From contig JALVWQ010000062.1 in NCBI GenBank assembly GCA_027034975.1, positions 1-64,000 on the forward strand: a stretch of DNA of 64,000 nucleotides, given 5' to 3'. The number at the start of each line of letters is the position of its first letter. Position 1 is the stretch's first letter. The notes below the pieces were generated by a model that saw only the letters and a list, made by a program, of their open reading frames with translations, ran no database searches and had not been told where the DNA came from. The position numbers and the translations under genes were made by a program. Below are positions 1-64,000 of the stretch, one piece after another. Origin of the DNA: Campylobacteraceae bacterium (GTDB taxonomy: Bacteria; Campylobacterota; Campylobacteria; Campylobacterales; Sulfurovaceae).

Positions 1-982
1 GCCCCATATTGTTTATTCTAAAGATCTTACCCTTGAGGTGATCTTGCCCACCTGCTACATTGACACTATATTTTGTTTTTAGTAATTTTCTAATATCCTC
101 TGCATTTGGGTCAATTATTGTTGCCATAGCTTTTGCAGGTGCTTTTGGATAGATCTCTAAACCAATAGCTTGTAGTGCTGCTAAGAGTGCTTTTGATCTT
201 GCAGCCGTTCTTCTATAGAGTAGTTCGGTTCCACCACTCTTTTCGATAAGTTCAAAGATCTTATTGAGTCCAATAATAAGTGTTGTTGCCGCTGTATAGG
301 CTGTTGTATTCTTCCGCTGCTTTGCAAGTTCGCTTGCTAAATTTAGGTAGTAACCACTCCCCTCACCTATTCGCTCGATTGCAGCAGAGCTGATTCCTAG
401 CATTGCTAGCCCTGGTGGAAGCATCAACGCCTTTTGGCTCCCTGTAATCAAAATATCTATATTGCTAACATCAATTGGCTCTACCGCTACTGCTGTAATT
501 CCATCTGCAATTACCATTATATTAGGATTTTTCGCCTTAATGGCTGCGGCAATCTCTTCAACCGGATGTCGCAATCCACCTGCACTCTCGCATACCTGTA
601 TAGCAAAGGTATCGATATCGCTATGTTTATCGAGTACTTTTAAGACATCCTCTACAGATGCTGGTGTGTTCCACTCATACTTAAGCTCTACTAACTCTTT
701 TCCATGAGCCTTTACAATCTTTCCAAACCGCTCCCCAAACTTTCCAGCATTTACTGTTAAAGCCTTATCTTTGCAAAGGTTTATGATAGATGCTTCCATT
801 GCAGCAGTACCTGAACCAGCAATCATTACTGCATCATCCATTCCAAAAAGTTTAATGAGAGACTCTCTCGCCTCTTTAAAGATAGCCTCAAACTCTGGTG
901 TTCTATGGTGCAGTGTAGGCTCTGCCATCGCTAATCTTGCAGCCTCTGGTACAGGTGTTGGACCTGGGGTAAATAAAAGCAT
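1..982 (-). CDS. Class V aminotransferase (alanine--glyoxylate/serine--pyruvate aminotransferase family), C-terminus cut by window edge
   Basis: Reverse-strand translation starts MLLFTPGPTPVPEAARLAMAEPTLHHRTPEFEAIFKEARESLIKLFGMDDAVMIAGSGTAAMEAS; TPGPTPVP and GSGTAAMEA are typical of the family. Missing from the supplied ORF track because it runs off the window. Confidence 0.88.
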   Translation of the reverse strand, partial: MLLFTPGPTPVPEAARLAMAEPTLHHRTPEFEAIFKEARESLIKLFGMDDAVMIAGSGTAAMEASIINLCKDKALTVNAGKFGERFGKIVKAHGKELVELKYEWNTPASVEDVLKVLDKHSDIDTFAIQVCESAGGLRHPVEEIAAAIKAKNPNIMVIADGITAVAVEPIDVSNIDILITGSQKALMLPPGLAMLGISSAAIERIGEGSGYYLNLASELAKQRKNTTAYTAATTLIIGLNKIFELIEKSGGTELLYRRTAARSKALLAALQAIGLEIYPKAPAKAMATIIDPNAEDIRKLLKTKYSVNVAGGQDHLKGKIFRINNMG

Positions 983-1057
983 ACTCAAATTCCTTCTACT
1001 CTAACTAATAAAATAAATCGGAAGATTATATCTAATTTTCTATTAGGGGGAGTTTTG

Positions 1058-1139
1058 AACCCAAAATTTACATTGAGAGATTAACAACCTTTAGCAAATC
1101 ATTTCGTCTAGGACATTTTCCAAATCTTTGCTAATTCCA
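1058..1139. repeat. Palindromic repeat family B, copy 1 (short form)
   Basis: CCCAAAATTTACATTGAGAGATTAACAACCTTTAGCAAATCATTTCGTCTAGGACATTTTCCAAATCTTTGCTAATTCCAA; its reverse complement matches both ends of 31311-31476. Confidence 0.7.
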
Positions 1140-1349
1140 ACGAAAAGTTTGGTTTGACGCCCTTTGCATTCAAAACTTTACAGTTCCCAAAGAGAAGTAG
1201 GAAATCTCACTTCATTTCCATTTCTTTATATATAGTGTAATAAAGTCAGAACTTTTGGAGCAAAAGAGGAGTGGGAAAATTAATAAAAAATTAACAATTT
1301 ATTTAAATTTTGCAACAATTTAAGTTTAGATAAAAGTTTAATATTATAC

Positions 1350-1477
1350 AATATGGTATTCCCATATTAAAAAATGTAAGAAGCATTTTAGGAACTCTGC
1401 TTCTTACATTAAAACTGGGAAGGGTTTTAAAATGGAGTTGTGTCTTTAAAAGACACCTTTAGATTATAGCATAATCT
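1350..1477 (+). promoter_or_regulatory. Structured 5' UTR with four successive inverted repeats upstream of an OMP gene
   Basis: Stems: AATATGG/CCATATT (1350-1368), AATGTAAGAAGCA/TGCTTCTTACATT (1373-1410), GTGTCTT/AAGACAC (1440-1456), AGATTAT/ATAATCT (1461-1477). Confidence 0.6.
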
Positions 1478-1502
1478 TTATATAAACAAGGAAAGGTCTG
1501 TC

Positions 1503-2132
1503 ATGAAAAAGGTAATTTTTTCAGTTATAGCTGCTACAGCTTTAAGTAGTTCACTATTTGCAGGGAAGAATGTTGCACCTGCTCCAGTACCACCATTACC
1601 GGTACCAGAAGCTCCGGCTCCAGAAAAGCCAACTGTACTTCCTCCATTAGGATTATATGTTGGTGGTGGTTTAACTTACGCAAAAACTTCTTGCGAATGT
1701 GCACCAATTCAAACTACTAGTGGTGTACAGAGAGGTAAAAGTTCAGGTAAATCTTATGGTATCAACCTAAGAGGTGGATATGAGTACAATGAGTATGTTG
1801 GTATTGAGGCAAGATATCTCTACACTCCATGGGGTGATAAAGATAAAACTATGAAGCACTACGGTATCTACCTTAAGCCAATGGCTCCAGTTACAGATAA
1901 CTTCGATGTCTATGCACTTCTTGGATATGGTAAAACTAAATGTGAATACCATAACTTAGATGAAAAAGGCTTTGCATGGGGTCTTGGTGGAGAGTATATG
2001 TTCAGCGAGAAAAAAGAGGGTGCTAAAGATGGCTTTGGTATCTACGCAGAGTACTCTAGACCAATTAAGAAGAGTGGTGCAAAAACAATTAAAACTGATG
2101 TGCTAAGTACAGGTGTTTCTTATCACTTCTAA
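1503..2132 (+). CDS. Outer-membrane beta-barrel protein (porin/OmpA-like barrel family)
   Basis: Signal peptide, Pro-rich N-terminus, LGLYVGGGLTYAK, alternating barrel-like strands, C-terminal SYHF; SD aggaaagg upstream. Confidence 0.8.
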   Translation: MKKVIFSVIAATALSSSLFAGKNVAPAPVPPLPVPEAPAPEKPTVLPPLGLYVGGGLTYAKTSCECAPIQTTSGVQRGKSSGKSYGINLRGGYEYNEYVGIEARYLYTPWGDKDKTMKHYGIYLKPMAPVTDNFDVYALLGYGKTKCEYHNLDEKGFAWGLGGEYMFSEKKEGAKDGFGIYAEYSRPIKKSGAKTIKTDVLSTGVSYHF

Positions 2133-2165
2133 GAGAAACTGCTATTGAGTTTTCTTCTCCTTCAG

Positions 2166-2195
2166 CTATGTAGAAGAGTTGATTCTTCTACATAG
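2166..2195 (+). terminator. Hairpin downstream of first OMP gene
   Basis: CTATGTAGAAGA / TCTTCTACATAG 12-bp perfect stem; a second hairpin ATTAACT-TTC-AGTTAAT followed by a T-rich run at 2219-2244. Confidence 0.6.
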
Positions 2196-2291
2196 TCCCA
2201 TTTTATCTACATATTTTCATTAACTTTCAGTTAATTTTTATTTTTGAAATGTTACTATTGTGTATCTTTAAAACCATAAAAAGGATATACA

Positions 2292-2903
2292 ATGAAAAAA
2301 ATGAGATTAGCAATAGCAGCTATTGCAGCTCTTTCGATCTCTGCACATGCAGGAAAGAACTACATTCCAGCTCCAGTTGAACCAATACCGGTTCCAGTTG
2401 AAGTAGTACCACCACTAGGGCTCTATATTGGTGGCGGTTTAACTTATGCGAAGTCATCTTGCCAGTGTGATACATCAGTAAAATTCTCAGATGGATCAAC
2501 AAGTAGGGTAAGAAATGGTAAAAGTTATGGTGTACACCTAAAGTTAGGATATAACTATAATGAATATATCGGCATTGAGGGGAGATATATCTATACTCCA
2601 TGGGGTGATAAAGATCGAACAATTAAGCACTATGGACTCTACATTAAACCAACATACCCTGTAAATGAACACTTTGATATCTATGCCCTTTTAGGATATG
2701 GAAAAACTGAGTGTGAAACACTCAAGCAATCTTATAAAGGTTTTGCATGGGGTGCAGGTGCCGAGTATACCTTTAACAAAAAAGTTGAGGGGAGAAAAGA
2801 TGGACTTGGAGTTTATGTGGAGTACCTAAGACCACTCAAAAAGACAGGAAACAAAAATATCAAAATCGATATGGTTAATGTCGGTGCTTCTTATAACTTC
2901 TAA
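2292..2903 (+). CDS. Outer-membrane beta-barrel protein, paralog of the preceding gene
   Basis: Shares LGLYIGGGLTYAKSSCQC, RYIYTPWGDKDRTIKHYGLYIKP and C-terminal SYNF with 1503..2132. Confidence 0.8.
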   Translation: MKKMRLAIAAIAALSISAHAGKNYIPAPVEPIPVPVEVVPPLGLYIGGGLTYAKSSCQCDTSVKFSDGSTSRVRNGKSYGVHLKLGYNYNEYIGIEGRYIYTPWGDKDRTIKHYGLYIKPTYPVNEHFDIYALLGYGKTECETLKQSYKGFAWGAGAEYTFNKKVEGRKDGLGVYVEYLRPLKKTGNKNIKIDMVNVGASYNF

Positions 2904-2907
2904 TAAA

Positions 2908-3080
2908 AAGCTCAGAGCCTAGAGCTCAGGGCTTAAAGCTAAGAGTTAAGAGCTTACTCAAACTCCAACATCATTATTTAACTCAAATTTTATTTTCCTC
3001 CTAGTACTTTTTTTAATGACACAATAACCAAATTTGTACTTCAAGCTTTCTGCTTTTAGCTTTTAGCTTTACCTCTTAAC
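2908..3080. repeat. Heptamer repeat family A, copy with degenerate right arm
   Basis: aagctcagagcctagagctcagggcttaaagctaagagttaagagctta (2908-2956) and heptads GCTTTCT GCTTTTA GCTTTTA GCTTTAC (about 3045-3071). Confidence 0.6.
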
Positions 3081-3136
3081 CAACCATTAACCCATACCCA
3101 CTATACTTGCTACAAAATATTCTACGAAGGATAGAA

Positions 3137-4084
3137 ATGAGCAGTAAAATTAACGAAATTAAAAATGAGATTAAAAAAGTAATCGTTGGACATGAGCGAC
3201 TAATCGATGCACTCTTAATTGGATTAATTGCAAATGGGCATATCCTTGTCGAGGGTGTCCCAGGACTTGCAAAGACAACCGCAATTAATGCTCTAGCAAA
3301 AGCATTAGGTGTCGATTTTAAGAGGGTGCAGTTTACCCCAGACCTCCTACCAAGCGATGTAACAGGTACAGAAATCTATAATCCAAAAAGTGGAGAATTT
3401 TCTATAAAAAAGGGGCCGGCATTTACAAACTTGCTCTTAGCAGACGAAATTAACAGAGCTCCAGCAAAGGTACAAGCAGCTCTTCTTGAGGTTATGCAAG
3501 AGCGGCAAATCACCATTGGCGATAGAAGCTTTAAAGTACCAGAGCCCTTCTTAGTTATGGCTACACAAAACCCAGTGGAGTCAGAGGGTGCCTACCGTCT
3601 TCCAGAGGCACAACTCGATCGATTTATGCTCAAAGAGAATGTCGGCTACAACAGCTTTGAAGAGGAGATGGAGATTGTCGATAGAGTTGTTGTAAAAGGC
3701 TTTGGTGCAATTAATCAAGTTGCTACTGCAGAGGATATTATAGAGCTTAAAAAGCAACTAACTACAATTCATGTCGATAAGGCAGTGAAAGAGTATATGC
3801 TTAAAATCATCTTTGCTTCACGCTTCCCTAATGAGTATAGCATCGAAGATATTAGTGAATTTATAGAGTATGGGGCAAGCCCAAGGGCAAGTATCGATAT
3901 CTATAAAGCAAGCTGTGCTTATGCAATTTTACGTGGGAATGATTATGTTACACCCCTTGATGTTAGCTATGTGGCTCCTTCTGTTCTTAGACACAGAATC
4001 ATCTTAAACTACAAAGCACAAGCTGCAAATATCGATACAGATCATATCATTAAAAAGATATTGATGCAGATTAAAAAACCATAA
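3137..4084 (+). CDS. MoxR-type AAA+ ATPase
   Basis: GHERLIDALLIGLIANGHILVEGVPGLAKT, FTPDLLPSDVTGTEIY, ATQNPVESEGAYRLPEAQLDRF; ORF opens at 3107 but MSSKINEIKNEIKK at 3137 is the likely start. Confidence 0.92.
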   Translation: MSSKINEIKNEIKKVIVGHERLIDALLIGLIANGHILVEGVPGLAKTTAINALAKALGVDFKRVQFTPDLLPSDVTGTEIYNPKSGEFSIKKGPAFTNLLLADEINRAPAKVQAALLEVMQERQITIGDRSFKVPEPFLVMATQNPVESEGAYRLPEAQLDRFMLKENVGYNSFEEEMEIVDRVVVKGFGAINQVATAEDIIELKKQLTTIHVDKAVKEYMLKIIFASRFPNEYSIEDISEFIEYGASPRASIDIYKASCAYAILRGNDYVTPLDVSYVAPSVLRHRIILNYKAQAANIDTDHIIKKILMQIKKP

Positions 4085-4095
4085 AGAGGTTTTCT

Positions 4096-4926
4096 ATGGA
4101 AGCTAGATTGCAAGAGATCCTCATCCGAGCCAAAAAAGATGTTTTCAGCAGCAGCGGCGATACACTAACAAAGCTCAAAGGAGATGGTCTCGATTTTCGC
4201 GAAATTAAAGAGTATGAGTTTGGCGATGATGTCAAAAAGATAAACTGGAAAGCAACCGCAAAAACTGGTGCTACAAAGGTTAATATCTTTAATATCGATA
4301 GAGAGCTCAATATTCTTATTATCTTCTTAGCTAGCGGCAGCCTCCACTTTGGGACAATGCGTTTAAAGCAAGAAGTAGCAACAGAGACTATTGCAACACT
4401 TGCCTACTCCTCTATTAAAAATAACAATAGGCTCAGCTCACTTATATTTAGCACTAAAGAGGAGAAATTTATCCCTCCATCAAAGCAGCTTGGAGCAGTC
4501 TATCAAATAAGCGAAGCAGTCTTTAGTGAAGATTGCCTAAAAAAAGAGGTCGACTACAATAAGCTCTGTGAGTATATCAACACAGTTTTTAAAGAGCGAT
4601 CACTTATCTTTTTAGTAGGCGACTTTTATGGCGACAATATCGATTTAAGTTCAATCGCTTATAAGCATGAGCTCTATGCTCTTGTTGTGCGTGATAGATT
4701 CGAAGAGAATCCACAAATACGAGGCGATTTTGAATTTGTTTCGCCAATCGATTTTAGCCACACCGAGGTAACTATGAATAGTCAGAGTGCCAATGAGTAT
4801 GCAAAGTTGCTCAAAGCTCAAGATAATGCACTCTTTGAGCACTTTAGCAAGCACGGCATTGCTAGTGGAAAAATCTATACTGATGAAGATGTCTATCTTC
4901 GATTAACGCAAATAATTAAGGGGTAA
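4096..4926 (+). CDS. DUF58 domain protein of a Bat/MoxR operon
   Basis: DFREIKEYEFGDDVKKINWKATAKTG motif typical of DUF58; position after moxR. Confidence 0.88.
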   Translation: MEARLQEILIRAKKDVFSSSGDTLTKLKGDGLDFREIKEYEFGDDVKKINWKATAKTGATKVNIFNIDRELNILIIFLASGSLHFGTMRLKQEVATETIATLAYSSIKNNNRLSSLIFSTKEEKFIPPSKQLGAVYQISEAVFSEDCLKKEVDYNKLCEYINTVFKERSLIFLVGDFYGDNIDLSSIAYKHELYALVVRDRFEENPQIRGDFEFVSPIDFSHTEVTMNSQSANEYAKLLKAQDNALFEHFSKHGIASGKIYTDEDVYLRLTQIIKG

Positions 4927-4929
4927 GTC

Positions 4930-5340
4930 GTGAAGAATCAATTAGAACAGACCCTATCGCAACTTAAAGATATTAAGGGAGTAGTAGCAGTACCCGATAA
5001 CTCTTTGTATATCTTTATTGCTATTGTTGCTTCGATTTTGCTGCTTTTAGGATTTATACTCTATAAATACTTTACAAGGGTAAAAAGAAGCAAAAAAGCT
5101 ACACCCAAAGAGTTGGCTCTAAAGCGGCTCAAAAACCTTGATTCTACAAATACAAAAGAGGTGGCTTATAGCTTTAGTGTCGATGGGTACCACTTTGTAA
5201 ATGAGAGCAATAAGCTAGAGTTTGAAGCAATTGAGAAAGCACTAGAGCCCTATAAATATAAAAAAGAGACGCAAGCACTGCCAAAAGAGCTTGTAGAGAG
5301 AATAAAAGCATTTATAAAAGGAATAAAAGATGTTTCATAA
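4930..5340 (+). CDS. DUF4381-like small membrane protein in bat operon
   Basis: Single TM followed by a cytoplasmic domain; GTG start; position between the DUF58 gene and batA. Confidence 0.65.
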   Translation: MKNQLEQTLSQLKDIKGVVAVPDNSLYIFIAIVASILLLLGFILYKYFTRVKRSKKATPKELALKRLKNLDSTNTKEVAYSFSVDGYHFVNESNKLEFEAIEKALEPYKYKKETQALPKELVERIKAFIKGIKDVS

Positions 5341-6220
5341 TTTTACATTCGAGTACCCATATCTACTCCTCTTAACTGTTCCTTTTTTGCTCTGCTTGAA
5401 ACTTTGCAAACCAAAAAAGCTTGCACTCCTCTTTCCAAATGTTAAGCTTTTAAAAAAGGCGACAAGAAGAAGCCGTCTTACCTTAACACTCTTAAAGTTT
5501 TTTATGGTGCTCCTTACTATCATTGCCTTAGCAAGCCCAATAAAGCAAGATGAGATAGTCAATAAAGAGGATAAAGGGTATGAGATCTCTCTTATCTTAG
5601 ATGCAAGTGGGAGTATGCAGCAAAACAATAAATTTGGTATCGTTAAAGCAATTGTTAGCCAATTTATCGACCAAAGAGTCCACGATAAGATAGGCTTAAG
5701 TATCTTTGCAGACTTTGCCTATGTTGCCATACCACTAACATACGATAAGAAGAGTATCAAAAGGCTCTTAAGCCGCCTCGAGGTTGGAATTGCCGGTGTA
5801 AACAGAACTGCACTCTATGAGGCACTCTTTTTAAGCTCAAACCTCTTTAAGAGCTCAAATGCAAAAGAGAAGATTGCCATTTTACTAACAGATGGAATCG
5901 ATAACACCAATACAATTCCACTCGATGTAGCAATTAATACTGCTAAAAAGTATGGGATTAAAGTCTATACAATCGGTATTGGTGCTCCAGGTGATTACAA
6001 TCCTGAAGTGCTACAAAAAATTGCCAAAGAGACTGGAGGTAAATTCTTTAGTGCCAATAGTGTCCAAAAGTTACAAGAGGTCTATCGTACAATCGATAAG
6101 TTAGAGAAGAGTGAAATTAAGAGCAATAAATATATTAAGAAGAGTTACTATTTTGCCTATCCGCTTACCGTAGCGATGCTCTTTTTGCTCCTCTACTTCT
6201 ATCTACTCAATAAGGAGTGA
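5330..6220 (+). CDS. batA: VWA-domain membrane protein BatA
   Basis: MIDAS motif DASGSM, LLTDGIDN, N- and C-terminal TM segments. Confidence 0.85.
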   Translation: MFHNFTFEYPYLLLLTVPFLLCLKLCKPKKLALLFPNVKLLKKATRRSRLTLTLLKFFMVLLTIIALASPIKQDEIVNKEDKGYEISLILDASGSMQQNNKFGIVKAIVSQFIDQRVHDKIGLSIFADFAYVAIPLTYDKKSIKRLLSRLEVGIAGVNRTALYEALFLSSNLFKSSNAKEKIAILLTDGIDNTNTIPLDVAINTAKKYGIKVYTIGIGAPGDYNPEVLQKIAKETGGKFFSANSVQKLQEVYRTIDKLEKSEIKSNKYIKKSYYFAYPLTVAMLFLLLYFYLLNKE

Positions 6221-7194
6221 TGATGTTTGAATTTTACCATAGCGAGTATCTGTGGGGGTTACTAGTAATCCTGCCGATGCTCCTTTTTACAAAAGAGAAA
6301 AAAAATGATATTAGCAAAATATTTAAAAAAGAGATTCTAGAGAAGATTCGCATAAATAACGGCTCTATTAACAATAAGATGCGTTCACTTCTCTTAATAG
6401 GAAGCTTTGCCTTTATGGTCATTGCCCTAGCAAGACCTATTATTAATAATGGAAAGATAGAGGTAAAATCGAATTTTCTAAGCATGGTTACAGCTATTGA
6501 TATATCGCAATCGATGTTTGCAAATGATGTTTATCCTTCTCGATTTGAGTTTGCAAAAAAGAAGTTTATCGATATGCTCCCCTATTTAAAAAATACAAAA
6601 GTTGCCCTTATTGGCTTTAGTTCGCAGACATTTTTAGTTTCGCCTTTAACTGAGGATTTCCACTCATTAAAGTATTTAGCTAAAAATATGCAGATGGGGA
6701 GTGTAAGCCTAAGAGGAACCGATATTCTAGCAACCCTTAAGAGTGCAAACGACCTTTTGCAAAACCAAAAGAATAAGATTTTACTCCTCTTTACAGATGG
6801 TGGCGATCAAAAAGATTTCTCGCAAGAGATAGAGTATGCAAAGACCCACAATATAACCGTGTTTATCTATGGTGTCGGAACCAAAAAAGGGGGCATCATG
6901 AGGGGTACAAATGGAGTTGTTAAAGATAGAAACGGAAATATTGTAGTTGTAAAACTCAACTCTAAAATCAAAGAGTTAGCACTCAAAACAGGAGGTGCCT
7001 ATATGGAACAATCACTCAAAAAAGATGACATTAAAGCACTAATTACAGCAATGCAAAGCCGCTTTAAAGCCGATAGTGAAAGTAAAGATACCATTATTGA
7101 TAAAAGAGAACTCTTTATTGTTCCATTAAGTGTAGCTCTCTTGCTTCTTGCTTTAAGCCTCTTTTCACTCCCACTAAAAAGGAGAAGCCTATGA
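6217..7194 (+). CDS. batB: VWA-domain membrane protein BatB
   Basis: AIDISQSMFANDVYPSRFEFAKK, LLFTDGGDQ; overlaps batA by 4 nt. Confidence 0.85.
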   Translation: MMMFEFYHSEYLWGLLVILPMLLFTKEKKNDISKIFKKEILEKIRINNGSINNKMRSLLLIGSFAFMVIALARPIINNGKIEVKSNFLSMVTAIDISQSMFANDVYPSRFEFAKKKFIDMLPYLKNTKVALIGFSSQTFLVSPLTEDFHSLKYLAKNMQMGSVSLRGTDILATLKSANDLLQNQKNKILLLFTDGGDQKDFSQEIEYAKTHNITVFIYGVGTKKGGIMRGTNGVVKDRNGNIVVVKLNSKIKELALKTGGAYMEQSLKKDDIKALITAMQSRFKADSESKDTIIDKRELFIVPLSVALLLLALSLFSLPLKRRSL

Positions 7195-8132
7195 GATCTA
7201 TAGCAATCCTCATAATATTGAATAGCATCTTGTTTGGTGGAGTCTTAGATTTTTACCATCTTAAAAAAGCAGATAGAGCATACAAAGATGGCAACTACCA
7301 AGAGGCAGCAAAAGAGTATGGGTATCTTCAAAGCGACCAAGCAAAGTATGACCGTGCCAATAGCCTCTACAAAGCAAAAAAGTATCAAGAGGCACTTGAT
7401 CTCTATAAGAGTATCAAGAGTAAAGATTTAGAGTTTAAAAAGCTGCACAATATGGGCAACACTCTTGCCCATTTAGGTAAAATTGATGAAGCTATTAAAG
7501 CTTATGAGCAGGCACTCAAGATTAAAGAGGATAAAGAGACACGATTCAACTTAAATCTTTTAAAGAGAGAGAAGAAGAAACAGCAGCAGCAAAAGAAAAA
7601 TCAAAAGAAAAATAATAAAAACAAGAAGAACGATAAGAAAAATAAACAAAATAAAAATAATCAACAAAAAAATCAAAATAAATCTGATAAGAGTAATCAA
7701 GATAAGAAAAAAGAGCAAAAGAAGAATCAAAAGAGCGATCAGAAAAAGCAAAATCAAGATCAGCAAAAGAGAGAGAGACAAAAAGATCGGCAGCAGCAAG
7801 ATCAAAAGAGTAAGCAAGATCAAAAGAGTAAGCAAGATCAAAAGAGTAAGCAAGATCAAAAGAAGAAAGAAGAGCAAAAAAAGCAGCAAGAGCAAAAGAA
7901 AGAGCAAGCAAAGAAGAAAGAGCAGCAGATGTCGCAAACTCAGAGAGAAAAAGAGCAAAAGAAAAAAGAGAAACAAAAAGCTCCAAAGTTACAGCAAGCA
8001 AAACTTAAAAAAGTTCCAATCTCAGATATGGAAGAGCGAAAATGGCAAAAGCTACTGAACCAAAATGAGGTTAATACCCTCATGTTACCATTAAGAAAAG
8101 GAGAAAAAAAGCATGAAACAACACCTTGGTAA
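7191..8132 (+). CDS. batC: TPR protein BatC with long K/Q/N-rich low-complexity tail
   Basis: TPR-like DYKDGNYQEAAKEYGYLQ...LHNMGNTLAHLGKIDEAIKAYEQALKI; then a K/Q/N tract. Confidence 0.8.
   Translation: MRSIAILIILNSILFGGVLDFYHLKKADRAYKDGNYQEAAKEYGYLQSDQAKYDRANSLYKAKKYQEALDLYKSIKSKDLEFKKLHNMGNTLAHLGKIDEAIKAYEQALKIKEDKETRFNLNLLKREKKKQQQQKKNQKKNNKNKKNDKKNKQNKNNQQKNQNKSDKSNQDKKKEQKKNQKSDQKKQNQDQQKRERQKDRQQQDQKSKQDQKSKQDQKSKQDQKKKEEQKKQQEQKKEQAKKKEQQMSQTQREKEQKKKEKQKAPKLQQAKLKKVPISDMEERKWQKLLNQNEVNTLMLPLRKGEKKHETTPW
7800..7865 (+). repeat. 18-bp in-frame tandem repeat within batC
   Basis: GATCAAAAGAGTAAGCAA x3 plus a partial copy, encoding (DQKSKQ)n. Confidence 0.9.
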
Positions 8133-9654
8133 AATAGTTTTACTGATACTCTTTACATTTAGCCTCTATGCTTCAAGTGTAAAGCTAGAGGTAAACACAC
8201 CTACAATCTATAAAGGAGATTATGCCAAGTTTACTATACGAGCTAGTGGCAATAACATCGATTTTCCAACAATCAAAGAGATCGAAGGCTTTAGTGTGCA
8301 TCCAAATGGCACAAGCTCTTCAATTAATATAATTAATGGCAATGTCACAAAAACATATGCCAAAAGCTATGTCTTTAAGCCAGACAAAGAGGTTACAATT
8401 CCCTCTTTTAATGTAACAATCGATGGCAAAATCTATACTACAAAGCCTAAAAAGATCACTATTTTAGAGCCGCAAGCTGCTACAAATGGTGATCCATACA
8501 TCCTTGAACTCAAAGTTAATAAGAGCAACCTCAAAGTAGGCCAGAGTACACAACTCAAAATTCTCTATAAGCAGCGATTCGATGCCAAAGCTGATAAAAT
8601 CAATATTAGTGAACCAAAAATCGATAACTTTTGGGTAAAAAAACTAAGAGATCAAAAACAGTATCAAGAGGGGAACTATATTGTCACTGAGTATGACTAC
8701 CTTATCTTTGCCCAAAAGCCTGGCAAGTTCCATATTAAACCAATTATTGCCAATATTGGTAAATTTGTACAGCGTTCAATAAGTGATAACTTCTTTAATG
8801 ACCCATTCTTTAACTCTATGTTCTCTGAACTCAAATGGAAAAAGGTTTACTCAAATGATTTAGCAATTCAAGTAGAACCGCTGCCAAATGGTTTAGAGCT
8901 CTTTGGAGACTTTACCATCTCTGCTACTGTTGATAAAAAGAGTGTCTATGCAAATAAACCGGTCAATCTAACAATTAAAGTTGAAGGCGTTGGCAATATC
9001 GATGATGTACAAAAGTTTGATCTCAATATCGAAAATGCAGTTGTCTATGCCGATAAACCAAAAATAGAGTCATTTCTAAAAAATGGAGAGTATGGGGGTA
9101 TATTTAGCCAAAAGATAGCCATTATTGCCGATAGAAACTATACAATACCACCAATAAAGCTACAATTCTTTAGCAAAAAAGAGAATAGGATAAAAACAGT
9201 CAAAACGGAACCAATCTCTATTGCAGTAATTGGTGGCAGCACTACAACTACACCAACCACTGCGAAAGTAGAGACAGCCAATGGAGTACAAGAGAGTACA
9301 AAAACTGAGCCAAAAGTTATTACCAAAAAAGTAGAGGTCGAAAAAAATCCTGCTCTAAAGTATATACTCTTTATTGCAGGACTTCTCTTAGGGGCAAGTG
9401 CAGTTATTCTCTATAATCGATTCAAAAATAGAGGCAAAAGAAAAAAAGAAAATGATATAATTAAACGAATTAAAAATACTAAAGATAACAAAAAGCTCTT
9501 TGATATCCTCTTGCCATACGCAAATGATAATGAAGTGATTGCACAAACACTCAAAGCATTAGAGGAGAATATCTATAAGGGTGCAAAGAATAAAATAGAC
9601 AAACAAAAACTCTATGATTACTTTTTGGATCTAGAAGAACAGAAAAGAAGCTAA
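8113..9654 (+). CDS. batD: BatD-like (oxygen tolerance) membrane protein
   Basis: Signal peptide, VKLEVNTPTIYKGDYAKFTI, repeated Ig-like segments, C-terminal TM; overlaps batC. Confidence 0.82.
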   Translation: MKQHLGKIVLLILFTFSLYASSVKLEVNTPTIYKGDYAKFTIRASGNNIDFPTIKEIEGFSVHPNGTSSSINIINGNVTKTYAKSYVFKPDKEVTIPSFNVTIDGKIYTTKPKKITILEPQAATNGDPYILELKVNKSNLKVGQSTQLKILYKQRFDAKADKINISEPKIDNFWVKKLRDQKQYQEGNYIVTEYDYLIFAQKPGKFHIKPIIANIGKFVQRSISDNFFNDPFFNSMFSELKWKKVYSNDLAIQVEPLPNGLELFGDFTISATVDKKSVYANKPVNLTIKVEGVGNIDDVQKFDLNIENAVVYADKPKIESFLKNGEYGGIFSQKIAIIADRNYTIPPIKLQFFSKKENRIKTVKTEPISIAVIGGSTTTTPTTAKVETANGVQESTKTEPKVITKKVEVEKNPALKYILFIAGLLLGASAVILYNRFKNRGKRKKENDIIKRIKNTKDNKKLFDILLPYANDNEVIAQTLKALEENIYKGAKNKIDKQKLYDYFLDLEEQKRS

Positions 9655-9758
9655 GAGCATAGGGCAAAGAGCTAGAGGCGTGGCTTGCCACTTTATATGA
9701 AAGAGAATCCATACAAAAACAGAGAGCTCTAAGCTCTAGGCTCTGAGCTCTAAGCTTA
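9649..9758. repeat. Heptamer repeat family A copy
   Basis: Left arm agctaagagcatagggcaaagagctagag; hairpin GTGGCTTGCCAC (9680-9691); right arm agagagctctaagctctaggctctgagctctaagctt. Confidence 0.75.
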
Positions 9759-9774
9759 TTACGAGGGAGAGAAA

Positions 9775-10437
9775 TTGAAAATTATAATGGTTGAAGATGA
9801 TGAAGCCTTAGCAGATCTTATCTATCGCTTTCTTCTCAAATACGATATCTATCTTGATAATGTAAGCTCAGGAGAGGAGCTTCTTCAAAAACTTCAAAAG
9901 CCAAACGAGTATGAGCTACTTATCCTCGACCTTACCCTCCCCGATATTGATGGGCTCGATCTCATACAAAAGATAAAAGCCATAGCCGATATTCCTATAA
10001 TAATCTCGAGTGCTCGCGATGATATACTCGATAAAATCAAAGGCTTCGAGAAGGGAGCCGATGACTATATGCCAAAACCTTATGACCCACGAGAGTTAGC
10101 AGCCCGCATAAAAAGTGTGATCTCTCGCTACAAAAAAGGGGCTCCAAAACCAAAAAAACTCTTTGAGGTCAAAGAGGATGAGCACACTATTCTTTTCCAT
10201 GGGAAGCCGCTCGATTTAACTTTAGCCCAGTTTGATATTCTCTCACTCCTTATCAAACGAAATGGTGGCGTTGTCTCAAGAGAGGATATGATCTATTCTA
10301 GCCCCCATATCGATGATGATGCAGGACTAAAAAATATCGATGTGCTTATCTCTTATATTCGCAAAAAACTCAAAGCAATCGATGAGAAAAACTATATCCA
10401 AAGTGTCCGCGGCCTTGGATACAAGCTTGTAACATGA
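9775..10437 (+). CDS. OmpR-family response regulator
   Basis: Receiver VEDDEALADLI...LLILDLTLPDIDG...KPYDPREL; winged-helix C-terminus SVRGLGYKL; TTG start. Confidence 0.92.
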   Translation: MKIIMVEDDEALADLIYRFLLKYDIYLDNVSSGEELLQKLQKPNEYELLILDLTLPDIDGLDLIQKIKAIADIPIIISSARDDILDKIKGFEKGADDYMPKPYDPRELAARIKSVISRYKKGAPKPKKLFEVKEDEHTILFHGKPLDLTLAQFDILSLLIKRNGGVVSREDMIYSSPHIDDDAGLKNIDVLISYIRKKLKAIDEKNYIQSVRGLGYKLVT

Positions 10438-11648
10438 AAAGAATCTCTCTCTTTACATTCTTAAACCTTATCTTTGCAATGAGCCTGCTGCTCTTTGGGA
10501 TACTCCTTTATATCTACTTCCAAATCGACAAAGCACACTACCTAAATACCCAAAAAGATCGCTACGCCCTCCTTTTGCAAAATATTCAAAACATGAATGA
10601 AGAGCAGCTTAAAGAGCTCTTTCAAAAGCAGCTTAATGCTAAAGAGGTAGCCAATAAACAAAAGAGATCAGAGATTTTAGAGCAGGCAAATAGACTCATG
10701 CACACCACAACCCTCCACACCACAATGGATATCTATAACTATAAAGATAAGATCTATATCTCTATTAAAAACTATAACCTCAATGTTATCTTTCGAGACG
10801 ACCCAATGCGGCAATATGATTTCTCAAAAATTATTATCGCAGCTTTAGGAGTCCTCTCTCTTTTAGCACTCCTCTATCTTCTTTTACTTTTGAAACTAAG
10901 ACCACTCAAAATTCTTAATGAGAATATTACCAAATTCAAAAAGGGGGACTTTACCCTCTACAACAACATCAACTCCCAAGATGAAATTGGTGCTATTAGC
11001 GAAAACTTTAACCAAGCCATAGAGAATATCAGATACCTTATCGAATCAAAACACCTCTTTATGCGAAACATTATGCATGAGCTTAAAACCCCACTTACAA
11101 AAGCACTCTTCTTAGCCAATATGATCGAAACAAACAACAAAAAAGAGAAAGAGGAGCTTATAACAACCCTTAACGATATGAACAATATAGTTAAACAGTT
11201 AGCCAATATCGACAAATTCCAATCACAATTTAGCAATTTAGTGTTAGAGAGTATCGATATAAAAGAGCTTATTGGAACAATAAAAGAGGAGTTGCAAACC
11301 GAAAATATTAAAGTGAAAGAGCACGAAAAACTCGAACTAATCGCCAATAGAGAGCTCTTCTATACAGCCCTAAAAAACCTTATTGAAAATGGTATTAAAT
11401 ACTCCAGCGACCAATCTGTTACAATTGAGATCTTTAGCAATAAAATTGCTATTAGCTCCAAAGGAGCCCCCCTCAAAAGAGAGTTGGAATACTACACTCA
11501 ACCCTTCACCCAAGAGAAGAAAAACCAAAAAGGGTACGGTTTAGGACTCTACATAGTCTCAGAGATCCTCAAACTCCACCACTTTAAACTAGAGTACCAA
11601 TATAGTGATGGCTTCAATATTTTTACAATTATTACAGAAGAAAATTAG
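10434..11648 (+). CDS. Sensor histidine kinase (ArsS-like, HAMP)
   Basis: Two TMs, HAMP, FMRNIMHELKTPLTKALFLANMIE H-box, NLIENGIKYSS, GYGLGLYIVSEI. Confidence 0.92.
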   Translation: MKRISLFTFLNLIFAMSLLLFGILLYIYFQIDKAHYLNTQKDRYALLLQNIQNMNEEQLKELFQKQLNAKEVANKQKRSEILEQANRLMHTTTLHTTMDIYNYKDKIYISIKNYNLNVIFRDDPMRQYDFSKIIIAALGVLSLLALLYLLLLLKLRPLKILNENITKFKKGDFTLYNNINSQDEIGAISENFNQAIENIRYLIESKHLFMRNIMHELKTPLTKALFLANMIETNNKKEKEELITTLNDMNNIVKQLANIDKFQSQFSNLVLESIDIKELIGTIKEELQTENIKVKEHEKLELIANRELFYTALKNLIENGIKYSSDQSVTIEIFSNKIAISSKGAPLKRELEYYTQPFTQEKKNQKGYGLGLYIVSEILKLHHFKLEYQYSDGFNIFTIITEEN

Positions 11649-11653
11649 AGAGG

Positions 11654-11953
11654 CTACTCCTCTTTATTGCGGCCTCTAAAGAACCAAATAGTAAAGAGAA
11701 CTCCAAGTACAATATTAAAAAGAGAATTTTCGCCTAAGCTCTCTAGTTCTGTATAGAGTTTTGCTTTTAAGAAACTATCGCTGCTACTTGCTTTGAGAGC
11801 AAAGAAGTGTTTAATTTCGTCGCCATAGAAGTATGCGGCTACTTCTGGTACAAAAAAGAAAAAAATAATCCCAAGCAAAGCCCACCAACTACGCCCTGGT
11901 TGTAGCTTTGTTTTAAGCTCTTCTAGTTTTTCTTGATTAATACGAACTTTCAT
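11654..11953 (-). CDS. Small membrane protein of unknown function
   Basis: 99 aa, two predicted TM segments, SD aaagg upstream of ATG. Confidence 0.65.
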   Translation of the reverse strand: MKVRINQEKLEELKTKLQPGRSWWALLGIIFFFFVPEVAAYFYGDEIKHFFALKASSSDSFLKAKLYTELESLGENSLFNIVLGVLFTIWFFRGRNKEE

Positions 11954-11971
11954 GGTTTTCCTTTGGAAAAA

Positions 11972-12100
11972 AGCTTAGAGCTAAGGGCTGAGAGCTTAGA
12001 GCTTATTGTGCGACTTCGTCGCGTTTGATTTGTGGCTTTGCCACATTAACAAAGGAGAAACCACCTTGTTGGCTCTTCGCTCTGTGCTCTAGGCTCTTAG
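11972..12100. repeat. Heptamer repeat family A copy (full)
   Basis: Left arm aagcttagagctaagggctgagagcttagagctt; hairpins GCGACTTCGTCGC (12010-12022) and GTGGCTTTGCCAC (12032-12044); right arm ggctcttcgctctgtgctctaggctcttagc. Confidence 0.85.
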
Positions 12101-12101
12101 C

Positions 12102-12128
12102 AGTAAGTTAAGCAAAGCTTAACTTACT
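12102..12128 (-). terminator. Hairpin overlapping glmS stop codon
   Basis: AGTAAGTTAAG-CAAAG-CTTAACTTACT, 11-bp perfect stem. Confidence 0.6.
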
Positions 12129-13929
12129 CAACAGTAACTGATTTAGCTAGGTTTCGTGGCATATCTACATCGTTGCCAAGTCTAATAGATATCTCTAATG
12201 CAAGAAGCTGCGTTACTACCATCATCTCAAAAAACTCTAGCATTGGGTGACTAGCATATTTTGTCTGTATAAAGTCATCCGCTAACTCAAACGACTCTGG
12301 AGATATTGCTAAAATTGTGGCATCTCTTGCACTCAACTCTTCAACATTTGATTTTATCTTATCATAAAGCAGAGTCTTTGGCATAAGTGCAACTGTAAAG
12401 AGGTTGCTATCGGCTAGGGCAATTGGACCATGCTTCATCTCTCCAGCAGGATATCCTTCGGCATGAAGGTAGCTAATCTCTTTAAGTTTTAATGCTCCCT
12501 CGAGTGCTAATGGGTAGAAGAGGTCTCTACCTATAAAGAAGAATCCATGCCCATGAAGATAGCGTTTAGAGAGTCGATGGATTTTTGAGTGCAGGGCATC
12601 AGTAACTTTTAAAACAGTTGGGCTATGACGCATCGCCTCTATCTCGCTAGCAATCTGCTCTTTGCTTACACTCTCTCTTAATTGTGCAATATAGATCGCT
12701 AAGATCCAAAGAAGCATCGTCTGTGTTGCAAACGCCTTTGTACTTGCTACCCCTTTTTCGATACCAGCTCGTGTTAGCAAGGCTACATCGCTCTCTCTAA
12801 CGATTGAAGAGTTATCTACATTACAAATTGTAAGACTCTTTAGTCCAGCTCTTTTTGCCATCTTTAGAGCCTCTAGAGTATCGGCAGTCTCACCGCTTTG
12901 TGAAATTGTAATAAAGAGTGTATCGCTACTTAAAAGCGGCTCTTTATATCGAAACTCACTTGCAATCTCTACATCGCAGCGAATCTTTGCCATTCTCTCA
13001 AAGAGGTATGATGCCGCTAATGCACTATGGTAGCTTGTACCACATGCACAAATCTTAATTGCATTAATGCCATCAAAGAAGCCACTCTCTATCTCATCTA
13101 AAACAACCTCGCTATCGAGCACTCGCCCCATCATTGTATCTACAATCACAGTCGATTGCTCATAGATCTCTTTCTCCATAAAGAAGCGATAGCCATCTTT
13201 TTGAGCAGAGACCTTATCGCTACTGAGTGGCTTTTTGGTAAACTCTACTTTTCCCTCTTTATTAAAGATAGCAACATCACTCCCTTTGGCATAACCATAC
13301 TCACCATCTTCTAAGTAGTAGACTTCGCTTGCCTTACCAATAATAGCTGTATCAGATGAGGCAAAATAGATTCCATCTTCACCAAAGCCAATAAGCATTG
13401 GTGAGCCATGCTTTGCAAAAAAGATTGTATCTGGTGCATCTTGCGTAATAAGAAGCGTTGCATAGGCACCATCAAGCCGTTCTATCGCCTTTTGAAAAGC
13501 TTCGAAAGGCTCACTGCTCTCGCTATACTTCTCAAAAAGGTGTACAATTACCTCTGTATCTGTCTGGCTTAAAAATGTTACACCCTCAGCAATAAGCTCT
13601 TTTTTAAGCTCTTGATAGTTCTCGATAATTCCATTATGCACAACATAACTCTTTTTGCCTAAATGGGGATGGGCATTCAGCTCTGTTGGTTTACCGTGCG
13701 TTGCCCAGCGGGTATGGCCAATAGCAACACCAAAAGAGTCTGCTTTAAAACTCTTCGCTTTCTCTACTAAATTCTCGAGCTTCCCTACAGCCTTAAAGCT
13801 ATTTAAGTTACTCCCCTCAATAACAGCAATTCCAGCAGAGTCGTACCCTCTATACTCAAGCTCTTTTAAGCCATCGAGCAAAATCTCTTTCTTTTCGCTG
13901 CTACCTACATACCCAACTATCCCACACAC
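12124..13929 (-). CDS. glmS: Glutamine--fructose-6-phosphate aminotransferase (isomerizing)
   Basis: MCGIVGYVGSSEKKEILLDGLKELEYRGYDSAGIA; two SIS domains; C-terminal MPRNLAKSVTVE. Confidence 0.97.
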   Translation of the reverse strand: MCGIVGYVGSSEKKEILLDGLKELEYRGYDSAGIAVIEGSNLNSFKAVGKLENLVEKAKSFKADSFGVAIGHTRWATHGKPTELNAHPHLGKKSYVVHNGIIENYQELKKELIAEGVTFLSQTDTEVIVHLFEKYSESSEPFEAFQKAIERLDGAYATLLITQDAPDTIFFAKHGSPMLIGFGEDGIYFASSDTAIIGKASEVYYLEDGEYGYAKGSDVAIFNKEGKVEFTKKPLSSDKVSAQKDGYRFFMEKEIYEQSTVIVDTMMGRVLDSEVVLDEIESGFFDGINAIKICACGTSYHSALAASYLFERMAKIRCDVEIASEFRYKEPLLSSDTLFITISQSGETADTLEALKMAKRAGLKSLTICNVDNSSIVRESDVALLTRAGIEKGVASTKAFATQTMLLWILAIYIAQLRESVSKEQIASEIEAMRHSPTVLKVTDALHSKIHRLSKRYLHGHGFFFIGRDLFYPLALEGALKLKEISYLHAEGYPAGEMKHGPIALADSNLFTVALMPKTLLYDKIKSNVEELSARDATILAISPESFELADDFIQTKYASHPMLEFFEMMVVTQLLALEISIRLGNDVDMPRNLAKSVTVE

Positions 13930-13930
13930 G

Positions 13931-15319
13931 CTAACTATCCTTTAGAAACTTCTCTATATTTGCAACTCTCTTAACAACTTCATCTAAGCCTATAATATAC
14001 ATTACTGCATCTAGCCCAGGCCCACTCATAGAACCAAGCAGTGCTACACGAAGTGGCTGTCCAAGTTTTCCAAAGCCTATCTCTTTAGCTTCGACAAACT
14101 TTTGCATCACTTCGTGATACCCTTCGATACTCTCTGGCTTTGCCTCTTGAAGCATTGCAACAAACTCTTTTAGATTCTTGATTGCTTCACCCTTAAAGGC
14201 CTTCTTTATTGCTTTAGGATCATACTCGCTTGGAGTTTGCACTATTTTATTAATTTCAGATGCTAAATCGACTAGAGTTTTTGCTCTCTGCTTTGTAGCA
14301 TCTAAAAGTGCATCAGCCTTCTCGTTACCATCTAAATTTACACCAAACTCCTTTAAAAGCTCTACCAACTTTTCGTTACTACTATTTTTAATATAGTGAG
14401 CATTGAGCCAAAGAAGCTTATCTAAATTATAGCTTGAAGCACTCTTATTAATATCTTTTGGATCAAAAAGCTCTAGCATCTCGTCAATACTAAAGATCTC
14501 TTGATCCCCATGACTCCAACCAAGCCGGACTAAAAAGTTCAAAAGAGCCTCAGGCAGATAACCCATTCTTTTATACTCCATAACATCTAAAGCACCATCT
14601 CTTTTACTAAGCTTCTTCCCTTTTTCGTTATTAATCATCGCCACATGATAAAACTTCGGCGGTCTAAAGCCCAAAGCTTCATAGACAACCAGTTGCTTTG
14701 GTGTATTATAGAGATGGTCATCACCTCTAATCACATCTGTTAAACCCATCTCATAATCATCGATTGCAACAACAAAGTTATATGTCGGTGTACCGTCACT
14801 TCTGGCAATAATAAAGTCATCGACTTCGCTTGCAGCAATTTTAATACACCCTTTTACACCATCTTCAAACTCTATAAAGCCCTCTTGCGGAGCTTTAATG
14901 CGAATAACTGGCTCAACCCCTGCTGGCGGCTCACCCGTAAAATCTCTATATCTTCCATCATAGCGTGGGCGTTCACCCTTTGCCTCTTGCTCTGCTCTTA
15001 GGGTATCAAGCTCCTCTTTTGTCATATAGCACTTGTAGGCTTTGCCCTCTTCTAAAAGCTTTTGAATATATTGCTTATAAACATCAAATCTTTTAGATTG
15101 ATAGACTACATCGCCATCGTAGTTTAAGCCTACCCAATTAAACGCCTCCAAGATAGCTTTGAGTGCTTCATCAGAATTTCTACTTAAATCTGTATCTTCA
15201 ATTCGAAGCAGAAACTTTCCCTTATTCTTTCTGGCCCAAAGCCAACTAAAGAGAGCTGTTCTTAAACCCCCAATATGCAAATACCCCGTAGGACTTGGTG
15301 CAAATCTTGTAACAACCAT
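13931..15319 (-). CDS. gltX: Glutamyl-tRNA synthetase
   Basis: MVVTRFAPSPTGYLHIGGLRTALFSWLWARKN; KLSKRDGA. The ORF extends to 15373, but the extra 18 codons come from a repeat element. Confidence 0.96.
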   Translation of the reverse strand: MVVTRFAPSPTGYLHIGGLRTALFSWLWARKNKGKFLLRIEDTDLSRNSDEALKAILEAFNWVGLNYDGDVVYQSKRFDVYKQYIQKLLEEGKAYKCYMTKEELDTLRAEQEAKGERPRYDGRYRDFTGEPPAGVEPVIRIKAPQEGFIEFEDGVKGCIKIAASEVDDFIIARSDGTPTYNFVVAIDDYEMGLTDVIRGDDHLYNTPKQLVVYEALGFRPPKFYHVAMINNEKGKKLSKRDGALDVMEYKRMGYLPEALLNFLVRLGWSHGDQEIFSIDEMLELFDPKDINKSASSYNLDKLLWLNAHYIKNSSNEKLVELLKEFGVNLDGNEKADALLDATKQRAKTLVDLASEINKIVQTPSEYDPKAIKKAFKGEAIKNLKEFVAMLQEAKPESIEGYHEVMQKFVEAKEIGFGKLGQPLRVALLGSMSGPGLDAVMYIIGLDEVVKRVANIEKFLKDS

Positions 15320-15333
15320 TCTTTTCCTTTGTG

Positions 15334-15474
15334 AAAAGCTAAGAGCCAAGTGCCGAGAGCTTAGAGCTAACAAAGTAGCTTTGCTTTATTTATGCGGCAA
15401 GGCCGCAAATAAAACGCGACAAAGTCGCACCGCTAGCTCTGTTGCTCTAAGCCCTAAGCTCTTAGCTTATTTTA
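15334..15474. repeat. Heptamer repeat family A copy (core inverted)
   Basis: Left arm aaaagctaagagccaagtgccgagagcttagagct; hairpins GCGGCAAGGCCGC (15394-15406) and GCGACAAAGTCGC (15416-15428); right arm ctagctctgttgctctaagccctaagctcttagct. Confidence 0.85.
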
Positions 15475-16815
15475 GCCTTTGTAGTCTTCTAAATATTTTG
15501 TATCGTAGTTATTGTTTATAAAGTCTTCGTTTCGCATCATTTTACGATGGAAATCTATAGTAGTTTTTACCCCTGCTACTTCGAACTCATCGAGAGCTCT
15601 TCTCATCTTTGCAATTGCTGCATCTCTATCTTCACCCCAAACAATGAGCTTCCCAATCATTGAGTCGTAGTATGGTGGGATGATATAGTTACAGTAAGCG
15701 TGTGTATCGATTCGAACATCTTTACCACCTGGTGCAATCCATTTTTGAATTTTCCCCGGACTTGGCAAGAAACTTACAGGATCCTCTGCTGTAATTCTAC
15801 ACTCAATCGCGTGCCCTTTAAGGTTTATCTCCTCTTGGCTAGGAAGTGGCTTCCCTTCGGCAACCTCTATCATCAATTTAATAATATCGATACCGCTTAC
15901 CATTTCGCTTACACAGTGCTCCACTTGGAGTCTAGTATTCATCTCCATAAAGTAGAAGTTGTTATATTTATCAACCAAGAACTCATAAGTTCCTGCACCC
16001 TCATACTTTAAGAACTTCGTAGCTCTTACTGCCGCTTCATGAAGCTCTTTTCGTCTCGCATCATCAAGCACAGTTGCCGGTGACTCTTCAATCAACTTTT
16101 GATGGCGTCGTTGCATTGAACAATCACGCTCCCCAATATGAATCGCATTGCCAAAACTATCACCTACAATCTGCACCTCTACATGGCGTGGAGCTTCGAT
16201 AAATTTTTCCATATATAGTGTGCCATCACTAAATGCATTTACAGCTTCACTCTCGCAAGCAAAGAAAGCATTTTCTATATAGCTTTCGTCCTCAACTATA
16301 CGCATACCTCGACCACCACCACCAGCAGCAGCTTTTAAAATTACCGGATAGCCAATCTCTTTTGCTAACGCTTTTGCCTCCTCTGGAGTCTTAACGGCAC
16401 CATCACTCCCAGGGATTGTTGGTACCCCTGCTTCGGCCATAAGCTGTTTTGCTTTTGATTTATCTGCCATCTTCTGCATAACCTCTACAGATGGACCAAT
16501 AAACTTGATATTATGATGCTCACAGATCTCTACAAAATTTTGGTTTTCACTTAAAAATCCATACCCTGGAAAGATTGCATCGCACTCACTTAGTTCTGCT
16601 GCAGCAATAACTGCTGGAATATTTAAATAACTCTCACTACTCTTTGCAGGCCCTATACAAACAGCCGCATCTGCAAACTCTAAATAGGCAGCATCTTTAT
16701 CACCAGTAGAGTAAACAACTACTGCCTCTTTTCCCATCTCTCTAATTGTTCTTATAGCCCTAAGAGCAATCTCGCCCCTATTAGCGATAAGAATTCTCTT
16801 AATCTCTCTTGCCAT
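15472..16815 (-). CDS. accC: Acetyl-CoA carboxylase, biotin carboxylase subunit
   Basis: KRILIANRGEIALRAIRTIREMG; AGGGGRGMR; MNTRLQVEH. Confidence 0.97.
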   Translation of the reverse strand: MAREIKRILIANRGEIALRAIRTIREMGKEAVVVYSTGDKDAAYLEFADAAVCIGPAKSSESYLNIPAVIAAAELSECDAIFPGYGFLSENQNFVEICEHHNIKFIGPSVEVMQKMADKSKAKQLMAEAGVPTIPGSDGAVKTPEEAKALAKEIGYPVILKAAAGGGGRGMRIVEDESYIENAFFACESEAVNAFSDGTLYMEKFIEAPRHVEVQIVGDSFGNAIHIGERDCSMQRRHQKLIEESPATVLDDARRKELHEAAVRATKFLKYEGAGTYEFLVDKYNNFYFMEMNTRLQVEHCVSEMVSGIDIIKLMIEVAEGKPLPSQEEINLKGHAIECRITAEDPVSFLPSPGKIQKWIAPGGKDVRIDTHAYCNYIIPPYYDSMIGKLIVWGEDRDAAIAKMRRALDEFEVAGVKTTIDFHRKMMRNEDFINNNYDTKYLEDYKG

Positions 16816-16816
16816 T

Positions 16817-17281
16817 TTACAGCTTCTCTACTCTAAAGAGTGGCATATCGTACTCTACCGGCTGCCCATCTTTTACTAAAACTTCTATAATTTTACAGTC
16901 ATACTCAGCTTCAAGTTCATTCATAATTTTCATCGCCTCTAAGATACAAAGTGTCTGCCCTTTGCTTACTGTATCACCTTTCTTTACAAATGGTGGAGAG
17001 TCTGGAGATGGAGCCTCATAGAAAGTTCCAACCATTGGAGAGGTGATAAACTCGCCACTTGCTACCTCTACAGTTGCTTCATTTGCTGCTGGTGTAGCTG
17101 CTACTTGTGGAGCACTCTCAACCGCTACAGGAGTAGCCTGAACTATCGGAGCAGTAGTTGCTACAACACCTTCGCTCTCTTTAACCATAGAGATCTCAAA
17201 CTCACCATCTTTTAGGCTTAATTCACCAAGTTTACTTCGACCAAAAACTCTAATTAACTCTTTAACTTCTTCTAAATTCAT
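16817..17281 (-). CDS. accB: Biotin carboxyl carrier protein of acetyl-CoA carboxylase
   Basis: Ala/Pro linker and biotinylation motif LEAMKIMNE. Confidence 0.96.
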
Positions 17282-17386
17282 CTACTTTTCCCTTTAGCTC
17301 TATAAGTATCTCTACCTATAAAAGTAAAAAATTTTTAGGTATAATACCATAATTCTTATAAGAACTTCAACGCAAAAAGAGGATGT

Positions 17387-17947
17387 ATGGGTTTAAAATC
17401 AGATAAATGGATACGAGAGATGTCACAAAAGGGGATGATTACACCCTACTGTGAAGATTTAGTAGGCGAAGGTGTTGTAAGCTACGGCTTAAGCAGCTAC
17501 GGCTACGATATTCGCGTCAGTGATGAGTTTAAAATCTTTACCAATATCAATGCAGAAGTGGTAGATCCTAAAGATTTCGACGAAAACAATGTTGTCGATT
17601 TTAAAGGCGATGTCTGCATAGTGCCACCAAACTCTTTTGCACTTGCGAGAACCGTAGAGTATTTCAAGATGCCACCAAATGTGCTTGCAATTTGCCTTGG
17701 CAAAAGCACCTATGCAAGATGCGGCATTATTGTAAATGTTACACCATTCGAGCCAGGATTTGAAGGGCACATAACTATAGAGATAAGTAACACTACTCCA
17801 CTACCGGCAAAAATCTATGCTAACGAAGGAATTGCACAAGTCCTCTTTTTCGAAGGTGATGAACCTTGCGAAACCACTTATGCCGATAGAAAAGGGAAAT
17901 ACCAGAGCCAAAAGGGCATTACACTACCTAGAATATTAAAGAAGTAG
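17387..17947 (+). CDS. dcd: dCTP deaminase
   Basis: [12 protein letters not shown]...[13 protein letters not shown]...[31 protein letters not shown]. Confidence 0.95.
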
Positions 17948-17963
17948 TCTGAATTATCAGTGC

Positions 17964-18000
17964 GAGTGTGAGAGTATTTTGCACCCACACTCACACTCTT
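17964..18000 (+). terminator. Hairpin downstream of dcd
   Basis: GAGTGTGAG ... CTCACACTC 9-bp stem. Confidence 0.4.
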
Positions 18001-18074
18001 GGACTCACACTTAAAATAAAAATCTAAAATTTTATGCTATAATACACCATAATTCAAAATTTAGGAGAGTATGT

Positions 18075-18536
18075 ATGGGACTGTTTAATTTTTTTAAAGA
18101 TGCTGGTAAGAAACTATTAGGTAGCGGAAACGACGACGAAGCTATCAAAAACGAAATCGAAAGCAGTTTCGAAGGTGAACCAGTACAAGGCTTAACAGTA
18201 AGCGTAGAAGATGGTATTGTAACTCTAGCTGGTGTTGCACAAGATAACGATACAAGAGAAAAGGTAATTCTTATTGCTGGAAATGTAGAGGGTGTAGAGA
18301 GTGTCAATGCAGACCAACTCTTAACTCCAGAGATGATCGAAGCAAGTAACGAACGCGACATTCCAGAGCCAACATTCTACACAATCCAAAAAGGCGATAC
18401 GCTATGGGCAATTGCACAAAACCACTACGGCGACGGTAACAAATACCACGATATTGTAGCTGCAAATCTAGAAGTTATCAAAGACGCAGATAAAATCTAC
18501 CCAGGCCAATCTATTAGGCTTCCAGAGTTAGCATAA
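18075..18536 (+). CDS. BON + LysM domain protein (Kbp/YgaU-like)
   Basis: BON-like segment GLTVSVEDGIVTLAGVAQDNDTREKVI; LysM YTIQKGDTLWAIAQNHYGDGNKYHDIVAANLEVIKDADKIYPGQSIRLP. Confidence 0.9.
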   Translation: MGLFNFFKDAGKKLLGSGNDDEAIKNEIESSFEGEPVQGLTVSVEDGIVTLAGVAQDNDTREKVILIAGNVEGVESVNADQLLTPEMIEASNERDIPEPTFYTIQKGDTLWAIAQNHYGDGNKYHDIVAANLEVIKDADKIYPGQSIRLPELA

Positions 18537-18539
18537 TTA

Positions 18540-18559
18540 AATTCCGCATTTGCGGAATT
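18540..18559 (+). terminator. Hairpin downstream of BON/LysM gene
   Basis: AATTCCGC-ATTT-GCGGAATT perfect 8-bp stem. Confidence 0.5.
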
Positions 18560-18561
18560 GA

Positions 18562-18593
18562 AAGCTTAGAGCCAAAGACGAAGAGCCTAGTGC
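18562..18593. repeat. Partial heptamer repeat family A (one arm)
   Basis: aaagcttagagccaaagacgaagagcctagtgctt. Confidence 0.5.
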
Positions 18594-18628
18594 TTCATCT
18601 TTGTAAACTTCAATACTTCCTTAAATCA

Positions 18629-19420
18629 TCAACAAGCACAAGCAGAACCTATAGAATTGAAAAACATATTTATTAATCCTGTTGCAACTTTAGCTCGATT
18701 AAATATGATATCAGCAATTAACAAAAATACTATAACTAGGTACCCTAAATACCAAAATCCCAAATAGTCGTCATAAATAATAGTATAGAACCAATTTTGT
18801 TTAAAAACATAAAGCCAAGACGCTATAAGGGTAGACAATAACATCAATATTGTCAAAAAATTAAGCTGTATTGATTGTTTTGGCTTAATAAACAATAAAG
18901 ATGAAATTAAAAGCATTGCCATAAAAGAACTTGCCACTGCAATTTGCATATCCTTTATTAGCTTGAATGTTATATTTACATATTTAACTTTAATAAACTC
19001 TTTTAGCTTAGTTATAGAGTATTTTACATTATCTATTTTTACTATCAAAAAAGATTTTATTAGAGCTTTTTTCTGCTTACGACATTCGCACTCTTCTTTA
19101 CTTAATTTTTCCGTAATTAAATTTATCTGTGACAAGAGGTGTTTGTTTAGAAACTCTTTATACTTCTGCAACTTTACACTTTTTTCACTAGATTTATTCT
19201 TAATGAACTTTATCAATCTATTATCATTTAATTTATCAATTTTGGTATGAATCTCTTTTGATATCTGATATTTTATAAACTCTTTAGCACCAGCTCTTAT
19301 AGTATCAGCAGATATGATAGAAACAAAAAATATAGCCCCATATAATAATGTCAAAATTAGTGTAATTGCTTTAAACACTTTAAGAAACATACAATTAAAC
19401 TCAATAAACCTTAAGCTCAT
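18629..19420 (-). CDS. Uncharacterised multi-pass membrane protein
   Basis: 263 aa, N-terminal TM, Lys-rich coiled segment, three C-terminal TMs, terminal GSACAC; overlaps the 3' end of mqnE. Confidence 0.65.
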   Translation of the reverse strand: MSLRFIEFNCMFLKVFKAITLILTLLYGAIFFVSIISADTIRAGAKEFIKYQISKEIHTKIDKLNDNRLIKFIKNKSSEKSVKLQKYKEFLNKHLLSQINLITEKLSKEECECRKQKKALIKSFLIVKIDNVKYSITKLKEFIKVKYVNITFKLIKDMQIAVASSFMAMLLISSLLFIKPKQSIQLNFLTILMLLSTLIASWLYVFKQNWFYTIIYDDYLGFWYLGYLVIVFLLIADIIFNRAKVATGLINMFFNSIGSACAC

Positions 19421-20465
19421 TATACAAACTATCCCGCTCTACAGGTATAAAGCCGCTATCTTGGATAAGTCCTACAAACTCATCTAGAGCCATGCCATTA
19501 GCACTTGCGGCACCGGCTGCACTTTGGATCGACTCTTTTTGGATTGTGCCGTCTAAATCGTCACAGCCAAACTCTTGGGCTAGTAGAGCTAGATTGATTG
19601 TCGAGGTCGCCCAGTAGGCTTTGATATGTGGTATATTATCTAAGAAAATTCGAGCAATTGCATAGGTTTTAAGTATCTCTTTTGCAGTTAGAAAATTTTC
19701 TACTTTGAGGTAGTTATTCTCTCGCTGGTAAACGAGCGGAATAAAGGTATTAAAGCCATCTGTTTCATCTTGTAACTCTCGGAGTCTTGCCATATGGTCG
19801 ATTCTATCTTCCCTACTCTCTATATGCCCAAAGAGCATTGTTGCATTCGATTTTCTACCTCGGCTATGCCAAATTTTGTGGATCTCTAGCCACTGCTTAG
19901 AACTTACTTTTCCTTTGCATATCTTATCTCTAACATCTTCGGCAAAAATCTCTGCTCCTCCTCCAGGCATAGAGTCTACACCATGTGCTATCATTAGCTC
20001 TATAATCTCTTCGTAACTTTTGTTATACTCAGTTGCTAAAAAGTGTATCTCTGCCGCAGTTAATGCTTTTACATGAATCTCTGGCAGGGCTTTTTTAACC
20101 TCGCTAAAACTCTGTAGATACCAATCTAAGCCTACTTCTGGGTTGTGAGCAGAGACAATATGCACCTCTTTGGCACCCTTCTCCCAAGCACCCTTAGCGA
20201 TTGCGACGATCTCCTCTACACTCATAGTATAGGGGTTTGGGTTCTTCCTGGTTGCAGAGTAGGCACAAAACTTACATGTATCTTTACATATATTGGTTGG
20301 ATTAATATGCCGATTGATATTAAAGTAACTCTTTTTACCAAACTTCTCCTCTCGGATAGTGCTTGCTAACTCCCCTAACTCTATTAGCTCTAAATTGTAG
20401 AGTCTAAGAGCCTCCTCTTTCGTAACTCTCTCGCGATTTTCTATTTTTTTTATAATATCTTGCAT
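19401..20465 (-). CDS. mqnE: Aminofutalosine synthase (radical SAM, futalosine menaquinone pathway)
   Basis: NPTNICKDTCKFCAYSA CxxxCxxC, SMPGGGAEIFAEDVRDKICKGKVSSKQWLEIHK. Confidence 0.9.
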   Translation of the reverse strand: MQDIIKKIENRERVTKEEALRLYNLELIELGELASTIREEKFGKKSYFNINRHINPTNICKDTCKFCAYSATRKNPNPYTMSVEEIVAIAKGAWEKGAKEVHIVSAHNPEVGLDWYLQSFSEVKKALPEIHVKALTAAEIHFLATEYNKSYEEIIELMIAHGVDSMPGGGAEIFAEDVRDKICKGKVSSKQWLEIHKIWHSRGRKSNATMLFGHIESREDRIDHMARLRELQDETDGFNTFIPLVYQRENNYLKVENFLTAKEILKTYAIARIFLDNIPHIKAYWATSTINLALLAQEFGCDDLDGTIQKESIQSAAGAASANGMALDEFVGLIQDSGFIPVERDSLYNELKVY

Positions 20466-20520
20466 AACTTCCCAACCTAAAGATTTTGTGCTATTATATC
20501 ACTAAAAACTAGGATTTACT

Positions 20521-22977
20521 TTGAAAGAGTTAAAACTAAAAATCGAAGAGTTACTAGAGAATAATGCACCAGACTTTGAGATTGCAAAACTTATCAGAGA
20601 GGATCTAAAAGAGTACTATGCAACACTCCCAGAAATCTTTAAACAAAGTAGCGGCAAAGATTTTTTAGTCAAGTATACAAGAAAGATCGATAATATCATT
20701 AAACTTATCTACAAAGTAGCTACACGATCTATGTTTGAAGAGTTCTTTCCTACAAAGAATGCAGTTCCATTAACAATTGCAGCACTTGGGAGTTACGGTA
20801 GGGAGCAGCTGAGCCCAAAATCTGATATAGATATTCTCTTTGTCTATAAAGAGCTGCCTGCCTATAACACAAAAACACTTATAGAGAAGATGTTCTATCT
20901 GCTCATAGATACAGGCTTAAAGTTAGGACACAGGGTTCACGAAATTGGCGAGCTAGAAGAGGTTGCAAAAAGTGACATCACCATTAAAACTGCTCTGCTA
21001 GAGTCAAGATTTGTAGATGGTTCCAAATATCTTTGGTTCGATGTCGAAAATGCCTTGCAACACATACGCTATAGTGACCAAAAGGAGTTTATTTTAGCTA
21101 AAATTAAAGAGAGACGAAAGAATAGAGCAAAATACCCCCTTATGATGGAGCCAAATTTAAAAGAGGGAGTTGGTGGTTTTCGAGACGCAAACTTAGTCTA
21201 CTGGATTGGAAAGCTACTCTATAATGTACCAGCGATCAAAGATCTCCCAAGCAATATTGTAGATGAGAAGGATTACAAAAAGTTTAGAATAGCTTTAGAG
21301 TTTCTCTTTAAAGTCAGATCTGCTTTGCATTTAGTTGTAGAAAAAAAGACAGACCAGTTAAGATTAGAGTATATTCCTGAAGTTGCTGCTATGCTAGGAT
21401 ACAAGATGACTCCCAACTCCCATTTAGTTTTTGCTAAAAGAGTTAATAAATCTTTAAGAGTTATATGGCTCTACTCTCGTATATGGATGGATGCCCTTGC
21501 AAGCGATATTGTTCCTATCTACAAAGATTACCTAAAGCCAAAGAGGAGTTTTAAAGACTCAAAAGAGGCTCTTCAGTTTTTAATAGAGCATGGAAATAGA
21601 AAATTCTTCTCGCATCCTAAACTAAATCTAGAGCTCCTCCACACCAAGAGAGAGAAAGACTCAAATGAGTTAAACAACATTATAGTCGATATTTTCAAAG
21701 CAAAATATACAAGTGCAATACTAACGGCCCTTTCAGAGGTAAATAGGCTTGGAATATATATATATCCAATTAAAAAAGTAGAGGCGTGGCCACAGTTTGA
21801 TGGCTACCATAAGTTCCCAGTAGACACACACTTAATTAAGTGCGTTGAGGCACTAGAGGATATTAAAAACCCACTCATTAAAGAGCTCTATAATGCATTA
21901 CCAGAGAGCAAAAGACTCATTTTAAAACTTGCTACTTTTCTGCACGATGCAGGAAAAGGAAGAGCAACAGACCACCACCAAGTTGGTGCAACACTCTTTA
22001 AGCTATACACTAAAAAGCTCGGCTTAAAGAGTAGAGATATCGAACTTGGCTCTAAGCTTATTCTCTACCACAATATGCTCAGTCAAACTGCACAAAAAGA
22101 GGATATCTACAACCCAAATGTTGTCTCTAAATTTACTGCTATTTTCCCTAGCAAATTAGAACTAGATATGATTCTTATCTTAACCTACGCAGATACAAAT
22201 GGTGTTGGCAGTAACATATATAACGAATTTACCGCTAGACTCTTTAAGACACTCTATAACCATGCATTAGAGTATTTAAAACATGAAGAGTTTTTAGATG
22301 AGCTTACAAAAAGAGTAAGAAGGGTAGAGGCTCTCAAACGCTCTGAACAGTTTAAATCTCTACCAAAAAAATTACAAAATAAGATTTTAAGTATAGAGTC
22401 GAATCTCCCATTTATACGATACACCACCGCAAGAATTATTGAAATTGCAAAAAGAGCTGCCCAGATAGAAGAGTATGAGTTTGAAATTACAAATAATAAA
22501 TTTTTAACTATCGAAATTATCAAAAACAGACCTATTGACTTGGGCTACCTACTCTCGAAACTCTCAAATATCAACCTCGTCAATATGGATATTGTGAAGC
22601 TATTTGATAATAAAAAGTACTTTAAAATAGACTTTAGCCAAAAGGTGAGCGAAGATAATATAAAAGAGATTAACCATATAATACACAACTCTTTCTTAGA
22701 GCAAAAAAGAGTAACCTTGCCAAAACCAGATATTAAAAAAGAGGAGATTACAATAGAGTGCGAACATAGTACAAACTATGCACTTATGCGTTTAGAGACA
22801 AAAGACCAAAAGGGGCTTCTTGCATACCTAATGAATATATTTGAAAGGATAGGAGTCGATATCGTATCTTCTAAGATCTTTACGCATAAAAAGAGGGTAA
22901 ACGACCTTTTCTTAATAGAGAAAAATGGAAATTTCTGCGATAATAAAGAGTTTATAGTCGAGCAGTTAGTGAGATGA
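20521..22977 (+). CDS. glnD: [Protein-PII] uridylyltransferase/nucleotidyltransferase (GlnD-like) with HD domain
   Basis: GSYGREQLSPKSDIDILFVY; HDAGKGRATDHHQVGA; C-terminal ACT-like segment; TTG start. Confidence 0.85.
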   Translation: MKELKLKIEELLENNAPDFEIAKLIREDLKEYYATLPEIFKQSSGKDFLVKYTRKIDNIIKLIYKVATRSMFEEFFPTKNAVPLTIAALGSYGREQLSPKSDIDILFVYKELPAYNTKTLIEKMFYLLIDTGLKLGHRVHEIGELEEVAKSDITIKTALLESRFVDGSKYLWFDVENALQHIRYSDQKEFILAKIKERRKNRAKYPLMMEPNLKEGVGGFRDANLVYWIGKLLYNVPAIKDLPSNIVDEKDYKKFRIALEFLFKVRSALHLVVEKKTDQLRLEYIPEVAAMLGYKMTPNSHLVFAKRVNKSLRVIWLYSRIWMDALASDIVPIYKDYLKPKRSFKDSKEALQFLIEHGNRKFFSHPKLNLELLHTKREKDSNELNNIIVDIFKAKYTSAILTALSEVNRLGIYIYPIKKVEAWPQFDGYHKFPVDTHLIKCVEALEDIKNPLIKELYNALPESKRLILKLATFLHDAGKGRATDHHQVGATLFKLYTKKLGLKSRDIELGSKLILYHNMLSQTAQKEDIYNPNVVSKFTAIFPSKLELDMILILTYADTNGVGSNIYNEFTARLFKTLYNHALEYLKHEEFLDELTKRVRRVEALKRSEQFKSLPKKLQNKILSIESNLPFIRYTTARIIEIAKRAAQIEEYEFEITNNKFLTIEIIKNRPIDLGYLLSKLSNINLVNMDIVKLFDNKKYFKIDFSQKVSEDNIKEINHIIHNSFLEQKRVTLPKPDIKKEEITIECEHSTNYALMRLETKDQKGLLAYLMNIFERIGVDIVSSKIFTHKKRVNDLFLIEKNGNFCDNKEFIVEQLVR

Positions 22978-23223
22978 TACAATCTCAACAAGCTCTTCTA
23001 GCAACTCTTTTGCCTCATCCTCTTCCATCTCACCAGCTTCAATTTCGATAAGAATCTCTCTGCACTCTCTATGCATCTCTTGAAGCTCCTCTAACTCCTC
23101 TTTTTCACTTAAAGAGACAGTTTTTTCCTTCTCAATTGTTTGAAAAATAGAGTCAATAACGCTCTCTAAATCTGGAATAATCTCGTTCTCTAAAAGTGCT
23201 TTTAGCTTTGTTATGCTACTCAT
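22966..23223 (-). CDS. Small conserved-looking acidic protein of unknown function
   Basis: MSSITKLKALLENEIIPDLESVID..., strongly acidic; convergent 12-nt overlap with glnD. Confidence 0.6.
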   Translation of the reverse strand: MSSITKLKALLENEIIPDLESVIDSIFQTIEKEKTVSLSEKEELEELQEMHRECREILIEIEAGEMEEDEAKELLEELVEIVSSH

Positions 23224-23352
23224 TGTTATCCTTAAATAGGGATTTTGGTAAAATTGGAAAGATTGTATCATAATAAAATGTCAAAAATAGGGGATTTTTT
23301 CTATTTTAGACACTACCCTTTAAAAGGGTAGAAAAGTAGGGAGTAGAAAAAT

Positions 23353-24468
23353 CTATTTTACTGAACAAGCAGAAACACCAGGAGGTGTTGTAGGCTGGAT
23401 TGCTGCATTATCTGCCCCACCCTCTTCGTTCACTTTTTCCATAAAGCTCCAGATTTTACTAGCTGCTTCTTGGAAGCGTTTTGCAGTTTCGCTATCTGGC
23501 ATATTATAAGTTACAGGTTTTCCTGTATCGCCACCTTTTCTTACATCTGGCTCTATTGGGATTCTAGCAATTAGCTCTGTATTAAACTCATCTGCTACCT
23601 TTTGGCTTGTACCCATACCAAAAATATCATACTCTTTGCCATCACTCGGGCAGATAAATCCACTCATATTCTCAACAATTCCAGCTGTTGGGATATGCAG
23701 TTTCTTAAACATGTCAAGGCTTCTTCTGCTATCATCAAGGCTTACCTCTTGTGGTGTCGTTACAGTAACACCAGCGGTAACTGGTACAGATTGAGCTAGA
23801 GTTAACTGAGCATCACCTGTTCCTGGAGGCATATCGATAACTAATACATCTAAATCGCTCCACATAATATCGCGTAAGAACTGCTCGATTGCCTTCATAA
23901 CCATAGAGCCACGCCAAATTACAGATTGTCCCTCTTCCATAAGGCTACCCATAGACATAACCTCAACACCCATGGCTTTAATTGGAAGTACTTTATTGCC
24001 AACAACTTCTGGTTTTTGCCCCTCTATTCCCATCATTCTAGGGATATTTGGCCCATAGATATCGGCATCAAGCAGTCCAACTTTTTTGCCCTGCATTGCA
24101 AGAGCTACTGCTAAGTTTACAGATGTTGTCGATTTACCAACACCACCTTTACCTGAGCTAATCATTAAAAAGTTTTTCACCTGCGGTGCAATATTTTTAC
24201 CTGTCATAGAATTACTTCGCTCAACCGGAGCTTTTGGTGCATTTATATCGATATAGATATCTTTAAAACCTAGCTTTTTAAGCTCTGTCTCTGCATCTTG
24301 GATAATCTGCTTTTTAACTTCCTCGGCACTAGAAGTAATATCTACTACAACTCTTACTTTATCACCATCTACTACTACATCTTTTACAAAACCAAAATCG
24401 ACAATCGATTTTGTAAACCCTGGATAGATAACATTTTTCAGTGCATCTAATACTTGTTCTTTATTCAA
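23353..24468 (-). CDS. mrp: Mrp/NBP35 family Fe-S cluster carrier ATPase
   Basis: GKGGVGKSTTSVNLAVALA; DUF59-like N-terminus; MPPGTGDAQLTLAQ. Confidence 0.94.
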   Translation of the reverse strand: MNKEQVLDALKNVIYPGFTKSIVDFGFVKDVVVDGDKVRVVVDITSSAEEVKKQIIQDAETELKKLGFKDIYIDINAPKAPVERSNSMTGKNIAPQVKNFLMISSGKGGVGKSTTSVNLAVALAMQGKKVGLLDADIYGPNIPRMMGIEGQKPEVVGNKVLPIKAMGVEVMSMGSLMEEGQSVIWRGSMVMKAIEQFLRDIMWSDLDVLVIDMPPGTGDAQLTLAQSVPVTAGVTVTTPQEVSLDDSRRSLDMFKKLHIPTAGIVENMSGFICPSDGKEYDIFGMGTSQKVADEFNTELIARIPIEPDVRKGGDTGKPVTYNMPDSETAKRFQEAASKIWSFMEKVNEEGGADNAAIQPTTPPGVSACSVK

Positions 24469-24484
24469 TTTAACTCTCCTTCAT

Positions 24485-26017
<1,533 letters not shown>

Positions 26018-26053
26018 CTAAAATTACACAGTTATTTTAAATAAAGGGGAGAA

Positions 26054-27175
26054 GTGAAGAGTATCTCTTTAATTCTTTTAGCAGCAGGTGATTCTACTCG
26101 TTTTGGACTCCCTGTTAAGAAGCAGTGGCTCTACCAGTACGATAAGCCTTTATGGCTCTATGTATTAGAGAGACTGCAAAACAGCTACAGTTTCGAGAGT
26201 ATCGTTGTTGTTGCCAATAGGCAAGAGATTCCGCTTATGGAGCAAATGAGTGGTGTTACTTTTGTACAAGGTGGAAGTACACGGCAAGAGTCACTTCGTA
26301 ACGCTATACAAAAAGTAGAGAGTGGCTTTGTACTCGTAAACGATACTGCTCGCGCCTGTGTTCCCCCAGAGCTAATAGATGCACTTATTCAAAAAGCCAA
26401 ACCAAGCTGTTGTGTCGTACCAGCACTTAAGATGAGTGACACTTGCTACTACGACGGTAAGCCGATCGATCGCGAAAAACTCTTACGCATACAGACACCA
26501 CAACTAAGCTGCACCGCAACACTCAAAGAGCTTTTGGAGTCACAAGATACATTTACAGATGAAAGCAGTGCCTTCTTTGCAGCAAATAAAGAGGTACTCT
26601 TTATAGAAGGAAGCAGCGATGCACAAAAGCTTACTTATAGAGATGATCTCAAATCGCTCCCTTGTCTTCAAGCACCAATCAACCAAAGCAGAAATGGTTT
26701 TGGTGTCGATGTTCACAGCTTCGAAGAGGGTAAAGATATGGTATTGGCAGGAGTCTCCATAGAGTCACCTGTTGGCTTTAAAGCTCATAGCGATGGCGAT
26801 GTCGCTATCCATGCACTTATCGATGCACTCTTAGGTGCAAGCTCACTTGGGGATATTGGAGAGCTCTTTCCAGATAACGACCCAGCATTTAAAGATGCTG
26901 ATAGCAAAGAGCTGCTTCGTAATGTTGTGGCACTTGTACAGAGTGTTGGATACTCCATAGAGCATTGCGACCTTACAATCCTTGCTGAGATACCTAAGAT
27001 AACACCATACAAAGAGCAGATGCGAAAGGGCTTAGCAAAGCTCCTTGGCATTTGCTCTTCAAAAGTCAATATCAAAGCAACAACAGCAGAGAAAATGGGC
27101 TTTATTGGAAGAAAAGAGGGAGTTGCAGTCTATGCAACTGCTACACTAAATTACTACAGATGGGACAGAATATGA
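26054..27175 (+). CDS. ispDF: Bifunctional IspD/IspF (MEP pathway)
   Basis: N-terminal ISLILLAAGDSTRFGLPVKKQW (IspD); C-terminal RNGFGVDVHSFEEGKDMVLAGV...HSDGDVAIHALIDALLGA (IspF); GTG start. Confidence 0.95.
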   Translation: MKSISLILLAAGDSTRFGLPVKKQWLYQYDKPLWLYVLERLQNSYSFESIVVVANRQEIPLMEQMSGVTFVQGGSTRQESLRNAIQKVESGFVLVNDTARACVPPELIDALIQKAKPSCCVVPALKMSDTCYYDGKPIDREKLLRIQTPQLSCTATLKELLESQDTFTDESSAFFAANKEVLFIEGSSDAQKLTYRDDLKSLPCLQAPINQSRNGFGVDVHSFEEGKDMVLAGVSIESPVGFKAHSDGDVAIHALIDALLGASSLGDIGELFPDNDPAFKDADSKELLRNVVALVQSVGYSIEHCDLTILAEIPKITPYKEQMRKGLAKLLGICSSKVNIKATTAEKMGFIGRKEGVAVYATATLNYYRWDRI

Positions 27176-28056
27176 AAATTGTTATTATAGAAAACGAACT
27201 CTACTTGGCACAAAGTATTGCCTCTAAACTTGGTCAGAAAAATTTTGAGACAGAGATCTTTAGTTCAATAACTGACGCAATGGATGCAAAAGGAGATATC
27301 TATCTCCTCTCTACTACAATACCAGGGCAGAATCCAGTCAAGTTTATTGAGAAGTTTAAAGATAAAATTATTATTCTTATTGTCAACTATATTAATAATG
27401 ATACCGTTGTAAAACCTCTTGAAATGGGAGCACAAGACTATATTGTAAAACCATTTAAAATAGAAGAGTTGATCCGAAAAATAGAGCACTACTACGAATA
27501 TAAAAAACTACAACAGAAAAATGACTTCTATACTACCCTTTTAGAGAGTATCTTTAAAGAGGTAGATATTACAGTTGATGTAGAACAGTTAGATCTTCCA
27601 CTGACTCTCTATACAAACTATCAAAAAGTAGCAGATAAAGTTGCTCTTCTCTTTGCTCAAAAACACAATACATTCCTCTACTTTATTGATCTCCAAGAGG
27701 AGAATTGGCAAAAAGAGGTTGAAGCACTTGCACATAACCAGATTGGATACATCACACGCGTTGATAAACTCAAAAAAGATGAGCGAGAGAAACTCTTTGA
27801 GATGCTTAAAGAGAAGCGATTTATTCTAACATCTCTCGATAGCTCAATAGAGACGCCATATGAGAATATTACACTCAATAGCAACAATAAACTCTACGAT
27901 CATAACAATATTTTAACTATAAATGAGTATGTACAGTATATAATTAAGAAGTTCCAGTACCAATATCCAGATACTGAGCTAAGTAAAAAGTTAGGAATCT
28001 CTCGTAAAAGTCTATGGGAGAAGAGGAGAAAATTTGAGTTATTCAAGAAAAAATGA
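27172..28056 (+). CDS. Atypical orphan response regulator (HP1021/Cj1608-like)
   Basis: Receiver fold with Ser at the phospho-acceptor position (GDIYLLSTTIPG), C-terminal Fis-like HTH SKKLGISRKSLWEKRRKF; overlaps ispDF by 4 nt. Confidence 0.82.
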   Translation: MKIVIIENELYLAQSIASKLGQKNFETEIFSSITDAMDAKGDIYLLSTTIPGQNPVKFIEKFKDKIIILIVNYINNDTVVKPLEMGAQDYIVKPFKIEELIRKIEHYYEYKKLQQKNDFYTTLLESIFKEVDITVDVEQLDLPLTLYTNYQKVADKVALLFAQKHNTFLYFIDLQEENWQKEVEALAHNQIGYITRVDKLKKDEREKLFEMLKEKRFILTSLDSSIETPYENITLNSNNKLYDHNNILTINEYVQYIIKKFQYQYPDTELSKKLGISRKSLWEKRRKFELFKKK

Positions 28057-29224
28057 TGCCCTCTTTATAGATACCGAAGCACTCTCGAGCTTAGCCCTCG
28101 TTCAAGAGGGTCTACTTGCACCCGTTACAGGACTCATGGGTAAAGAGGAAGCCCAAGATGTTGATACTACAAGAAAATATAAAAATATTCCTATGCCCTA
28201 CTCCTTTATACTTGCTCCAAAAGGAAAACGAAATCAAAATGTACTTAAAAATGCAAAAAAGGGTGACCGATTACGCTTAGTAACACAAGGGAAAGATGTA
28301 GGCTATATTGAGGTAGATGATATCTTTAAGATAGACCCTCTTAAGAGAACTTTCCAAATATATGGGACAACCGATACAAGTTTTCCAGCGGTCAATCGAG
28401 CTCTTAAAAGACTTGGTGAGTGGGCTGTAAGTGGTAAGTATGAAGTTGAGTATCCATCGATAAGAGAGAATATTAAAAAAGTTCAAGATGCTATTAAAGA
28501 GAGTGGTGCAAAAAGAGTTGCTGGTATGATGCTTGGTGCCAATCCATTTAACAGAGCTCATGAGAGAATTATCCGCCAGGTACTCGATAGCTGCGAGCTC
28601 TTAGTAATCTTCCTGATGAAGCCTTTTACAAACGAAGGAATCGACTACAATATCCGTAAAGAGTCACTCTCTATCTTTATCGATAACTTTTTACCAAAAA
28701 ACCGTATTGTTGTTGTCCCTTTTGAGAATAGCTATATCTTCTCTGGATACAACGAACTTATCCTAGATGCAATCTTAGCAAAAAATTATGGCTGTACAGA
28801 GCTTGTTGTTGGCCGAAACCACCGTGCTCTTGGTGCAATCTATAGCGAAAATGAGATGAATACAATCTTTGATAATTTTAAAGATATTGATATACAAATA
28901 TCATTAGTGAACGAAATAGTCTACTGCGATATGTGTAGAACACTTGTAAATCAATCAACCTGCCCTCACGGACAGCACCACCATATCCACTACCACCATA
29001 AGCCACTTATGAAGCTTATACAAAATGGAATTATTCCACCAACAATACTTGTTCGAAAGGAGATCTCTTCGCATATTCTTGCTTCTCTCTTTCCAAATAG
29101 ATTCTCGAATCTCCAAGAGACATACGATATGCTCATCCCTAGCGGAGGGTTGCTTGAAGAGAAGAGCGAAAAAGATTTCTATATAAAACTCATAGAGCTC
29201 TACCAGACAAGTGGTTTAACATAA
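28034..29224 (+). CDS. ATP-sulfurylase-fold protein, catalytically divergent
   Basis: MLGANPFNRAHE and VVGRNHRALG correspond to QTRNPLHRAHE and VGRDHAGPG of sulfate adenylyltransferases; Cys/His insert CDMCRTLVNQSTCPHGQHHHIHYHH. Confidence 0.8.
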   Translation: MSYSRKNDALFIDTEALSSLALVQEGLLAPVTGLMGKEEAQDVDTTRKYKNIPMPYSFILAPKGKRNQNVLKNAKKGDRLRLVTQGKDVGYIEVDDIFKIDPLKRTFQIYGTTDTSFPAVNRALKRLGEWAVSGKYEVEYPSIRENIKKVQDAIKESGAKRVAGMMLGANPFNRAHERIIRQVLDSCELLVIFLMKPFTNEGIDYNIRKESLSIFIDNFLPKNRIVVVPFENSYIFSGYNELILDAILAKNYGCTELVVGRNHRALGAIYSENEMNTIFDNFKDIDIQISLVNEIVYCDMCRTLVNQSTCPHGQHHHIHYHHKPLMKLIQNGIIPPTILVRKEISSHILASLFPNRFSNLQETYDMLIPSGGLLEEKSEKDFYIKLIELYQTSGLT

Positions 29225-29232
29225 GGAAAATA

Positions 29233-29742
29233 ATGAATCTACAAAAACTCTTTTTAACTTTTTTTGGTAGCGGCTTAAGCCCTGTTGCTCCTGGAACTGT
29301 AGGTACAGCTGCGGCTATACCTTTTGGTTTAGCTATTATGTATTATTTTGGAGTAAACTCTCTAACAACTGTTGTTATCGTTTTTAGTATCATTGCAATC
29401 TTTGAGATCAATAAATACGAAAAACAAGGGGGAGTACACGACGATAAATCTATTGTAATCGACGAAGCAGTAGGGGTTTGGCTTACTATGGCAATAACTT
29501 ATGGTGGGTTAAGCCTCTGGCAAGATCCATACAATCAATATCTAGCACTACTCTTAAGCTTCCTAACTTTCAGACTCTTCGATATCTGGAAGCCCTCTAC
29601 AATAGGCTATATAGATCGTAAAGTAAAAGGAGGTGCCGGTGTAGTACTCGACGACCTCCTAGCAGGCTTTGCAGCAGGAGTACTAAATCTCCTTATCTTT
29701 CGAGCTCTAGCCTACTTTAATATTAGTAGTGTCAACCTCTAA
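29233..29742 (+). CDS. pgpA: Phosphatidylglycerophosphatase A
   Basis: GSGLSPVAPGTVGTAAAIP; DDKSIVIDEAVGVW; FRLFDIWKPSTI. Confidence 0.92.
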   Translation: MNLQKLFLTFFGSGLSPVAPGTVGTAAAIPFGLAIMYYFGVNSLTTVVIVFSIIAIFEINKYEKQGGVHDDKSIVIDEAVGVWLTMAITYGGLSLWQDPYNQYLALLLSFLTFRLFDIWKPSTIGYIDRKVKGGAGVVLDDLLAGFAAGVLNLLIFRALAYFNISSVNL

Positions 29743-29772
29743 AAACAGAGGAAGCTACTGAGCTGCCTCTTT

Positions 29773-29988
29773 CTATTTTCTATACTTTAAAATCAATGCG
29801 AGAGCCTCATCTTTTAATCGTAACTTCTCTTTCTTTATTGTCTCTAACTCAAAATCATTCAAGTGCAATCTACCCTCATCAGCATCTTTCGCCTTTTGAT
29901 CAAGCTCATTATGCTTCTCAAAAATCTTCGCAAAATGTGCGTTTTGCATCTTTAGCTCTCTAATCTCATCTCTATATTCATGTAGCAT
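29773..29988 (-). CDS. DUF465/YdcH-like small protein
   Basis: 71 aa: MLHEYRDEIRELKMQNAHFAKIFEKHNELDQKAKDADEG...KKEKLRLKDEALALILKYRK. Confidence 0.8.
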   Translation of the reverse strand: MLHEYRDEIRELKMQNAHFAKIFEKHNELDQKAKDADEGRLHLNDFELETIKKEKLRLKDEALALILKYRK

Positions 29989-30070
29989 ATATGCTCCTTT
30001 AATTAGTATAGTTTTATTATACCACTTTTAAGAAGCTTTATATGCTCTTGCACCAAATTAACTCAAAAAA

Positions 30071-31261
30071 TTATGTTCTATACTCGGCATTTATCTTTAC
30101 ATACTCATAACTCAAATCGCACCCATAGGCAGTATATGAACCCTCTCCCATTCCTAGTTCGCAACGGATCTTAAAGCTCTCTTGCTTCATTATCTTATAG
30201 GCTCGCTCTTCTGTTTTTTTATCGAGTTGGGGCTTTTGGCTACTGTAGATTAAGAGGTTATCATAATAGATTTTTAAAGTCTCCTCAGAACACTCTATTC
30301 CACTTGCTCCAATTGTCGAAGCAATTCGTCCCCAATTAGGATCCTCCCCAAAAAGAGCTGTCTTTACAAGCAAAGAGTTGCTCAAATTAACTGCGGCAAT
30401 CTTTGCTTCGTTATCATCTTTTGCACCCACAACCTCAAAGGCAACAACCTTATTGCTCCCCTCGCCATCTTTTAAAATCATCATTGCAAGCTCAAATGTT
30501 ATTCGATCAAGTGCTACTTTAAAAGCCTCTTTATCATAAACACCACTTGCTCCATTTGCCATTAAGTAGACTGTATCATTTGTAGAGGTATCGCCATCAA
30601 CACTAATCTTATTAAAAGAGCTATCTGTAGCCCCTTGTAGTAACTCTTGCATCTCCTCTTTTGGAACTGCAGCATCTGTTGTAATAAAACAGAGCATTGT
30701 TGCCATGGCTGGATTAATCATCCCAGCACCCTTAGCAATAGCTGCAATTGTAAACGAAGAGCCACCTTCAAGCGTCACTTGAAAACAGAGCTCTTTTTTA
30801 AACTGATCAGTTGTCATTATAGAGGTAGCTGCTGCATCAGAATTTTTCGCATTAAAATCGAGCTTCTCAATACCTGCAAAAATCTTCTCTTTTGGAAGAC
30901 GATACCCAATAACACCCGTAGAGCTCATAACAGGATTAACAAGCTCCAACTCTTTTGGGAGAGCATCTAAAATCTCTTCGATATCTTCAATACCCTTTTT
31001 GCCAGTCATTGCATTTGCATTCTTTGCATTCATTAAAATAAAGTTTCCTTCAAAAACCTTACCATAACGCAACGCATGCTGAATTGGAGCTGCTGCAAAA
31101 CGATTTGTCGTATAGACAGCTGCTATATTGCTGATCTTTTCACTACGGATAAAAGCTAAATCCCCCTGCTCGCTATTTGGGCGAAGCCCACAATTAACGC
31201 CATCACAAAAGAAACCGCTTACATTCTCTATTCCATTTTTTAATGATAATATCTCAAACAT
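30071..31261 (-). CDS. argJ: Bifunctional glutamate N-acetyltransferase/N-acetylglutamate synthase
   Basis: ATSIMTTDQFKK cleavage-site region, NPAMATMLCFITTDA, GEDPNWGRI. Confidence 0.94.
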   Translation of the reverse strand: MFEILSLKNGIENVSGFFCDGVNCGLRPNSEQGDLAFIRSEKISNIAAVYTTNRFAAAPIQHALRYGKVFEGNFILMNAKNANAMTGKKGIEDIEEILDALPKELELVNPVMSSTGVIGYRLPKEKIFAGIEKLDFNAKNSDAAATSIMTTDQFKKELCFQVTLEGGSSFTIAAIAKGAGMINPAMATMLCFITTDAAVPKEEMQELLQGATDSSFNKISVDGDTSTNDTVYLMANGASGVYDKEAFKVALDRITFELAMMILKDGEGSNKVVAFEVVGAKDDNEAKIAAVNLSNSLLVKTALFGEDPNWGRIASTIGASGIECSEETLKIYYDNLLIYSSQKPQLDKKTEERAYKIMKQESFKIRCELGMGEGSYTAYGCDLSYEYVKINAEYRT

Positions 31262-31310
31262 AGTAACCTCGATAATAAATTTAGAAAGTTCTCTATTGAT
31301 AAATTTTTAT

Positions 31311-31476
31311 CCCAATTTTTGCATTGGAATTAGCAAAGATTTGGCAAATGCTTTTGTTTAGGGTGTTTGCAAAAATCTTGAGCTTAACCCATAGGTTAAG
31401 TGATGGATTTTAGTAAATGCCCTAGACTAAATGATTTGCTAAAGATTGTTAATCTCTAATGCAAAATTTGGGTTTA
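31311..31476. repeat. Palindromic repeat family B, copy 2 (long form)
   Basis: Two imperfect inverted arms of about 80 nt around CTTAACC-CATA-GGTTAAG; shares ends with 1058-1139. Confidence 0.75.
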
Positions 31477-31550
31477 TGTATTGTACTTAAATAGTGGTAA
31501 AAAATAGGAGGATTTAAATAGATTCGCCCAAAAGGGCAAAGAGGAGTTAA

Positions 31551-31754
31551 TTACGCTTGTGCCTCGGCAGCTTTTTTTCTCATTGTTCTTAAAGTTGAAG
31601 CTGCTACTTTAATCTTCTTTCTTGTACCATCTTCTAAAGTAACTCTTACAGTTCTTAAGTTAGGAAGCTGGCGTTTTTTTGTTTTATTGTGAGCGTGTGA
31701 TACATTATATCCAACAAGTGGACCTTTGCCCGTTACTTGACATCTTCTAGCCAT
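31551..31754 (-). CDS. rpmB: 50S ribosomal protein L28
   Basis: [33 protein letters not shown]. Confidence 0.97.
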
Positions 31755-31857
31755 TTCATTGCCTTTATATAAATTTGATCTCTATGGTTATCCCATTAGA
31801 AAAGTTTTGCGATTTTACAAAAAATATGCTTAAATCTTCGTTAACTCAATAGTACTT

Positions 31858-33147
31858 TTACTCTTTTTCCTCTTTCAAAGCCTTAGCAATCAACTCAATA
31901 GGATTCTTAAACTCCACATCTACATCGTTTTGATGCAAAGAGTTGCTAATTTGCATTCTGCAGGCACTGCACTCTGCGGCTACTATATCTGCTCCGCTCT
32001 CTTTAATCATAGCGGCTTTTGGCTGCCCTGCGGCTTGGGCTAGGTGGAACTTTTCGGTTTGCATGGTTACACCACCAAAGCCACAGCATCTATTAGGGTC
32101 ACTCATCTCTTTTATTGTAAAGTTACTCTTTAGTAGCTCTCTTGGCTCTTTTTCTATGCCTTGTACTTTTTTAGCGTGGCAAGCGTCGTGGTAGGTTATG
32201 CTCTCTTCAAAATTTATATTTTTGCTATCTAGTAACTCTTTTAACTCTGTATTTTTATAGAGCCACTCTGTAACCATAAATATCTTTTTATTTAACTCTT
32301 TAGCTCTATTAGCCCAATCATCCATTCCGCGGTTTCTAAAGAATACATCCCAATCGTGCTTTATCATTGCACTACAGGTTGCTTCGGGAATAATTATTGC
32401 CTCTACATCATCTATAAAGCTCTCAAAATACTCTATATTTTGCTTTGCTAAGGTCTCTACAGTATAAAAATCACCCGTAAAGTATGCTGGAGCGGCACAG
32501 CATTTCTGCTTTTTTGGGATAAAGATATCTATATCAAGCTCTTTTAATACCTCTACTAAGCTATCGCCTATACTTGTGTAGTTGTAGTTTGCAAGGCAGC
32601 CAATAAATATTGCTACTCTTCGTTTCCCCTTCGCTTTTATCTCTTGTGGATACTTATTTAAGAAGCTCGTTTTACCAAGGCTTGGCAGCAATCTATCGGC
32701 TTTTATAATTGGCATATTAAACCTTGGTAGCATTCCACCCTTTTTAGGCTCTTGCTTAAAGCCACAAGTCTTAAATGCCCAACCGAGCTTCATCATAATA
32801 TCCATGAGCCATCTATGGCGAAGCAGCGTAAAGAATACCCTCTTAAACCAAGCAATACCAAATTTGTCTGCAATATCAGCACGAACCTCTTCGATAACCA
32901 TATCTGTAGGCAGTGAGTTAGGGCAGACATCCGTACAAGCAGTACATAAAAAGCAACTCTCAAAAATATCTTTTGCTTGCTTATCTAAATCTAACTCATC
33001 TCTCTGGTATGCACCTAGCAGATCTATAAACCCTCTCGGACTCGTAACCTCATCAGCATTTACCTGGTGGATTGTACAAACCGGAATACACCTACCACAC
33101 TTAATACACTCATCACTTGTAGCTGTAAAATTAAATTTATCACCCAT
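31858..33147 (-). CDS. (Fe-S)-binding CCG-domain protein (GlcF/HdrD-like)
   Basis: Two CxxCxxCxxxCP-type clusters, CHAKKVQGIEKEPRELL, CCGFGGV. Confidence 0.88.
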   Translation of the reverse strand: MGDKFNFTATSDECIKCGRCIPVCTIHQVNADEVTSPRGFIDLLGAYQRDELDLDKQAKDIFESCFLCTACTDVCPNSLPTDMVIEEVRADIADKFGIAWFKRVFFTLLRHRWLMDIMMKLGWAFKTCGFKQEPKKGGMLPRFNMPIIKADRLLPSLGKTSFLNKYPQEIKAKGKRRVAIFIGCLANYNYTSIGDSLVEVLKELDIDIFIPKKQKCCAAPAYFTGDFYTVETLAKQNIEYFESFIDDVEAIIIPEATCSAMIKHDWDVFFRNRGMDDWANRAKELNKKIFMVTEWLYKNTELKELLDSKNINFEESITYHDACHAKKVQGIEKEPRELLKSNFTIKEMSDPNRCCGFGGVTMQTEKFHLAQAAGQPKAAMIKESGADIVAAECSACRMQISNSLHQNDVDVEFKNPIELIAKALKEEKE

Positions 33148-33167
33148 TTATAACCTTTGGTTAGTTA

Positions 33168-33292
33168 AAGCTTAGAGCTGAGGGCTTAGAGCTAGTGGTG
33201 CGACTTCGTCGCGTTTAATATTTGTGGCTTCGCCACATAAAAAGGCGAAGCCACCTTGTTAGCTCTTGACTCTTAGCCCTACGCTCTTAGCT
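33168..33292. repeat. Heptamer repeat family A copy (full)
   Basis: aagcttagagctgagggcttagagct; GCGACTTCGTCGC (33200-33212); GTGGCTTCGCCAC (33224-33236); agctcttgactcttagccctacgctcttagctt. Confidence 0.85.
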
Positions 33293-33317
33293 TCAAAAAC
33301 TGTTACACAGTTTTTGA
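33293..33317 (-). terminator. Hairpin overlapping hemN stop codon
   Basis: TCAAAAACTGT-TAC-ACAGTTTTTGA 11-bp stem. Confidence 0.6.
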
Positions 33318-34667
33318 GAAACTCTTCTTGCTCCCCATATACTTTTGCATATAGGCATCAAACGGCATTGCTATATTACGAATTAACAAAGTTCCCGTTT
33401 CGCTCACTTTTAGCTTATCTTCGCTTAAAGTTACAAGCCCTTCTTCTATAAATTCATTCAAAGATTCGAGAGAATCGGCAAAATACTCTTTAAAGTTGAT
33501 GCCAAGTTCACTCTCTACTCTTTTAATATCAATAGAGAAGTTTGCCATCAGCTCCATAATGACCTGTTTTCTGATATAGTCATCTTCGCTTAACTCTACA
33601 CCTCTCTCAAATGGCAACTTGCCACTCTCTATTGCATCTTCATAGGCTTTCATATCTTTTGTATTTTGAGCATAGTATCTAGCACCCTCGCCAATACTTG
33701 TTAGCCCAATGCCAATTAGGTTTGCACCACCTTTTGTTGTGTAGCCTTGAAAGTTTCTATGTAGCTCACCCTTCTCTATCGCTCCAAATAGCTCATCTTC
33801 AGGCTTTGCGAAGTGATCCATCCCTATCATCTTGTAGCCATTCTCTGTTAAAAAATCTATTGTATACTGAAAAATTGCTAACTTTGTTGCTGGGCTTGGA
33901 ATTGTTGTCTCATCAAACTTACGCATAGTCTTTTTAAGCCACGGTACATGGGCATAGTTAAACACAGCTAATCTATCTGGATTGAGCGTAACAATCTTCT
34001 TAAGTGTCTCTTGAAAGCTCTCTAAACTCTGGTATGGCAAGCCATAAATGAGGTCTGTATTGATACTATTGATCCCATAGCTTCTTGCTAAATCAACAGC
34101 AGCTTTTGTTAGCTCATAGGGCTGGACTCTATGCACCGCCTCTTGTACTTTAGCATCAAAATCTTGCACCCCAAAGCTAATACGGTTAAAGCCATGGCTT
34201 TTAAATACCTTCATCTGCTCTTCGTTAAAAAACCTTGGATCAATCTCGACACTAATCTCTGCCTCGCTAGAGAAGTTAGGAAATGCCTTTTTAATGTAGT
34301 CCATTATTGCATCTAGCTCATAAGCACTATAGTAAGTTGGCGTGCCACCCCCAAAGTGAAACTGAATAACTTCGCGAGAGGTATCTAAATGCGAGGCTAA
34401 AATATCTATCTCTTTTTTTAGATACTCTACATAGCGACTGAGCTTATTCTCTTTAGAGGTAAAGACAACATTACACCCACAAAAGTAACAAGCACTTCTA
34501 CAAAATGGCAGATGCACATAAAGCGAGAGTCTCTCTTTGCCCTCCTCTAGGTACTTTAAGTAGCTCTCATACTTAAAGTCGTCACTAAACTCTAGTGCAG
34601 TTGGGTAGCTTGTGTATCTTGGTCCTGGTTTAGAATATTTACTAAACTGCTCTAAATCTATACTCAT
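33303..34667 (-). CDS. hemN: Oxygen-independent coproporphyrinogen III oxidase
   Basis: YVHLPFCRSACYFCGCNVVFT; HFGGGTPTYYS; SIGEGARYYAQN. Confidence 0.95.
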   Translation of the reverse strand: MSIDLEQFSKYSKPGPRYTSYPTALEFSDDFKYESYLKYLEEGKERLSLYVHLPFCRSACYFCGCNVVFTSKENKLSRYVEYLKKEIDILASHLDTSREVIQFHFGGGTPTYYSAYELDAIMDYIKKAFPNFSSEAEISVEIDPRFFNEEQMKVFKSHGFNRISFGVQDFDAKVQEAVHRVQPYELTKAAVDLARSYGINSINTDLIYGLPYQSLESFQETLKKIVTLNPDRLAVFNYAHVPWLKKTMRKFDETTIPSPATKLAIFQYTIDFLTENGYKMIGMDHFAKPEDELFGAIEKGELHRNFQGYTTKGGANLIGIGLTSIGEGARYYAQNTKDMKAYEDAIESGKLPFERGVELSEDDYIRKQVIMELMANFSIDIKRVESELGINFKEYFADSLESLNEFIEEGLVTLSEDKLKVSETGTLLIRNIAMPFDAYMQKYMGSKKSFSKTV

Positions 34668-35593
34668 TACTCACCTCTTTTGCTATCTAGCCAAACCATA
34701 ATACCCTTTTGAGCATGGAGTCTATTCTCAGCCTCGGTAAAGACAACTTCTGCATGCTGCTCAAGCACCTCTTCGCTCACCTCATACCCCCTATAGGCTG
34801 GTAGGCAGTGCAAGAAGATAGCATCGCTCTTTGCTAAAGCCATGAGATCGCTATCTACCATAAAGCCACTAAACTCTTTAATTCGCTTCTCTTTCTCATC
34901 CTCTTGCCCCATCGAAACCCAAGTATCTGTTGTTACAACATCGCAACCTCTCACAGCCTCTTTTGGATCGTTCCCAAAAATCAACTTTGCTCCACTTTTC
35001 TTTGCCAACTCTAACGCTCTGGCTACTACAGCTGCATCACACTCATATCCTTTTGGCGTTGCAACTCTTAACTCAAACCCCATAATTGCAGCCAAATAGA
35101 GCCACGAATGAGCCATATTGTTCCCATCACCAACATATGCAGCAATAGGATTCTGGGCTTTCCCAAACTCGATCATTGTTAAGTAGTCTGTCATTAATTG
35201 CACTGGGTGGTAGCTATCTGTTAAACCATTAATTACAGGTACCTTAGAATACTTTGCAAACTCCTCTAAGTCGCTTTGCTTATAGGTTCTAATCATCACC
35301 ATATCGACCATAGAGCTAATGACTCTCGCAGTATCTTTAAGCGGCTCACCCCGCCCTAACTGTAGATCGTTACTCGATAAGAAGAGTCCAACTCCACCAA
35401 GCTGATAAATTCCAACCTCAAAGCTCACTCTTGTTCTTGTAGAGCTCTTCTCAAAAATCATCCCTAAAGTCTGCTTCTCTAAATAGGGTACAAAGTTTCT
35501 CTCTTTTGTCTGCTTCTTTATCTTGATAGCTAAATCTATCATCTCTAAAAGCTCTTCTTTACTAAAATCGGCTAATGTTAAAAAGTGTCTCAT
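34667..35593 (-). CDS. argF: Ornithine carbamoyltransferase
   Basis: [48 protein letters not shown] at 35591-35593. Confidence 0.95.
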
Positions 35594-35736
35594 TGGGTTT
35601 CCTGATATTGTAGAGTAAGATAGTGGAATTTTCCATATCGTAACTAAAAAGTGTATTTTACCATAATCTATCCCAATTATATTTAACACAAACTCTAAAA
35701 ATAAGGGATAGTTACATTTATATAATTCTAAAGACA

Positions 35737-35765
35737 ACTAGAGGACTCAATAAGAGTCCTCTAGT
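35737..35765 (+). other. Strong perfect hairpin in divergent intergenic region (possible sRNA or 5' UTR element)
   Basis: ACTAGAGGACTC-AATAA-GAGTCCTCTAGT; TATAAT at about 35721, just upstream. Confidence 0.5.
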
Positions 35766-35916
35766 CTCTCTTAGATTGTGCGTAAAGTGCGTAAGATAGT
35801 TACTTTAAGAGCCAATATAGTAAAGAACACAATTTATCGTTAATCTTTTGTTAGTCAAGAACTGTTATAATTATCATACAAATACTTTAAAATTAAAGAA
35901 AATTCAAGAGGGATAC

Positions 35917-37338
35917 ATGTTAAAAAGAATCTATACAATATTGTTTACCGGTACGCTACTGAGTATGCAGCCAATTTTTGCAGCTCCACAAAAATCAACA
36001 AATATCAAAAAAATCATCCAAAAAAAAGATAAAATTATTGTAATCATCCACGAAAATGGAAAAGATAGAGAGCTTACACTTACAAGAGATGCACTCAACA
36101 TGCTTCTAAAGAAGAATAAAAAGAGTGCAGCAAATAAAAAGAAAGTAACCCAAACAAAAACTACCACAGCAAAAAAGAGTACTGTTGAAGAAAAATTAAA
36201 AAAAGAAGAAGCAAAAAAGAGCATTACTAAAAAAACTACAAAAGAAAATAAGAGTAAAAAGGTTACTGTTCAGAAGAAAGAGAAAACAAAAAAAGTAGCA
36301 ATACAAAAGAGTACGAAAAAGATTGCTCAAAAGAAGAGTCAAGAGAAGATAAAAAAAGGTCAGTACAAAGTTGCAAAAGGTGATACACTCTTCTCAATCG
36401 CATTAAAATATAAGGTCTCACTTGCAGATTTGGTAAAACTTAATAAACTAAAATCGACAACACTTATTCATCCAGGTGACATAATTAAAATTCCAGGTAC
36501 GAGCTTTATTGAGAGTGCAAAAAAAGAGGTTGCAGCAAATAAGAAAACTGTCTACAAAGTACAACATGGCGATACACTCTATTCTATCTCAAAAAAGTAT
36601 AATATGAAAGTGGCAACACTTAAAAAACTCAATAACCTCATACCACACCCTAAACTAAAGCCCGGTATGGAACTAACAGTCATTGGCAAACCAGTCGAAA
36701 TAAAAAGAAGAAGAATTCCTACAAAACATATTGTCAAAAGTGGCGAAACTATCTGGACAATTGCAAAAAAACATAATTTAACAATCAGACAATTAAGACT
36801 CTTAAACCCAAGAATAAAAACTCATAGACTAGAAGTTGGTACAATTCTTAATACCTCTAAAAGAGCTGCTTTGCAATTAGAAAAGTTAGCGAGATATAAA
36901 AAACGCTCTAGCAGATTAAGTGGTGTACTTGCTCGATACAAAAGACAAAGTAGATCTGGTAGCTCTAGAGATGTTGTAGCCTATGCAAAACGCTTTTTAG
37001 GAACTCGCTATGTTTGGGGTGCATCAAGACCTGGAGCATTTGACTGTTCAGGATTTACACAATATGTTATGCGTCATGCTAAAGGGCGTTCAATCCCTCG
37101 AGTCTCAAGAAGACAAGCTTACTATGGTCGCTATGTCTCAAGAAGAAACCTAAGAGCTGGTGATCTTATCTTCTTCGATACCTCTCGAAGAAGAAGAGGC
37201 TATGTAAACCATGTTGGTATCTATATTGGTAATGGTAAATTTATTCATGCAAGTAGTGGAAAGCACCGCGTCGTTATCACAAGCTTAAATAAACCTTTCT
37301 ACAGACAACGCTTCATGTGGGGAAGACGCATTAACTAA
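35917..37338 (+). CDS. LysM-repeat NlpC/P60 family peptidoglycan hydrolase
   Basis: Three LysM motifs; GAFDCSGFTQYVMRHAKG, NHVGIYIGNGKFIHASSGKH; start MLKRIYTILF. Confidence 0.92.
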   Translation: MLKRIYTILFTGTLLSMQPIFAAPQKSTNIKKIIQKKDKIIVIIHENGKDRELTLTRDALNMLLKKNKKSAANKKKVTQTKTTTAKKSTVEEKLKKEEAKKSITKKTTKENKSKKVTVQKKEKTKKVAIQKSTKKIAQKKSQEKIKKGQYKVAKGDTLFSIALKYKVSLADLVKLNKLKSTTLIHPGDIIKIPGTSFIESAKKEVAANKKTVYKVQHGDTLYSISKKYNMKVATLKKLNNLIPHPKLKPGMELTVIGKPVEIKRRRIPTKHIVKSGETIWTIAKKHNLTIRQLRLLNPRIKTHRLEVGTILNTSKRAALQLEKLARYKKRSSRLSGVLARYKRQSRSGSSRDVVAYAKRFLGTRYVWGASRPGAFDCSGFTQYVMRHAKGRSIPRVSRRQAYYGRYVSRRNLRAGDLIFFDTSRRRRGYVNHVGIYIGNGKFIHASSGKHRVVITSLNKPFYRQRFMWGRRIN

Positions 37339-37443
37339 GCCTCTCCCACAAAAAAATTACAACTTTATATTTGTCATATTGTTTTTTAAATTTTAATTTA
37401 CAAATAATTAAGATAGAATATAAAAAAATTTTTGGATAGAGAT

Positions 37444-39279
37444 ATGAAAAAAGTATTACAGATAACACTTCTAGCAACCACGCTATCACTTATGCCGCTG
37501 CAAGCAGCAATTGCAGATGATATTAAAAAAACTGTTGAGAACTCAGGAAAAAAAGCTCCTTATGCAAGTATCTACCGAGACAACCTCTACGAACCCCTTT
37601 GGATTACCAAAAGTGGACTCAACGATCTTGGAAACGAACTTATAGAGCAGATCAAAAATGACAAAACAGTTACCCCTGACCAACCATACTACAAGCTCTA
37701 TAAAAGGGTAAGAAAAGCTCTTAAAAGTGGAGCATATAGTGCACAACTCGATCTTTTAATAAGCAAACTCTACTTTGCCTATATGAATAACCTCATCAAA
37801 GGGAGTATCGATTGGAATAAGTTCGATGCTGAAATTGCAAAATTAAGAAAAAAGTATGACTATTCAGTTGCATGGGAGCACTATGCACCACCATATAGTG
37901 CTAAGAAAATATTACAAATTGCACAACTCAATGGTTCATTCCAAAATGCTTTTAAAAAGGTAGAGCCTAGAAAATTCAAATATAAACAACTAAAAAAATA
38001 TTTAGAGAAGTATATCGCTATAGCTAATAGCGGGGGATGGAAAAGAGCCTATCCGAAAACAACCATTCGAGTCGGAGATTCAAATCCATCAATACCAACC
38101 ATCAGAAAACGATTAAAACTCGTTGGCGACCTTAATGGTTGTAGTGAGCCTATGGACTCTACTGTGTACGATAGCTGTATGGCTAAAGCTATAAAACGCT
38201 TTAAATTACGCCATGGATTAAAAGCATCCTCTACAATTGGTAAAAAAATTCGCAGGGAACTTCAAAGACCAGTGGGATACTACATTAAAAAGATACGTCT
38301 TAATCTCGATAGAATAAAATGGAGTAGCCGCAAAGAGAGTAGAGTGCATATCCACCTCAATATCCCTGCCTTTAGACTCTATCTATACGATGGACAACAA
38401 CTCGTAACAACAATGCGAGTTGTCACAGGAAAACCAGACCACCCAACACCAGTCTTTAGTGATGTTATGACGAGTATCGTCGTCAATCCATACTGGAGAA
38501 TTCCAGAGAGTATTGTAAAAAAAGAGATGTTAAAGCATTTAATCAAAAATCCTCACTACTATGATAGACAACATAAATATCTCTATAAAGGATGGGGTGC
38601 AAACTCTGAAAAAATTAACCCTTCGACTATCAATTGGAAAAAATACTTAGCCAAAGATAAACATATCCCATACCACTTTATGCAAGAGCCAAGTAGAAAA
38701 AATGCCCTTGGTAAGATAAAATTCCTCTTCCCAAATAAGTACTCTGTCTATATCCACGATACACCAAGTAAAAGACTTTTCTTTAGAGAGACACGAGCAT
38801 TTAGCCATGGTTGTATGCGAATCCAAAAACCAAGAGAGCTTCTAGAGGCTCTCGCACTCTACAATAGCAATATCAATGTAGACAAAATGATGAAAAAACT
38901 AGGAACCAATAAAAATACCATCTTAGCTCTTCGACGCAAAATTCCAATAGATATTACCTACCTTACCTCATTTGTAGACGATTATGGTAACCTTCACTTT
39001 AGACCAGATATATACGGATACGACAGACTGCAATTAAAGTCTCTTAAACGACAGGTAGCAGCCACTCCGAAGAGTACAAAGCATCAAAAAGCTCTCAAAA
39101 AGAGCAAAAAAGCAAAAGAGGCAAAAAAGAGCTCAAAATCCCAAAAAGAGAGTGAAAGAAAAGGTAAAAAAGCTTTAAAAAAGAGCACTCAAAAGATAAA
39201 CAGCCATAAAAAAACAACAAAAACTACTCAGCACAAAAAAAGAAAAAGCGATTATGAGGTAGTTGAGATAGGCTACTAA
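37444..39279 (+). CDS. L,D-transpeptidase (YcbB-like)
   Basis: Peptidoglycan-binding segment, MRVVTGKPDHPTPVFSDVM, FSHGCMRIQKPREL catalytic SHGC[MIV]R motif. Confidence 0.92.
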   Translation: MKKVLQITLLATTLSLMPLQAAIADDIKKTVENSGKKAPYASIYRDNLYEPLWITKSGLNDLGNELIEQIKNDKTVTPDQPYYKLYKRVRKALKSGAYSAQLDLLISKLYFAYMNNLIKGSIDWNKFDAEIAKLRKKYDYSVAWEHYAPPYSAKKILQIAQLNGSFQNAFKKVEPRKFKYKQLKKYLEKYIAIANSGGWKRAYPKTTIRVGDSNPSIPTIRKRLKLVGDLNGCSEPMDSTVYDSCMAKAIKRFKLRHGLKASSTIGKKIRRELQRPVGYYIKKIRLNLDRIKWSSRKESRVHIHLNIPAFRLYLYDGQQLVTTMRVVTGKPDHPTPVFSDVMTSIVVNPYWRIPESIVKKEMLKHLIKNPHYYDRQHKYLYKGWGANSEKINPSTINWKKYLAKDKHIPYHFMQEPSRKNALGKIKFLFPNKYSVYIHDTPSKRLFFRETRAFSHGCMRIQKPRELLEALALYNSNINVDKMMKKLGTNKNTILALRRKIPIDITYLTSFVDDYGNLHFRPDIYGYDRLQLKSLKRQVAATPKSTKHQKALKKSKKAKEAKKSSKSQKESERKGKKALKKSTQKINSHKKTTKTTQHKKRKSDYEVVEIGY

Positions 39280-39421
39280 GCTCATCACTTCTCCTCTCTT
39301 GCTTAAACCCAAATATAAATTCTCTATCATAAATAAAATACATAAAAAATACATAAAATCTAAAAATTTATTTTAAATTAATCCATAAAATGGTAATATA
39401 TACAATTAGAACAAAAAAGGA

Positions 39422-40219
39422 ATGAAGATGAAAAAGCTATTTCTACTTCTGCCTCTACTCTTTCTTTTTGAAGCTTGCAATGTTGAAGAGCATAGTGCAA
39501 AAGTGGTTGATTCTGAGGTTGAGGGGTTAGAGTATCAGTGTGCTGGTCTCTTTAAGTATACAGATAAAAATGGCTCTATAAGCTGCAACCATATGCCTGT
39601 TGCCTTTATGCTTGGTCAAATAAAGCTTGGCTTGCTCTACGAAATACCTCAAGACTCTCTTGTATTTCCTCAAGATATTGTAAATGTTTCACGAGAGAAT
39701 GGAGATGATAAAAACCTTATTAAAGTACTAACACTCCTACAATCACTCGACGAAGACCAAAACCCTGAAAATGGCATTAAAATCCCTCTTGAAGTCCATA
39801 AAAAACTTACAACTTTTATCGATATAAAAGATATGGAGATAGAAGAGATTCAAGAGCTTGTCGAAAATCAATTAGAACGAAATATCACCTTTAAAGAACC
39901 AGTTAAAGTACTTCTGCATCTTCAAAAATCGATGAATCGTTATCACCTTCCTAAACTAAAATCAAAAATCTTAGAAGAGTTCGATACAGTCATTAATAAT
40001 AACTCAACTGATAACAATTCTTCTGATAATAATATACAAGATAACAATGACTCAAGCAACAATAAATGGGACAACAATAGCACAGATGATAACTCCTCTT
40101 TAGAGACAAATGCTACACTGCCCAAAAATAGTTCAGAGGAACTCAATAGTAGTCAAGAGAAGACGCAAGAGAATAATAGTAGTTTAGAGTCAAATGCAAC
40201 AAAAATGCAAAACTCATAA
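39422..40219 (+). CDS. Putative lipoprotein with Asn/Ser/Asp-rich sequon-dense C-terminus
   Basis: Lipobox LFLFEAC; C-terminal DNNSS/DNNDS/DNNST/DDNSS/ETNAT/ELNSS/ENNSS/ESNAT motifs. Confidence 0.75.
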   Translation: MKMKKLFLLLPLLFLFEACNVEEHSAKVVDSEVEGLEYQCAGLFKYTDKNGSISCNHMPVAFMLGQIKLGLLYEIPQDSLVFPQDIVNVSRENGDDKNLIKVLTLLQSLDEDQNPENGIKIPLEVHKKLTTFIDIKDMEIEEIQELVENQLERNITFKEPVKVLLHLQKSMNRYHLPKLKSKILEEFDTVINNNSTDNNSSDNNIQDNNDSSNNKWDNNSTDDNSSLETNATLPKNSSEELNSSQEKTQENNSSLESNATKMQNS

Positions 40220-40240
40220 TGCTCCAAAGAGCATATAGTT

Positions 40241-41212
40241 CTAGGAGTGTAGCAATTTAGCAGCCTCTTTGGCATGGTAGGTTATTATAATATCAGCTCC
40301 TGCTCTCTTAAAGCCTAGCAGGGTCTCCATCATTACTCTCTCATAGTCAATAACTCCAGCTTTTGCAGCCATCTTTAGCATAGAGTATTCACCACTTACA
40401 TTATAGACTGCTAGTGGTAATTTAGAGCTGTTTTTTATATCTCTCACAATATCCATATAGGCTAGGGCTGGTTTTACCATAAGGATATCGGCACCCTCTT
40501 TTTCATCCTCTAAACTCTCTAAAATTGCTTCGTTTCTATTTGCTGGATTCATCTGATAACTTCTTCTGTCGCCAAAACTAGGGGCACTCTCTGCTACATC
40601 ACGGAATGGTCCATAGTACGCAGAGGCAAATTTTGTAGAGTAGCTCATGATTGGTATATGTTTAAATCCAGCTTCATCTAAAGCCTCTCTAATGGCTACA
40701 ATCATTCCATCCATCATACCACTTGGTGCGATCATATCAGCCCCAGCTTTTGCATGAACTACCGCTTGCAAACCCAAATTTTTAAGTGTTATATCGTTAT
40801 CGACTGTCTCTAAGACCGGATCAAGCACACCACAATGCCCATGGTCAGTATATTCACAAAAACATAAATCTGTAGTTACAAAGATATCTGGATGAGCTGC
40901 TTTAATCTCTCTAACAGCTGTAGCAATGATTCCATGCTCACACATAGCATCACTTCCAACACTATCTTTTACATCTGGAATTCCAAAAAGAATAATCGAC
41001 TTAATACCAAGCCTCTTTAGCTCATCACACTCTTTGACAACCTCATCTATACTCATCTGAAACACACCTGGCATAGAGGCAACTTCATTCTTAATACCCT
41101 CACCACTTCTAACAAAGAGGGGATAGATAAAGTCATTCACACCTAGTGTTGTCTCTGTTAATAGATCTCTCAAAACCGGATTTAATCTTCTTCTTCTAAA
41201 TCTTGCAAACAT
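40241..41212 (-). CDS. hemB: Delta-aminolevulinic acid dehydratase
   Basis: [34 protein letters not shown]. Confidence 0.96.
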
Positions 41213-41228
41213 TGTTTTCCTTTATGAA

Positions 41229-41338
41229 AAGCTTAGAGCTCAGAGCCAAGAGCTTAGTGCAAATTGTGCGACTTCGTCGCGTTTTATTAAAAGAAGTTAC
41301 CTTGTTAGCTCTCTGCTCTCAGCCCTTAGCTCTTAGCT
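41229..41338. repeat. Heptamer repeat family A copy
   Basis: aagcttagagctcagagccaagagctta; GCGACTTCGTCGC (41268-41280); ttgttagctctctgctctcagcccttagctcttagct. Confidence 0.85.
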
Positions 41339-41368
41339 CGATATTAAATGCAACAGCATTTAATATCG
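41339..41368 (-). terminator. Hairpin overlapping stop codon of the radical SAM gene
   Basis: CGATATTAAATGC-AACA-GCATTTAATATCG 13-bp stem. Confidence 0.6.
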
Positions 41369-42313
41369 ATACCCCGCTTTCGCTAACTCTTGTTTAATTC
41401 GTCCCATGAGATAGTTTTTACTCTCACCACACCAGCTAGGAGCTAGCAGAGAGTCATCTTCTATTCCAGCTGTAACTCTTTGTACTATTATATCTTTTGG
41501 CATCATCTCAATCGCTTTAATAAGTGTATCTATATACTCATTTAACTCAATTGGGGTAAATTCTCCACGATTATACTCGTTTGCTAGTATTGTATTTTTT
41601 ACCACATACAATGGATGGAACTTTATAGAGTCTATCCCCCACTCATATGCTGCTTTTGCGGAGTTGAGCATCATCTCTTGGTTTTCGCCTGGCAAGCCAA
41701 AAATAAGATGGCCACACACATTCAAGCCATACTCTTTCGCCCTCTTTATAGCCATCTCAACATTTTTAGCATCATGCCCTCTATTGATCCGATTGAGTGT
41801 CTCATCATAGATCGACTGAATGCCATACTCTATCCAAATCTCATGGCTCTTGCTCAATTCGCTTAAATACTCTAAAACACTCTCCTCTACACTATCGCTT
41901 CTTGTACCAATGCTAAGTCCAATAACATCTTTCTCCTCAAGAGCCTTAGAGTAGAGCTTTTGGAGAGTATCAAAAGGGGCATAAGTGTTTGTAAAAGCTT
42001 GAAAGTAAGCTAAGTACTTTTTGTATCCAAGCGGTTTGAACTCTCGCTTTGATCCATTAATTTGCGAAACCACTTGCATTAACTGAGACTCTATTAATGG
42101 ATTCTCCTGCGAGCTTAAGTTTAGAAAAATCTTATCTTTGTTTTTTGCAACATTTGGACTAAAAGAGTCATTTAAGCAGAAGGTACAGCCACCTTTAGCA
42201 ACAGTACCATCGATATTTGGACAGGTAAAGCCACCAATTGCTAGGGGGATCTTTTTAACACGCACCCCATACTTTGCTTGTAAATAACTTCCAAATGTTC
42301 TAATTTTTTGCAT
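41360..42313 (-). CDS. TIGR01212/YhcC-like radical SAM protein
   Basis: RTFGSYLQAKYGVRVKKIPLAIGGFTCPNIDGTVAKGGCTFC; YFQAFTNTYAPF. Confidence 0.9.
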   Translation of the reverse strand: MQKIRTFGSYLQAKYGVRVKKIPLAIGGFTCPNIDGTVAKGGCTFCLNDSFSPNVAKNKDKIFLNLSSQENPLIESQLMQVVSQINGSKREFKPLGYKKYLAYFQAFTNTYAPFDTLQKLYSKALEEKDVIGLSIGTRSDSVEESVLEYLSELSKSHEIWIEYGIQSIYDETLNRINRGHDAKNVEMAIKRAKEYGLNVCGHLIFGLPGENQEMMLNSAKAAYEWGIDSIKFHPLYVVKNTILANEYNRGEFTPIELNEYIDTLIKAIEMMPKDIIVQRVTAGIEDDSLLAPSWCGESKNYLMGRIKQELAKAGYRY

Positions 42314-43684
42314 TTAGTTTCCACTACAATTTAAAGACTCTGCACATCCACCAGCAAAATAGTCTCCATCAAAGCTTACAAGAGAGTACTCTCTATCTCT
42401 TCCAAGTGCATTTTTTAAGCCCTCAATACTTAAAAATCCAACACTCTCGGCTCCAATCTTCTGTGCAATCTCCTCAGGAGTATGGCTATTAGAGATCAGC
42501 TCCTCTTTTGTAGGAGTATCTATACCATAGCGACATGGGTACTTAATCTCTGGTGCCGCAATTCGCATATGCACCTCTGTAGCTCCAGCATCTTTAAGCA
42601 TCTTAACAATCTGACGCGAAGTTGTACCACGCACTAAAGAGTCATCGATAATTGCTACTCTTTTCCCTTTTATTAAATGCTTAATTGGAGAGAGCTTGAG
42701 TTTTACTTTTAAATCTCTTATCTGCTGCGTTGGCTCGATAAATGTTCTCCCCACGTAGTGGTTTCTTACAATTCCCATATTAAACGGCTTGCCAATCTGC
42801 TCTGCAAAGCCCATTGCAGCAGCAACTCCACTATCTGGAACAGGTAAAACCAAATCTACATCGATTGGTTGCTCTTTTGCAAGCTCTCTACCGCATTTTA
42901 ACCGCTTCTCATAAACATTTTTACCATCAATATTAGAGTCTGGTCTAGCAAAATAGATATACTCAAAGGCACATGGTCTGTAATCTGGCTCCATGAGCTG
43001 TACACTTCTTGGCTCTTGCCCCTCTTTTTCGAAAATTAGCATCTCGCCAGGATTCACATCTCTTACAAACTCTGCATTTACCAAATCAAATGCACAAGTC
43101 TCGCTTGCAACTATATAACCCCCATCTGGCAGCTTTCCAAGGCTGAGTGGGCGAATACCAAAACGATCACGGATCACAAACATTTTTGAGCGGCTCTGAA
43201 TAATTAAACAGTACGCCCCCTCGATCTTTTTAATCATATCTATAATTCTATCATAGAGGCTCTCTTTTTGGCTCTTTGCAATCAAGTGTACAATATTCTC
43301 TGTATCCATATATGTCTGGAATATCGCACCCTTATCGATGAGCTCTTCTCGCACCTCTAACTTATTTGTCAAGTTTCCATTGTGTGCAACAGCAATCTCA
43401 CCAAGCTTATAGCGAGCAAATACAGGCTGTGCATCAAGTACCGAGTCTTTTCCAGCAGTAGAGTAGCGGTTATGACCAATAGCACACTTCCCCTCTAAGA
43501 CCTTAAAGCTCTCTTCATTAAAAATATCGGTTACTAAACCTCGCTTCTTGATTAAACTAATTGTCTCTCCATTTGCGGCACTAATTCCACTCGACTCTTG
43601 CCCACGATGCTGCATTGCAAAAAGTGCATAATATGCAACCTTAGAAGCCTCTTTGCACCCATATACCCCAACAACTGCACACAT
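42314..43684 (-). CDS. purF: Amidophosphoribosyltransferase
   Basis: MCAVVGVYGCKEASKVAYYALFAMQHRGQESSGI; VAIIDDSLVRGTTSRQIV. Confidence 0.96.
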   Translation of the reverse strand: MCAVVGVYGCKEASKVAYYALFAMQHRGQESSGISAANGETISLIKKRGLVTDIFNEESFKVLEGKCAIGHNRYSTAGKDSVLDAQPVFARYKLGEIAVAHNGNLTNKLEVREELIDKGAIFQTYMDTENIVHLIAKSQKESLYDRIIDMIKKIEGAYCLIIQSRSKMFVIRDRFGIRPLSLGKLPDGGYIVASETCAFDLVNAEFVRDVNPGEMLIFEKEGQEPRSVQLMEPDYRPCAFEYIYFARPDSNIDGKNVYEKRLKCGRELAKEQPIDVDLVLPVPDSGVAAAMGFAEQIGKPFNMGIVRNHYVGRTFIEPTQQIRDLKVKLKLSPIKHLIKGKRVAIIDDSLVRGTTSRQIVKMLKDAGATEVHMRIAAPEIKYPCRYGIDTPTKEELISNSHTPEEIAQKIGAESVGFLSIEGLKNALGRDREYSLVSFDGDYFAGGCAESLNCSGN

Positions 43685-43697
43685 TTAATGTAACTCC

Positions 43698-44465
43698 TTA
43701 TATACCAATAGCATCATTTATGCTATACATACCAGGCTTTTGCTCTACAAGCCACTTTGCAGCTCTTAATGCCCCTTTAGAAAATGTCTCTCTGCTAGTT
43801 GCAGTGTGCCCAAGCTCTATATATTCACCATCGTTATAGAATCCAACCGTATGGCGACCAACAATATCGCCACCTCTAAGAGCCATTACTGCAATCTCAT
43901 CTTTCGTTCTTGCACCAATCTGCCCATCTCTACCACTTACTCTCGCTTTATCTAAGTCTAAGCCTCTGCCCTCGGCTGCAAACTCTGCCAAAGTCAACGC
44001 TGTACCACTTGGAGCATCCACTTTATGGCGGTGGTGCATCTCTACAATTTCGATATCGAAATCTTTGAGCTTGCTCGATACATCTCTAACAAGCTGCTTT
44101 AAGAGTGCTATCCCTACAGACATATTAGTCGAGTAGAGCACCGGTGCAACCTTCGCAACCTCAGCTAAGAGATTTTGCTGGTGTGGTGTAAATCCAGTAG
44201 TTGCTACAACAATAGGTTTAGGGTTCTTTAGTACTGCTTCACAAAGAGCCTCTGTAGCTGCTGGTGCAGAGAAATCAACAATCACATCTGCAACCTCAAC
44301 AAGTTTATCCATATCGTTGGTTATTAATATACTCTCTGGAACTTGCATATTTAACTCATCAAAAACATGCAAAACTGCTAAATCGAGTGCTTCATCTTCA
44401 AGTGTATTTTTTATTAAGTGGGCACCCATTCTCCCTGTGCTTCCTAAAATACCAACCTTAACCAT
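43698..44465 (-). CDS. dapB: 4-hydroxy-tetrahydrodipicolinate reductase
   Basis: VKVGILGSTGRMGAHL; EMHHRHKVDAPSGTALTLAE. Confidence 0.95.
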   Translation of the reverse strand: MVKVGILGSTGRMGAHLIKNTLEDEALDLAVLHVFDELNMQVPESILITNDMDKLVEVADVIVDFSAPAATEALCEAVLKNPKPIVVATTGFTPHQQNLLAEVAKVAPVLYSTNMSVGIALLKQLVRDVSSKLKDFDIEIVEMHHRHKVDAPSGTALTLAEFAAEGRGLDLDKARVSGRDGQIGARTKDEIAVMALRGGDIVGRHTVGFYNDGEYIELGHTATSRETFSKGALRAAKWLVEQKPGMYSINDAIGI

Positions 44466-45402
44466 TAAACTTCTCCTGAACATAATTTAAAGCTTCCATA
44501 CCTGCAACTGCTCCATCTCCAGCAGCACAAACAACCTGTTTTGCGGCATCTACTCGTATATCTCCTGCTGCAAAGAGTCCAGCAGTTGAAGTGTGCATCT
44601 TTAAATCAACCAACACCTCTCCCCAGTCGTTTAAGTCGCAAAGATAACTGCCATCACTCTGTTGGAGAACCTCATTATTTACATTTCTACCAACAAAAAC
44701 AAAAATACCAGGCACTTTTAGATCGATCTCTTTACCCTCTTGTTCAATCTTAAGCCCCCCTAGCCCCATTGCAGAGCCATAAGCCTCTTTAATGGTAGCG
44801 TTTAAAATAAACTCTATCTTCTCACTCTTAGTAGCTCTCTCTACTGTTGGAGGAGCTGCTCTAAAACTATCTCTTCTATGGATTACATAGACTTTCGAGC
44901 AGATATTCGCCAAATAGAGAGCCTCTTCAAGTGCTGTATCGCCACCACCTAAAACAGCCACCTCTTTATCTTTATAAAAAAATCCATCACAAGTTGCACA
45001 AGTACTTACACCCTTGCCAAAAAACTCATCTTCGCCCTTAAATCCAGCCTTTTTAGGGGTGCTTCCTGTACAGACTATAACACTCTTCGCCTCATACTCG
45101 CTACTTGCTGTCTTCACTTTAAAGATATCACCCTCTTTGGTTACCTGCTTCACCTCTGCCATCTCATGCTTTAAACCAAAATGCATACACTGAGCAGGCC
45201 ACGGCTCCATAAGCTCCATACCGGTCAATGGTGGATCTTCTCTAAAGACTCCTGGGTAGTTTTCGATCTCACTACTTTGGGTAATCTGCCCTCCTGGCAT
45301 ACCCATCTCAAACATTACAACCTCTTTTAAGCCACCACGCGTCGCATAAAGCCCCGCAGTTAAACCTGCTGGACCTCCACCAATTATCGCTAAATCTAAC
45401 AT
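44458..45402 (-). CDS. trxB: Thioredoxin reductase
   Basis: IGGGPAGLTAGLYATRGG; STCATCDGFFYKDKEVAVLGGGDTALEEAL. Confidence 0.95.
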   Translation of the reverse strand: MLDLAIIGGGPAGLTAGLYATRGGLKEVVMFEMGMPGGQITQSSEIENYPGVFREDPPLTGMELMEPWPAQCMHFGLKHEMAEVKQVTKEGDIFKVKTASSEYEAKSVIVCTGSTPKKAGFKGEDEFFGKGVSTCATCDGFFYKDKEVAVLGGGDTALEEALYLANICSKVYVIHRRDSFRAAPPTVERATKSEKIEFILNATIKEAYGSAMGLGGLKIEQEGKEIDLKVPGIFVFVGRNVNNEVLQQSDGSYLCDLNDWGEVLVDLKMHTSTAGLFAAGDIRVDAAKQVVCAAGDGAVAGMEALNYVQEKFNG

Positions 45403-45503
45403 TTTGTTACCTTTTTACACATTAGTATAGTTTATAAAACTCTCTTGATTATAGTAACTCTTCTTGTAGTATCTGTGAAAAAGAGAAAATTAAAAACTAT
45501 ACC

Positions 45504-45526
45504 TCAAAAAGGGTCAGGTGACCCCA
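45504..45526 (-). terminator. Rho-independent terminator of trxA
   Basis: Minus strand GGGTCA-CC-TGACCC followed by TTTTT. Confidence 0.8.
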
Positions 45527-45539
45527 TCGAGAGATTAGC

Positions 45540-45860
45540 TTACGCTAAAAGAGCATCTAGCTTCTCAGCAAATACCGCTTTACCAGCAGCACCTACCATT
45601 TGGTCAACTAACTCACCATCTTTAAAGAATAGAATAGTTGGAATAGATCTAATCCCATACTCACCAGCAATTGATGGCTGCTCATCTGTATTTACTTTAC
45701 AAATTTTTGCTTTTCCATCGTAATCTTCTGCCAACTCCTCAATTACTGGAGCAATCATTCTACATGGTCCACACCATGGAGCCCAAAAGTCCACGAGTGC
45801 AACACCTTCGCTAATTGTCTCTTTAAAGTTGTCAGCTGTTAACTCAATATACTTACCCAT
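45540..45860 (-). CDS. trxA: Thioredoxin
   Basis: VDFWAPWCGPCRMIAPVIEELA; start MGKYIELTADNF. Confidence 0.96.
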   Translation of the reverse strand: MGKYIELTADNFKETISEGVALVDFWAPWCGPCRMIAPVIEELAEDYDGKAKICKVNTDEQPSIAGEYGIRSIPTILFFKDGELVDQMVGAAGKAVFAEKLDALLA

Positions 45861-45985
45861 AAAAATCCTTTCTTTATGTAAATTCAAGATAAGAGATTAT
45901 ACCTTTTTAAAACTAAAAAGCAAATATCTCTTTTACAAAAGAGAATATAGCATCTATTGTTTAAAGAATAATTAAAGCAAGCTCA

Positions 45986-46726
45986 TTAAAGAGCAATCTC
46001 TTTAAATTTGCTACTTCGTGTACCCTCTATAGCTTCTACGCTCTTCCCTTTTACCGTATAGACAAACGAAATTTTATCCTCATCACTCTCGTTTGCATTG
46101 GCACGGTGGAGCAGCTCTGAGTGGAAAAGTACAATATCGCCAGCCTCTAAATCAAACGAAACCCTCTGTTCAATCAACGTTTGATTCTCCTCTATATCGG
46201 CTTGAAAAAAGCTCTTCTCATCAAAAGAGCTCTCTTTAAGCTCCATTTTGTGGCTTCCTGGAATAAACTCTAAAACTCCATTTTGGCTATTCTCGACCCC
46301 AAGGGCTAGCCAGACGCTTACTAAATTATCGCCACTATAGTTCCAGTAGCGGCTATCACGGTGCCAACAAGTCTGTGTCGAAGTGTGAGCAAGTTTTGTC
46401 ATTATAGAGTTGTGATGAGCGGTAACTAAAATCGGCTCTTCATCTAAAACCTGCTCTAAAATAGGGCGAATCTCTCTATTCTCCATCCACTCTTTAAAAA
46501 CAATATCTCTATCATAGACTTGTCGCAAACGGCGTACACTCTTTTTATAGATATCTTTCTCAATACCGATATACTCATACTCTGTCTCAATCGGCTCTAT
46601 TGCATATTTCAAATGCACCTTTGCAATATCTCTAATTACGCTGCAACTTTTTTGATCCAAAAAGCCCCTAATAAGCAAAAAACCATCTTTCCTAAACTGC
46701 TCTAACTGCTCTTGATTTAACTCCAT
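45986..46726 (-). CDS. Phytanoyl-CoA dioxygenase (PhyH) family Fe(II)/2-oxoglutarate oxygenase
   Basis: FRKDGFLLIRGFLD; CWHRDSRYWNYSGDNLVSVWLALGVENSQNGVLEFIPGSHK; LFHSELLHRANANES. Confidence 0.88.
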   Translation of the reverse strand: MELNQEQLEQFRKDGFLLIRGFLDQKSCSVIRDIAKVHLKYAIEPIETEYEYIGIEKDIYKKSVRRLRQVYDRDIVFKEWMENREIRPILEQVLDEEPILVTAHHNSIMTKLAHTSTQTCWHRDSRYWNYSGDNLVSVWLALGVENSQNGVLEFIPGSHKMELKESSFDEKSFFQADIEENQTLIEQRVSFDLEAGDIVLFHSELLHRANANESDEDKISFVYTVKGKSVEAIEGTRSSKFKEIAL

Positions 46727-46734
46727 AAAACCAC

Positions 46735-47073
46735 CTATAGTGTTATATTTTCTATAAGTTCTATTGTATCATCTTTTACTATAAGAGCATCAATACACCA
46801 GTCAAAATTGAGCCGTTTCTTCTTTAAATAGTAGTGGGCACTCTTTATAATCTTCTGTAGCTTTTGTGGTGTAATATTATAGATAGGCTCAAAACTCCCT
46901 TGAGAGGCTTTCACCTCTATAAAGTGCAAAACATCACCATTTTTTGCAATTATATCTATCTCTCCGAGCTTGCTGGCATAGAAGTTTCGCTCTACAATCG
47001 TAAAACCTCTCGCCTGCAAAAACTCTATAGCTCTATCTTCGCTCTTTTTCCCAAAGATTTTGCTTAAGAGCAC
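46735..47073 (-). CDS. UPF0102/YraN family endonuclease-like protein
   Basis: [48 protein letters not shown]. Confidence 0.9.
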
Positions 47074-49154
47074 GGTATGCCACTCCCTGCAGGTATAACA
47101 TCAACCTTAAGCGACTTAAAGCGTGCCGTCATTACAAAGCTATCGCACTCATCCCCAAAGAGGGCATTTATTCGCGAACTACTGTGGTGGAATGTACAAA
47201 AGAGTGTCCCCTCTTTAATAGTGTTACTATACTTTACACTCAGCACTTCACTCTCTCCATTTTCGCTCTTTAAAACCACCTGCTCTCCAAATATCGACTC
47301 TGCACTTGGAGGTGCTAAGAGAATATCTCTATCATACTTGGTAATAAGCTTTTTACTCCGCTTTGTCTGTGCGGCATTATTGTAGTGTGGCAATACTCGC
47401 CCGGTAGTTAAGTACCACCCTTTAAGTGGGTCTTTATTAAACTCGCCTGCTAAGATCTCTGCAACCATCCCACGCTTCTCCCACTGGTTATAGACAAAGT
47501 TTCCTAAACCATCTTCGGTTCTAAAATCGAGAAGATGTAAAATCGGTGTATCTTCGTGATAGATTGGCCACTGCATACCCCTTTTGCTGTGTCTTTTGAG
47601 CCTATAATATGCTGCCCCACTAAAGCGTCGGTGGGCAACCTCGCGAACTTCATTCCATATCTCTTCGCTATTTTTGTAATTAAATTCTCCACCCATCTTA
47701 TTATCGATCGCTTGCAAAACTTCCCAATCATCTGGCAAATCAGACGCCACAAGCGGCTGCGAAAGGTGCAAACGACGCATAGCATTTACATAGACACCCT
47801 CTTTCTCATACGCCGACTTCACCCCAAATACAATATCTGCCCTGCTTGCAATATCATTTATAAAGAGCTCTTGCACTACAAGCAACTCTAAACTCTCTAT
47901 CGCCTTTGTGGTCTTATTTACATTTGGGTGAATATGGGTAATATCTTCGCCCATATTAAAGAGTGCTTTTACCTTGCCCTCTAACATCTGCTCTATCAGT
48001 TGTGGGGTCATTAAACCAATCTCTTTAGGCTCTTGATAATCTGGTGCATAATAGGGCAAGCACCCCATATCGCAAGCCCCTTGCACATTGTTTTGCCCAC
48101 GAAGCGGCATTAATCCTGCTCCGCTCTTTCCGATATTTCCGGTTAAGAGTGCCAAATGGGTAATTGCCATAACCGCCTTTGAGCCATCTATATGCTCCGT
48201 AATTCCTAAGCCCCAAAAGATCATCGATCGCTTTAGAGCATACTCTCGTGCAATATTTGGTATCTGTTTTGCAAGCTGCTCATACCCCTCTACCTGCTTA
48301 AAAAACTTAGGATCCGCATAAGGATCGTTTAGAATCTTCTCTTTAAACTCCTCAAAATTGCGAGTCCGCTTCTGCACAAACTCCTTATCATAAAGCTCTT
48401 CGCTAATTATTACATACGCCATCATATTTAAAATAAGCAAGTTCGCCTCAAAAGGGATAATAGTATTATATTTCGCCCGCTTCGCAAGCTTTGTCTCTCG
48501 CACATCAATAACGGCAATATTATCTTTTGTCGCAGCTACCTCTACAAGTCTATTAGCAACAATAGGGTGAGCCTCGATTGTATTTGACCCCATTACAATA
48601 ATAAACTCAGCTTCATAGATATCATCGTATGGATTGGTTGCAGCACCCTCTCCAATTGTTGCCCGCATCCCCTTAAGACTTGGAGAATGGCAAACCCTCG
48701 CACAGTTATCTACATGCGGAGACTCCATAGACTCCCTACAAAATTTCTGAAACAAATAAGCATTTTCGCAACTCGTTCTTGCCCCACCAATTGCACAAAA
48801 GCTGTGTCGTCCATATTTGGCTTTAATCTCTTGCAGTTTACGGGCTGTAATTGTTGTTGCTGTCTCAAAATCGGTTGCATAGAAGTTGCTATCGTATTCA
48901 CTGAGGCTCTCTTTAAACTCGCTATAGAGCTCTCTATTTCTTTCTAAAAAGCATTTAGCAATTAGTGGCTGACGCAATCTATCGCTTGCATCAACAAAGT
49001 CATAGCCATATTTTCCCTTTATACAGAGCTTCCCTTGGCTAACCACGCCATCTTTTTGTGCATAAATTTTTTCTATCTTATTATCATCTACTGCTGCTGT
49101 AATATCGCACCCTACCCCACAATAGGTACAGACACTATCGATCTCTTTTTGCAT
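47064..49154 (-). CDS. Molybdopterin oxidoreductase, formate dehydrogenase-like (Cys at Sec position)
   Basis: [78 protein letters not shown]. Confidence 0.9.
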
Positions 49155-49231
49155 AATAAAACCTTTTATCAATTTATGCTATTCTTCCATAGTAAGCTTA
49201 AAAAAGTAAGAAGTATTTAAAAGTTTTTTTC

Positions 49232-49675
49232 TTAAAGTCTTTTACTATCTATTATGAATGTCACTGGTCCATCATTGAGTATCTCTACCTCCATAGAGGC
49301 ACCAAAAATACCACACTCTACCGGTATATATTGACGCAGTGCTTCAATAAATTCAAGGTAGAGTTGCTTTGCCTCTTTGGGCTCTTTTGCCTTTGTAAAG
49401 CTTGGGCGATTCCCCTTCTTTACATCGCCTGCAAGGGTAAATTGGCTAATAACGAGCGCAGCACCACCAGAATCTATAATATTCAGATTCATCTTGCCGC
49501 ACGCATCACTAAAGATCCGCAGCTTCACAATCTTATTTACAAGCTTTGCTATATCCTCTTGAGTATCCTCTTCTACTACGCCTAAGAGAATATTCAGACC
49601 CTTGCCAATGGAGCCAACAACGCTCCCATCAACCTTTACTGATGAGTGGCTAACTCTTTGAACTACTGCAATCAT
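49232..49675 (-). CDS. dtd: D-aminoacyl-tRNA deacylase
   Basis: MIAVVQRVSHSSVKVDGSVVGSIGKGLNILLGV; SQFTLAGDVKKGNRPSF; VTFIID. Confidence 0.95.
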   Translation of the reverse strand: MIAVVQRVSHSSVKVDGSVVGSIGKGLNILLGVVEEDTQEDIAKLVNKIVKLRIFSDACGKMNLNIIDSGGAALVISQFTLAGDVKKGNRPSFTKAKEPKEAKQLYLEFIEALRQYIPVECGIFGASMEVEILNDGPVTFIIDSKRL

Positions 49676-49677
49676 AT

Positions 49678-50181
49678 CTATTTAAAGTTACCAAAACTAA
49701 GTGGAGCCTTCAAATCAAGCTGCTTTACAGCCGCAATCACCTTTTGGAGATCATCTATCTTCTTACCACTCACTCGCACCTCATCACCCTGAATTGCTGG
49801 TGTTACTTTAAGCTTGAGATCCTTAATCGCTTTTACAATCTTCTTTGCTTCATCTTTCTCGATACTATCAACAATCTTATAGGTTACCTTAATATTGCCG
49901 CCGCTAATGCCATCTTGCTTTATCTCTTCAAGCGACTTTGGCGAGAGACCTCGTTTAATCATTTTACTAATTACAATATCTTTGAGAGCATCAATCTTAC
50001 TATCGCTAGAGCTAGAGAGCGTCAAAACCTTCGCCTTATCATTGAGCTCAATCTCAACCATCACACCCTTAAAATCAAAACGGCTTCCAACCTCTTTTTT
50101 AACCTGTTCAATGGCATTTTTCATCTCCATAAAATCAAGCTTTGCCGTAATATCAAAGTAGTGCTCTTTCGCTTTTGCCAT
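49678..50181 (-). CDS. YajQ family cyclic-di-GMP-binding protein
   Basis: FDITAKLDFMEMKNAIEQVKKEVGSRFDFKG; GDEVRVSGKKIDDLQKVIA. Confidence 0.93.
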   Translation of the reverse strand: MAKAKEHYFDITAKLDFMEMKNAIEQVKKEVGSRFDFKGVMVEIELNDKAKVLTLSSSSDSKIDALKDIVISKMIKRGLSPKSLEEIKQDGISGGNIKVTYKIVDSIEKDEAKKIVKAIKDLKLKVTPAIQGDEVRVSGKKIDDLQKVIAAVKQLDLKAPLSFGNFK

Positions 50182-50253
50182 AAGAATACCTTTCATTTTT
50201 ACTAGAAGTATAACATAAATATAAGTATGGATAAAAGTTTATAGTATTAATAC

Positions 50254-50300
50254 TTGGGCTCTAAGCCTAAGCTCTTGGCTTTTAGCTTAGCGTTAGCTCT
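50254..50300. repeat. Partial heptamer repeat family A
   Basis: tgggctctaagcctaagctcttggcttttagcttagcgttagctct. Confidence 0.55.
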
Positions 50301-50301
50301 A

Positions 50302-51567
50302 TTACTCCACAATCCGAAGCATAGAGATATTTCCATCACCTACGCTCTCTAAGCCCTTAAGCGACTCTATCGCCTCTTCGATTTGGCTCTCTTTGCAGCT
50401 ATGTGTCGTTAAGAGAAGCCTTACTCTATTTTCAATACGGGAATCCTTTTGCAGTACCGAAGAGATCGAAATACCCTTATTTGCCAATACAGAAGTAACA
50501 GCCGCCAACACTCCTGGCTGATCAATAACTTTTAGTTTTAAGTAGTACTTAGAGACAATCTCGCTTCTATCAAGCAGCTCAAAGCCACTCTCTAGCCCCT
50601 TCTTGTAACCTAGCATTGGACCTCTATTTCCTCTTGCAATCTCGATAATATCAGCAATTACAGAGCTTGCCGTTGCATCACCACCTGCTCCAGGCCCATA
50701 AAACATTGTCTCACCAACTCTATCGCCTACAACACTAATAGCATTCATCACGCCATCAACTTTAGCAATTGCATGCTTTTTTGAGACAAGGGCTGGATGA
50801 ACTCGTATCTCAACACCTTTTTCTAATTTTTTTGCAACCCCTAAAAGCTTTATCTCATACCCAAACTCTTTAGCAAAATCGACATCACTAGAGCTAATAT
50901 TCTCAATACCTTCAATTAAAATATCTTCTGGTTTTGCATCGATTCCATAAGCAATAGAGGCTAAAATCAGTAGTTTGTGTGCCGCATCAAAACCACCCAC
51001 ATCAAAAGTAGGATCTGCCTCGGCATATCCTAACTCTTGAGCCTCTTTTAAAACAGCATCGTAACTGACACCCTCTTGAATCATCTTTGTGAGCATATAG
51101 TTACAAGTGCCATTTAAGATACCTATGATCGACTCTATATGGTTCGCACTCAAACCATTTCTAAGTGCCCCAATAATCGGTATTCCCCCTGCAACACTCG
51201 CTTCATAAAAGAGTGGCAAATCACCTGCAATCTTTTGCAGATCATAGCGGTGGTATGCTAAAAGAGCCTTATTTGCAGTCACAACACTCTTGCCATTCTC
51301 CAGTGCTCTCTTTACAAGCTCATAGGCTTCCTCTACCCCACCCATCAGCTCTACAACAATATCGATCTCAGGATTATCAACGACACGGCTAGGATCATCA
51401 GTGAGCTCAATTGTAACATCTCGCTTCTTCTCTAAATTTTTTACCACACCAATTACTGGAACAATCTCGACCCCAGCTCTTGCACTAATAATGTCACTAT
51501 TCTCACGCAGAATATTTGCGACACTTGTACCAACTGTACCAACTCCAATTATCCCTACCTTTATCAT
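50302..51567 (-). CDS. hom: Homoserine dehydrogenase with ACT domain
   Basis: VGIIGVGTVGTSVANIL; GILNGTCNYMLTKM; YGPGAGGDATASSV. Confidence 0.96.
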   Translation of the reverse strand: MIKVGIIGVGTVGTSVANILRENSDIISARAGVEIVPVIGVVKNLEKKRDVTIELTDDPSRVVDNPEIDIVVELMGGVEEAYELVKRALENGKSVVTANKALLAYHRYDLQKIAGDLPLFYEASVAGGIPIIGALRNGLSANHIESIIGILNGTCNYMLTKMIQEGVSYDAVLKEAQELGYAEADPTFDVGGFDAAHKLLILASIAYGIDAKPEDILIEGIENISSSDVDFAKEFGYEIKLLGVAKKLEKGVEIRVHPALVSKKHAIAKVDGVMNAISVVGDRVGETMFYGPGAGGDATASSVIADIIEIARGNRGPMLGYKKGLESGFELLDRSEIVSKYYLKLKVIDQPGVLAAVTSVLANKGISISSVLQKDSRIENRVRLLLTTHSCKESQIEEAIESLKGLESVGDGNISMLRIVE

Positions 51568-52796
51568 TTGCCCTCTTTCTCTTTTTTTAATTCAGCTAAA
51601 TAGTGTTTAATATTTTTTGCAGCTTGGCGAATTCTCTTTTCATTCTCAATAAGTGCAATCCGTACATACTCATCACCATACTTTCCAAAACCAATCCCCG
51701 GACTTACAGCAACTTGTGCTTTAAGTAATAGATCTTTAGAAAACTCTAAACTCCCCATATCTCTTGCAATCTCAGGAATTTTTGCCCAGATAAACATACT
51801 TGCATTTGGTTTTCCAAGCTCCCAACCAGCATTTCTAAACGCCTCAAGCATCACATCGCGTCGCTTTTTATACTTTGGAATTACAATCTCATCTACTAGA
51901 TTCTCATACTCATCTAACGCCACAGTTGCAGCCACCTGAATAGGGGTAAACATCCCATAATCAAGCCACGACTTAATCTTTTGCAGAGCCCCAACTAATT
52001 TTGGATTTCCTACAATAAAACCAACTCTCCAACCTGCCATATTGTAGCTTTTACTTAGAGTAAAACTCTCAACTGCTACATCTTTTGCACCCTCTACTTG
52101 CAAAATTGAAGGTGTTTTATACCCATCAAATGTAATATCTGCATATGCAATATCGCTAATAATATAGAATCGCTCTCTTTTTGCAATCTCTACTAATCTT
52201 TTATAGAAATCGAGCGTCACTGTTGCTGTCGATGGATTATGTGGAAAGTTCACCACAAGATACTTCGGCTTAGGTACAGAGTTTTTGAGTGCATACTCTA
52301 AATCTTCGATAAACTTATCCTCATCCACTTCGAAGTTTGCTTCATTAAATGTTAACTTCATCTTCTCAACATTTCCACCAGCAAGAATAAAAGCGTAAGA
52401 GTGAATCGGATAGGTTGGATCTGGCACAATTGCAACATCTCCAGGGTTTGTTATCGCTTGCACCAAGTGTACATACCCCTCTTTAGAACCCATCGTTGCA
52501 ACTGCTTCTCTCTCTGGATCAAGCACAACTTCATACTTTCGTAGATACCAATTGCAAATTGCAAGTCTAAGCTTATAGATACCCTTACTTGCACTATATC
52601 CGTGTGTATGTGGTTTTCGTGCAGACTCTACTAGTTTATCTACAACAGGTTCAAAAGCTGGACCATCAGGGTTTCCCATAGAGAAGTCTATAACATCAGC
52701 TCCTGCTCTTCTTTCTGCCATCTTTAGTTCGTTTACCTGAGCAAAAACATACTTGGGTAGCCTATCTATTTTATTAAATCGTATCTCATCAAACAT
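51564..52796 (-). CDS. Class I/II PLP aminotransferase (AlaC/LL-DAP aminotransferase-like)
   Basis: DFSMGNPDGPAFEPV; NFPHNPSTATV; SKSYNMAGWRVGFIVGN. Confidence 0.92.
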   Translation of the reverse strand: MFDEIRFNKIDRLPKYVFAQVNELKMAERRAGADVIDFSMGNPDGPAFEPVVDKLVESARKPHTHGYSASKGIYKLRLAICNWYLRKYEVVLDPEREAVATMGSKEGYVHLVQAITNPGDVAIVPDPTYPIHSYAFILAGGNVEKMKLTFNEANFEVDEDKFIEDLEYALKNSVPKPKYLVVNFPHNPSTATVTLDFYKRLVEIAKRERFYIISDIAYADITFDGYKTPSILQVEGAKDVAVESFTLSKSYNMAGWRVGFIVGNPKLVGALQKIKSWLDYGMFTPIQVAATVALDEYENLVDEIVIPKYKKRRDVMLEAFRNAGWELGKPNASMFIWAKIPEIARDMGSLEFSKDLLLKAQVAVSPGIGFGKYGDEYVRIALIENEKRIRQAAKNIKHYLAELKKEKEGK

Positions 52797-52805
52797 CTCT
52801 ATCCT

Positions 52806-54044
52806 TTACCACGCTCTACTTTTTGTAAGCCGTTTATACTCATTTTTACCAATCTCTCTAACCTCTTTAGGAGATACTAACAGATAAACTCTCCCTTTCT
52901 TTGGAAAACGCATCGTTTCTAAGGTCTCTCCACTTATCTCTAATCTACTATGACCAGTAATAATTGCATAGTTCCCATCTACTAGAAACTTCACCTTACT
53001 AGTAATAAATTTATTCACTCGCTTATGGGTATCAAGATTATAAATTCCTAACCACAATCTTTTTGAGAGTGGCTTAATAGCGATCTCTGAAATAGTCGCT
53101 ACACTCTGCGAAGTACCACTATCCTCTTGCAAACTCTCGTTACTCTCGCTTGCGTTGCTATCGCTTATATTACTCTCTTGCAAAGCAGTTTGCTCTTGCG
53201 AATTATTTATCTCAGTTCCAGCAACCGTAATCTCGTTAACAGTTGTATTACTCTCGCTACTCATTTGTGATGAGCCATTAGACTCCTCAACTACACTTGT
53301 GTTGCTCTCTGTTTCAGTTACTGTACTACTCTCGCTAGAAGTAGTGCTACTTAGGGATTCACTACTCTTCTCTTCCCTTGTTGTATCGCTACTATTCTCT
53401 TCATTAGCCACAGCTGTAATATCGAACTTCTTATGCTCTTGGGCTCCTTCTGTCACTACACTCTTTGCCTCTTCTTTGGCTATAGTCAAGTTTTGTTCAT
53501 TGTTAGCTTGCGTTACTTTGCTCCTATTTTCCTCTGCAACTAGACTACTATTTGTCTCATTTTCATCACTTATCGCTCCCTTAGGGACTGTTACTTGCAT
53601 CCCTAAAAGCGATTTAACACCCTTAAGGGTCTCCTCAAACATTCCTGGTTTACTAACATTACTTTCGATACCCTGACTACTTTTTGTATCATGCTCTTGC
53701 AGATAGTACCATGTTGCATAGGCAACCACTGCTAAGCTAAGTAGCGTCACAAAACCTGAAATAAGTTTACTCTCACTCTTTACTTCTGTGGCTCCAACAA
53801 TATCTATTGGGTTGTGATTGACTTTTGATTTATGCTCTTTATAGTAGGCTTTTGCATCGGCTTCGAGATCACTTAAATCTAATCCATACTTCTTCTCAAT
53901 AATCCGTATAAAACCGATAACTTGAGGCTCTTTCATCTCGCCCCACTCTCGATTTCTTAATCGCTCAAGACTAATAATTGAAATCTTTGTCTTTTCACTT
54001 ACTGTTTGTAGTGAATACTCTTTAACTAACTCATTTAATGGCAT
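52806..54044 (-). CDS. RodZ-like HTH/single-TM protein with sequon-dense periplasmic linker (Cj0152c-like by synteny)
   Basis: N-terminal HTH, TM LISGFVTLLSLAVVAYATWYYL, Ser/Glu/Asn-rich linker, C-terminal beta domain. Confidence 0.75.
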   Translation of the reverse strand: MPLNELVKEYSLQTVSEKTKISIISLERLRNREWGEMKEPQVIGFIRIIEKKYGLDLSDLEADAKAYYKEHKSKVNHNPIDIVGATEVKSESKLISGFVTLLSLAVVAYATWYYLQEHDTKSSQGIESNVSKPGMFEETLKGVKSLLGMQVTVPKGAISDENETNSSLVAEENRSKVTQANNEQNLTIAKEEAKSVVTEGAQEHKKFDITAVANEENSSDTTREEKSSESLSSTTSSESSTVTETESNTSVVEESNGSSQMSSESNTTVNEITVAGTEINNSQEQTALQESNISDSNASESNESLQEDSGTSQSVATISEIAIKPLSKRLWLGIYNLDTHKRVNKFITSKVKFLVDGNYAIITGHSRLEISGETLETMRFPKKGRVYLLVSPKEVREIGKNEYKRLTKSRAW

Positions 54045-54717
54045 AACTCATCCTATGTATAAATATTGCTGCTGCTGCACTTACATTGAGAGAGTCAAAC
54101 TCTCTTTGCATCTCTATTTTGTATATTTTATCTAACTTCTCTTTTGCCCTCTTTGAGAGCCCTCTTCCTTCACTCCCTAAAACGAGTGCCCGCTTAGTAG
54201 CAAAAGTAGCCTCTTGAAGCGGCTCCCCCTCTAAGTCGGCACCACTTAGCTCAAAGCCCGCTTGCGAAAGCTCATTTAAAAGATCAAAAATATTTTTTGT
54301 TACCACAATCGGCATATCAAGTGCCGCACCCGAACTTGTACGCACAATTGCAGGCATATTAAGCTGCGAAACACCTGTAGCAATAACAGCATCTGCCCCC
54401 AACGCATAAGCACTTCGCACAATGGCTCCTATATTTCCAACATCTGTTAAGCCATCTAGCACCACTAAAAAGTCACCTTTTTTAACCGCTTCGAGTGATG
54501 GTTCACTAGGCTCTTGCATCTCTACTAAGATACCCTGATGGTTCCCACTATGGCTTAACTTCTGTGCCCACTTATTCTCTATCGTCTTTATCTTTGGACC
54601 AAACTCTTTTAAGAGGGCTTTTGGCAATAGAGAGAACTTATTCAGATATACTGTTTCAACTTTTTCGCCATGCTTTTGCAGTGCATAGAGGCATGTCTGT
54701 TTTCCGTAAATAATCAT
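54031..54717 (-). CDS. rlmB: TrmH/RlmB-family 23S rRNA 2'-O-methyltransferase
   Basis: DGLTDVGNIGAIVRSAYALGADAVIATG; LGSEGRGLS; MQREFDSLNVSAAAAIFIH. Confidence 0.92.
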   Translation of the reverse strand: MIIYGKQTCLYALQKHGEKVETVYLNKFSLLPKALLKEFGPKIKTIENKWAQKLSHSGNHQGILVEMQEPSEPSLEAVKKGDFLVVLDGLTDVGNIGAIVRSAYALGADAVIATGVSQLNMPAIVRTSSGAALDMPIVVTKNIFDLLNELSQAGFELSGADLEGEPLQEATFATKRALVLGSEGRGLSKRAKEKLDKIYKIEMQREFDSLNVSAAAAIFIHRMSYAIK

Positions 54718-54759
54718 AAAAGATTTTACCTTTTTTTTGCTAAATATTTTAAGAGTCTA

Positions 54760-55572
54760 CTACTTTTTCTGCAGCGATTCGTAGCACTCTTTAACACTCT
54801 TACCACTTAACTTTGCCATAAGCTTTGCTTTTGGCTTTGGTGGCATATCGATCTGTAGCAACTCTTGGTAGCTTAGCGTTGGCTCCTCTTCGCATTTGCC
54901 TGCAATCACAACTGCCCACTCACCCTTTATACTCTCTGTGCGAAGCAGTTCTAGAAGTGTAGATGCTTCCATTCTGTAGTACTTTTGGTGCCGCTTCGTA
55001 AGCTCTTTTGCTGCAAATAGCTCTCGATTGGTATCGATTGTAGCTATCTCTTCGATAAGCTTTAGAATTCTATGTGGTGCTTCGTACAAAATTGTATCGA
55101 TTCCATTAGCCATTACCTTTGCTAACTCCCTACTTCGCTCGCTCCCACGACTTGGTAAAAAGCCATAAAAGTAGAACTTCCCACTCTCAAAGCCACTTGC
55201 AGCATAAACTAACGGTACCGCACTTGCACCAGGCAGAACATCATACTCTACCCCATTTTTTTGGCAATACTCTACCAAAAGTTGCCCCGGATCCGAGATA
55301 ACTGGCATTCCAGCATCACTCATATAGAGAACATTTTCACTCTCTAGTCGCTTACCTAAACTGCTTAACCGCTCATTGCCATTATGTTCATGAAAGGAGA
55401 GAATATCTTTATAAGAGGTCTCTAAAGCATACCGCTCTTTTAAAAGCATTAAAAGCTGTTTTGCTACACGAGTATCTTCACAAAGAATAAGATTACACTG
55501 CTTCAAAACTTCAAGTGTTCGGTAAGTTATATCTTGTAAGTTCCCTATAGGGGTAGGTATAAGGGTAAGCAT
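54760..55572 (-). CDS. rsmI: 16S rRNA (cytidine1402-2'-O)-methyltransferase
   Basis: LTLIPTPIGNLQDITYRTLEVLK; LCEDTRVAKQLL; MSDAGMPVISDPGQLLV. Confidence 0.95.
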   Translation of the reverse strand: MLTLIPTPIGNLQDITYRTLEVLKQCNLILCEDTRVAKQLLMLLKERYALETSYKDILSFHEHNGNERLSSLGKRLESENVLYMSDAGMPVISDPGQLLVEYCQKNGVEYDVLPGASAVPLVYAASGFESGKFYFYGFLPSRGSERSRELAKVMANGIDTILYEAPHRILKLIEEIATIDTNRELFAAKELTKRHQKYYRMEASTLLELLRTESIKGEWAVVIAGKCEEEPTLSYQELLQIDMPPKPKAKLMAKLSGKSVKECYESLQKK

Positions 55573-55575
55573 ATG

Positions 55576-55608
55576 AAAAAGCTCTCAGCTCTTGGCTTCA
55601 AGCTCTAA
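55576..55608. repeat. Partial heptamer repeat family A (one arm)
   Basis: aaaaagctctcagctcttggcttcaagctct. Confidence 0.5.
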
Positions 55609-55610
55609 TC

Positions 55611-55633
55611 TCAAAAAGGGGGAAACCCTTTTT
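55611..55633 (-). terminator. Rho-independent terminator of rpmE
   Basis: AAAAAGGG-GGAAA-CCCTTTTT. Confidence 0.75.
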
Positions 55634-55634
55634 G

Positions 55635-55835
55635 TTAAGAGAGTTTATATTTTTTCTTAAATTTATCTACACGCCCAGCAGTGTCCACAATCTTCTCAGA
55701 ACCTGTAAAGAATGGGTGACACTCATTACAGATATCGATTGTCATCTCAGGCTTGTTTGACTTCACCTCAAAACTGTTACCACAAGCACAAGTTACTTTG
55801 CACTCTACATACTCTGGATGGATACCTTTTCTCAT
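55635..55835 (-). CDS. rpmE: 50S ribosomal protein L31
   Basis: [45 protein letters not shown]. Confidence 0.97.
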
Positions 55836-55997
55836 TATAGCTTCCTCAATAATTTTAATAGTTATTCACTGCAACGCCCGATGCGAGACAGCAAATAGAA
55901 AATTTGAGTGCAATTATAGAGGAAAAAGATTAATTTTTGGTTAATTTTAATCTTAATTCGTTATGATTGTATTTAATTCAAGAGAAAAGGAGAAGTA

Positions 55998-56066
55998 ATG
56001 TATTTTTCAATTACAAATATTCAAACATTCTACACAAAAGCTTCTTCTATTCTCCTGCTCTCTTAA
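55998..56066 (+). CDS. Candidate leu leader peptide (22 aa)
   Basis: ATG with SD aaggag; MYFSITNIQTFYTKASSILLLS*, ending in CTC CTG CTC Leu codons; immediately upstream of leuA. Confidence 0.6.
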   Translation: MYFSITNIQTFYTKASSILLLS

Positions 56067-56124
56067 CCCCTCCACATATCACATCCACAATATATACAAA
56101 ACGAAATTTTAAAAGGTAAAAAAA

Positions 56125-57687
56125 ATGAGTAAAGATCAAATTATAATTTTCGACACAACATTAAGAGATGGCGAGCAGAGCCCCGGTGCTTCGATGAACA
56201 CCAAAGAGAAGATCCAAATAGCAACACAGTTAGAGCGATTGGGTGTAGATGTAATCGAAGCTGGCTTTGCAGCTGCTAGCCCAGGGGATTTTGATGCAAT
56301 TCATAAGATTGCACAAGTTGTTAAAAACTCAACTGTGTGCTCGTTAGCAAGAGCATTAGAACGCGATATAACAGAGGCTGCAAAAGCAATTGAAGCAGCA
56401 CCCAAAAAGCGAATCCACACCTTTATTGCAACGAGTCCTATCCATATGGAGTACAAGCTAAAGATGACTCCAGAGCAAGTTATTAAAAAGGCTGTTGAGG
56501 CAGTAGCTTTAGCAAAAAGCTTTGTAGATGATGTCGAATTTAGCTGCGAAGATGCTGGTAGAAGCGATATAGGCTTCTTAAAAGAGATAAGCGATGCCGT
56601 CATCGAAGTGGGGGCTAAAACAATCAATTTACCAGATACTGTAGGGATTAGAATGCCAAGCGAAATTGCAGATATGATTAGCCAAATGAAGGCTCATATT
56701 GGCGAGAGAGCCATTATCTCAGTACACAACCACAACGACTTAGGTTTAGCCGTAGCAAACTCTTTAGAAGCTATCAAAAATGGTGCAAGACAGGTTGAGT
56801 GTACCATCAACGGCTTAGGCGAAAGAGCAGGAAATGCAGCATTAGAAGAGATAGTAATGGCTCTAAAGGTTCGAGAAGATATGTTTAGCGATGTAGAGAC
56901 AAAGATCAATACAAAAGAGATCTACCCAACTAGCCGTATGATTGCTACAATTACAGGCATAGAGCCGCAACCAAACAAAGCAATTGTTGGAAAAAACGCC
57001 TTTGCTCACGAGAGTGGCATCCACCAAGATGGTGTCTTAAAGCATAAGCAGACCTACGAAATCTTCTCTCCAGAAGAGATTGGATTAAATAAAGATGATA
57101 CCTTAGTTTTAGGAAAGCACTCAGGTCGTGCAGCCTTTAAGGATAAATTAGAGAAGCTTGGCTTTAACCTAACCAAGGAGCAGTTAGATGAGACATTTCT
57201 ACGCTTTAAAGAGTTAGCAGATAAGAAAAAAGATATATACGATGATGATTTAAGAGCATTAGTAACAAGCAATATGACCTCTATAGAGAAGAGCTTTGAG
57301 ATTGTAGCCTTACAGCTTATGGACTCAACTGGTGGAGTTCCAAGTGCAGCTGTAACTATTAAAAAACCTGATGGCACAGAAGTTACAGATGCTGGCATTG
57401 GCGATGGCACTATAGATGCTATCTTTAAAACAATCGATAGAATCACAGGACATAGTGGTAGACTCATGGATTACAAGGTAAAGTCGGTATCAAAAGGTAA
57501 AGATGCCCTCGCAAATGTAACGGTTCAAGTAAACTTTAACCAAGATGAACCAGCAGTTATTGGACACGGCTTAAGTATCGATACAATGCTAGCAAGTGCT
57601 AGGGCATATATAGGAGCATTAAATAGCTATATATCAATGCGTGGAATGTTAAAAAAACGAGGGAACTCCACATCAAACATCATATAA
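56125..57687 (+). CDS. leuA: 2-isopropylmalate synthase
   Basis: [54 protein letters not shown]. Confidence 0.96.
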
Positions 57688-57746
57688 CTGAACAGTTTTT
57701 AAGCTTGAGACAGTTATAATACTTACAAATATTAAGAAGGAATATT

Positions 57747-58316
57747 ATGGATTTAAAAAGCGGTTTGCAAGAGGTAAAACAAGAGTTAAGTAGCGACGAA
57801 AAGCTCCTAGAACAAGCGTTCCAACTAGAGCGGTTCTTTAAAAAGTATAAGATGCTCATCATCTCTGCTGTAGTACTGCTACTACTTGCATTTATTGGCT
57901 ATAAGGTTAATGGCTATCTCAAAGAGAAACGATTAGAGAGTGCAAATAGTGCACTCCTAACTCTCCAGAAGGATCCAAAGAATAAAGAGGCTCTAGCAGA
58001 ACTTAAAGAGAGCAATCCTAAGCTCTATGCACTCTATAGTTACTCTACATCTGTAAACAGTGAAGCAAAAGAATCGTTACAAAATGTCCCAAAAGAGAGC
58101 AATTTCCTCAAAGATGTGATAAACTATCATAAGAGTGTTTTAGAGAAAAAGCCACAAGACTCAATCTACTATAGAAATTTAGTATTGATTGAAAAAGCAT
58201 ACCTTTTAATCCAAAAAGGGAAAAAAGAGGAAGCAAAGAATATCCTTGCAAGAGTTCCTAAAAACTCTCAGCTTGCACCGGTAGCAAGACTCTTAAAACA
58301 CTTTACTATTCAGTAG
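57747..58316 (+). CDS. Membrane-anchored tetratricopeptide-like protein (YfgM-like architecture)
   Basis: N-terminal cytoplasmic segment, one TM, helical-repeat C-terminus. Confidence 0.65.
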   Translation: MDLKSGLQEVKQELSSDEKLLEQAFQLERFFKKYKMLIISAVVLLLLAFIGYKVNGYLKEKRLESANSALLTLQKDPKNKEALAELKESNPKLYALYSYSTSVNSEAKESLQNVPKESNFLKDVINYHKSVLEKKPQDSIYYRNLVLIEKAYLLIQKGKKEEAKNILARVPKNSQLAPVARLLKHFTIQ

Positions 58317-58390
58317 TCAAGAGGGAAGCATCACTATTAATCCTTCTTACTCAATAAGTCCTCTTGGACTCTAAAAAAGGATTTAAAACT

Positions 58391-59416
58391 ATGAAAACTA
58401 AACTCTCTCCCCTTCTAATAACAGCAATTCTTCTTAGTGGTTGTTCGTTTAATGCAGATAAATTTATTCCCGAAGGCTTTAAGGTCTCTCCAGGACATAG
58501 CACAAACTCTTATACCGAAAGACTAAATAAATATGCAATCAATGTAAGTAGAGATGGAGTAACCTTTAATGATGGCAGCTATATCACACCAGAAGGTGAA
58601 GGAAGCATTATGCTTCCTCGAGGCTACTACTATGTTAGCAGCGATGGTGGAAGAATCTTAGCTGCAAACAATAATGGGGAGATTATGGTTCTTAAGAGTA
58701 ATGGAGAAGAGATAGCCTCTACAAAACTCGAAGCACCACTTGTAAGTGGTGTTGCCTACTCTCACGGTATTGCCTACCTTCTTCAGGGTAACCGTTTTGG
58801 TCTCTATGACCCTTTCCAAAATAAAATAACCTACCAAAAAGAGTTCCCAGGTGGCAACACAGTAGATACACGACTTGCAAACCCTATTGTTACAAACAAC
58901 TTTTTAGCCCTCCCTACACTCGATGGAAAACTTATCCTTATCAATATGCATACCCCCTCTGAACCAGGTGTTATAACTGTTGGGAAGAATAAAAGCTATG
59001 GTAATATCATTTTCGCAAAAACAGTTGGCAACATAATGATTCTAGCAACTCCAAATAGACTCCTCTCAATTGCTCCTGGGCAGAAGAAGGAGCTCAATGT
59101 AAAAGTAGCCGACCTTACAGTAAAAAATGGAATTATCTACCTCTTAACACGTGATGGAAAGGTGCAAAAACTGACAACAAATCTTGAACCTATTGCAACA
59201 AGAGAGTTTCAGTATGCTGACTTTGCAACAGTTGCTTACCTAAATGGCAGAGTCTACGCCTACGCAAAGAGTGGTTCACTTGTTGTTTTAGATGATAATC
59301 TTCAAAAGTATAAACTCTACAGTATTGGCAGTGCTCGAAAATATAGCTATGTCTCAGGACACTACCTCTATACAGATAACAAAAGGGTAGATCTTAGTGC
59401 TTTAAATTATGAATAA
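58391..59416 (+). CDS. Lipoprotein with beta-propeller-like repeats
   Basis: Lipobox ITAILLSGC; repeated GKLILIN, GRVYAYAKSGSLVVLD blades. Confidence 0.7.
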   Translation: MKTKLSPLLITAILLSGCSFNADKFIPEGFKVSPGHSTNSYTERLNKYAINVSRDGVTFNDGSYITPEGEGSIMLPRGYYYVSSDGGRILAANNNGEIMVLKSNGEEIASTKLEAPLVSGVAYSHGIAYLLQGNRFGLYDPFQNKITYQKEFPGGNTVDTRLANPIVTNNFLALPTLDGKLILINMHTPSEPGVITVGKNKSYGNIIFAKTVGNIMILATPNRLLSIAPGQKKELNVKVADLTVKNGIIYLLTRDGKVQKLTTNLEPIATREFQYADFATVAYLNGRVYAYAKSGSLVVLDDNLQKYKLYSIGSARKYSYVSGHYLYTDNKRVDLSALNYE

Positions 59417-60242
59417 GCTTATAGAGGCATTCTCAGAGTACCTTATTATCAATAAGGGGCTTAGCAGAAACTCTCTTGCCGCCTATATAAACGATATAGA
59501 ACAGCTCGACTCCTTCTTAAAAAAAGTGCTCTTAGAGTATGAGAGTAGCGATATTATTAGCTTCCTCTCACAATTTAAAAACCCTCGAACCCGCAACCGA
59601 AAACTCGCCTCTATCAACGCATTCTACCGCTTTTTAAATGAACTAGACTTTAGCAACAAGAGCCTTAAACTCCCAAGTGCAAAAGTACCTGCAAACCTTC
59701 CACTATACCTTGAGTATAAAGAGATCATGGGTGCTGTTGAGAGCATAGAGCCTACAAATTGGATTGCCAAACGCGATAGAGCCTTGATCCTCTTTCTCTA
59801 CGCAAGTGGTGTTAGGGTCAGCGAAGCAGTCAATGCAAAACGCGAAGATCTCAGTGATGGCTGGCTAAGAGTACGCTACGGAAAAGGGGCAAAAGAGCGG
59901 ATCGTTCCAGTCGCAAATATCGCCCTTATTGCTCTTACTCTCTACCTCAAAGAGCGAAACGACAATAACCCATCACTCTTTATTAACTACAAGGGTGGAA
60001 CACTCAGTCGCATCTCTATCTTTAAGATAACCAAAAAGCATCTTGGTGTATCACCCCATGTACTGAGACACTCCTATGCAAGTAGCCTTATTTTAGGAGG
60101 TGCCGATCTGCGAATAGTACAAGAGCTCTTAGGGCATAGTTCACTCATCACTACACAAATCTATACCCATATCCAAAAGCCCCATCTTCAAGAGACACTC
60201 AATAGCTATCATCCACTCGCAAAAGATACAAGCACCATATAG
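59409..60242 (+). CDS. Xer-family tyrosine recombinase
   Basis: ALILFLYASGVRVSEAVNAKREDL; HVLRHSYASSLILGGADLRIVQELLGHSSLITTQIYTH. Confidence 0.92.
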   Translation: MNKLIEAFSEYLIINKGLSRNSLAAYINDIEQLDSFLKKVLLEYESSDIISFLSQFKNPRTRNRKLASINAFYRFLNELDFSNKSLKLPSAKVPANLPLYLEYKEIMGAVESIEPTNWIAKRDRALILFLYASGVRVSEAVNAKREDLSDGWLRVRYGKGAKERIVPVANIALIALTLYLKERNDNNPSLFINYKGGTLSRISIFKITKKHLGVSPHVLRHSYASSLILGGADLRIVQELLGHSSLITTQIYTHIQKPHLQETLNSYHPLAKDTSTI

Positions 60243-61495
60243 TATGCAGTAATAAGTGCCGCTAAGAGTAGTGTTGCATAAAATATCTTTTTGCTCCAAA
60301 TCGATGCTATAGAGAGAGCAATATAGAGCAGAATTAATGGTGTTGGCATCTCAATTGCCACAGCACTTTTTGGAAGATCAAAGAGTGCCAAGAGTGCAGG
60401 ATCAAAAAGATCCCCCATTCCAAGTAGATGCACAAAAAGCGACACCGGATAGAAGAGAATAAACGCAAGCGAAAGTGGAGGCGACATCAACTGCCAAGGT
60501 GTCGTATTTTGAAAAACAATATGCCCAATTGGGAACATCAATAAACACACCCCTACCGGTATTGCCACAACGGTAATAAACCATGTTGGGTAGTCTCGAA
60601 ACCAGCGAATAAGCAAGAAGATATAAAAGACTCCAGCAACTGAGAGCCAAAAACCTAGCGAAGCAACTAAAGATGGCTTCAAAAGCAGTATCAACAAGAC
60701 TGCAAAGAAGAGAAATTGAAAACTAATAAGCTCCAACCCAAGCACCAAGAGAAGCCAAGTGAGCGTAAGCATAACATACGATCGTGTCAATGCAGGTGGT
60801 GCCCCTACAAAAAGCACAAAGAGCCCTAAAATAGTAAGGGTTATAACCCCCAAATCGATATTTCTATGCCGCCACGGAAAGTAACGAATCTGTAAAAACC
60901 GGTAGGGAATAAAGAGGATCCCAAAGATAAAGAGCCACATAATCCCAAGGTGAAAACCACTAATGGCAACAAGGTGCGAAACCCCTAAATTCGAAATCTT
61001 CTCACGAAGCTCTCTATCAAGTGGATCTGCTAAAAAGATCGCATGGTAGAAGGTGTTGATACTACTCTTACTATCGTGCTGTTTGTCGATCAGTTGCCGC
61101 AAAAATGCCCGCGGATCAAAACCATCCTCTATTGGAGCGACAATATCTCCATTTGCAAAAAAACCAGCCAGATACTTTATAAATGAGGTATCCTCTTTTA
61201 AGCGATACTTTACTCGCACCCAACTAAATCGCTTTGGAGGCTCCTTTTTCGTAAAGAGGTAGAAAAGTTTCCCATCTTCGCTTTTAAGCTTTAAAAGCGT
61301 AGCTCCATTCTTATAGTATTTTCTATCATAGAGCTTCTCTACTTGTGCATCGCTATAGTAGTAGCCATCGAGTGATTGTAAATTTTGATACTCTTTATAG
61401 CTAAAGAAGAGCCGCAGTGCAATGAGAGCTATAATAACTAACGAAACAATTGCAAACTCTCGATTATTCTTAAAAAGTGGTGGTGAAGCTAACAT
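60209..61495 (-). CDS. ComEC/Rec2 family competence protein (short form)
   Basis: GVSHLVAISGFHLGIMWLFIFGILF; multi-TM; no C-terminal metallo-beta-lactamase domain. Confidence 0.85.
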   Translation of the reverse strand: MLASPPLFKNNREFAIVSLVIIALIALRLFFSYKEYQNLQSLDGYYYSDAQVEKLYDRKYYKNGATLLKLKSEDGKLFYLFTKKEPPKRFSWVRVKYRLKEDTSFIKYLAGFFANGDIVAPIEDGFDPRAFLRQLIDKQHDSKSSINTFYHAIFLADPLDRELREKISNLGVSHLVAISGFHLGIMWLFIFGILFIPYRFLQIRYFPWRHRNIDLGVITLTILGLFVLFVGAPPALTRSYVMLTLTWLLLVLGLELISFQFLFFAVLLILLLKPSLVASLGFWLSVAGVFYIFLLIRWFRDYPTWFITVVAIPVGVCLLMFPIGHIVFQNTTPWQLMSPPLSLAFILFYPVSLFVHLLGMGDLFDPALLALFDLPKSAVAIEMPTPLILLYIALSIASIWSKKIFYATLLLAALITAYYMVLVSFASG

Positions 61496-61497
61496 CG

Positions 61498-62964
61498 CTA
61501 TATCGTTGGAGGAATCTCAACTTTACCCTCTGAGGTGTCATAATCTCCACTCTCAAAAATTACCTCATAAGGGGCTGCTTTAGGATTTTTATCGATAAAT
61601 CGAGTAAAGCGTTTTTGAAACAACAACTCTACTGTACCTGTTGGACCATTCCTCTGCTTTCCAATAATAAGCTCTGTCTCATCCTCCTCTCTTCTTTTGA
61701 GTTCATTATAGAGAGCCTCATACTTCTCAACATCACTCTGTTTATCCTCTGCCTTTGCTCGCTCGAGCTTCTCTTTAATCTGGTTCTCTTTATAGATCCC
61801 ATCGCGGTAAACAAAGAGAATAATATCGGCATCTTGCTCAATCGCCCCAGACTCCCGAAGGTCACTAAGCATTGGGCGTTTATTCTCTCGGCTCTCTAAC
61901 GATCGGTTCAGCTGCGAGAGTGCAATAATAGGAATCTCTAGCTCTCTTGCTAACTGCTTAAGCCCTCTTGAGATTTCGCTGATCTCTTGCTGTCTGCCTG
62001 CTTGGCTTCTATTCTCGCCACTCATAAGTTGCAAGTAGTCGATAATTGCAAGCGAAACCTCAGGGTGTTGCGATTTGAGTTTTCGCAGTTTGCTTCGCAC
62101 ATGGTGGATAGTCGCATAACCACCATCATCCACAAAGAGTTTTCGACGACTCATCTCATCCATAGCACTTGTTAAACGGGTCCACTCATCATCTACCAAA
62201 TTCCCCACACGCAACGCCTGCAAAGGAATCGAAGTCTTTGCTGCAAGCATACGCATCATCAACTGCTCCGCTGGCATCTCTAAAGAGAAAAAGGCAACCC
62301 CCTCCCCTCTCTCAAGTGCCTTTAGAGCCATATTAAGCACAATTGCCGTTTTCCCCATTGCTGGTCTTGCAGCAATAATTACTAAATCCCCTTTACCAAA
62401 ACCGCTTGTTTTATCATTTAAGTTCTCAAAACCTGTATCGACACCAATAAGTTTTGAGTTCGAGAGAGCTTTTAACCGCTCTATCTCATTTAGAGTATCG
62501 ACAGCAATCTTCTCCGAAGCCTTAAAGTCATCATTCACACTCTCTTGGGTAATCTCATAGAGTTTTTGCTCCACCCTATCCATTACATCGATCGCCTCAA
62601 GATCATCTTCGATGGTTAGCTTCTTAATCTCTGTTGCTAAAGTAACGAGTGATCGTTTGTTTGAATATGCCTTAATCTCGCTCACATAGGCTTTCGTATT
62701 GGTAATTGGGTTTGCAGAGAGCACCTCTATCATCGCTATCTCATCAAACTTATCCTCTTTTTGTAGCTCTTTGCGTAAGAACTCTTCATCAATTGGTTGC
62801 TCTTTCTCAAAAAGCCTCTCCATCGCTGCAAAGAGGTGTTGATGAAATGGCAAATAAAAATCTTTTGGCTTCAGATAACTTGCTACCTCTTCGTAGATCT
62901 CCGGATCAAAAATAATCGCCGAAAGAACTGCTCGCTCGATATTTAAATTATAGAGCTCTTGCAT
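61498..62964 (-). CDS. dnaB: Replicative DNA helicase
   Basis: NIERAVLSAIIFDPEIYE; IIAARPAMGKTAIVLNMAL; SQLNRSLESRENKRPMLSDLRESGAIEQDADIILFVYRD. Confidence 0.96.
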   Translation of the reverse strand: MQELYNLNIERAVLSAIIFDPEIYEEVASYLKPKDFYLPFHQHLFAAMERLFEKEQPIDEEFLRKELQKEDKFDEIAMIEVLSANPITNTKAYVSEIKAYSNKRSLVTLATEIKKLTIEDDLEAIDVMDRVEQKLYEITQESVNDDFKASEKIAVDTLNEIERLKALSNSKLIGVDTGFENLNDKTSGFGKGDLVIIAARPAMGKTAIVLNMALKALERGEGVAFFSLEMPAEQLMMRMLAAKTSIPLQALRVGNLVDDEWTRLTSAMDEMSRRKLFVDDGGYATIHHVRSKLRKLKSQHPEVSLAIIDYLQLMSGENRSQAGRQQEISEISRGLKQLARELEIPIIALSQLNRSLESRENKRPMLSDLRESGAIEQDADIILFVYRDGIYKENQIKEKLERAKAEDKQSDVEKYEALYNELKRREEDETELIIGKQRNGPTGTVELLFQKRFTRFIDKNPKAAPYEVIFESGDYDTSEGKVEIPPTI

Positions 62965-64000
62965 TAGCAACTCTCCTTAGCAAACTTCTCTACCTCTTCT
63001 ACAAATCTATCAACTAGCTGATTCTCAGGAAGCTTTGCAACTACCTCTCCCTTTACCATTATCAAGCCGCTTCCTTTCCCATAAGCAATCGCTACATCTG
63101 CATGCTTTGCCTCGCCAATTGCATTGACAACGCATCCCATTACCGACACATTCATCGGCTTCGTAATATGCTTTGTACGCTCTTGCACCTCTGCAACTGC
63201 ACTTACCAAATCTGCCTCTATTCGCCCGCATGTCGGACAAGAGATAATATTCAACCCCTCTTGCAATCTACCACTATCTTTTAAAATATCTTTTGCAACC
63301 GTTATCTCCTCTTCGAGTGCTCCTGTAATTGAGACACGCATTGTATCGCCAATTCCATCGAGCAAGAGAGCTCCTAGCCCAATAGCCGACTTAATTGTTG
63401 CATGGTGGATTGTCCCAGCCTCTGTAACGCCTAAATGGAACGGATAGTTATTCTTAGGTCGAAGCATTCTATAAGCAGCAACCGTTCGCTGCACATCACT
63501 CGCTTTAAGTGAAACCTTTATATCAGTAAAGTCTAAATCCTCTAAAAATTTAATATTATACTCAGCACTAGCAACCATACCCTCAGCTGTTGCACCATAC
63601 TTTTGTTCAAACTCCTTCTCTAAAGAACCAGCGTTCACACCAACTCGAATCGGCAAACTACGCTCTTTACACGCCTTTACAATCTCTTTAATGCGACTCT
63701 TTTCACCAATATTTCCAGGGTTAAAGCGGATTGCGTCGACCCACTTTGCAGCTTCTAGTGCTAATTTATAGTTAAAGTGGATATCGGCAACTAGAGGTAA
63801 GGTCGATTCTTTACTAATTTGCTCTAACGCTAAAGCAGCCTCCATATCTGGTACAGCAACACGCACAATATCAGCACCCGCAAAATGCAATCTCTTGATC
63901 TGCTGCAGTGTAGCATCTGCATCTCGGGTATCGCTAAAGGTCATCGATTGCACCGAAATAGGAGCATCACCGCCAATAGCTAAATCTTTAATATATATCT
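62964..64000 (-). CDS. ispG: 4-hydroxy-3-methylbut-2-enyl diphosphate synthase (N-terminus cut by window edge)
   Basis: Frame continues to the window end as ..[24 protein letters not shown]-terminal [27 protein letters not shown]. Confidence 0.95.

Follow-up and report, generated by a model that had tools for sequence, protein, structure and literature searches.

Heptamer repeats between bacterial genes (in Xanthomonas, Nostoc and Beggiatoa) have been noted repeatedly without a mechanism. TAACTGA repeats have a patchy distribution in Beggiatoaceae, Cyanobacteria and Bacteroidetes, where their mechanism is unexplained and a binding protein has been proposed; they are direct repeats of one word, with a single inverted case, and end within a few nucleotides of the start codon (PMC4679880). 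GGGNATC repeats, found in Xanthomonas and Nostoc, comprise 2-26 units of G-quadruplex-type words (PMC4692102). BrickBuilt is a MITE that carries an internal minisatellite of 23-base units (PMC4596501), while the definition of REPIN/RAYT systems includes a GTAG/CGTC-tagged palindrome (PMC3733652). Heptad arrays also occur in the omega/ParB operators of pSM19035, in which contiguous, non-palindromic 7-bp units are arranged in direct and inverted order, one ribbon-helix-helix (RHH) dimer binds per unit and at least four units are needed (PMC9499535).

Element A, the subject of this report, is a ~137-base, non-coding, dispersed intergenic repeat of a single Campylobacterota clade, in which two inverted arms surround a hairpin core. 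It was analysed in a 64,000-nucleotide window, contig C62 of a 1.77 Mb genome in 68 contigs (G000), in 12 genomes of the genus (G000-G011) and in 175 genomes of the family (1e-8 cut-off). When 22 full copies, taken from six genomes, were aligned, they yielded a consensus whose layout, conserved in these copies, was conserved again in a later set of 88. The left arm reads AAGCTnAGAGCnnAGRGCnnAGAGCttAGAGCTnr. The core begins with hairpin 1 (GCGRCTnnGYCGC), followed by TTTAATATTT and hairpin 2 (GYGGCTTTGCCRC), and continues with an A-run, hairpin 3 (RGCGAAGCY) and ACCTTGTT before the right arm of inverted heptads. The period of seven in the GAGCTNA heptad of an earlier, sequence-based description (the initial annotation) holds, although ARAGCNN describes the fixed part better, the pentamer A[G/A]AGC being constant at 7-bp spacing and the two bases after it free. 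In most copies a single pentamer, either AGAGC or AAAGC, is used throughout both arms, and five units are present in 61 of 88 left arms and 57 of 88 right arms. Each copy holds up to three covarying hairpins; pair 4 of hairpin 1 is GC in 49 copies, AT in 20 and CG in two with zero mismatches, and pair 1 of hairpin 3 is GC in 39 and AT in 33 with five mismatches.

When architectures alone are compared, ERIC and RU-1-like repeats are akin to element A in size and intergenic position. Like MITEs (PMC10969869), element A is short, non-coding, intergenic, hairpin-forming and lineage-restricted, with inverted ends and dozens of copies. Unlike either MITEs or ERIC, its arms are phased arrays of near-fixed number whose pentamers, but not spacers, are under constraint at orthologous sites, no accompanying direct repeats were found, and hairpins at its junctions mirror the end of the neighbouring gene. 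It shares with TAACTGA repeats 7-base units before start codons and a patchy occurrence over distant lineages, but differs in its ARAGCNN unit, inverted arms, two free bases per unit and hairpin core (PMC4679880). GGGNATC heptads are likewise intergenic, combine five conserved positions with two variable ones and in some cases form inverted pairs, but have no common hairpin core and a highly variable unit number (PMC4692102). Tandem units, small inverted ends and an intergenic location are common to BrickBuilt and element A, the units being internal in the former whereas the 7-base units of element A themselves form the inverted ends (PMC4596501). None of the known relatives found joins phased, near-fixed pentamer arms, free spacers, a swappable core and mirrored junction hairpins. 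A literature search for intergenic palindromic repeats in Campylobacterota found nothing, and an Rfam scan of the window returned no family at gathering score. Element A is filed among the bacterial intergenic (MITE/ERIC-like) repeats as a new variant.

The initial annotation had listed four full copies in the window, one with its core inverted relative to the arms, together with several fragments. All four copies were recovered and align with one another, the inverted core lies on the minus strand at 15336-15469, and most of the fragments are real. Bit scores derive from covariance model R1.

11970-12103, plus strand: full element A, the reference copy (R1, 137 bits), with orthologous copies in G005, G006 and G009.
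11970-12005, plus strand: left arm of the reference copy, AAAGC/AGAGC/AGGGC/AGAGC/AGAGC at 7-bp spacing, read from the sequence.
12010-12022, plus strand: hairpin 1 of the reference copy, GCGAC-TTC-GTCGC, terminator-like on the plus strand with a T-rich stretch after it.
12032-12044, plus strand: hairpin 2 of the reference copy, GTGGC-TTT-GCCAC, from the sequence and stem covariation.
12054-12062, plus strand: hairpin 3 position of the reference copy, GGAGAAACC, degenerate (consensus RGC-GAA-GCY).
12072-12102, plus strand: right arm of the reference copy, inverted heptads GCTCTNN, read from the sequence.
12102-12128, no strand assigned: junction hairpin, a 12-bp perfect stem with the glmS stop codon inside, ending at the element.
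15336-15469, minus strand: full element A, core inverted relative to the window (R1, 128 bits).
33161-33293, plus strand: full element A (R1), core inverted versus the orthologous copies in G001 and G004.
33293-33317, no strand assigned: junction hairpin, 11-bp stem, mirroring the last codons of gene 33303-34667.
41228-41339, plus strand: element A without hairpin 2 (R1, 96 bits).
41338-41369, no strand assigned: junction hairpin, 14-bp stem, mirroring the last codons of gene 41360-42313.
9647-9757, plus strand: degenerate copy with both arms and a single GTGGC-TT-GCCAC hairpin (R1, 58.8 bits).
2907-3069, plus strand: arms only, seven mixed AGAGC/AAAGC heptads and then an AAAGC-type inverted arm (34.9 bits).
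18562-18593, plus strand: lone degenerate left-type arm.
50254-50300, minus strand: lone right-type arm.
55576-55608, minus strand: lone right-type arm, with a 9-bp junction hairpin 4 nt on, at 55612-55634.

The reference copy lies between glmS, the upstream gene, and the ORF at 11654-11953, both on the minus strand. At 2907-3069 the two arm types enclose unrelated DNA. As had been reported, no transposase is visible in the window copies, and no coding region lies inside them. Two other kinds of repeat in the window fall within ORFs: 18-bp and related low-complexity repeats at 7564-7921 (ORF 7191-8132), and a 300-bp direct repeat, 71% identical, at 1746-2045 and 2517-2816 in two neighbouring ORFs, which are probably paralogous genes.

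Covariance-model searches of G000 gave 55 matches with strands counted separately, or about 28 places, and copies elsewhere in the genome matched those of the window at E values down to 1e-34, well outside what chance would give. Strong copies occur in 6 of the 12 genus genomes (G000, G001, G004, G005, G006 and G009), with 98 model matches (~49 places) in G005, 72-73 in each of G004, G006 and G009, and 30 in G001. G010 and G003 hold weak matches only, and no model matches were found in G002, G007, G008 or G011. At 1e-8 any match was confined to 10 of the 175 family genomes and strong ones to this genus; the repeat is dispersed genome-wide and lineage-restricted. In G010, G003, G014 and G141, the weaker matches consist mostly of heptad arms that enclose different cores. 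Similarity of the glmS protein groups the strong element bearers together: identity to G000 is 88-90% in G004, G005, G006 and G009 and 78-82% in the rest, glmS not being found in G001. The sampled phage and plasmid collections contained no copy of element A.

The copies occupy the space that separates a stop codon from a ribosome-binding site. Among the 86 copies with two flanking genes, the genes are co-directional in 70 cases, divergent in 14 and convergent in 2, and the median distance is 21 nt to the start codon and 17.5 nt to the stop codon. The view that all copies are intergenic stands broadly, with 7 of the 86 overlapping a predicted ORF by >20 bp. Lone arrays also lie beside RNA genes. 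A GCTCTNN-type array at L018:298-333 (contig C60 of G000) ends ~5 nt before the tmRNA gene (L018:339-703) and likely sits inside the tmRNA 5' leader. In another genus, a GCTCTNN array at L037:1501-1531 (G014, contig C70) lies just upstream of RNase P RNA (L037:1544-1879), and the final unit of the array continues into a TATAAT hexamer.

About 20 sites, identified by flank matching, are common to several species, and across these orthologs the conserved features (a five-letter word that recurs every seven bases, about five times in each arm) can be told apart from the variable ones (both spacer bases, the core and its orientation). In 28 comparisons, arm-type changes excluded, divergence was 26/780 (3.3%) in pentamers, 122/312 (39%) in spacers and 570/3169 (18%) in the 60-nt flanks, the last of which is not a neutral rate because the flanks are partly coding. 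Pentamers were thus spared about tenfold in decay, in a set that under-counts decayed copies since it is conditioned on model matches. When flanks were followed at four sites only, a small sample (window 11970, 15336, 33161 and 41228), heptad arms were present in nearly all clade genomes read, the exceptions all being G004, and outside the clade the gap at these sites was short or held unrelated sequence.

We tentatively favour, at slightly less than an even chance, a reading in which element A is an intercistronic repeat whose arms are a protein-read binding array and whose hairpins are insulators, and which arrived by insertion into stop/start gaps. The arms would form a fixed-number array bound in double-stranded DNA by a putative protein, one protomer per heptad, which would account for constrained pentamers and free spacers. 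The binding mode is modelled on ribbon-helix-helix proteins at heptad operators; the omega operators, which have the consensus WATCACW and serve plasmid partition, are a working model for the arms by analogy only, with no homology claimed (PMC9499535). The split between kept and free positions predicts a DNA-binding factor with 7-bp stepping, for which the arm duplex is a defined probe.

The arms might instead act in RNA: paired with each other between the cistrons of an mRNA, they would make a long stem by which the transcript is protected or attenuated, a role proposed for REP and ERIC. The consensus arms can indeed pair (-48.8 kcal/mol), AGAGC stands opposite GCTCT and AAAGC opposite GCTTT in most copies, the hairpins covary and the element lies between co-directional genes. 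The spacer bases of the two arms, however, are complementary at 0.361 of positions versus 0.383 expected; the commonest pentamer variant, AGGGC, lies opposite AGAGC in 21 listed cases and opposite AGGGC in none; and G-U-compatible changes are not enriched on the transcribed strand. Non-complementary spacers and uncompensated pentamer variants point to sequence reading rather than pairing, and the RNA reading is improbable. Reading of the arms by a putative protein on double-stranded DNA is the simplest interpretation and fits best.

The core stems, unlike the arms, covary. A terminator pattern was matched in 54 of 82 cores on the plus strand, 28 of 82 on the minus strand and 20 on both strands, compared with 3.7%, 0.7% and 0%, respectively, of shuffled cores; a terminator role for the core hairpins is a pattern match. 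In the protein-array reading, hairpins 1 and 3, together with the junction hairpin, would be two-way, terminator-like insulators between neighbouring genes.

Cores had been said to flip or lose hairpins while the arms persist, and both events are seen at orthologous sites. At the 33161 site the core is reversed in G001 and G004, yet G000 and G001 agree completely over ~25 nt of the outer arm on the side of the upstream gene, which makes this a true in-place core inversion. In the G005 ortholog of the 41228 copy the core is complete and points the other way. Other orthologs show clean loss of hairpin 2 or hairpin 1 (L525/L530 versus L052, L524 versus L004, L110 versus L056). Core inversion may reflect recombination or template switching between arms. 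Elsewhere the two arms have changed together, AGAGC giving way to AAAGC in both (L005/L502, L017/L522/L527, window 15336/L110); the 15336 site is element-free in G003, G007 and G011 and holds AAAGC-armed elements in G004, G006 and G009. As about nine parallel point mutations would otherwise be required, such a switch calls for arm replacement by another copy, independent insertion in the same narrow gap, or rewriting. Under molecular drive, the pentamer array would be a signal for uptake or recombination that biased gene transfer, not per-site function, maintains; replacement of the whole arm type at one site would then be a consequence of transfer, and pentamers would be retained with no constraint on the spacers. 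Known uptake words nevertheless do not resemble fixed 5+5 phased arrays in stop/start gaps, and we consider this explanation very unlikely.

An origin in slippage was rejected. A period of 7 and the existence of lone arms might suggest heptanucleotide tandem repeats that grow by slippage, their inversion being accidental, and the initial annotation had likened the arrays to cyanobacterial STRRs. That likeness fails if slipping repeats are meant: unit number is nearly fixed, near 5 per arm, and the spacers of adjacent units are no more alike than chance (0.131 versus 0.147 expected). Full copies, moreover, have both arms and a common core, and we give the slippage reading almost no credence.

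Several other repeats accompany or replace element A. GTAGGGG-type inserts occur in G004 at two of the four flank-followed sites. L112 (G004), the ortholog of window 11970-12103, holds a different palindromic insert, GTAGGGGCAGACC...GGTCGTCCCCTAC, beside possible arm remnants, and in L548 (G004), upstream of the 40241 ortholog, the insert GTAGGGGCAGACC...GGTCGTCCCCTAC takes the place of the relatives' heptad-armed element. In L044, L513, L035, L506 and L516 (G005 and G009), element A lies beside or between the palindromic repeat GTCATTCTGAGCGNAGCGAAGAATCT and its reverse complement, the two being cleanly nested in L044. The interval from glmS to the next gene in G009 (L110:10810-11300) has gained ~440 bp, a pile-up of heptad arrays (GGATTACGGAATAC, TTATCAA, CTGTCAC and AAAGCNN) plus hairpins, where the genes almost touch in G000.

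The junction hairpins are new here, being absent from the initial annotation, and are a physical clue to how elements enter or are kept. These perfect hairpins of 9-15 bp abut element A and mostly mirror the last codons of the upstream gene. Of 69 boundaries on the stop-codon side, 23 have a perfect hairpin with a stem of 9 bp or more that ends at the element (0.07% with shuffled flanks), representing 18 independent sites; eight boundaries have one on the start-codon side. In 19 of the 23 the hairpin includes part or all of the upstream stop codon, so that half of its stem consists in part of coding sequence. The window contains 10 such hairpins in all, of which four touch an element or lone arm, and element-bearing loci totalling 268 kb contain 59 hairpins outside elements, 32 of which abut an element, these loci having been chosen for elements, with orthologs included, and the boundary zone making up only about 1% of them. 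The element-proximal half of the hairpin is missing at the element-free 33161 site of G002, G003, G007 and G011 and at the element-free 41228 site of G002 and G010. Two explanations are considered: the element may come in beside hairpins of this kind, or its arrival may create them through fold-back copying at the gene end. That they are ordinary terminators is a weaker reading, because a T-run after them is rare.

These results bear on how the elements reached their sites, which in the protein-array reading would have been by insertion into stop/start gaps. The initial annotation had suggested modular mobility; the modular architecture stands, while mobility is only inferred, there being no clear target duplication and no link to a Y1_Tnp transposase. 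Orthologous sites without the element were found in relatives, and many other sites are old and common to several species. Copies at different sites are more similar within a genome (median 0.743) than between genomes (0.704), which suggests spread or homogenization within lineages. The longest words shared by the flanks averaged 4.07 versus 3.83 by chance (p 0.003, orthologs included), a weak excess with no fixed length, comparisons of occupied and unoccupied sites revealed no target-site duplication, and a 7-bp repeat at the 15336 site doubles as a ribosome-binding word. A few arm pairs at a distance from each other occur in element-bearing loci, and none was shown to flank a transposase.

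Two enzymatic origins were also rejected. The proposed RAYT/REPIN link does not hold, as the presence of Y1_Tnp does not track the repeat across the 12 genus genomes: it is present in the repeat-free G008 and G011 and the nearly repeat-free G003, and absent from the repeat-bearing G001 (71% complete). G000 has a single IS200-like copy, with a stop, and the consensus has no terminal GTAG/CGTC tag of the kind that marks REPINs. Reverse transcriptase (RVT_1) was present in only 1 of the 12 genomes.

Element A could also be a MITE relic without host function, its arms the terminal inverted repeats of a lost transposase and the gaps simply tolerated sites. The inverted termini, short length (~137 bp), lack of an ORF, intergenic position and lineage restriction are all MITE traits, the element-free sites in relatives are as expected of such a relic, and the within-genome likeness suggests lineage-specific spread. 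Set against this are the tenfold sparing of pentamers at orthologous sites, the lack of a consistent target duplication or a visible autonomous copy, and the failure of Y1_Tnp to track the element. We regard the relic as possible but on the unlikely side.

Matches to inverted AGAGC heptads extend beyond the family. Species genomes among the matches listed include Verrucomicrobia, Actinomycetota, Bacteroidota, Nitrospirota, Rickettsiales and others, with unrelated cores and some matches that may be due to chance. That AGAGC is a unique cross-phylum word was ruled out by control words in viral contigs, where stretches numbered 73 for AGAGC, 35 for AGACG, >120 for GACGA and 32 for period-8 AGAGC; inverted-arm stretches numbered 12 for period-7 AGAGC, 5 for AGACG and 1 for period-8 AGAGC. 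The control words and the differing pentamers on viral contigs indicate that it is the architecture that recurs, not the word. It is conceivable, though doubtful, that heptad-armed inverted repeats constitute a cross-phylum modular class in which the arms, about five phased pentamers whose word varies from genome to genome, are the conserved unit and are read by a mobile or widespread factor, the cores are interchangeable cargo, and insertion folds the gene end into a hairpin. One Opitutae MAG has at least 8 inverted AGAGC heptad matches, most with a common core. Viral contig IMGVR_UViG_3300044960_000747 carries at least seven copies built from AGAGC arms that have free spacers and enclose a GACACAGATTCTGGTCTCT-type core, and viral contig 3300036851_000385 has five copies with AGACGCC arms and a conserved core of their own.
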